In this document: in pieces, positions 1 to 25,990 of the stretch
Numbering within the stretch: position 1 is the first letter of the stretch
How the letters are laid out: the number at the start of each line of letters is the position of its first letter
Virus record (IMG/VR): IMGVR_UViG_3300040815_000399
Location: 1-25,990 of that record
Length of the DNA stretch: 25,990 bases
Strand: one strand, 5' to 3'
From: a virus
Translations under genes and position numbers: made by a program
Notes under the pieces: model-generated
Database searches by the model: none
Seen by the model: the letters and a program-made list of their open reading frames with translations, nothing else
What the model was told of the DNA's origin: nothing

Positions 1-1495
1 CTATGCCTGTTGAGGTGGCGGTTAGTATATCGCCTGTACCATTTAAATGTATCCTGTAACTACCATCAGAAACAGCTCTGTTATACCAAGGCTGATTAGA
101 ACCTTGCTTTATACCAAACTGGTAATCAGAGCCTGTTAGATTTAATCGTTCATCAGAAGCATCCCAAAAGAACTTAGCTGTAGTTCCTGTGTCTTCGTAG
201 AAGGAGATGTCTCCGCCTGTACCTATTTCGAAACGCTTTGTTGCTGGGTTGGTTGTGTCACCAGTGTTTCCATAAATCCTAAAGTTTGTTTCATTATCAA
301 TAGACCAAGACGCATCTGTTCTTGTTAAAGCAAAACTAGCTACATTGCTATTATCAGAGCCGTCAATATGGAGAAGTCCATCTACTTCAACAGAATCAGC
401 AGTTACTGTACCTGTTACGTCTATGCCTGTTGAGGTTGTGGCTAGTTTTGGTGAACCATCATAAAAAATAGTAACCGCACCACCATCAATAGCTGTTAAA
501 TAATCATCTTCAGTTGCGTATGCTTCTAAAAGCAGATTGTTAGCTCTTATTTTTAAGTCACCACTTCCAGTATCTGTAATAACACTATTTGAACCAGTAT
601 GATAAATTTGCAAATCATTACCTGTACCAAACTGAGCCTTTACGCTGTCTGGGAAGGTTGTGCCGTTGGCATCTAAATAGTCTTCTATCTTGGTGTTTAA
701 GGAGGCTGTTGTTGCCTGGTTAGATGCGTTACCTATAAATATGTTGCCATCATTAAGGTTTGGTACGGCATTTGTTCTCCCCGCACCACCTACCTTGATA
801 GATCCTGCTGAGGCATGAACTCTTTGAACTTTACCTATGTTTTGGATTAAAGAAGACTCACCAGCGGGGGGAGAGTTTGTTAGTCCACCAGGAGTAGTTG
901 AAACATATAAAGTGTCCCCTAAAGAAAACCCAGGAGTATCAGTATCAACTCCAGAAATAGTACCAAAAGTTACAACTTCTGTAGATCCATTGGCTGAGGC
1001 GGCTGTTAATACCAAGCCAAAAGCGGGCATTTTATTTGCATCATCTGCATCTGCCAAAGAAACTACTGGGGTATTGCCAGAGATACCTGACACATAAACC
1101 GCGTCACCCTTAGAAACAGCTTCGCCTGCCTGAGCTTTAAATATGACTGCACCACGAAGATCTCCGATAAATTCATCGGCAGTAACTTCACCTGCGTCTA
1201 CTTGTGGAAAAAGTTCAAGAATAGCAGCAGTAAGCCTTAGCTCAGCTACGGTACCGGTAGAAAAAGAAGTTGCGCTGGTGTTATCTTGAGCCCTAGTTAC
1301 TGTTAGGGTATTTGAAGATACAGCTGTGACCTCAACAATTTCAATGTTGGTTCCATCGTCGAAGGTGCAAAAAAATGTATCACTACCAGTTAGCGTCGGG
1401 AAAACGCTTCCGTCCGCAACCGTAATAGATGTGGCCGAGGACGTTATGCCGGATGCAAGTGTTGTTTTTGCATTGTTCTTAAAAACAACTGCCAC
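1..1495 (-). CDS. Tail fibre protein, 3' end outside window
   Basis: The reading frame is open from a GTG at 1495 to the left edge (498 codons seen, no stop). The start is chosen because an AAGGAG ribosome site lies six bases upstream and the frame opens there. The N-terminal 95 residues (ITVADGSVFP, ITVAD...VEVTAV, TVTRAQ, AELRLTAA) look like the attachment domain shared by many phage tail fibres. A middle beta-rich region follows (KGDAVYVSG, FGLVLTAA, GDTLYVSTTPGG). From about residue 260 there are fibre-shaft motifs (LQIYHTGSNS, TDTGSGDL, KLATTSTGIDVTG) typical of marine phage receptor-binding fibres. The shaft motif TSTGID recurs at the cut end, so the protein is repetitive. It should sit at the virion tail and contact the host surface. 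The receptor cannot be inferred. The start could be another GTG/ATG, but the RBS supports this one. Confidence 0.8.
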   Translation of the reverse strand, partial: MAVVFKNNAKTTLASGITSSATSITVADGSVFPTLTGSDTFFCTFDDGTNIEIVEVTAVSSNTLTVTRAQDNTSATSFSTGTVAELRLTAAILELFPQVDAGEVTADEFIGDLRGAVIFKAQAGEAVSKGDAVYVSGISGNTPVVSLADADDANKMPAFGLVLTAASANGSTEVVTFGTISGVDTDTPGFSLGDTLYVSTTPGGLTNSPPAGESSLIQNIGKVQRVHASAGSIKVGGAGRTNAVPNLNDGNIFIGNASNQATTASLNTKIEDYLDANGTTFPDSVKAQFGTGNDLQIYHTGSNSVITDTGSGDLKIRANNLLLEAYATEDDYLTAIDGGAVTIFYDGSPKLATTSTGIDVTGTVTADSVEVDGLLHIDGSDNSNVASFALTRTDASWSIDNETNFRIYGNTGDTTNPATKRFEIGTGGDISFYEDTGTTAKFFWDASDERLNLTGSDYQFGIKQGSNQPWYNRAVSDGSYRIHLNGTGDILTATSTGI

Positions 1496-1512
1496 AGCTT
1501 ACTCCTTAAAAA

Positions 1513-1938
1513 TTAAGAAACTGTTACAGTCCAGGTAATTGTCATTGAGTCAGACGCACCTTTGTTTACAACTGAAAATACTGTTCTACATAACATAGTT
1601 CCGCTAGAAGCTGCATTTAATATACCCGCTTCTGTAATAGCACCCGTTCCTGTACCTGCGCCAAATGTAGCAACATAAGTAACATCCGCTCCGCTAACAG
1701 TAGTAGAAGTTAAAGCAACCCTAGCTGCCTCACTTCCCAATGCAGAATCACTTGCTGCGGCTGCAGTACTACCTGTACCAATAGCCATACGTGACATAGC
1801 AGTAGCAGTAGCATCTTTCATTCTACTAGCTACATATTCTTTGCCATCCGTAACAACAAGGTTATCTACTTCTTTGACTGTTTCGCCATTTATAGCGATT
1901 GCTAACTTACCTTTTAAAGTTAAACCGTCTTTTATCAT
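1513..1938 (-). CDS. Small beta-rich phage tail/structural protein
   Basis: A 141-residue protein between the repeat protein and the tail fibre. After a short N-terminus (LKGKLAIAINGETVKEVDNLVV) it has the run MAIGTGSTAAAASDSALGSE followed by RVALTSTT, VTYVATFGAGTGTGAITEAGI and a C-terminal strand ending TITWTVTVS. This arrangement is familiar from small structural proteins encoded near tail fibre genes in many phages and prophages. Their exact position in the virion is generally not known. It has no signal peptide, membrane segment or catalytic motif. Its ATG is preceded by AGGAGA, and it sits 8 bases after the upstream gene and 17 bases before the fibre start, consistent with co-transcription in the tail operon. 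The role as a virion or tail-assembly component is inferred from family resemblance and position. Confidence 0.65.
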   Translation of the reverse strand: MIKDGLTLKGKLAIAINGETVKEVDNLVVTDGKEYVASRMKDATATAMSRMAIGTGSTAAAASDSALGSEAARVALTSTTVSGADVTYVATFGAGTGTGAITEAGILNAASSGTMLCRTVFSVVNKGASDSMTITWTVTVS

Positions 1939-1946
1939 AGTTTCTC

Positions 1947-3167
1947 CTAGTTTAGTGTCCCGACATTTAATCCAGCCGCGTTAATAACGCTGTGGCTTCG
2001 TACGGTAACAACATTTATAACTTCTGATATTGTAGCACTATCTGTATAAGAATTGCCAAGACTTAAAGATAATGCTTCAGAAACTGAAATACTGTCTGTT
2101 TTAGCTAAAGACGAACTTACAATAGGGGCATCTGTAAAGCTAAAAGAATCTGCAAAAGGTTTACTTGCTTCGATTGCAGGACTGTCAGACATTCCGTACG
2201 TGTCGCTTAGTATCTTACTGAATGTGTACGAATGGTCATCTGTAAAACCAAAAACGTTAGTTTTAGCTGAATCTACATCTGTTTGTAGTGGGTCATCAAC
2301 AGAAGCTATATCGTCTAAAGATACAGTATCGCTAAATGATCTAGCAAAAGTAACAACTCTAGAGAAAACTTGATCCATGCTTAAGCTGTCTGTTTTACCT
2401 AAACTTGGTGCTAAGGCAGGGCTATCCGTTAGTACTGCTTCGTTGTTCGGTACAACATTAGCAAAACTTAAAGCTTGGCTATCAGTAAATCCAAAAGAGT
2501 CTGTTTTAGTTGTTGTAGTTGTAAAACTAGGGGCAGTATCTACTAGAGTAGGGGTATCAGTAAGGCTTTTAGTAAAGCTCCAGTCGTCTGTATCAGTAAA
2601 ACCAAAAGAATCTGTCGTAGCAGTTTTATTAAGATTAAACGTAGGAGCTGCGTCACCCATACTAAAGCTATCTGTATATACAGGTTCTACGCTTAAAGCT
2701 TGGCTATCTGTAAAACTGTAAGAATCACTAAAATCACGAATAAAAGTAATTAGAGTTTGTACTACTTCACCAAAAGCAATAGAGTCAGAAACTGCTTTAC
2801 CTACCCCTAAAGCAGGTTCATCTACAAAACCATAAAAATCAGTAAGTGTTTTACCTACATCAAAGGCTGTATCCTCTAACATAGTTACACTGACAGCGTT
2901 TGGTGAATCGTTTTGTGGTATGAAATATAAGTTCTTACTATCTGCGTCTAATAAAACATCTACAGCAGATAGATTTACGTATTGTACTAAAGAGTTTAGA
3001 TTGACATATTGAACTAGCGTTTGTACTAGTTGACTGTGTACGGACGTTTTAGCGTCTGTAAAACTTAGACTTGTACGGGTTTCTTCTTGAGAAACAATGA
3101 CGCGTATCTCAGAAAAAGATACGGTCGCTTTTAGATCTACATAGCTAAGTTTTGCACGGAAGGCCAT
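1947..3167 (-). CDS. Repeat-rich tail-associated structural protein (about 18-residue Ser/Thr-Asp repeats)
   Basis: A 406-residue protein made largely of imperfect repeats of about 18 residues, with the core K-x-hydrophobic-[ST]-D-[ST]-x-x-[FM]-x-[DE] (for example TDSFGFTD, SDSYSFTD, ADSFSFTD, TDSISVSE). I count roughly 14 units from residue 100 to 390. The N-terminal 60 residues carry a looser form (LSYVDLKATVSFSE, TRTSLSFTD), followed by a direct repeat, LVQYVNLNS/LVQYVNLSA. It is acidic, free of membrane segments and rich in beta-prone Ser/Thr. This suggests an elongated fibrous virion component, but no family name can be given. Its start overlaps the stop of the BppU-like gene by one base, so the two are probably translationally coupled. 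The repeat DNA creates long phantom frames on the other strand. Confidence 0.6.
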   Translation of the reverse strand: MAFRAKLSYVDLKATVSFSEIRVIVSQEETRTSLSFTDAKTSVHSQLVQTLVQYVNLNSLVQYVNLSAVDVLLDADSKNLYFIPQNDSPNAVSVTMLEDTAFDVGKTLTDFYGFVDEPALGVGKAVSDSIAFGEVVQTLITFIRDFSDSYSFTDSQALSVEPVYTDSFSMGDAAPTFNLNKTATTDSFGFTDTDDWSFTKSLTDTPTLVDTAPSFTTTTTKTDSFGFTDSQALSFANVVPNNEAVLTDSPALAPSLGKTDSLSMDQVFSRVVTFARSFSDTVSLDDIASVDDPLQTDVDSAKTNVFGFTDDHSYTFSKILSDTYGMSDSPAIEASKPFADSFSFTDAPIVSSSLAKTDSISVSEALSLSLGNSYTDSATISEVINVVTVRSHSVINAAGLNVGTLN

Positions 3168-3541
3168 TAATCAAAATCGTCACGCACCTTAAACTTGACT
3201 AGGTCTTGTACTGTCTGTATTTGTCCGTTTGATTTAGTAAACTCTAACTCACCTTCATACGTACCAGCAGCTGTCCAAGTACCTGTAGGAAAAGTCAAAG
3301 CACATTCGCCTCCGGTAGCATCTGTAATACTAGCTGTTATTGTTTGTAATACTGTTGTCTGTCCTACTTCTCTAATTCTAAATCTTACAGTACCACTTGA
3401 TAAATCAATAGGAGCCCATGTAGCATCATTCTCTACATCTAACGTTTGTCCTGCTGCAGCTGTATTGCTATCTTTTAAAGTAAAGGTCAACTCTGGTAGT
3501 GTGTCCCCTACTACTAATTTAATTGTGTCTGAGTAAGCCAT
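3167..3541 (-). CDS. BppU-like baseplate/tail protein
   Basis: A 124-residue protein beginning MAYSDTIKLVVGDTLPELTF and continuing with TVRFRIREVGQTTVLQT, then GTWTAAGTYEGELEF and VKFKVRDDF at the end. The pattern of a polarised Ig-like beta sandwich, with LKD near the first strand, a central VRFRI strand and the closing GTYEGELEF, resembles the N-terminal domain of BppU-type baseplate upper proteins. Those proteins organise receptor-binding proteins at the phage tail tip. The length matches that single domain rather than a full BppU. It lies 8 bases downstream of the giant internal protein gene and overlaps the repeat protein by one base. A tail-tip adaptor role is therefore likely, but it is inferred from motif resemblance and gene order. 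Confidence 0.6.
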   Translation of the reverse strand: MAYSDTIKLVVGDTLPELTFTLKDSNTAAAGQTLDVENDATWAPIDLSSGTVRFRIREVGQTTVLQTITASITDATGGECALTFPTGTWTAAGTYEGELEFTKSNGQIQTVQDLVKFKVRDDFD

Positions 3542-3549
3542 AACTAATT

Positions 3550-6500
3550 TTACCTCCCTAATGCTCTAGTGTCGAGCTGTCCATATACAGGTAGCCATTT
3601 ATATCCATCAAAGTCACCAGTAGCTACATCCCATGCTTTTTCTGCACTTGGTCCTAATATAGGCACAAAGAATGGGTTTCCATATCTTTTATCTTCCATA
3701 AATAAAGGAATAGCTAAAGCAAAGGGCCCTAGCTGACCTGATCTATCTAGAACATCAAACCAATATTCCCCGCTAGACATACTTTGTGAAGCCCTATAAT
3801 TAACTCCAGGGTCATTTGGACTTATACCAGGCAAGAGCCAAGATAGTCCTATTTTAAATCTTTCTCTTAAATCCCAACCCAACATAGTCAAAGGCATCAA
3901 TAAACTTGCACCGAATAACAAAGGTGCTACGCCATCTGCTATATGCCCTGTTTCTCCTTTTCTAGCTTTACCTTCTCTAATCAAGCCGCCCATTATGTTT
4001 TTGCCATATGCATAGTAGAAAGATTTTAACTGCCAGACTAATGCAAAGTTAGGATCAGAAGCCCAAATAGGCCTTTCTGCTGCGTTAGGTCTTACTATAG
4101 ACTCATCTACAAATCTACCCATAGCTGCTGCTACTTCAGGGTGTGCATCAATATCTTGTCCTTGCGCAGCTAAAATTTGGTCAGCTGTTACGTTAAGTTC
4201 TTTTAGATATCTTTCTGAAAGCAAGTAATCTTGGTCTCCTTCATAGCCATTCTTTATTGTTTCTGCATGTTTAAGTAAAAAGTCTCTACCCATACCAGCT
4301 GCAAACTTTCTAGTAAACATAGTCCATCTTTCTAACTGCGTATACTTAAACCAACCATTAGATAATTTTCTACCCCATTGGTCTAGCATGTCCATCTCAC
4401 CTGCGTACAAAATAGTAGTAGCCGCAGCTTCAACACCGTTAGTACCTATAGATTTAGCCAGTCTTGCTCCTTCTTTTTGTCCCATAGCTTGATATAAATT
4501 CTTGCCAACAGTTTTTAAATCAGTATTTCTACTACGCAGAATAGGCCCTGCTGCGTCTGGTATAGAAGCAAAAACAGCCATACCCAAAAGGTTAAGTACA
4601 TTTAACAACAGTCCTCCACCTGTTATTTTTCTCCACATGTCATTCTTGATAGGATTTATATTACCTAACATAGCATCTATAGCTTCTTTAGCTTGAGCTC
4701 GTTCTTCTGCAGGTAATTGATTTACTAAAACATTTACCCTAGCTGCGCCTCCTCTTTTTTCGTATTCAGCACGTCTGACTGCTTTTCGTACGTATTCAAG
4801 AATTGCTATTTCAGGGGGTAGAATTAAGCCTTCGTTTAATAATGTTTCGCTATCTAAAGCTTCATATAGTTTAGCTCTATCCTTCTGCATGCCTATTTCA
4901 AAGTCGTCATTTTTTGTAGCTAAATTAGGATCTTTTTGATTTTTCTTTATTGTTTTTTCAACATTTTTTGTAGCTTCTTCTTCCGTAATGTTATTACGTT
5001 CAGCTAGTAATTTAATAAGAGTTGCACGTTTTGCATCTTTAGAAGCAATGTCTTGTATGTGTAATATACGAGGGAAGAAGTTAGGTCTTCTTTCTATATC
5101 ATACTTAGATAGCTCTAACTCATCATATATGTCGAACAAAAACTTACGTACCTGCTGTGCTTTTGGAGAGAGTTCTGCGTCCGAAAGCTTTTCATTACTA
5201 GCTTCTTTAAACACTGCTACCTCTTCTTTAGTAAAAGCTTTGTCTGTACCAGTAAGAACATTTATATTGTCATCATCTCGCAAAATACCTACAAGTCTAT
5301 TTATAAACTGGTTAGTTCTTCTATTAGCTTCATTAATAAAACCTACATCTTTTTGGTTGCCGCTTACTGTATGAAAGATATCTGCAATATCTTTACCAAC
5401 GCCGGTATCTGCGCCAAGTGTGCCTAAGAAACTGTGAGCATCATAGAATAATTTTTTAAACCATTTAGGCATTTTTCCATTTTTAATAATTCTTTGTGCC
5501 TCATCATTAATTCTTTTTACTTGTTTCTCTCCTACTTTAGGTGGGAAGACTGCATCTAACATATCTTCTATATGAGCTTTCTCCATATAAGTAGTATCAT
5601 TCTCTCTAGTGCTAGGTTCTTTAGCAGCGTCTAATACACCGTTTACATACTCAGCAAATGTTTCACTAAAAGCAAACCTATTTTGTACTACACTTATCTG
5701 AGGTCTAATACTATTCTCAAATGCTTTTATAGATTTTGCAATACGCAGTAATACAGACTCTCCTATGTTTTTAGCTTGTAAGACTTGTCCTTTATCTAAG
5801 TCAAAAAGGTAAGCACCTATTTTGTCAGAGGCCCACTCTTCCATTCCGTTTGCCTGTTGCCACTGTCCTACTTCTGGACTTTTTTCTTTGGCTTTATTAA
5901 ATTCTTTAATTAACTTTGCCCTAATTTTAGGGTTGCCTAAAGTTTTTAAAAGTTCTGTTCGTAAAAAACTATGACCTATTTCATGTCCTAACCTTTTGTA
6001 ATATAGGCCTTGTAAATCTAAATCAGGGTCTATGCCTACCTTTAAAATGATAACATCGTAGTCCCTCATTTCTATATTAATACCTTTTATGGAGTCTTTA
6101 CTTAAAACATAATCTTTACGTTCATTCAGATATTTGTTTACGTTCTCATCTCCAACATCAATGTTTTCACTTTCTCTAGTAGTAAATACTTTTATCTCTT
6201 TTGTAATGTTTAATTTATCAGTTGCAGTTTTTATCAACTGTTCAATGATTGCTTTATTAACGCCAAAACTATTTACGAAGTCTTGTGAAATAGTTACATT
6301 CTTTGGCCTAGCTCCAGGCTTCTGTTTAATCTTAGTAAACTGTTGTTTTGCCCAAGATGCTTGTTCCGCGTCCCACTGTTCATCTGCAGGCATCTCATTA
6401 AAAATAGGATCGCCTTCCTCTTCACTTATTTGTTCAGGCCCTAAATCTTGCATAGGGTCAAAAGCTCCTTCATTTAAAACTCTTTCCAAAGTTTCTAAAT

Positions 6501-9210
6501 CACTGCTATCAAACTCACCTTCTTGCTCGGTACCTATACGTTCTTGTAGCTCATCTGCTTTTTGACGTACGAGGTTTCTATTTCTAGGATCAATCCCAAA
6601 CCTATTATTAAGACGCTTTTCTGGTTTGGTTAAAGGCTTATCTTCTTGTTCTCTAGCAGCTTCAAAAAGTTGTCCTAGAGTAAAAGTCAAGTTTCCATCT
6701 TCTTCTGTATACACAACTGCTTCTGGATCAGAAAAGGTTGCGTCCGAGATATCATCGAATTTAAAAGTAAGCTTTTGGTTATCGCTTTCTAATAGACTAC
6801 CTACAAGGGTAGTAAAAGTGTCGGCAAGTTGCTGTCTGTAATTTTGGTTACTATCTATAACTCCCGTTCTACGCAATACTCTTAAGTAGTTATTTAGTAA
6901 ATTTGGCATATCTACTGCTCTAGAAGTGCCATCGTTAGAAGCTATTTGCCAGCGGCTTTGTCTTGCTCTTTTAGTATCTTTAGCTCTTCGTACGGCAGCA
7001 TCTAAATCACTTTTTATAGACTCAAATCCTTCAGCTCTTTGCATAGGGTTTGTTGCATATGGTGCTATAACGTATCCACCATCTTGTTCTTCTATTTTAT
7101 AAGTTCTTTCTGCATCAAAATACACATCAGACACTTGTACGTACCTTTGAAGAAGAAGCCTAGAATATTTATTGTCTCGTATATTTTTATCAAACTCTTC
7201 TCTAAACGCAGGGTCTACTAAAGCTCTAGCCTCGGCTACTAATTCTGGAGAAGGTTGTGTATTTTCATAGTTCTCATCCGGTGCTGACCAAGGTTTTTTA
7301 TTTTGATTTATAAAGGTTTTAGTTTCTACCTTACCAGTATCTTCGATTTTAGTAGGAACTTCTGATTCTATTGTTTCTTGGAAGTCATTTTCAAACTCTC
7401 TAAAATCAAGATTCTCTTGCATAGAATCTAAATCAGTATCTTCTATAAGATTTTCTGTAGGTGCTACAGCTTCAGACCTAGCATCTAAATGTGTTTCTCC
7501 ATCTACAAGTTCGTATGTGTACTCGGGGTTATTACCAAAAAGTTGCTTAGCTTGTTCTAAATGTGTTTGCCCGTCTTCGTTTATTGCACTAGTTTGATGG
7601 TAGTGAACAGGCACGCCGTCTTTATTTTTTACTTCTACTACATGTGTATCAGTAGCTAACCTACTACGGGGGTAACTTAAGAAACTACTTAAAGCATCAT
7701 CTAACAACTTAGTAGAAGGAGTATTTAACTCCATAATTTGTTTAAAAGATTGAATTTGTTCTGGGTCAGCAGATAACAAAATACCACCTAAACCTGTTTC
7801 AGGGTTGCCCATGTCATAGCCTTTAAGGTTAGGGTACTGTTTAAGTACCTCATCTGCGATAGTGTTCCATTGATCGTAGCTATTCACATCTATCCAAACA
7901 TTTGTCTTTTTGTTGGTTGGATCCATCATGGCGTCTATTTGAGCTTTAATATAAGAAGCAGGTTCTTTTACTACACCAGGACCGCCTTCTCCATATTTTG
8001 CTCTATACATCTGTTGTAAGGCTTCTTTTTGTTGGTTCGTTTGTAGAAGTTCGTTAGCCTTTGCAGTAATACTAGATGCTGTAGTTGCAGCTCCACCCAT
8101 ACCAAAACCACCTACTGCACCAGCAAACGCAGAGGTTGCTAAATCTAACTTAGCTTGTTGTCTAGTGTATTCATCATCTATTGCAAACTTTTGTGCTACT
8201 TCAATAGCTGTTTGTCCTGTCTCTGCTAAACCTTCTGCACCACTAGATACACCAACAGAAGTAAGCGCTTTCTTACCTATTTGAGAACTTTGCTTACCCG
8301 CTGGGGTTAATAAAGACCTACCCCCTGAATTTTTAAATACATCAGTAACTGCATCGAATACTATCTTTTCTGTACCTACTCCTATAACAGTTGCAGGCAC
8401 ACCTAAAAGACCTGCTTGTAAAGCATTAACAGGATCAGTCATACCTTGGTCTGCAAAATTACCAAAGAAAGTACCGGACATTTGCGGGTACTCTTGCGCA
8501 GCTGCACCAGCTATACCACCTCTAGTAAGTCTTCTTTTATACATTTGTGCTTGAAAGTTTTTATAGACTGCGTCCATAATCTTTTTTTGTTTGTTACTTA
8601 AGGCTTGTTTTTTAGAAGCAGCTTCTACAGCTTCTGTAACCATCTTTCTAGTTAAACCTTGTTTAGCTAATCTAGTCGTTACACCTTCGGCTGTTTTTTT
8701 AGTTATTGCAGCTCCAGTTGCGCCTACTAAAGTAGCAGGTACGGTTGCGGGAGAGGTCAAGGCTGCGATAGCGGTACCAACTAAAGCAGTACCTACAGTA
8801 GCTACAGCGGAAGGAGCTATCTCTCCTGTAAACCCAAGTGCAGCATTCATAAAATCTTCAAATGTGCCGTTCTCAAAAGCTGCTCTTTCAAATGCTGCTG
8901 CAGAGTCTACGTAAGAAGCAGCGCTACCAGCCGTTTGCGCTTGTTCAGCTTCATATATAGAGTCTCTCATCGCCTGTTCTTGACCCGTCATAGAGTCAAT
9001 CATAGCTTTGAAATAATTGGTGTTAGCCTCTATGTTTTTAACACCTTTATTAAAACCAGAAGCTATCTGTCTAGCGGGATCAAACTCATAGCCAAGTACA
9101 GGTGTGGGTGTTTCTTCGGCGTAAAGCCCAGGTACAGCAGAATCTACGTCAGGTACGTCATAAAGAGAGCTTACCAGCGATTTGACTGGATCATTGGATT
9201 GTTGCGACAT
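3550..9210 (-). CDS. Giant internal virion (ejection) protein with a zincin-like HExxH domain
   Basis: At 1886 residues this is the largest gene in the window. Long Ala/Gly-rich hydrophobic stretches lie at about residues 127-172 and 1530-1557, and a membrane-like segment at about 1753-1775. The middle is charged and alpha-helical. At residues 1076-1080 is HEIGH, a zinc metallopeptidase-type HExxH motif, followed 43 residues later by EEWASD (1124-1129), which could supply the third zinc ligand. The C-terminal 350 residues (RFVDESIVRPNAAERP, WQLKSFYYAYGKNI, ending GQLDTRALGR) resemble the end of very large marine-phage polyvalent or internal proteins. Like T7 gp16, it may travel into the cell with the DNA, cross or open the envelope, and carry an enzymatic payload. 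No lysozyme or transglycosylase motif was recognised. It overlaps the upstream 741-residue gene by 20 bases. The ejection role is inferred; the motif is seen. Confidence 0.7.
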   Translation of the reverse strand: MSQQSNDPVKSLVSSLYDVPDVDSAVPGLYAEETPTPVLGYEFDPARQIASGFNKGVKNIEANTNYFKAMIDSMTGQEQAMRDSIYEAEQAQTAGSAASYVDSAAAFERAAFENGTFEDFMNAALGFTGEIAPSAVATVGTALVGTAIAALTSPATVPATLVGATGAAITKKTAEGVTTRLAKQGLTRKMVTEAVEAASKKQALSNKQKKIMDAVYKNFQAQMYKRRLTRGGIAGAAAQEYPQMSGTFFGNFADQGMTDPVNALQAGLLGVPATVIGVGTEKIVFDAVTDVFKNSGGRSLLTPAGKQSSQIGKKALTSVGVSSGAEGLAETGQTAIEVAQKFAIDDEYTRQQAKLDLATSAFAGAVGGFGMGGAATTASSITAKANELLQTNQQKEALQQMYRAKYGEGGPGVVKEPASYIKAQIDAMMDPTNKKTNVWIDVNSYDQWNTIADEVLKQYPNLKGYDMGNPETGLGGILLSADPEQIQSFKQIMELNTPSTKLLDDALSSFLSYPRSRLATDTHVVEVKNKDGVPVHYHQTSAINEDGQTHLEQAKQLFGNNPEYTYELVDGETHLDARSEAVAPTENLIEDTDLDSMQENLDFREFENDFQETIESEVPTKIEDTGKVETKTFINQNKKPWSAPDENYENTQPSPELVAEARALVDPAFREEFDKNIRDNKYSRLLLQRYVQVSDVYFDAERTYKIEEQDGGYVIAPYATNPMQRAEGFESIKSDLDAAVRRAKDTKRARQSRWQIASNDGTSRAVDMPNLLNNYLRVLRRTGVIDSNQNYRQQLADTFTTLVGSLLESDNQKLTFKFDDISDATFSDPEAVVYTEEDGNLTFTLGQLFEAAREQEDKPLTKPEKRLNNRFGIDPRNRNLVRQKADELQERIGTEQEGEFDSSDLETLERVLNEGAFDPMQDLGPEQISEEEGDPIFNEMPADEQWDAEQASWAKQQFTKIKQKPGARPKNVTISQDFVNSFGVNKAIIEQLIKTATDKLNITKEIKVFTTRESENIDVGDENVNKYLNERKDYVLSKDSIKGINIEMRDYDVIILKVGIDPDLDLQGLYYKRLGHEIGHSFLRTELLKTLGNPKIRAKLIKEFNKAKEKSPEVGQWQQANGMEEWASDKIGAYLFDLDKGQVLQAKNIGESVLLRIAKSIKAFENSIRPQISVVQNRFAFSETFAEYVNGVLDAAKEPSTRENDTTYMEKAHIEDMLDAVFPPKVGEKQVKRINDEAQRIIKNGKMPKWFKKLFYDAHSFLGTLGADTGVGKDIADIFHTVSGNQKDVGFINEANRRTNQFINRLVGILRDDDNINVLTGTDKAFTKEEVAVFKEASNEKLSDAELSPKAQQVRKFLFDIYDELELSKYDIERRPNFFPRILHIQDIASKDAKRATLIKLLAERNNITEEEATKNVEKTIKKNQKDPNLATKNDDFEIGMQKDRAKLYEALDSETLLNEGLILPPEIAILEYVRKAVRRAEYEKRGGAARVNVLVNQLPAEERAQAKEAIDAMLGNINPIKNDMWRKITGGGLLLNVLNLLGMAVFASIPDAAGPILRSRNTDLKTVGKNLYQAMGQKEGARLAKSIGTNGVEAAATTILYAGEMDMLDQWGRKLSNGWFKYTQLERWTMFTRKFAAGMGRDFLLKHAETIKNGYEGDQDYLLSERYLKELNVTADQILAAQGQDIDAHPEVAAAMGRFVDESIVRPNAAERPIWASDPNFALVWQLKSFYYAYGKNIMGGLIREGKARKGETGHIADGVAPLLFGASLLMPLTMLGWDLRERFKIGLSWLLPGISPNDPGVNYRASQSMSSGEYWFDVLDRSGQLGPFALAIPLFMEDKRYGNPFFVPILGPSAEKAWDVATGDFDGYKWLPVYGQLDTRALGR

Positions 9211-11416
9211 TTTGAATAATAGCTATTACATGTTCAGCAGGTAATATGTTGTTTTTAATTAGATAATCAAACCTAATACTAGCTTCTCCTTCTACTACTC
9301 GACCTGCATTACCTTTTAGTACAGTTTCTTCTTGGCTTTGATATTTAGGATTCTTTGTTGCTATAACCAGTTCTATTGGTTTACCGTCAGCATTAGTCCT
9401 AACCGCCATTTTTTGTTTCATAAACTGTGTTGGGTTATAAGGAGTATTAGGTGCAGGTATATCGCCAAGAAAATCTTTCATGGTTACTTTGTTATCACCA
9501 AAAGGCCAAATCGCTCCAAAAAAATTAGACTCTACTAACTGTTGGTAGCCATTATAAAGTGCTACTTCTGTTCTACCTTCTGTAAGGTCATTGCCACCTA
9601 AAGGTTGTGCCATCCTAAAGAAAGTTTCATCAGTAAAAGAGTCTTCTGGGAATCCAAACTGTTCTACATACTGTTTTTTTACATCATTATAAATGCTTGT
9701 ACCCGTATCTGGGTCTGCAACTTTAAATTGATTAGCAAAGTCTTTAATAATAGTTTTACTTTTTGTATCGTAAAGCTTGTAGTTTTCATAGTTTTGAGAC
9801 TTGTCACCTTCAAAGTCAGGATTAGATTCTCTTATAAAGGTCATAGCGTTTTTAAAATCACCCTCTAAGCCAGGTATCTTTTTAAGTATGCCCTCAATAC
9901 GTTTATCAAACGCATCTCTAGCTGCACTGCTTTTTGTATTCCAGTACTTGCTGACATTAAAATCAAAATCATCTCTTAGTCTTTTTTCTTGTGCTATAGC
10001 TAAATCATCTTTTATAACATCTCCTGCAGTCCTATTTGGATCTCCACTTACTAAGAAGTTAAAAGTTCTATCTGTAGCTGTTTTAAGGTCTAGCCCATTT
10101 ACTAACCCTTTATCATTAGACAAAGCAAGGTTCATACTTAATGCATACTTATAAGGATTTTTAACTGTACCATCATCTACCTTTTCTTTTAGGTCTTCCA
10201 TAGACTGTACATTTAAAGCCTGTAACTGTTGTCTAATTGCGCCTACTTGGTCTCCACTTAAACCCCTAGAAACAAAAGTACCATCATTAATAAACTGATC
10301 TACTCTTTCTCTTAATTGTTCGTCGCCTAAATCTTTAAACTCTGGGAAAGCTTGTTCAAATGTTTGCTCTACTGGGTCTACTGGGGTTTCTGTTCTTACA
10401 GTTTCTGTCGTAGTAGAAGCAGGATCTAAACCTTCTCTTTTTCTAAAATTATTTCTCATCTCTGCATCAGAAAGAGCAGGAAGTCCACCCATGTCACGTG
10501 CTTTATCTATGTTCTCTTTAAACAACTGATATTCTTTTTCATCAATTTTAGAACCTGGGGTACTAGTTGTAACTTCTTTTTCTGTGACGATAGGTGGCTG
10601 TTCTTTTACTACAGGGTTTTTATTGTACTCAGCTACAACTGATTGAAGTAGCCCTAATTTAGTGCCTCTATCTACGTCATCGTCGTATAAAGCTTTTGCA
10701 CGATTCATGCTCATCCTAGTATTCTCAAAACCACTTGGGTCAAGCACACCTTGAGCAACAGCGCTTTGCGTTCTTCTTCTATCAGGGTCTATTTCAAGTT
10801 CTATACCTGAAATTAAAACATCGGACAAATACGCTTCTACTTCTCTTTCACTAAAAACTAACTCCTCATCATCTGCTTCATCAGTACCAAACCTAGTTAA
10901 AAAGGAAAACATACCTTCTTGGTTTTCTACTGGAACTATATAAGCAGCTTTAGCCCCTGACTCATACTCTTTTTTTAAAGCTAATGCCGCTTCATCTCCT
11001 GGATTCGCTTCAAGTCTATCTAGCACCGCAGTCGGCACTACGCCTTTCTTAGTTTTAGTAGGTCCATACGTTTTTCTACTTCTTTTCTTTACTACTTCGT
11101 CGCCTTGTCTTGAAAGGTAACTAGAAGCCATTTTATCGAAGCGAAGTCTACTATCGCCACCAGCATGATATTTATCTACTTGATCTTTCCAGTCTGCTCT
11201 TAAAGTATATTCAACATTTCCTGTACCATCATCTTTCAAAGAATAAATACCTGTTCTAGAATCTGATAAATAAGCTAAATCTTCATTAGATTTCCTGGCT
11301 TGTTCTTTTCTTCTAAGTTCGGCTTGTGCTTGTCTATTCATTAAACCAGAAGTAGCTCCAGCCTCTGCCTTGTTTGCAATCGCCATACCTTGTGTAAATT
11401 GATCTAGTACGCTCAT
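9191..11416 (-). CDS. Large internal virion protein, function unknown
   Basis: A 741-residue, strongly hydrophilic and mostly helical protein beginning MSVLDQFTQGMAIANKAEAG. It has no signal peptide, no membrane segment and no recognised catalytic motif. The N-terminal 45 residues are Ala/Gln/Lys-rich (LMNRQAQAELRRKEQARKS). The rest mixes charged helices with short acidic linkers. Its start overlaps the stop of the 176-residue gene by one base (TAATG) and its end overlaps the 1886-residue gene by 20 bases. It therefore sits in the middle of the internal-protein cluster, where podoviruses keep the proteins ejected before DNA (T7 gp14-gp15-gp16 order). By position and size it is a plausible counterpart of T7 gp15. 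I do not see sequence motifs that prove this. Confidence 0.6.
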   Translation of the reverse strand: MSVLDQFTQGMAIANKAEAGATSGLMNRQAQAELRRKEQARKSNEDLAYLSDSRTGIYSLKDDGTGNVEYTLRADWKDQVDKYHAGGDSRLRFDKMASSYLSRQGDEVVKKRSRKTYGPTKTKKGVVPTAVLDRLEANPGDEAALALKKEYESGAKAAYIVPVENQEGMFSFLTRFGTDEADDEELVFSEREVEAYLSDVLISGIELEIDPDRRRTQSAVAQGVLDPSGFENTRMSMNRAKALYDDDVDRGTKLGLLQSVVAEYNKNPVVKEQPPIVTEKEVTTSTPGSKIDEKEYQLFKENIDKARDMGGLPALSDAEMRNNFRKREGLDPASTTTETVRTETPVDPVEQTFEQAFPEFKDLGDEQLRERVDQFINDGTFVSRGLSGDQVGAIRQQLQALNVQSMEDLKEKVDDGTVKNPYKYALSMNLALSNDKGLVNGLDLKTATDRTFNFLVSGDPNRTAGDVIKDDLAIAQEKRLRDDFDFNVSKYWNTKSSAARDAFDKRIEGILKKIPGLEGDFKNAMTFIRESNPDFEGDKSQNYENYKLYDTKSKTIIKDFANQFKVADPDTGTSIYNDVKKQYVEQFGFPEDSFTDETFFRMAQPLGGNDLTEGRTEVALYNGYQQLVESNFFGAIWPFGDNKVTMKDFLGDIPAPNTPYNPTQFMKQKMAVRTNADGKPIELVIATKNPKYQSQEETVLKGNAGRVVEGEASIRFDYLIKNNILPAEHVIAIIQNVATIQ

Positions 11417-11946
11417 TATATTAAAAAGGCTCCTAATAATGCTGAACCTATTTGTGCTCCCATTCCTTTCATTTGAGAACTATAATTAGCTCTAGCGTTT
11501 TTATAAGATTGATACCTGTTTTGCGCCATTTCTGCACCACTAGTTAACATGCCTATAGCGTTTCTATTCACACCCTGGCCTATATTTATTAAATCTGCAG
11601 TAATAGCTTGGTTAATTTCCCTTTGCGCAACACGCGCATTATTGACAGTCCCTACAGTAGATAAAGACGTACCCCTTTGTAGCGCCCTTTGTTGTTCTTG
11701 TCTTTGTGCAGCAGATAAACCAGCACCGCCGTACCTTTCTATATTCCTAGCTGCTGCCTCTTGTGCAATTCTTGCTTGTGTTTGAGAATCTAATCTTGCT
11801 TGGTCTACCAATTTTGTGCTGTTCCTTTGGGCCAGTAAAGCATCTTCAAAGGGTTCAAATTTTTCCACAAATCTATCGTAATCTCTTTGTGTAAGATTTG
11901 ATAATTCTTGTTGGGGGTCGTAGTTGCCCGCCATAAGTAAACTCAT
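11416..11946 (-). CDS. Short internal virion protein, gp14-like by position
   Basis: A 176-residue Ala/Gln/Arg-rich helical protein. It has DYDRFVEKFEPFEDALLAQ near residue 25 and a central Gln/Arg-rich helix (AAQRQEQQRALQRG). The C-terminal end is hydrophobic and glycine-rich (GAQIGSALLGAFLI), which could insert into a membrane. Composition and position, directly upstream of two progressively larger internal proteins, match the small ejection protein of podoviruses (T7 gp14 type). It overlaps its upstream neighbour by four bases (ATGA) and its downstream neighbour by one base, so translation is probably coupled. The RFV-K-[FY]-[ED]-P motif recurs in the neighbouring 205-residue protein, so the two may be distant paralogues. 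The family assignment is inferred. Confidence 0.6.
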   Translation of the reverse strand: MSLLMAGNYDPQQELSNLTQRDYDRFVEKFEPFEDALLAQRNSTKLVDQARLDSQTQARIAQEAAARNIERYGGAGLSAAQRQEQQRALQRGTSLSTVGTVNNARVAQREINQAITADLINIGQGVNRNAIGMLTSGAEMAQNRYQSYKNARANYSSQMKGMGAQIGSALLGAFLI

Positions 11947-12560
11947 CCGAATAGACCTCCCTCTAACCTGTCAAAAAAACCATCTGTTCTATTTACAGCT
12001 TCTGTAGTTACACCATTCACTGTTTTTGCTCCTCCAAAAAAAGTGTTTCCAGCCGCTAGATTAGTTTTACCTGTTTGATACGCACTACCCGCTAACATTG
12101 CACCTGCGTCAATATTTGTTTGCCTATTCAAAAGCTTTCTTTCAGCAGACTGTAAAGTTCCAGCGTTGCCTAATCTAGCCAAAGCGCCTATACCAGTAGT
12201 CGCATCCATCTGTTGTCCTTGTGCAGAGGCTAAAGTACTTAAAGACCTGTTTGCTTTAGTTGCCTCTCCTGCAGCTCTACCTCTTAAAATCTGGTCACTT
12301 GCAGCAGTTGCTAAGTCCGCGGCGTAATCTATAGAACGAGCTGCGGCCATAGAAGGTTTACCTAATACTTGATAGGTGTCTGCTTGTTTCTTACCTGCTG
12401 CGTAACTTCCTAAATCTTCAGTTGCTGCGGTTTCTGCCTGTTCCAATAAAATAGGATCATACTTATTAACAAACCTTTCTCTTTGCGCTACTGCAACTTT
12501 TGTATTAGTAATTTCAGCTTGACTTGGTTTGTAGTCTGCTTGTTTTGGTTTAGCTGCCAT
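11943..12560 (-). CDS. Ala/Gln-rich internal virion protein
   Basis: A 205-residue protein with an unusually high content of Ala, Gly, Thr and Gln and no membrane segment or catalytic motif. Near residue 30 it has RERFVNKYDPILLEQAE, recalling the motif in the next gene downstream. A long predicted helix follows (DYAADLATAASDQILRGRAA), then SLSTLASAQGQQMD and a Gly/Ala-rich C-terminus (MLAGSAYQTGKTNLAAGNTF). Similar low-complexity Ala-rich proteins precede the larger ejection proteins in podoviruses and are packaged inside the capsid. Its start overlaps the possible GNAT gene by 11 bases. A structural or ejected role is inferred from the location and composition only. Confidence 0.55.
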   Translation of the reverse strand: MAAKPKQADYKPSQAEITNTKVAVAQRERFVNKYDPILLEQAETAATEDLGSYAAGKKQADTYQVLGKPSMAAARSIDYAADLATAASDQILRGRAAGEATKANRSLSTLASAQGQQMDATTGIGALARLGNAGTLQSAERKLLNRQTNIDAGAMLAGSAYQTGKTNLAAGNTFFGGAKTVNGVTTEAVNRTDGFFDRLEGGLFG

Positions 12561-12990
12561 TAACTTCCTTCCTATAAATTCGTGTATCTAACTCCCATCC
12601 AATCTTTTTGGTGTACGATTCCATCTCTGGAACTCGTGACCTCGCTTCGAGGTACTTACAACCTGCTGATTTTGCTAAGTTGTTAAACCACTCTTCATGG
12701 GCCACCCACTGGTGCCCGCCTTTTCTATAAGTATACGCTATCCATAGCAATAATGTCTTGTCTTTTGTAAACTGATCTACCTCTACAGTCAGTATCAAAA
12801 AACCTACAGACGACATGTAAAGAAAAGCTCTTTCGTTTACACATTCGCTGTAAACATCTTCAGGAATAAAAGTAAGGGTAGGATTTTCTTTTAATATATC
12901 GAGTATGCCTGTTTTTACTACGTTCCAACATTTTCTTATGTCAGCAAACTCGGGTTCCTCAATAGTCGATTTCCTTTCCGTACTTTCCAT
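12550..12990 (-). CDS. Phage protein with possible GNAT-like fold
   Basis: A 146-residue protein. The order of elements is a helix (WNVVKTGILDILKENP), FIPEDVYSECVNERAFLYM, a strand pair GFLILTVE and LLLWIAYTYRKGG, a helix WFNNLAKSAGCKYLEARSR, and a final YTKKIGWELDTRIYRKEV. This fits small phage proteins predicted to have an acetyltransferase (GNAT) fold and commonly found beside connector genes. The classical acetyl-CoA-binding Q/R-x-x-G-x-G/A loop is not convincing here (YRKGGHQWVA in its place), so enzymatic activity is doubtful. The start is supported by AAGGAGACGGT just upstream of the ATG. The gene overlaps its upstream neighbour by 32 bases. The fold and any role in virion assembly are inferred. 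Confidence 0.55.
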   Translation of the reverse strand: MESTERKSTIEEPEFADIRKCWNVVKTGILDILKENPTLTFIPEDVYSECVNERAFLYMSSVGFLILTVEVDQFTKDKTLLLWIAYTYRKGGHQWVAHEEWFNNLAKSAGCKYLEARSRVPEMESYTKKIGWELDTRIYRKEVNGS

Positions 12991-13633
12991 ACCGTCTCCT
13001 TGGTAGTCCTATTCCTTTGTACTTAACAGTTCTTTTTACCCCTAGGTCTCCGCCTCGGGCCCTTAATTCTGCTTGTGTTATTTCTAAATTAAACTGATAT
13101 AAATATTCTTGTGCCGCCCCTATGTCTGTCCATTCTCTATTTGGCATCCTTAATAACCTATATAAAGTGCCATATATAATCGCATCTCTGTACTGATTAG
13201 AAATTGTAGTGTCAATATTATTTGAAGTCCTGCTTGGCTTTAGAGCTAGGCTTACTATTACTTGTTTAGACCCACTTGGTACTGGAACAATCCAAAAAGT
13301 AGTTGCTGTTTTTTGCAGATAAACGTGAGGGTTTCCGGTTCTATTCCTCCAATCTGGGTAATTTAATTCTAAACTACGTGGGCTAATAGGGTCCATGTCC
13401 CTACCATCGTGTGTCATTAGTAAAACTTGATGAACTTCTGTTCCTGTAGGTATATCAAAGTCGTATTCATAAACCCCAGAAATAGTATTAAAAGGATCCA
13501 TATCAAGTATGTATGCTTTAGACCTTTCACAAAACTCTATAGTAGCAGAACGTAAGTTCTGTTCTACTAAAGAATCTGGGCACAACGGTACATAAGGTAG
13601 TACTTCTTTTACTAAAGAAGAATAGGCTGCCAC
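12959..13633 (-). CDS. Head-tail connector / tail adaptor-type protein
   Basis: A 224-residue protein beginning AAYSSLVKEVLPYVPLCPDSLVEQNLRSATIEFCERSK. This matches the pattern of a conserved podovirus protein found next to the connector, with an N-terminal helix pair, Cys-Pro turn and IEFCERS helix. A beta-rich middle follows (YEYDFDIPTGTEVHQVLLM; FWIVPVPSG; VIVSLALKPS), and then a helical region, YRDAIIYGTLYRLLRMPNREW. The C-terminus is very basic (GLPRRRYGKYGKEID). The predicted start is GTG, with AAGGTAGGT just upstream. It follows the previous connector gene by only two bases. Together with that gene it probably forms the ring stack between portal and tail. This is family resemblance plus position, not proof. 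Confidence 0.6.
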   Translation of the reverse strand: MAAYSSLVKEVLPYVPLCPDSLVEQNLRSATIEFCERSKAYILDMDPFNTISGVYEYDFDIPTGTEVHQVLLMTHDGRDMDPISPRSLELNYPDWRNRTGNPHVYLQKTATTFWIVPVPSGSKQVIVSLALKPSRTSNNIDTTISNQYRDAIIYGTLYRLLRMPNREWTDIGAAQEYLYQFNLEITQAELRARGGDLGVKRTVKYKGIGLPRRRYGKYGKEIDY

Positions 13634-13635
13634 AT

Positions 13636-14355
13636 TTACCTACCTTGCTGCATTATTTTGGGAACAGCTCCTATGTTAGACACTTGGTCGTTATTTGGAT
13701 CTAGTAAAGCTGAAGACTGTAAACCTTGACTTATACTTGATGTAAATAACTGATAATGACTAGAGGCTCTTTGAGAATTTCCTGCGTACTCCGCATCTTT
13801 CATATATGCTCTGTAAAGAACAAAATCAATAATAGCGTTAGCATAAATATCATCAACACTAATAATGTCACTAGCTGCTGATAAATCTGTAGGTGCGGCT
13901 GAGTAAACGATTTCTACGTATGAATTACCAGATACGCCTGGATACACGTAAAAGTTTCTTGGGTCATCTTCATCAAAGATATAATGTTTTACAATAGCCC
14001 CGTGCGCTGCATCTCCTGAAACTGCAGGATCATGCCAATCCGGTTCTTGTGTATTTAAAATGTCAACGTTTACTATTCTAATAGACCTTTTACCAGTGCC
14101 GTCAGAAGCAGCAGACATATTTCTTACTACTTTTATTAGCCTTAAACCTGCTGCAGGCAAAGATTGTTTAGTTCCAGCAACTAAAGTTATAGTAGCTGTA
14201 GTAGCACTAGACTCAGGCCTGAAATTAACAATCTCTCTTTGTGCATCGTTTATATAGTTTAAGAGTTCGGATTCGGTCCATCTAACACTAGTAGTGTCTT
14301 GTAATGTATCCCTAATTCTACTAAGTAAATTAGTGCCTGTAAGTGTCCCTGCCAT
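13636..14355 (-). CDS. Phage adaptor/connector protein
   Basis: A 239-residue protein. The N-terminal motif LLSRIRDTLQDTTSVRWTES, followed by ELLNYINDAQREIVNFRPE, is typical of a head-to-tail adaptor family in which a helical bundle packs against the portal ring. I believe this family is catalogued as DUF6682, but I cannot check it. A beta-rich central part follows (ITLVAGTKQSLPAAGLRLIKVVRN; NFYVYPGVSGNSYVEIVYSA), then a helix DDIYANAIIDFVLYRAYMKDAEY and a Ser/Gln-rich tail. It lies six bases downstream of the SAP-like gene and two bases upstream of the second connector gene, which fits a head-completion module. Its role is closing the portal and docking the tail. Confidence 0.65.
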   Translation of the reverse strand: MAGTLTGTNLLSRIRDTLQDTTSVRWTESELLNYINDAQREIVNFRPESSATTATITLVAGTKQSLPAAGLRLIKVVRNMSAASDGTGKRSIRIVNVDILNTQEPDWHDPAVSGDAAHGAIVKHYIFDEDDPRNFYVYPGVSGNSYVEIVYSAAPTDLSAASDIISVDDIYANAIIDFVLYRAYMKDAEYAGNSQRASSHYQLFTSSISQGLQSSALLDPNNDQVSNIGAVPKIMQQGR

Positions 14356-14361
14356 AATTTA

Positions 14362-14685
14362 TTACTCCGCTTGTTTAAGCTCCTCTATTAAATCTGATTT
14401 CTTTTTACGCCTATCAAGCTCTATACCAACAGTTCTGCCATATTCTTCTAGCTCTACTTTAGTCATGCTTTCAAGGTCTTTTGAAGTTTCTTCTATTACT
14501 TCTTCAATAGGTGCTTCTTTTACAATTGGCTCTTCCTTGATACCACCTTGTACTTCTTCGCATCCATGTTGTAAACAAAGCAACCCAAGATCTTTAGCGA
14601 CTTGTTTTGGTTCGTTTGCTTTTAAACTGATTGACGCGCCCCATGTTGAAGCTACGTACTTATCTTCTTTTGATACTATCCACAT
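14362..14685 (-). CDS. Small phage protein with C-terminal SAP/HeH-like domain
   Basis: A 107-residue protein. The N-terminal 50 residues form a small beta-rich piece (MWIVSKEDKYVASTWGASI). An acidic linker follows (EEPIVKEAPIEEVIEETS). The last 35 residues (LESMTKVELEEYGRTVGIEL, then DRRKKKSDLIEELKQ) have the helix-extended loop-helix pattern of SAP/HeH/LEM-like domains, which often bind DNA. Such small proteins are commonly found between the capsid and connector genes. It could bind packaged DNA or decorate the head. The gene follows a hairpin terminator placed after the capsid gene, and an ACTCC complement (GGAGT) precedes its ATG. The domain reading is moderately confident; the function is unknown. 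Confidence 0.6.
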   Translation of the reverse strand: MWIVSKEDKYVASTWGASISLKANEPKQVAKDLGLLCLQHGCEEVQGGIKEEPIVKEAPIEEVIEETSKDLESMTKVELEEYGRTVGIELDRRKKKSDLIEELKQAE

Positions 14686-14701
14686 AATTTTACTCCTTAA
14701 A

Positions 14702-14729
14702 TATGGGTGACTTCTTCAAGCCACCCATA
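14702..14729 (-). terminator. Hairpin after the capsid gene, probable partial terminator
   Basis: On the minus strand an 8-bp perfect stem (TATGGGTG with CACCCATA), a single A/C mismatch, a further 3-bp stem and a four-base loop lie 14 bases after the capsid stop codon. The following bases on the transcript are TTTAAGGAG, so the U-run is short. This suggests an attenuating or RNA-stabilising hairpin that lets capsid mRNA accumulate relative to downstream genes, rather than a full stop. Confidence 0.6.
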
Positions 14730-14742
14730 AAATATACCACAA

Positions 14743-15888
14743 TTAATATGCTACATCTAATCTAATAACACCGAAGTCTTCATTCTGACCTGTTACGTCT
14801 GAATTGTAGACTGGCTTCTTAAGACCAAATATCTTACCAATTGAAATACCGTTTTGGTTTCCATAGTCGAATGTATCTTCTACTATTTCTGGAGCACCAA
14901 TGTCTGCCATAGCTAATGCTTGAGCACCGCAGAATAAACATGCAGAACCATTAACATCAGCGTCAGCACCCCATTTGTACCCAGCAGAACCAGCATTTCC
15001 GGATGTTCCAGTTGTAGCACCAGATGTGTTAAACACATGTCTGAACTCGTGGACCATAATGCCGTCTACCATTAGACTTGAAGAACCTGAGAATAAGCTT
15101 GAACCTGGTCCTCTTACTCCAGCATTTCTTACGTTAGCAAGGAAGTCTGAATCGAGTTTTAGGTCAGCCATTACTTGAGGTGTTACAAATAAGTGATATG
15201 TTTCATCATTACCTGCGCCTCTTAATCCTCTGATGTACTGATCTTTAGCATAAGCTTTTAGATCAACAATAGCGCCATAGCTTAGTTTGTCAGCTGCAGC
15301 AACTGCAGTTACATCACCAGCTACGATACCACTTGTAGCATCAAATCTTCTATGTCTATTAGAAGTTGGGGCTGTTACGTCTGAACCAAACGCTAAGTCG
15401 TTTAGATTTTGACCTGAGTTCATTGACGGTCTTAAGCCACCATTGTTTTTCAAGTTATATCCAATACCACTTAAAGTAAGGAACGCTAATTGGTCCATTC
15501 TGTCAGCCATTGCGTATGCAAGTGCATCTCTTGAATGTTCCCTAAAGTTTACAACTGATTTTTGGTCAGCTAGCCTTCCAGCTAATCTGTTCGCAAATCT
15601 CAATTGGTCGAGTCCCACGACTATGTCGTAAGCTCTTAATGCCTCTTCATTCCCTTCGAGAGTGTTGTCACCAACAATACCATCACCAGTCATGTCAGCT
15701 AAAAGTGTTAATACAGCTCTAGCTCCCTTTTCTGATTGGGTAAGCTCAGATATTCTCTGAACCATAGCGTTAGATCCGCTACCCGCGAATTGGTTAATGA
15801 AGGACATATTTCTAGCTACACGCCAGAAATCTCTAGACCAGATGGTTAACTGCTCACTGGTCAACGCAGCAAAGTTAGTATTTGCCAT
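14743..15888 (-). CDS. Major capsid protein, N4 gp56 family
   Basis: A 381-residue protein forming the icosahedral shell. Recognisable features include an N-terminal LTIWSRDFWRVARNMSFINQ, then AMVQRISELTQSEKGARAVL, LADMTGDGIVGDN, LEGNEEALRAYDIVVGLDQL, QKSVVNFREHSRDALAYAMA and DRMDQLAFLTLSGI. The C-terminal half has HLFVTPQVMADLK and VHEFRHVFNT. This order is characteristic of the N4-gp56-type (HK97-fold) capsid family, and the length is in the usual range of about 350-400. The ATG is preceded by AGGAGA. It lies between the scaffold gene and the connectors, as expected. The unusually long structured leader upstream and the hairpin downstream suggest separate regulation of this abundant product. 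Confidence in the identity is high. Confidence 0.9.
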   Translation of the reverse strand: MANTNFAALTSEQLTIWSRDFWRVARNMSFINQFAGSGSNAMVQRISELTQSEKGARAVLTLLADMTGDGIVGDNTLEGNEEALRAYDIVVGLDQLRFANRLAGRLADQKSVVNFREHSRDALAYAMADRMDQLAFLTLSGIGYNLKNNGGLRPSMNSGQNLNDLAFGSDVTAPTSNRHRRFDATSGIVAGDVTAVAAADKLSYGAIVDLKAYAKDQYIRGLRGAGNDETYHLFVTPQVMADLKLDSDFLANVRNAGVRGPGSSLFSGSSSLMVDGIMVHEFRHVFNTSGATTGTSGNAGSAGYKWGADADVNGSACLFCGAQALAMADIGAPEIVEDTFDYGNQNGISIGKIFGLKKPVYNSDVTGQNEDFGVIRLDVAY

Positions 15889-16097
15889 GATATGTCTCCT
15901 ATCATTAATTTATTAACCAGTCGACTTTTGGAGCGACTTTTATCCGTATACCCACTGTCGTAGGGGAAACGCTCTCGTTAGTTACGGAGTACGACTCCGG
16001 TTAGTTTTACGCACTAACAGGCGAAAACGTTTTTTACGGACACGACCCCGGTAAGATATCGCTCTTACGTGCGAACTTATTTAATTTATACCACAGT
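15889..16097 (-). promoter_or_regulatory. Structured leader of the capsid gene
   Basis: This 209-base gap is the only sizeable non-coding space in the late operon. Read on the minus strand it contains two tandem copies of a structured module (annotated separately), then a small hairpin AACG-AGAG-CGTT (15968-15979), a direct repeat (CGACTTTT at 15922 and 15933) and the capsid ribosome site. No convincing -35/-10 pair was found. It may hold a late promoter, an mRNA processing site or a translational control element for the capsid gene. Confidence 0.6.
15982..16075 (-). ncRNA. Tandem covarying stem-loop module (candidate cis-acting RNA)
   Basis: Two copies, spaced 50 bases apart, read on the minus strand as TTCGC, two bases, a 6-bp stem with a loop beginning GCG, then CGG[G/A]GTCGT and finally TCCGTAA. 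Copy 1 (16075-16034) has the stem GTAAGA/TCTTAC; copy 2 (16025-15982) has GTTAGT/ACTAAC. The stems differ at two pairs, and both changes are compensatory (A-T to T-A), so pairing is preserved while sequence changes. In copy 2 the downstream block is itself a perfect 6-bp hairpin (CGGAGT-CGT-ACTCCG, 15985-15999); in copy 1 it is weaker. Covariation and duplication argue for selection on structure. The function is unknown. Possibilities are a capsid autoregulatory site, an RNase processing site or a packaging/recognition element. I recognise no known RNA family. Confidence 0.6.
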
Positions 16098-17144
16098 TTA
16101 TCCGAAATCACCACGCATTCTGCGTAAAGTTTCATCCGGTAGAGCTTCAAACTCATCTGAGGATAATAAACTTATGTCAACTTTTTTCTCAACTTTTTGT
16201 GTTCCAGGTTTCATACTTGGGGGTTGAGATTCAGCTGCTTCTAATTTTTTATTAGTATTAGCCACTTGTTTTTGTTGAGCTACTTTAGTCTGTACAGGGT
16301 CTACTTTTGGCGATGCAGGTTTATCATAAGGAGCCATTACATATTTTGCGGCTTTATCTAGCGCATCTGCTCCAGTATACCCTTGGACCACAAAAGCGTC
16401 TCTTAGATCCAATACTTCTTGAGTTATTTCTTTGTTAAACTCTGCATGAGTTTCATCTAAAACGCTATACTTTGTAGCCAACTCTGCAGCTTTATTTTGT
16501 AAAGCAACAAGTTCTGTGCTTTGTTGTACAGATTGTCCCATTTTGTTTTGCACTTCAAACATCATCTGTTGACGCTCTGCATTTCTTATTTCAGCTCGTA
16601 AAGCTGCTGCTTTTTCAGTATCGCCATTCAACACATATTGTTGATACTCTACTTCTTTAGCTTCAAATTCGTACTCAGGAGCCTTTTCAATTGTTTCTAC
16701 TGGATTAGTAGCTTCTTCTAATTTCTTTTGTAAAGCTCTTTGTTTTGCTAGGACTTCATCAAACCTAGATTTAGGAATCATTGGTTCTTTTGGTTCATCA
16801 ACTCCTTGCGGTACTGTTCTTTCAGGCTGTTGTGTATCTCCGCCATCTTCTGCCAGTACTGTTTCTTCTCCTGAATCTTCTGCGTCTGCGTCTGCAGCTT
16901 CAACGCCTTCCTCTTCTGATCCCTCTTCAGGGACTTCAGGTGATTCTTCTTCAGCTTTAAGTTCTTCGACTTCTTCAATTTCTTCCTCCTTGGGAAATTC
17001 TACTTCGTCTTCATCAGGGGCTTCAAAGTTCATATCAACTTCAAATGGTTTTACATCTTCTTCGGTTTTTGCATCAGCACCAGGCATAGCATCAAACACT
17101 AGAGTGTCATCTGCAGGGGCTTCAGTTTTTTTATTTTTTGCCAT
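16098..17144 (-). CDS. Capsid scaffold protein
   Basis: A 348-residue, very acidic, low-complexity protein lying between portal and capsid, the usual place for a scaffold. Residues 20-110 are dominated by Glu/Asp (for example EVEFPKEEEIEEVEEL). The centre is a long predicted coiled coil (LAKQRALQKKLEEATNP, then EKAAALRAEIRNAERQQ), and the C-terminus is more basic (KKVDISLLSSDEFEALPDE). Scaffolds guide procapsid assembly and leave or are degraded before DNA packaging. A strong AGGAGGT site precedes the ATG, one base after the portal stop. No protease motif was seen, so release rather than self-cleavage is more likely. The assignment rests on composition and position. Confidence 0.75.
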   Translation of the reverse strand: MAKNKKTEAPADDTLVFDAMPGADAKTEEDVKPFEVDMNFEAPDEDEVEFPKEEEIEEVEELKAEEESPEVPEEGSEEEGVEAADADAEDSGEETVLAEDGGDTQQPERTVPQGVDEPKEPMIPKSRFDEVLAKQRALQKKLEEATNPVETIEKAPEYEFEAKEVEYQQYVLNGDTEKAAALRAEIRNAERQQMMFEVQNKMGQSVQQSTELVALQNKAAELATKYSVLDETHAEFNKEITQEVLDLRDAFVVQGYTGADALDKAAKYVMAPYDKPASPKVDPVQTKVAQQKQVANTNKKLEAAESQPPSMKPGTQKVEKKVDISLLSSDEFEALPDETLRRMRGDFG

Positions 17145-17145
17145 A

Positions 17146-19251
17146 TTATTTACCTCCTGTTGGTTTTACGGCAGCGGCAGCCATCTTAACTGCAGCTTGT
17201 ACATCAGTCTGTTGTTTACGCATATCATTAGTTAAAGCAGATAAACGTTCACGTAAATCTAGCTCTTCACGTTTAGACTGTAGTTTACTTTGTAATTCAG
17301 CAACCTTCAACTGTGGTTCTGTTTCTGCTTGTTCTACTTTAGCAGCATTTAAAGCTGTTTCAGATTGTAGTTTAGTTACTTCAGCTTCTAGTTTTGCGAT
17401 TTCAAGCTGCGTACTTCTGATTTGTGACTCCATCTGGAATTGTTGTAGTTGTACTTCTTGTTCAGACATTGGGGCATTACCTTCTAATTTTCTTATCCTA
17501 TCTGCTATGTCTGCTTTACGCGCTAAATGTGAATACTCAACAATCATATCATTTGGTATTGGTACACCTACATTTCTAAGTTCAATAGCCTCAGCAAACT
17601 GCATTTCATCAAAGTTATCTCTAGCAGGGGCAGTGCCAACTACTACATCATACTCCCCTAAAGTTAAGTTATTTATAATCTCACCTTCAGGGGTCATTTC
17701 ATTGACTCTCAGTTTTTGTCTAGACTTATAAGGATCTTGTTCATCTGTAACTTGAATAATCCTTTCTTCTGTGTAATAAGCTTGAACTAACTGTAATATT
17801 TTTTCAGCTAGATATTGTCTTGTTTTAGCTAAGTTATCTAATGGTACTTGTAAAAGTAAAGACCCTCTATTCTGTTTTTGTGCGATAGCTACGCCTGAAA
17901 CTTCTGGGCTATCCATACCGAGCATAGCTTCACTTATGCCGCTAATTTGTTTTATATTTTGCGCAGCTTTTTGTCCTAACCTGTCTAAACCTGTAGGTAT
18001 TTGGTTAGGTGGTATTTTTGCTGGTGGGGTAGACCCGCGATTAAACTCTAATACAAGACCAGTTTCTGCACCATGTTCTTCTAAATCATCTGCTGTCATA
18101 CCAGAAAGAGAACCGTTCTCTACGATCCAACCACTGTTAGCTGTTGTATTTACTATATGTAACTCTTGAGAAGTTATTTTATTTAACTGCTCTTGTGGGG
18201 AGAGTAAGTTTCGGACCATACCAAATGGGTTTCCTCTTCTAAAATATGGGAAATAAGGTACGAGAGTAAAATGTGCGTAAGGAGACCAATCATCAAATAA
18301 AACTACGGTATCCGCGGTCACGGTCCAACGGACCTTTCGCATTTTTTTCTCGATAATCTCTAAACCAAAAGTATCTGCGAACTGTTCTCTCTTCTTTTTA
18401 TTCCAGTTATATGGGACTTCTCTTTTATCTCCTGTTACAGGATCTACATAAAAAATGCAGTCTTTTAGTCTGTAATATTGCCTTTCGATAACCCTAATAG
18501 ACCTAAGCATTCGTGCGTTTTCTGGATCGCCTGGATACTGTTGTCCATAATTATACTCGTCAGTATCTCCGTATCTTTCTTCTTCAAACTCCATAGAGTC
18601 AGCACCTAAAGTAGTACCAGTTTCGGCTAACATACGTAATTGATCAGCTTGTTTTTGTCCGTAAACTTCCTCTATCTCATCGATGCTCATCCACTTGGTT
18701 TCAAATATTTCATTCCAAGTCCTCGGATCATAATGTTTTGCATCTGGGTCAATTAAAACATCTAAAGGGTCTTTAGCTTCTATTCGCACCTCGCCTTGTA
18801 TATGATCTGAAAAATCTATGCGAACATCAAACCAGCCCCTGTCTTGAATAAGACCATCGGAAAACACTTGTTGTTCTACCCAGTCTAATTTGTTGTTATC
18901 TGCTATTTGCGCATAAACTTGTGTTAAAACATCTGCAATATCTTGATTGCCACCGCCCCTGGGTTTAAATTGTATGTCTGCTTTTTTTGTGCTTTGTTCT
19001 GCAAGAACTGCATTAATAGTAGGCAAAATAGTATTGATCGTTAAAGCTGGTCTGCCCTGGTCGTCAAGTTGTTGTTGATCAAACTCGTCCCACTGTTCCC
19101 CACGATAGTACATGTCACATTTTTTTGCTAAATCCATGTAATCTTCATGGCCGTGATCTCTTGCCCGTGTGTAAGCATTCCATTGGGTCTTTGCAAGCGT
19201 CAGCTGCTCGGCTTTTGTTAAATTCTTTTTTGGTTTTTTACTATATGCCAT
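17146..19251 (-). CDS. Portal protein, P22-like
   Basis: About 701 residues. The portal is the dodecameric ring through which DNA enters the head and to which terminase and connectors dock. Family signatures seen are an N-terminal YYRGEQWDEFDQQQLDDQGR, PALTINTILPTINAVLAEQS, then KADIQFKPRGGG, DPLDVLIDPDAKHYDPRTW, a middle FTLVPYFPYFRRGNPFGMVR and QEQLNKITSQELHIVNTTAN. After these comes a long C-terminal Gln/Glu coiled coil (about residues 590-690) as in P22-type portals with an extended barrel. The start at 19251 (MAYSKKPKK) is chosen. A GTG three codons upstream (19260) is in frame and would overlap the terminase by eight bases. It follows the large terminase by one base (TAATATG junction), consistent with coupled translation. 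Confidence 0.88.
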   Translation of the reverse strand: MAYSKKPKKNLTKAEQLTLAKTQWNAYTRARDHGHEDYMDLAKKCDMYYRGEQWDEFDQQQLDDQGRPALTINTILPTINAVLAEQSTKKADIQFKPRGGGNQDIADVLTQVYAQIADNNKLDWVEQQVFSDGLIQDRGWFDVRIDFSDHIQGEVRIEAKDPLDVLIDPDAKHYDPRTWNEIFETKWMSIDEIEEVYGQKQADQLRMLAETGTTLGADSMEFEEERYGDTDEYNYGQQYPGDPENARMLRSIRVIERQYYRLKDCIFYVDPVTGDKREVPYNWNKKKREQFADTFGLEIIEKKMRKVRWTVTADTVVLFDDWSPYAHFTLVPYFPYFRRGNPFGMVRNLLSPQEQLNKITSQELHIVNTTANSGWIVENGSLSGMTADDLEEHGAETGLVLEFNRGSTPPAKIPPNQIPTGLDRLGQKAAQNIKQISGISEAMLGMDSPEVSGVAIAQKQNRGSLLLQVPLDNLAKTRQYLAEKILQLVQAYYTEERIIQVTDEQDPYKSRQKLRVNEMTPEGEIINNLTLGEYDVVVGTAPARDNFDEMQFAEAIELRNVGVPIPNDMIVEYSHLARKADIADRIRKLEGNAPMSEQEVQLQQFQMESQIRSTQLEIAKLEAEVTKLQSETALNAAKVEQAETEPQLKVAELQSKLQSKREELDLRERLSALTNDMRKQQTDVQAAVKMAAAAVKPTGGK

Positions 19252-19252
19252 A

Positions 19253-20896
19253 TTACGCACTCATTGCCGATTTCTTTTTCGGCCCTTTTGCCATTAATTC
19301 TAACCTATCTCTCCACGAAGGTACATGCTCGGGTGCTTCATAAAAAGATGCATACTCTGTCATCATTAAACCAACCCAGGCCAAAGCATCAACTTGGTCA
19401 TCATGCACGCCATTAGGAAAACGCAAAAGTTCAGCCACAAGAGGCCCAGTCCAGATTGCATCTTCAGGTACAAAAACTCTACCCTGTTGCATCCTACCCT
19501 GAATAGCTCTAGCTCTTGCTTCTTTGTCACGTCTCCCTACTTTTAAATCTTTAAAATATGCAGAATGTAATCTACGCTCTGCCACACGTTTCTCTAAGAA
19601 AGGACCGATGGCCATTTCTATATGTCCACGTTCTATTCCTACTATACCAGGTCTCCACTGTTCGTAGAAATCTAATATTTTTTCTACCAATTCAAAACCA
19701 TCATACTTGCCACGGATCATATCGACAACAAACATATTATCGTACTCATCGATACCTACCATTATGCCAACAGAATAATCGTTTCTATCTCTTTGCCCGA
19801 TAGCTAAATCCCATGCGCAATAATAACGCATCTTATCATAGTCTATATCAGCCGGGTCATAATATTGAATCATGTCTCTAGTAAAATAATCACCTTCATC
19901 TGATACTGGGTTCTGTTGATATAGAGCCGTCCAGTCTCTAGGACCTATAGCTTTTTGTATTTTTTCTAAAGACTCTACATCATATCGTTCGGGATGCAGC
20001 GGTTCGCCCGTTGCACGAAACTCTTCATCTTCTTCTGCAATGGCTGGATATTTAACTACTTCCCAATCGTCCGCACCATTTTCACTAGCAGTCAACAAGC
20101 GTCCGGCTAGATCATCATCGTGCCATCTTGTTAAAATAACCAAGATACCTCCGCCTGGAGCAAGACGGGTATAAGCAGTAGAAGTGTACCAATCCCAGGT
20201 CGCTTCTCTATTGTTTTCTGATTCTGCATCTTCTCTGTTTTTTACCGGGTCGTCGATTAATAATATGTGCGCACCTTTACCTGTGATACCACCACCGACA
20301 CCAGCTGCTACATAACCACCGCCCTCGGTTGTTTGCCAGGACTCTACAGACTGTGAATCTTTGTCTAATTTAGTAGATTCAAAAACTTTTTTATAGTTTG
20401 GCTCTCTGAGCACTTGTCTAACTTTTCTAGAAAAACTCATAGCTAACGAACCTGAGTATGAACAGCTGATAAACTCATGTCCGGGGTTACGTCCGAGGTG
20501 CCAAGCAGGAAAGGCAATACTTGCAAGGGTAGATTTACCATGACGAGGGGGCATAAACAGCATAAGTCTTGGGGATTTCTTATCTGACACGTCTTGACTA
20601 AATTTTTCTAGCCTATTGCATATATCTTTGTGCACCCAACCCGCTTGGTAGTCTGGATTAAATTTTTCAACGAAGGGCAACATGCGTTTTCTGGATAAAA
20701 TACGCTTTGCCAGCTCTTGCTCTGCACGAATTTGGGCATTTTGTTCTTTTTTTGATATTTTTTCTTGTTTTTGGGGTTGAGGAAGCTGTTCTGCCTCGTC
20801 TGCGGCGCAATATACGCACAAACCTTTGGGTAAAACTAGGTTATCTGCTAATAATTTCTTGCATTTATAGCATTCTATCTTAATTTGATCTGTCAC
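19253..20896 (-). CDS. terL: Terminase large subunit with N-terminal zinc ribbon
   Basis: A 547-residue packaging motor. The ATPase domain has the Walker A motif PPRHGKST (residues 116-123), Walker B ILLIDDP (211-217) and a coupling motif, ILTRWHDDDLAGRL (254-267). The nuclease domain begins at about 355, with acidic residues at D363 (AWDLAIG), E422 (GIERG) and D499/D500/D503 (HDDQVDAL), as in RNase H-like terminase nucleases. It cuts concatemeric DNA and pumps it through the portal. Unusually, residues 7-31 carry CxxC...CxxC (C9, C12, C27, C30), a probable zinc ribbon ahead of the motor. The gene begins 4 bases after the basic-protein gene and ends next to the portal start. Identity is certain; the cleavage mode (headful or other) is not readable from this alone. 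Confidence 0.95.
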   Translation of the reverse strand: MTDQIKIECYKCKKLLADNLVLPKGLCVYCAADEAEQLPQPQKQEKISKKEQNAQIRAEQELAKRILSRKRMLPFVEKFNPDYQAGWVHKDICNRLEKFSQDVSDKKSPRLMLFMPPRHGKSTLASIAFPAWHLGRNPGHEFISCSYSGSLAMSFSRKVRQVLREPNYKKVFESTKLDKDSQSVESWQTTEGGGYVAAGVGGGITGKGAHILLIDDPVKNREDAESENNREATWDWYTSTAYTRLAPGGGILVILTRWHDDDLAGRLLTASENGADDWEVVKYPAIAEEDEEFRATGEPLHPERYDVESLEKIQKAIGPRDWTALYQQNPVSDEGDYFTRDMIQYYDPADIDYDKMRYYCAWDLAIGQRDRNDYSVGIMVGIDEYDNMFVVDMIRGKYDGFELVEKILDFYEQWRPGIVGIERGHIEMAIGPFLEKRVAERRLHSAYFKDLKVGRRDKEARARAIQGRMQQGRVFVPEDAIWTGPLVAELLRFPNGVHDDQVDALAWVGLMMTEYASFYEAPEHVPSWRDRLELMAKGPKKKSAMSA

Positions 20897-20899
20897 TAG

Positions 20900-21196
20900 T
20901 TAGCATTTCCATCTTCTTCTAGCTTGTCTGATTCTAGAATTAGGGTTATTCCTTGTTTTCGCTGAACTTCTCTTTAATTGACCTAAAGATCTTGCGCAAT
21001 ATGACTTTCTTCGCTTCGCAGCTTTAGAACCTTTCTTAACTTTACCAGTAACAGCAGTCTTTAACTTAGAACCGGGGTTCGCGCGCCTGTATGCAGCCAC
21101 GCCTTTTTTGGTCATACCGGCACCAGATTTGGTTTTTCGGTAATTACCGCCTTTTCCTGTTGTTCTTCGTATTGGATTTTCTTTTTTTCTTGGCAT
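20900..21196 (-). CDS. Small basic Lys/Arg-rich phage protein (DUF6321-like)
   Basis: A 98-residue, extremely basic protein with the conserved pattern GMTKKGVAAYRRANPGSKLK, TAVTGKVKKGSKAAKRRKS, YCARSLGQLK, ending RQARRRWKC. I know this layout from small proteins of marine phages and large aquatic viruses, and I believe it is catalogued as DUF6321, though I cannot check that. High charge suggests nucleic-acid binding, for example DNA compaction or a packaging accessory role next to the terminase. Two cysteines (YCAR, WKC) are conserved in my recollection of the family. Its start lies inside the preceding gene (53-base overlap, different frame) with only a weak upstream ribosome site. Translation probably depends on coupling. 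Confidence 0.7.
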   Translation of the reverse strand: MPRKKENPIRRTTGKGGNYRKTKSGAGMTKKGVAAYRRANPGSKLKTAVTGKVKKGSKAAKRRKSYCARSLGQLKRSSAKTRNNPNSRIRQARRRWKC

Positions 21197-21452
21197 AAGT
21201 TCTCACATTTGTTGGCTTTCCACCCACTCCTTGCGCTTTAGCTCGTTTTCTTTTTACTGCGCTCCTTTTCTGAGCTGCAGTCATACTGGCAGCTTTAGAC
21301 TTTGGTACGCATTTTGGGTAGCCTTTACGTTTTGTCGACGCTTTCTTTCTACCGCAAGGTGCATGTCCGCCACCTTTCTTTTTTCTACCTATATCAACCC
21401 ACTCTTCTTTGAACCATTTTGTTAGTCCGCCTTTGGGTTTAGAAGTGGCCAC
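21144..21452 (-). CDS. Small basic phage protein with GGLTKWFKEEWVDI motif
   Basis: A 102-residue, very basic protein starting at a GTG that overlaps the previous stop (TAGTG). The N-terminus KGGLTKWFKEEWVDIGR is followed by APCGRKKAS, YPKCVPKSKAASMTAAQKRS and KRKRAKAQGVGGKPTNVRT. This matches a small conserved protein of aquatic phages and viruses that I believe is listed as DUF5872-like (not verified). The paired CGRK and KCVP cysteines could form a disulphide or bind a metal. It lies between the terminase subunits, in a block of similar basic proteins, which points to a packaging, DNA-binding or virion role. The exact function is unknown. The C-terminal 25 residues are almost all Lys/Arg/Asn. 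Confidence 0.7.
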   Translation of the reverse strand: MATSKPKGGLTKWFKEEWVDIGRKKKGGGHAPCGRKKASTKRKGYPKCVPKSKAASMTAAQKRSAVKRKRAKAQGVGGKPTNVRTYAKKKRKSNTKNNRKRR

Positions 21453-21625
21453 TACCTATAGCCTCCACCCCTTGCTTTATAAGTTTTTGTTAACCAACCA
21501 GAAGCATATGCAGATGGCCAAACTTTATATTTTCTTTTAGCTTCTGCTTTTACTCTAGCGTACAGAGCCGGATTAGTCGGCTTTGCACCACTTTTCTTTT
21601 TAGTAGCTTTTCTTTTTGCCGCCAC
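21452..21625 (-). CDS. 57-residue basic protein with KPTNPALYARVK motif
   Basis: A short frame beginning at GTG (21625) and ending with TAG at 21452-21454. The residues AKPTNPALYARVKAEAKRKY, KVWPSAYASGWLTKTYK and a final ARGGGYR form a compact, well-conserved pattern that I recognise from small marine-phage proteins. Those are unnamed to my knowledge. Composition is strongly basic, with aromatic residues (VWPSAYASGW) that suggest a real folded domain rather than a chance frame. Its start overlaps the end of the preceding small gene by 26 bases, and its stop overlaps the next GTG by one base. No good ribosome site precedes the GTG, so it probably relies on coupling. The start is uncertain: ATT or ATC codons lie just upstream in frame. 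Confidence 0.6.
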   Translation of the reverse strand: MAAKRKATKKKSGAKPTNPALYARVKAEAKRKYKVWPSAYASGWLTKTYKARGGGYR

Positions 21626-21713
21626 GATAATTCTTTTTGGTTGTACCTTTAGATTTCTTTTTACCAGACATCTTCATTTTTTTGCCTGGCTTCTCATTTA
21701 TATAACAATGCAT
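21600..21713 (-). CDS. 37-residue Lys-rich peptide
   Basis: The frame begins at an ATG overlapping the preceding stop codon (TAATG at 21711-21715) and encodes MHCYINEKPGKKMKMSGKKK followed by SKGTTKKNYRGGKKKSY. It is almost entirely basic with no predicted secondary structure. The stop/start overlap, the same strand and its place inside a chain of overlapping small basic genes favour translation. An internal ATG (MKMSGKK, residue 13 or 15) could be the real start. It may be a nucleic-acid-binding tail peptide. Because of its small size and low complexity it may also be a coding remnant. Confidence 0.4.
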   Translation of the reverse strand: MHCYINEKPGKKMKMSGKKKSKGTTKKNYRGGKKKSY

Positions 21714-21865
21714 TACTTACCTCTCTTTTTTGGAATGACTCCTCTACCCATGAGAATGTCTTTCTTTGTTACCTTACCATCTCCAGAATAATCTGGAAAC
21801 TTTTTCATTTTAGAAACTTTACGTTTCTTTTTTCGAGCTTGTGCAGCTTGTGCATATTTAGTCAT
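21713..21865 (-). CDS. 50-residue basic protein with a single EF-hand-like calcium loop
   Basis: This frame starts at an ATG with a near-ideal ribosome site (AAGGAGGT, four bases upstream) and overlaps the small terminase stop by eight bases. The N-terminus is basic (AQARKKKRKVSKMKK). Residues 25-36, DYSGDGKVTKKD, match an EF-hand/dockerin calcium-binding loop: D at 1, S at 3, D-G at 5-6, V at 8 and an acidic residue at 12. The loop is followed by ILMGRGVIPKKRGK. I recall similar short proteins with DxxxDGKVTxxDVLxGRG in marine phages. A single loop could bind calcium weakly or act in pairs. The link to packaging genes suggests a role in the virion or assembly, but function is unknown. The strong ribosome site makes expression likely. 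Confidence 0.65.
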   Translation of the reverse strand: MTKYAQAAQARKKKRKVSKMKKFPDYSGDGKVTKKDILMGRGVIPKKRGK

Positions 21866-22388
21866 TAGTACCTCCTTGGGGTTCTAGATATTTTGTATCT
21901 ACTCCAGCCAACTTTAACAACTCGGAATCAGACATTCGTTCTAGCTGCTGAATTTTATCTACATTGATATTAACTTGGGTTGCTTGCTCTGGGGCAAATA
22001 GACCGTGGAGCTTGCACAACGAATCGACAACATTTTTTTCTTCAGTCGCGGTCGCCGATTTACGATGCGCTTCTAAATATAATTGGGTCGCGGTATTTCT
22101 ATCGAACTTAACTTCTTCGCGCATCTCTTCTCTTAGGTACTCGATGGCTTGCATAATCTTTGGTCGCTTAAAAGCTTCGTACACGGAATCTTGGTTCCTG
22201 TACCCCGCTGCACGGCCCGCTGCCGCTTTGCTCATGCCACGTAAAAAATACAAAATTAATCTTTCTTCTTGGACCGAAAGCTCGGATAACTTTACACCCG
22301 CGTACGGAAAATGTGATTGGAGTTCCAATCTATCTTGTTCGGTGACCGCGGTCGATTGATCTGCAACTAAGCTCATACTCGTAAGCAT
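21858..22388 (-). CDS. terS: Terminase small subunit
   Basis: A 176-residue protein. A helix-turn-helix-like region (EERLILYFLRGMSKAAAGRA, then AGYRNQDSVYEAFKRPKIM) is followed by a helical oligomerisation segment (AIEYLREEMREEVKFDRNTA), EEKNVVDSLCKLHGLFAPE and a short C-terminal tail. This is the usual architecture of small terminases, which recognise phage DNA and hand it to the large subunit. It is the first gene of the leftward late operon, and the large terminase follows after the small basic genes. Start choice is uncertain: ATG at 22388 gives MLTSMSLVADQ, while a second ATG four codons in (22376) is equally plausible. Neither has a strong ribosome site. Overlap with the EF-hand gene is 8 bases. 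Confidence 0.8.
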   Translation of the reverse strand: MLTSMSLVADQSTAVTEQDRLELQSHFPYAGVKLSELSVQEERLILYFLRGMSKAAAGRAAGYRNQDSVYEAFKRPKIMQAIEYLREEMREEVKFDRNTATQLYLEAHRKSATATEEKNVVDSLCKLHGLFAPEQATQVNINVDKIQQLERMSDSELLKLAGVDTKYLEPQGGTND

Positions 22389-22744
22389 AGCTTATTTGTG
22401 GATATCTTGTAAATTTTTTGTGGAAAAATTTTTTTTGAAAAATATTAAATATATCGCTGAGACATCTTCTCCTTCTATCACCAGACACCCGACCCCGACC
22501 CTTTTCACTTTGTCGATTGACTTTTGTCATTTCAACTTTTGGAACCTTGTATTGGTTTTTCGCTCGCTCAGATTAACTTCGCTCGCTACCGCTCGTCGGC
22601 TGTCGCCCTCCTCCTCGCTCCTGGTAACACTCCGCTCGACTTCGTCTCTCGCTCCGTCGTTTGTTTATATCAGCGCCCGTGTACCACGGTCACTGTTATT
22701 TACTTATGTATATTCGTTAATACAATTAATTATAGGAGGTTATT
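22389..22744. promoter_or_regulatory. Divergent control region, candidate origin
   Basis: These 356 bases separate the leftward late genes from the rightward genes and hold no convincing gene. Next to the terminase is an AT-rich block (about 22390-22460) containing TGTGGATAT (22397-22405) and TGTGGAAAA (22419-22427), each one mismatch from the DnaA-box complement TGTGGATAA. Then comes a C/T-biased block with seven CGCTC copies. Nearest the rightward genes, TATATT at 22709-22714 is a possible -10 element, but no good -35 was found. The rightward gene has TAGGAGG upstream of its ATG. Promoters for both directions must lie here or be supplied by a phage-specific polymerase motif that I cannot identify. 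Confidence 0.5.
22561..22654 (+). repeat. Seven CGCTC repeats in a strand-biased block
   Basis: CGCTC begins at 22561, 22565, 22580, 22590, 22616, 22633 and 22650, all on the plus strand and none inverted. The block is strongly C/T-rich and more GC-rich than its surroundings, with extra near-copies (CGCTA, CGTCG). Spacing is irregular, so it does not look like a slippage-type tandem repeat. It may be a protein-binding array or part of an origin. Confidence 0.5.
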
Positions 22745-22951
22745 ATGAATATTATGTACGCAATTGGTAACGTTACAGGTAAGACTACGAAGTTAATCTG
22801 GGGAGCAACTACAACTACAACCGGCTCAGCTGTTCGTGGTTTCAAAGATGCATTCGCTAAGCCAGAGATTATTACTCCGGCACCGGACCTAGAACCTGTG
22901 ACTATTAACCCGGAACCTACAACTTATAGACAAACCGAGATGAAGATATGA
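22745..22951 (+). CDS. Small hypothetical protein, first rightward gene
   Basis: A 68-residue protein opening the rightward gene set, with TAGGAGG seven bases upstream of its ATG. The N-terminal half (MNIMYAIGNVTGKTTKLIWG, then ATTTTTGSAVRGFKDAFAKP) is weakly hydrophobic and Thr-rich. The C-terminal half is Pro/Glu-rich and probably unstructured (PAPDLEPVTINPEPTTY). No motif is recognised. Its stop overlaps the ATG of the next small membrane gene (ATGA), so the two are probably translated together. Position after the divergent control region suggests early expression and, possibly, a host-takeover role, but this is only inference. Confidence 0.6.
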   Translation: MNIMYAIGNVTGKTTKLIWGATTTTTGSAVRGFKDAFAKPEIITPAPDLEPVTINPEPTTYRQTEMKI

Positions 22952-23085
22952 GGCACAACATACTAACCCTAACTTATAAAGAAAATCATCCCTATAAGTT
23001 TATACTACTAAGAATTGGAGCAACAATACTATCTGTACTACTTGCACCAATTATCATTCCTTACATCATTTACAAGATGTATTAA
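22948..23085 (+). CDS. 45-residue single-span membrane peptide
   Basis: The ATG overlaps the previous stop codon (ATGA). The peptide starts MRHNILTLTYKENHPYKF, then has a hydrophobic segment, ILLRIGATILSVLLAPIIIP, continuing to YIIYKMY at the end. One transmembrane helix covers about residues 19-42. A charged N-terminus and short C-terminal end leave the topology open. The stop is 11 bases before a rho-independent terminator, which makes this the last gene of a two-gene unit. The function is unknown. Small membrane peptides of phages include holin-like, superinfection-exclusion and envelope-altering proteins, and nothing here distinguishes these. Confidence 0.6.
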   Translation: MRHNILTLTYKENHPYKFILLRIGATILSVLLAPIIIPYIIYKMY

Positions 23086-23096
23086 TCCCAACCAAC

Positions 23097-23117
23097 GGGG
23101 GCTAACAAGCCCCTTTT
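23097..23117 (+). terminator. Rho-independent terminator
   Basis: GGGGGC and GCCCC pair across the six-base loop TAACAA (five G-C pairs plus a terminal G-T), followed by TTTT. It lies 11 bases after the stop of the membrane peptide gene, closing the first rightward unit. Confidence 0.8.
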
Positions 23118-23195
23118 CCCATGTCCTAACTACTATCATCAAGGTGCGCGAGCTAATGCGAGCGCATGCATGCTTCATGCAAACTTGGTTCCTTC

Positions 23196-23479
23196 GGTTC
23201 CACGGATATATGCCCATGTGGAACCATGTCGTGGAACCACGACGAAGGCGCATGCCAATGCGGTCTCGCGACGGACCAACATACTGTTGGTTCCGTTGTT
23301 CCACGTGGAACAAAACCTAGTTTTGTAACGGACCACGGACAACGGTTAATGAATAAAGATTAACTTAACCTAAAACAAGTGGAACCAGTGGAACCAAACC
23401 TCTAACCACGCATCGTTATCAGGTTTTTCGTGTTCCATGACTCGTGGAACCAAGTGGAACCAGTGGAACCATAGTTCCA
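23196..23479. repeat. GTGGAACCA repeat array
   Basis: The 9-mer GTGGAACCA occurs exactly at 23218, 23231, 23379, 23388, 23444, 23454 and 23463, all on the plus strand. Pairs at 23379/23388 and 23454/23463 are directly abutting. Reverse or partial copies lie at 23196-23203 (GGTTCCAC), 23287-23294 (TTGGTTCC), 23431-23438 (TGTTCCAT) and 23474-23479 (GTTCCA). The repeat shares GTGGAAC with each half of the central palindrome. Such clustering is unlikely by chance and suggests an array of binding sites for one protein. Confidence 0.8.
23296..23313. promoter_or_regulatory. parS-like: Perfect 18-bp palindrome matching the parS consensus
   Basis: TTGTTCCACGTGGAACAA is a perfect palindrome. Its central 16 bases, TGTTCCACGTGGAACA, fit the bacterial chromosomal parS consensus tGTTNCACGTGNAACa, bound by ParB. 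No parA or parB gene is visible in the window. The site could recruit host ParB, serve a phage-encoded ParB-like protein outside the window, or be the strongest operator of a protein that also binds the GTGGAACCA array. Confidence 0.65.
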
Positions 23480-23480
23480 A

Positions 23481-23505
23481 CGCTTTCACCATTCTGGTGC
23501 AAGCG
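23481..23505 (+). promoter_or_regulatory. Imperfect hairpin in the leader of the 67-residue gene
   Basis: CGCTT pairs with AAGCG and CACC with GGTG, separated by a T/C mismatch and closed by the loop ATTCT. The following ATATTTATTT is AT-rich but not a clean U-run, so this is either a weak terminator or an RNA structure or operator upstream of the next gene. Confidence 0.4.
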
Positions 23506-23573
23506 ATATTTATTTATGTGAGTTTGATACGGGTGTATCGAGCCACTTAACTTTACTTACCTAGGAGGTAAAC

Positions 23574-23777
23574 ATGTTGTATTCATTATACATATTAAAA
23601 GACGGCAAAGACGGCAAATCTAGAAGCAGAGAGGTCGGCATTGCAACTACTAACAAAGACGGTAGCTTAACACTACACTTTGACGTAGCTATACCATTGA
23701 CTGCTGACAATCAGCAAGCCAAGGTGTTCATGAGAGAGATTGAGCAAAAAGCTCAGCCAGCTCAAGCAGTAGCTTAA
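23574..23777 (+). CDS. Small hypothetical protein
   Basis: A 67-residue protein with AGGAGGT just upstream of its ATG. The sequence MLYSLYILKDGKDGKSRSRE, then VGIATTNKDGSLTLHFDVAI, looks like a small all-beta domain with alternating strands and DGK/DGS turns. A short helix (QQAKVFMREIEQKAQ) and a Pro/Ala tail follow. No family is recognised, and there is no signal or membrane segment. It lies downstream of the repeat/parS-like region and just before a structured leader, and is probably transcribed alone or with the following genes. A regulatory or DNA-binding role would fit the place but is not shown. Confidence 0.6.
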   Translation: MLYSLYILKDGKDGKSRSREVGIATTNKDGSLTLHFDVAIPLTADNQQAKVFMREIEQKAQPAQAVA

Positions 23778-23884
23778 GTTGGTAGTGTCACCCCGAGGAC
23801 CAACTAAAGCTCGGGGGGGTTGTTACCGAAAGCACGTGCTCGGATGAGAAGCCGAGCCTTTCCATTTTATACAAGGAGGTTGAT
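23778..23884 (+). ncRNA. Structured leader with possible H-type pseudoknot
   Basis: Directly after the previous stop codon, GTTGGT (23778-23783) can pair with ACCAAC (23799-23804), while CCCCGAG (23791-23797) can pair with CTCGGGG (23810-23816). The order gives a classical H-type pseudoknot with loops of 7, 1 and 5 bases. If the two stems do not coexist they are at least nearly interleaved alternatives. Downstream, the palindrome AGCACGTGCT (23831-23840) and a 6-bp hairpin, GCTCGG/CCGAGC (23838-23857), precede the ribosome site AAGGAGG of the next gene. It may act as a terminator, an mRNA stabiliser or a ligand-responsive leader. No known riboswitch consensus was matched. Confidence 0.5.
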
Positions 23885-24043
23885 ATGGAGGAACTATATG
23901 TACCCAACGAGGTGCTACAACAAGCCGAAGCAAGCGAAACACAATCGCAAGCTAATTATGTGAATTCTGGTGAGTTTCTTAGGAGATTCATCAGACGTAT
24001 TGAACTAAAGCCACAAGGAGGAAATTATGGCGAATCATTTTGA
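23885..24043 (+). CDS. 52-residue hypothetical protein
   Basis: The ATG has AAGGAGG six bases upstream, and the frame encodes MEELYVPNEVLQQAEASETQ, then SQANYVNSGEFLRRFIRRIE and a tail ending GGNYGESF. It is amphipathic, with an acidic N-terminus and a basic helix FLRRFIRRIELK. No family is recognised. The 17-base overlap with the next start, whose ribosome site lies inside this frame, suggests translational coupling. The good ribosome site supports expression. The product could be a small regulator or an adaptor for the following protein, but this is a guess. Confidence 0.55.
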   Translation: MEELYVPNEVLQQAEASETQSQANYVNSGEFLRRFIRRIELKPQGGNYGESF

Positions 24044-24806
24044 CCCATCGGACTTAGGTCCAGAAATCGTAGACATGGCAAACGGTGAAACAGGCGAGCT
24101 TCTGCCTGACCAAAAAACACCAGAGTCTGCGTGGAAACCAGACACCAACGGTGACCCAGTTGGTAGTGAAGCCAGAGCAACACAGGACCCTGTGCATCTG
24201 CCTGACTTCTACTACAGAAAGTATTCTATTGACGGTGAAGGCAAAGCTATTGCTCAGCCATCAAGAGTAGAAGGTATCATGGACGTATTCAAGTCTAAAA
24301 AGAATACACCAATGGTATTCAACCAAGAGAACGACGAGCTCCGCAAAAAAGAAGAAGATTATTATCTTCAGCAAGTCCAACAGATTGCGGACGGTCTTAT
24401 GCCATTGCTTGAGACTGACCCACAATCAACAGGTATCAACTTCTTACAGTTGACAACCAGGACTTGGGCAGAGTTCGCGTCTATTGCATACGAGTACAAA
24501 GAAGAAACTGAATCAGCTAATCCAAACGATGACTTACCAGTATGGTTGGTCGAGCGTGAGGAGAAGATGTTCGGTCTCGGTCGCAAAGCTCGTATGTTAT
24601 CAGCTGTTGTTGGTCTTATCGGTGATTCATTCGGATTGCACGATCTGTCACTAAAAGATGTTCGTGTCAGAAATGAAATCGAGAGACGTCAACAGCGACT
24701 AGCTGAGTGGAACTTCAAACAGCATGCAGATTCATCTGTCAAAGTTGCAACTGAGCTAAACCAGGCTACCAAGCAACATACTACAAATATGTTCGCTTCA
24801 GCCTAA
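24027..24806 (+). CDS. Hypothetical phage protein, 259 residues
   Basis: A soluble, mainly helical protein with AAGGAGG just upstream of its ATG. The N-terminal 60 residues are acidic and probably flexible (DPSDLGPEIVDMANGETGEL). The rest is helical (LRKKEEDYYLQQVQQIADGL; TRTWAEFASIAYEYKEE; EKMFGLGRKARMLSAVVGLI). The C-terminus is charged (NEIERRQQRLAEWNFKQHAD). No catalytic motif, membrane segment or nucleotide-binding loop was seen and I do not recognise the family. It closes with a strong terminator and shares a transcript with the 52-residue gene. Its place close to a MoxR-like ATPase suggests a rightward accessory or early function. Confidence 0.65.
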   Translation: MANHFDPSDLGPEIVDMANGETGELLPDQKTPESAWKPDTNGDPVGSEARATQDPVHLPDFYYRKYSIDGEGKAIAQPSRVEGIMDVFKSKKNTPMVFNQENDELRKKEEDYYLQQVQQIADGLMPLLETDPQSTGINFLQLTTRTWAEFASIAYEYKEETESANPNDDLPVWLVEREEKMFGLGRKARMLSAVVGLIGDSFGLHDLSLKDVRVRNEIERRQQRLAEWNFKQHADSSVKVATELNQATKQHTTNMFASA

Positions 24807-24812
24807 ACCAAC

Positions 24813-24834
24813 GGGGACTTCGGTCCCCTTTTTT
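24813..24834 (+). terminator. Rho-independent terminator with TTCG tetraloop
   Basis: GGGGAC and GTCCCC form a perfect 6-bp stem closed by the stable TTCG tetraloop and followed by six T. It starts 7 bases after the stop codon of the 259-residue gene. This is the clearest terminator in the window. Confidence 0.93.
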
Positions 24835-24851
24835 ATTCCAAGGAGGTAATT

Positions 24852-25289
24852 ATGGGATTAGATGCTTATGCAGGCTTTCAGGAGCCACAACCTGACAATG
24901 TAGAGCCAATCAATGATGATGTGCTTTACGATACGTTACAACGCGGTGATGAATTTTACTGGCGTAAACATGCCAGACTGCAAGAATACATGCAAAGATT
25001 ATGGCGTGTTAGAAAGTTTGGCGAAGATGCCAAACACTGGAGCGGATTAAGAATGGATGGCAAGCATGACTATGGTGAAGTCATGTTCTTGGAAAAACAA
25101 GATATTGAAGAACTACAAAAGCTAGTTGAAAACAATGACTTGCCTTTCTGCCCAGACGGATTCTTTTGGGGACAACAGTTTCAAGAAGAATCAATGAAAG
25201 AGTATAAAGAACTCGACCTTAAGTTCTGTAAGCAAGCACTCAAGTGGCTTGATGAAGGCAAAAAGGTCTGGTACGACTGTTCGTGGTAA
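24852..25289 (+). CDS. MGLD-Y family phage protein, function unknown
   Basis: A 145-residue protein with AAGGAGGT ahead of its ATG. It begins MGLDAYAG, carries EFYWRKHARLQEYMQRLW near residue 35, a central GEVMFLEKQDIEELQKL, then LPFCPDGFFWGQQF, and ends KVWYDCSW. This order (MGLDxY, YWRKH, GFFxG, terminal Y-D-S/C-x-W) is familiar from many phage and bacterial proteins. They sometimes carry an unsupported enzyme name such as phosphoglycerate kinase, and this protein is far too short for that enzyme. The conserved aromatic and charged residues suggest a real folded domain with an unknown activity. It sits between a terminator and the AAA+ ATPase gene, 15 bases upstream, so it is probably co-expressed with the ATPase. 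Confidence 0.7.
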   Translation: MGLDAYAGFQEPQPDNVEPINDDVLYDTLQRGDEFYWRKHARLQEYMQRLWRVRKFGEDAKHWSGLRMDGKHDYGEVMFLEKQDIEELQKLVENNDLPFCPDGFFWGQQFQEESMKEYKELDLKFCKQALKWLDEGKKVWYDCSW

Positions 25290-25304
25290 TTTTAGGAGGT
25301 AAAT

Positions 25305-25990
25305 ATGCACACAATTAATCCAGTAAAACTTAAACAAGAATTGACTGACTGCATCAATGCCGGCTACCCAGCTATGATTTGGGGTGGGCCAGGCATTGGT
25401 AAATCAGAAATACCAAGACAGGTTGCCGATGAGATGGGCGTCCCGCTCATCGACTTCCGTGCTAACTTGTTCGACCCTGTCGACGTACGTGGTATTCCAT
25501 ATATTAAACAGCTCAAAGAAACCGGCAAACGGTTCACATCATGGGCTGTGCCTGATGTGTTTCCAATCGCAGAACGCGACGGTGAACGTGGTTTGCTCTT
25601 CATTGACGAGCTACCAACTGCACCGCCAGCAACGCAAAACGCATTCTTACAACTGTTACTAACAAAACAGATTGGTGAATACAGATTGCCTGCCGGTTGG
25701 CAAATCATCTGTGCCGGCAACAGACTTACCGATGCAGCAGCTGTTTATCAGATGCCATCGCCTGTACGTAACAGACTTGCACACTACGAGCTCGAGCCAA
25801 CACTCGACGATTGGGTGCAATGGGCTTATCAGCACAACATCGACCCAGATGTTATCTCGTTCATACAGTACAGACCTAATCTGTTGTCACAGTTTGACGC
25901 TGACGAATATGCATTCCCAACGCCACGTGCTTGGTCAATGGTCAGCAAAAAAGTATCTAAGGCAAACACAGATCCAGAACGTTTGTTTTT
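25305..25990 (+). CDS. MoxR/CobS-like AAA+ ATPase, 3' end outside window
   Basis: The frame opens at an ATG behind TAGGAGGT and stays open to the right edge (228 codons). It has Walker A GGPGIGKS (residues 27-34), Walker B LLFIDE (97-102), a sensor-1 asparagine in IICAGNR (N139) and a likely arginine finger in PSPVRNR (151-157). PxxxxPxxTQNAFLQLL lies between Walker B and sensor 1. This is the MoxR-type AAA+ layout, close to CobS-like ATPases of phages. Such ATPases usually work with a von Willebrand A-domain partner encoded just downstream, to remodel proteins or insert metals. That partner would lie beyond this window. In phages the substrate is generally unknown. Identity as a P-loop AAA+ is certain; the physiological role is open. 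Confidence 0.88.
   Translation, partial: MHTINPVKLKQELTDCINAGYPAMIWGGPGIGKSEIPRQVADEMGVPLIDFRANLFDPVDVRGIPYIKQLKETGKRFTSWAVPDVFPIAERDGERGLLFIDELPTAPPATQNAFLQLLLTKQIGEYRLPAGWQIICAGNRLTDAAAVYQMPSPVRNRLAHYELEPTLDDWVQWAYQHNIDPDVISFIQYRPNLLSQFDADEYAFPTPRAWSMVSKKVSKANTDPERLF

What the first reader, a model, noticed from the sequence alone, without database searches (positions are those of the whole stretch)
5824..5985. HExxH zincin-like domain inside a 1886-residue internal virion protein
HEIGH at residues 1076-1080 with EEWASD 43 residues later resembles a zinc metallopeptidase active site. Internal virion proteins of podoviruses more often carry a cell-wall hydrolase. A peptidase delivered with the DNA could cut host proteins or process virion proteins.
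Basis: partly seen in the sequence, partly recalled or inferred. Interest (0 to 1): 0.6.

Follow-up and report, generated by a model that had tools for sequence, protein, structure and literature searches.

The report
Zinc-peptidase domain in phage ejection protein
A giant protein that this short-tailed phage probably carries inside its particle contains a well-conserved zinc-peptidase (zincin) domain, an instance of a theme already described for phage "polyvalent" proteins; here it appears to be an optional module set into a conserved ejection-protein scaffold.

Summary
Confirmed. The 1886-residue protein (window 3550-9210, minus strand) has one HExxH (H1076-E1077-x-x-H1080) and a third-ligand glutamate 49 residues on. 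That ligand is E1125, not E1124: E1125 and D1129 are invariant in 41 aligned relatives, while E1124 varies. In a set of relatives recruited by patterns outside the motif, 18 of 18 loci keep HExxH + E-[W/F]-x-x-D. AlphaFold2 (pLDDT 86.5) gives the zincin order: helix, three strands, HExxH helix, Glu helix. Most top structural matches are zincins (M61 and M1 aminopeptidases, MMPs, anthrax LF, YbeY), but Z stays below 8 and the metal-site distance could not be measured. The idea is not new: zincin-like MPTases are the commonest domain of phage "polyvalent proteins" (Iyer 2017), and N4 virion RNA polymerase has one. New detail: the ~636-residue C-terminal module is homologous to the shorter virion-type proteins of LUZ24-like phages, which have no HExxH. 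So the peptidase lies in an accessory region absent from that scaffold. Most likely it is an active gluzincin-type peptidase ejected with the DNA, either releasing cargo by self-cleavage or cutting host proteins; nothing here decides between these.

The parts
3550..9210 (-). 1886-aa giant putative internal virion/ejection protein (P0001)
   Evidence: single ORF; lies between structural genes and tail-fibre genes; relatives keep the architecture
5721..6309 (-). zincin-like metallopeptidase domain, residues 968-1163
   Evidence: AlphaFold2 model mbcd7ffbde92f, pLDDT 86.5, pTM 0.78; VIA-align matches to zincins
6043..6198 (-). three beta strands of the zincin core (residues 1005-1010, 1043-1047, 1051-1056) with the helix between them
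   Evidence: secondary structure of the model
5938..6021 (-). active-site helix, residues 1064-1091
   Evidence: model
5971..5985 (-). HEIGH (1076-1080): two zinc-ligand histidines and general-base E1077
   Evidence: invariant H, E, H in A3 and in the independent set
5794..5847 (-). second helix, residues 1122-1139, with the third ligand
   Evidence: model
5824..5841 (-). EEWASD (1124-1129): third ligand E1125 (5836-5838) and invariant D1129 (5824-5826)
3553..5460 (-). conserved C-terminal module, residues 1251-1886, homologous to LUZ24-like virion proteins
   Evidence: hhalign A5 vs A6: prob 99.4, E 7e-22, 576 columns
7861..9210 (-). N-terminal region, residues 1-450, Ala/Gly-rich with hydrophobic stretches (131-157, 261-279)
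   Evidence: weak profile match to the LUZ24-like N terminus, prob 87 over ~106 columns

Best explanation
Residues ~968-1163 of this giant protein form a zincin (gluzincin-type) zinc-peptidase domain: H1076 and H1080 plus E1125 hold Zn2+, and E1077 activates water. The domain is part of an accessory region set into a conserved ejection-protein scaffold. The protein is probably packaged in the head and ejected with the DNA, as described for polyvalent proteins. The peptidase then acts during or after ejection, either in cis, cutting the giant chain to free its N-terminal/middle part from the scaffold (slightly favoured), or in trans on a host protein. Shown here: motif, conservation, predicted fold, and absence from shorter homologues. 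Inferred: zinc binding, catalysis, packaging, target.
For: Single HExxH plus Glu 49 residues on. H, E, H, E and D invariant in 41 relatives, most at 19-40% domain identity, and in 18/18 loci recruited without the motif. All four ligand/base residues are among only 12 invariant positions of residues 961-1160 in 11 full-length homologues (p ~8e-6 if placed at random, phylogeny ignored). AlphaFold2 order matches the zincin core. VIA-align top rows include YbeY (Z 7.9), M61 (7.5), MMP-11 (5.6), LTA4H (5.5), ERAP1 and anthrax LF, several aligned across the whole model. BFVD hits include a 38%-identical viral protein (TM 0.87) and 'large polyvalent protein' entries. The same domain is in cultured Aeromonas phage phiA008 (hhalign 97.5%; BLASTP). 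Relatives of the protein carry other effector-type domains: SNase and a sub-threshold ART-PolyVal. The C-terminal scaffold is shared with LUZ24-like virion proteins lacking any HExxH. Literature: MPTases of polyvalent proteins (PMC5512222); HExxH C1 domain of ejected N4 vRNAP (PMC12633501).
Against: No Pfam peptidase family reaches its cut-off. No Foldseek PDB hit has E <= 0.001, and VIA Z stays below 8, a level the tool says can be a common arrangement. Metal-site geometry was not measured. No second effector domain is recognised in the window's own protein. N4 vRNAP is packaged unprocessed (PMC5512222), so self-cleavage is not general. The window is a virus record without proteomics.
Confidence: 0.72

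Rival explanations
1. The peptidase is mainly a host-directed effector: after ejection it cuts a host defence, transcription or envelope protein in trans.
For: Accessory, not scaffold; the part before the motif varies greatly in length (HExxH at residue 1001 to 1552 while the C-terminal part stays ~785-890 aa) and relatives carry SNase or ART-like domains, which suggests cargo. Iyer et al. list this option.
Against: No target evidence; Iyer et al. favour processing; fixed position next to the scaffold module would suit processing.
Confidence: 0.35
2. The domain cleaves its own chain (or other virion proteins) during assembly or ejection to release the parts.
For: Proposed for polyvalent proteins and consistent with phage P1 DdrB processing (PMC5512222); the domain lies at the border between the variable region and the conserved C-terminal module.
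Against: N4 vRNAP is packaged uncut (PMC5512222); no cleavage site was identified; the LUZ24-like scaffold exists without it.
Confidence: 0.4
3. A catalytically idle zincin fold kept for structure, for example for encapsidation, since the region holding the N4 vRNAP MPTase is reported to be needed for packaging.
For: The region holding the N4 MPTase is required for encapsidation (PMC5512222).
Against: General base E1077 and all ligands are invariant while the rest of the domain diverges to ~20% identity, which is not expected of a pseudoenzyme.
Confidence: 0.15
4. A zincin-fold enzyme that is not a peptidase (YbeY-like metallo-ribonuclease, or IrrE-like).
For: YbeY-type structures are the first or second VIA match (Z 7.9; Z 7.4); IrrE/PprI are also listed.
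Against: YbeY uses three His and no HExxH/Glu set (own knowledge); the HExxH...E...D set here is that of gluzincin peptidases.
Confidence: 0.06
5. Chance HExxH in a helical structural protein.
For: None beyond the shortness of the motif.
Against: Expected 0.008; conservation and fold.
Confidence: 0.02

Closest known systems
Zincin-like MPTase domains of phage polyvalent proteins (Iyer et al. 2017, PMC5512222)
   Same: Helix, three strands, HExxH helix, Glu helix; set in a very large multi-domain protein among late virion genes; co-occurs in relatives with effector-type domains
   Different: Assignment to one of their 12 clades could not be tested; no Pfam PolyVal model matches this domain; no second recognised effector domain in the window's own copy
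C1 domain of coliphage N4 virion RNA polymerase (PMC12633501)
   Same: HExxH domain followed by a large C-terminal region, in an ejected giant protein
   Different: Profile comparison is weak (prob 7%); the C-terminal region shows no match; no RNA polymerase part was recognised here
Aeromonas phage phiA008 gene 66 product (UIS74281.1, 2050 aa)
   Same: Same domain and same C-terminal module (33% identity)
   Different: Carries an N-terminal SNase-like domain; annotated only as hypothetical
LUZ24-like phage particle proteins (tf gp51, UFV-P2 gp58, and the JB8 homologue)
   Same: C-terminal scaffold homologous over ~576 columns; possible N-terminal similarity
   Different: ~1021-1055 aa, no HExxH, no zincin match
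phiKMV gp37 (internal virion protein)
   Same: Internal virion protein with HEAVH followed by ELVAW
   Different: About 1337 aa; HExxH at residue 423; homology of the domain not tested

Membership tests
Zincin superfamily of zinc metallopeptidases | HExxH on a helix | tested here: met
Zincin superfamily of zinc metallopeptidases | Core of N-terminal helix, three-stranded sheet, HExxH helix and a following ligand helix | tested here: met
   secondary-structure order of both models; VIA rows mostly zincins but Z < 8
Zincin superfamily of zinc metallopeptidases | Three ligands gathered round one metal site | not testable with these tools
   no coordinates returned by the structure tool
Zincin superfamily of zinc metallopeptidases | Zinc binding and peptidase activity | not testable with these tools
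   needs the bench
Gluzincins (Glu third ligand) | Conserved Glu on a helix downstream of HExxH | tested here: met
   E1125 invariant, 48-60 residues after the first His
Polyvalent-protein MPTases (PMC5512222) | Zincin domain in a very large protein encoded among virion genes of a phage | tested here: met
   gene order and PHROG/Pfam hits of neighbours
Polyvalent-protein MPTases (PMC5512222) | Combination with other, biochemically different domains in the same polypeptide | tested here: inconclusive
   none recognised in P0001; relatives have SNase (above cut-off) and ART-PolyVal (E 7e-5, below cut-off)
Polyvalent-protein MPTases (PMC5512222) | Belongs to one of the 12 described MPTase clades | not tested
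   their alignment was not at hand; no Pfam PolyVal peptidase model matched
Polyvalent-protein MPTases (PMC5512222) | Delivered into the host with the DNA | not testable with these tools
   only indirect: homologues annotated as particle proteins
N4 virion RNA polymerase C1 domain | Sequence-profile homology | tested here: inconclusive
   hhalign prob 7%, E 0.005, 40 columns round HExxH
Internal virion protein with cell-wall hydrolase (T7 gp16 type) | Lysozyme/transglycosylase domain | tested here: inconclusive
   no Pfam lysozyme-type hit in P0001 or the neighbouring structural proteins; a divergent one could be missed

The most novel reading that the evidence does not exclude
A LUZ24-type ejection scaffold serves as a carrier into which phages insert swappable cargo. 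In this largely uncultured lineage the universal cargo element is a not-yet-catalogued zincin subfamily that cuts a host protein right after DNA entry.
Probability: 0.25. Interest if true: 0.6.

Novelty: new member of a known kind. Interest (0 to 1): 0.36.

Why it matters
It confirms that a proteolytic domain, not only a cell-wall hydrolase, is fixed in the ejection machinery of a lineage of mostly uncultured podovirus-like phages. The comparison of proteins with and without it (LUZ24-like phages lack it, phiA008 has it) makes the open question of what zincin domains in ejected phage proteins cut directly testable in cultured phages.

Tried and rejected
Pfam, PHROGs and PDB sequence searches with the domain gave no family above cut-off for the window's own sequence. 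Foldseek against PDB was dominated by helical chance hits; N4 vRNAP did not appear in the structural lists, which is no evidence against kinship. Profile comparison to N4 C1 was weak, and to the N4 C-terminal region absent. A plasmid search gave only chance hits. A search of bacterial and archaeal genomes found no relative (one pattern only, so prophages are not excluded). The NUFM, stromelysin and shikimate-kinase sequence hits were judged chance. E1124 as ligand was rejected because it varies. A chance motif was rejected. A dN/dS comparison did not single out the domain (0.118 versus 0.101 overall, dS near saturation).

Full report
The window is a whole virus record of 25,990 bases from IMG/VR. 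On the minus strand it carries terminase, portal, a scaffold-like protein, a major-capsid-like protein, two genes matching the SU10 adaptor, several small structural genes, a 741-aa protein, the 1886-aa protein and then tail-fibre-type genes. This order places the 1886-aa protein where podoviruses keep their last and largest internal virion protein. 'Scaffold' and 'capsid' are my reading of order and composition.

The motif is real. HEIGH is at 1076-1080 (5971-5985) and EEWASD at 1124-1129 (5824-5841); there is one HExxH in 1886 residues, with 0.008 expected.

Conservation. Close relatives (82% and 39-46% identical in the best segment) keep it wherever the region is covered. A profile search brought 42 loci, all with HE[IL]GH followed by E-W-x-[SA]-D. 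Because that search used the motif itself, a second set was recruited with peptides of the C-terminal region only. All 18 loci keep HExxH with variation inside it (HEIGH, HEIAH, HELGH, HEMGH, HEVGH, HEFGH), and all keep E-[WF]-x-x-D. In 11 distinct full-length homologues, residues 961-1160 hold 12 invariant positions, among them H1076, E1077, H1080, E1125 and D1129. In the 41-sequence alignment A3 only L1000, H1076, E1077, H1080, E1125 and D1129 are invariant. The residue before the ligand (E1124) is not conserved, which settles which glutamate it is. Relatedness among sequences makes the probability estimate only indicative.

Fold. Two AlphaFold2 models (290 aa, pLDDT 77; trimmed 196 aa with 41 sequences, pLDDT 86.5) give helix, strand, helix, two strands, the long HExxH helix, another helix and the Glu helix. 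This agrees with the core described for polyvalent MPTases in PMC5512222. Foldseek in PDB was uninformative. VIA-align on its candidates put zincins at the top: AQ_1354/YbeY Z 7.9 (3.4 A, 97 aligned), M61 peptidase Z 7.5 (2.4 A, 81), MMP-11 Z 5.6, LTA4H Z 5.5, ERAP1 5.0, anthrax lethal factor 4.9, and PPEP, abylysin and others further down (similar). Non-zincin rows (GH67, GH20) lie at Z 4-5, so the lower rows alone mean little. In BFVD the best hit has 38% identity with TM 0.87, and lower hits include large polyvalent, SprT-like and PolyVal metallopeptidase entries.

Architecture. In complete homologues the distance from HExxH to the C terminus is nearly constant (783-889 aa; 971 in phiA008), while the part before it ranges from 1001 to 1552 aa (one 1217-aa ORF, L059, is shorter). 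The C-terminal module aligns by profile over 576 columns with the 1021-1055-aa virion-type proteins of LUZ24-like phages tf, UFV-P2 and the similar phage JB8 (prob 99.4, E 7e-22). Their N termini may also match (prob 87, about 106 columns). They have no HExxH and no match to the zincin profile. So the zincin and its neighbouring region are absent from that smaller scaffold; whether it was gained in one lineage or lost in the other is not resolved. The LUZ24 homologue is called a phage particle protein, and nine LUZ24 proteins were found by mass spectrometry in its virions (PMC3517423), which supports but does not prove that this family is in the particle. Relatives add other modules: SNase in phiA008, and a sub-threshold ART-PolyVal plus two HExxH motifs in Roseobacter phage CRP-810.

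Known context. Iyer et al. 2017 describe zincin-like MPTases as the most widespread domain of polyvalent proteins, present in N4 virion RNA polymerase, and propose self-processing or host targeting. The N4 structure paper reports the HExxH C1 domain. The finding is therefore a further member of that theme. Profile comparison with N4 C1 is too weak to claim direct kinship, and clade assignment was not possible.

Mechanism. The full set of catalytic residues, kept while the rest of the domain diverges, argues for an active peptidase. The accessory status argues that it serves something beyond building the ejection conduit. I give self-processing about 0.40, host-directed cleavage about 0.35, structural role about 0.15. 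These are judgements, not results.

Noticed in passing
window 12959-13633 and 13636-14355 (-): Two adjacent genes both match Pfam SU10_adaptor (E 3.5e-12 and 9.3e-41): apparently a tandem pair of head-tail adaptor paralogues.
   Followed up: no
L011 (Roseobacter phage CRP-810) 650-6700 and 6672-9191: gp35 (2016 aa) has two separate HExxH motifs, one with EEWFAE, plus a sub-threshold ART-PolyVal hit, while part of the conserved C-terminal module lies in the next gene, gp34: the domains appear split over two genes.
   Followed up: partly
L009 (Aeromonas phage phiA008) 3066-9218: Staphylococcal-nuclease-like domain (PF00565, above cut-off) at residues 28-112 of a relative that also has the zincin.
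   Followed up: partly
L031 4155-10613: FtsK_gamma-like segment upstream of the zincin (E 0.0011 in the full protein; one A2 member gave 7e-10, identity of that member not checked).
   Followed up: no
L079 (phiKMV) 3567-7580: phiKMV gp37, annotated as an internal virion protein with endolysin domain, has HEAVH at residue 423 followed by KELVAWGL, like the N4 C1 pattern NEFMAW: possibly another zincin.
   Followed up: partly
L010 (KPP25) 3-5477: HESMH sits 774 residues before the C terminus, the same place as the zincin here, but without the EW..D motif: a possible degenerate or divergent version.
   Followed up: no
L059 7544-11194: The ORF holding the zincin is only 1217 aa, against 2107 in the near relative L058: a truncated or frameshifted N-terminal part, or a sequencing error.
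   Followed up: no
window 6331-8013 (-), residues 400-960 of the protein: About 560 residues of the accessory middle region match no Pfam family; possibly cargo domains of unknown kind.
   Followed up: no

Follow-up and report, generated by a model that had tools for sequence, protein, structure and literature searches.

Five short, overlapping genes between the two terminase genes of a marine, P22-like phage encode strongly basic proteins, and the explanation that we favor, with a probability of about 0.5, is that they form a cassette of late-expressed small proteins that enter the virion with the DNA and bind nucleic acid. This reading is suggested by the charge of the proteins, purifying selection on their genes, linkage to the terminase genes, the tendency of the genes to travel together, their fusion in T4-like cyanophages, and the association of one fused relative with virions. 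The two families involved, DUF6321 and DUF5872, are already named, without an assigned function. In the literature searched, DUF6321 was not named and DUF5872 hardly at all (it is annotated in the algal virus CpV-BQ1, PMC12085832), and neither a functional assignment nor a comparison of the split and fused forms was found. Both families are widespread in marine phages, and their genomic position, fusion, and virion mass spectrometry (MS) give them a testable role as particle-borne nucleic-acid-binding proteins.

Layout and composition of the cassette

The DNA analyzed comprises positions 1-25,990 of IMG/VR virus record IMGVR_UViG_3300040815_000399, and this whole 25,990-nucleotide stretch is referred to as the window. 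The cassette and the terminase genes that bound it are all on the minus strand and are given here in gene order, from upstream to downstream:

21858..22388, minus strand: terS, small subunit of the terminase, 176 aa, bounding the cassette upstream (PHROG 51, E=2e-7, weak)
21713..21865, minus strand: P5, basic 50-aa protein with a single dockerin/EF-hand-type loop, DYSGDGKVTKKD
21600..21713, minus strand: P4, Lys-rich frame of 37 aa, without a family
21452..21625, minus strand: P3, basic, 57 aa, N-terminal half of DUF5872 (PF19197 positions 1-38)
21144..21452, minus strand: P2, basic, 102 aa, C-terminal half of DUF5872 (PF19197 positions 50-101), with a conserved Cys pair
20900..21196, minus strand: P1, basic, 98 aa, DUF6321 (PF19846), with the C terminus R-R-W-K-C
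19253..20896, minus strand: terL, large subunit of the terminase, 547 aa, bounding the cassette downstream (PF03237, 75 bits; PHROG 38, E=2e-126)

The coordinates and lengths of the five frames (50, 37, 57, 102, and 98 residues) are as given in the original prediction, which had been made from the sequence alone, and its assignment of the flanking genes to the small and large terminase subunits was confirmed by profile searches, weakly for terS (the Pfam match to Terminase_2, E=0.003, is below the cut-off). Adjacent genes overlap by 8 bp (terS/P5), 1 bp (P5/P4), 26 bp (P4/P3), 1 bp (P3/P2), and 53 bp (P2/P1), and the spacing from P1 to terL is 3 bp. The late genes of the window are P22-like and include a portal (PF16510), a Phage_capsid_3 protein (PF13252), and two SU10-type adaptor homologs in tandem (12959-13633 and 13636-14355). 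Another late gene (3550-9210) encodes a protein of 1,886 aa with no Pfam match above the cut-off, a candidate internal virion protein. Upstream of terS, the exact palindrome TGTTCCACGTGGAACA (23297-23312) is located within a GTGGAACCA repeat cluster (23185-23480), and the exact site is found again upstream of terS in six relatives (L010, L012, L019, L034, L035, and L037). This palindrome resembles parS and might serve in partition, as an origin, or as a pac site.

P1-P5 are real genes. The frames had been described as Lys/Arg-rich, and the composition bears this out: Lys and Arg make up 30-38% of P1-P5, compared with 5-15% in 16 late genes elsewhere in the window, and the isoelectric points are 10.3-12.0 (10.8 for P5 and 10.3 for P4), compared with mostly 4-6 for the same late genes. 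The pN/pS ratios relative to homologs are 0.16-0.28 for P1-P5 (0.28 for P5, 0.22 for P3, and 0.17 for P4), next to 0.16 for terS and 0.10 for terL; thus, all five are under purifying selection, and these values, together with retention in relatives, rule out chance open reading frames. P4 is the least certain of the five, because it is of low complexity, overlaps its neighbors, has few distinct homologs (8 in the pN/pS comparison), and matches no family.

Protein families and their distribution

P1 matches nearly the whole DUF6321 profile (PF19846) at 46.3 bits, above the curated cut-off of 28.5, and PHROG 10346 at E=1e-24. It shares with this family a conserved C-terminal Trp-x-Cys: W-[K/R/N/E]-C is present at the C terminus of 214 of the 221 P1-homologous frames, as WKC in 203 of these. 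Here DUF6321 is a free-standing 98-aa gene beside terL, whereas in cyanophages it is the C-terminal domain of proteins of 337-738 aa. DUF5872 (PF19197, 116 positions) is divided over two genes with a 1-bp overlap, P3 and P2, since they match profile positions 1-38 and 50-101, respectively. The P3 match reaches 41.2 bits (cut-off 27.5) over the N-terminal third only; that of P2, with the right order and position, is at 22.5 bits (E=2e-4), below the same cut-off, and P2 also matches PHROG 23735 (E=6e-21). Three members of the set, one DUF6321 and two parts of DUF5872, therefore do have relatives in aquatic viruses, in agreement with the original prediction.

The remaining two proteins are less easily placed. 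P5 retains the pattern D-x-[S/T]-G-D-G-K-[V/I]-T-x-x-D of the dockerin type I or EF-hand loop, which is kept in 46 of 63 non-redundant homologs. However, its identity as a dockerin was rejected: the score against Dockerin_1 (PF00404), 17.8 bits, is under the cut-off of 22.9, and P5 has one loop instead of two Ca-binding repeats and no cellulosome context. P4 had no match in Pfam or PHROG, and among P1-P5 there was no Pfam match to a histone-like or nucleoid DNA-binding family. At P5-type loci (e.g., L136 7245-8699, L266 1707-2495, and L304), otherwise unrelated marine phage proteins carry a nearly invariant motif of ~21 residues, FPD[L/Y]SGDGKVTKKDILMGRGV, once as a tandem repeat (L136); it looks like a mobile Ca-loop tag.

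To describe conservation in the phage's own terL lineage, we used 80 terL relatives collected irrespective of the small genes, which gave 55 distinct terS-terL gaps of 222-2608 bp. P1 is present in 53 of them, P2 and P3 in 34 each, and P5 in 29; P4 profile matches, which are noisy owing to low complexity, were obtained in 40, and two gaps have none of the five. Thus, the cassette is conserved but variable, with DUF6321 as its constant member. The original prediction of a conserved set is right, although the five do not form one fixed unit, as relatives keep differing subsets.

Genes of the P1-P5 types are also found in Pelagibacter phages, roseophages, and uncultured phages; Pelagibacter phage HTVC027P carries DUF6321 and DUF5872C together with the P5 motif. 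At 69 DUF6321 loci outside the terminase lineage, a P3-type gene lies within 1.5 kb in 43 cases and a P2-type gene in 39, always on the same strand, against ~16 and ~14 expected from uniform placement (these loci are related, so no formal probability is attached). Fourteen outside-lineage records match both DUF6321 and terL, and in all 14 the two are on the same strand, at a distance of 1.5-3.4 kb in three and 8.6-18 kb in the others. In pelagiphages, the cassette is ~9-18 kb from terL and always on the terL strand. The split DUF5872 of CRP-2 precedes terL by ~3 kb. Annotated maps show cassette genes in late regions, close to genes for the capsid, the tail, or lysis. DUF6321 relatives were additionally seen in 28 contigs (L418-L445) of mostly aquatic bacterial or archaeal metagenome-assembled or single-amplified genomes from scattered phyla; these are more likely viral than host genes.

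Fused relatives in cyanophages and virion data

In T4-like cyanophages, the same domains are found in one protein. Proteins of 337-561 aa that end in DUF6321 are encoded by P-TIM68, S-BM3, S-CREM2, S-SCSM1, S-B68, S-B43, and MA01, and the fused gene is located between terS and terL in P-TIM68, S-CREM2, S-B68, and S-SCSM1 (in the last, terL is two genes away from gp29). We used the podovirus-type genes to build profiles and scanned 77 complete fused proteins with them: 44 have the order P2-P3-P1, that is, DUF5872C-DUF5872N-DUF6321, two have these three domains and a second P2, 28 have P3-P1, and three have P1 alone. A search with S-SCSM1 gp29 or S-CREM2 ORF137 as the query yielded 84 distinct IMG/VR loci. 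Both terminase genes are visible in 23 of these, and in all 75 loci with enough room terL follows downstream on the strand of the fused gene, with a median gap of 8 bp. The fused forms are matched by 497-507 of 50,697 phage records. Smaller fusions join P3 to P1 (L210) and P2 to P5 (L266/L267). Because fusion tends to link functionally related proteins, these arrangements support a joint role for the parts of the cassette.

The T4-GC119/DUF6321 proteins of Kyanoviridae (S-CREM2 ORF137, S-SCSM1 gp29, P-TIM68, and S-BM3) thus resemble the cassette in their domains and in their terS-terL neighborhood, usually just before terL. On the other hand, the Kyanoviridae form is a single fused protein that has additional domains and whose linkers are acidic, whereas the genes of the window are separate, and Kyanoviridae are myoviruses with a gp21-type prohead protease, whereas Pfam and profile searches recognized no prohead protease in the window. 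Linkage to terminase genes, which had been proposed, if constant, as a sign of a packaging role, is very strong in the terL lineage and at the testable T4-like cyanophage loci, but it is not constant, as the set is mostly 8.6-18 kb away in pelagiphages and other phages; homologs lie mostly far from packaging genes in some lineages and not in others.

The virion data come from two of these cyanophages. S-CREM2 ORF137 (108049-109521), which is between terS and terL and matches DUF6321 at 40.8 bits, is among the proteins identified in virions purified on CsCl, with four unique peptides and 4.1% coverage; its basic neighbor ORF136 was detected with eight peptides, and neither terminase subunit is in the virion protein table (PMC10665884 Table 3). 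The ORF137 peptides may derive from a part other than the basic domain. S-SCSM1 gp29, which has all three domains, is labeled "virion protein" in GenBank, and this label is missing from terS, terL, a baseplate wedge gene, and the genes for head completion and the hub. Because the terminase and several structural genes are unlabeled, this label appears to track MS detection. We counted 48 such labels in the record, which exceeds the 45 proteins detected by MS in the S-SCSM1 virion (PMC9602691), so that detection of gp29 is likely, not certain. The earlier suggestion of virion proteins thus gains published MS support through a cyanophage relative, and through that relative only; in the literature searched there was no virion MS for this phage or any podovirus-type relative, and no pelagiphage virion proteome was identified from titles. 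Two S-SZBM1 proteins were considered as relatives and rejected, as neither is related to the cassette: gp190, a virion-detected protein from the terS-terL interval, and gp195. The latter (L325 5377-5640) is an unannotated 87-aa protein encoded directly after terS, and its virion emPAI is the third highest, behind the major capsid and portal proteins.

Proposed role of the cassette and possible processing of the fused form

If P1-P5 are carried in the virions of this phage, as we infer from these relatives, the basic proteins, which come from the gene block that also holds the terminase genes, might attach to the genome or to the complex of terminase and DNA while packaging proceeds, could neutralize charge within the capsid, and would probably exit with the DNA at infection, by analogy with T4 internal proteins. 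The T4 proteins IPI-IPIII are small, become part of the head, and undergo trimming by gp21, and IPI enters the host along with the injected genome (PMC9958956); the proposed likeness would be in size and carriage in the head rather than in sequence. DNA binding by P1-P5 is plausible from charge and position. Results that argue against the proposed DNA-binding virion role include the distance of the pelagiphage cassette from terL and the lack of a recognized DNA-binding fold when models of modest confidence were compared with the PDB. Neither the P1/DUF6321 model (mean pLDDT 71, pTM 0.51) nor that of the fused cyanophage protein (mean pLDDT 66, pTM 0.28) had a PDB match at E<0.001, and searching PDB sequences with profiles likewise gave no match. 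The VIA-align rows mainly concern the middle beta domain, with an ordinary best Z of 5.1, and the structure matches in the viral library are mostly to the same cyanophage family.

Other roles would fit parts of these data. The tight terS-terL or terL-proximal site in two very different groups, together with the 3-bp gap and the overlaps that suggest coupled translation, would suit proteins that assist the packaging motor, either by linking TerS and TerL to DNA or by adjusting cleavage or headful packaging, and that do not remain in the virion; yet a DUF6321 relative is found in virions and the terminase is not, and the set is 8.6-18 kb from terL in pelagiphages and other phages, which makes this role rather unlikely. 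We consider it improbable that the proteins are injected or early-acting peptides of host takeover, with the nucleoid, RNA, or ribosomes of the host as binding targets: they are small and basic, with conserved Cys and no enzyme motif, and virion carriage of a relative would permit delivery, but their genes accompany late structural genes and share the strand of terL in all records where both were found. The variable length and composition of the terS-terL gap, and the description of the cyanophage relative T4-GC119 in a possible mobile cassette (PMC3037559), could also mean that small genes which are mobile or rapidly exchanged use the gap as a cargo site, with the five as passengers lacking a joint function. 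Selection, the retention of P1 (53 of 55 gaps), the joint occurrence of the genes at other genome positions, and the several fusions that unite them all speak against this, and we regard it as very improbable. If the preferred virion role is correct, proteins resembling protamines or IPs are packaged alongside the DNA in many of the phages that abound in the ocean.

More tentatively, the same basic virion peptides may be made in two ways: from separate small genes in the P22-like phage and from a polyprotein cleaved by a gp21-type protease in cyanophages. The fused protein would enter the prohead, where the protease would cut before each basic domain and release free DUF5872C, DUF5872N, and DUF6321 peptides onto the DNA, and the fused form would then be a phage polyprotein processed within the capsid. 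We scanned 53 non-redundant fused proteins for cleavage sites, with expectations taken from the same proteins. The pattern [ILVMF]-x-Glu precedes the DUF5872 C domain by no more than 8 residues in 45 of 49 proteins (8.8 expected) and the N domain by no more than 12 residues in 46 of 50 (12.4 expected). A Glu just before DUF6321 is nearly universal, and a hydrophobic residue three positions before a Glu is found within 8 residues of this domain in 26 of 53 proteins (10 expected); with just these 26 conforming, the strict T4 (L/I)xE rule was rejected there. Asp in place of Glu occurs in 0 of 49 proteins before the C domain, but when wider spans are allowed it is somewhat more frequent than expected before the N domain and DUF6321. 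S-CREM2 encodes a Peptidase_S77 protease, and its capsid protein aligns at LLTE|A with the cleavage site FLTE|A of T4 gp23, from which an N terminus of 65 residues is removed. Since the linkers are acidic and the fused proteins are related, we treat in-capsid cleavage as a hypothesis. A Lys-rich protein is encoded next to the fused DUF6321 gene (L320 3014-3727 and L321 2941-3549; the S-CREM2 copy is ORF136), and its S-B68 copy starts with MKTYEEMLNE, which we take to resemble the T4 capsid-targeting sequence.
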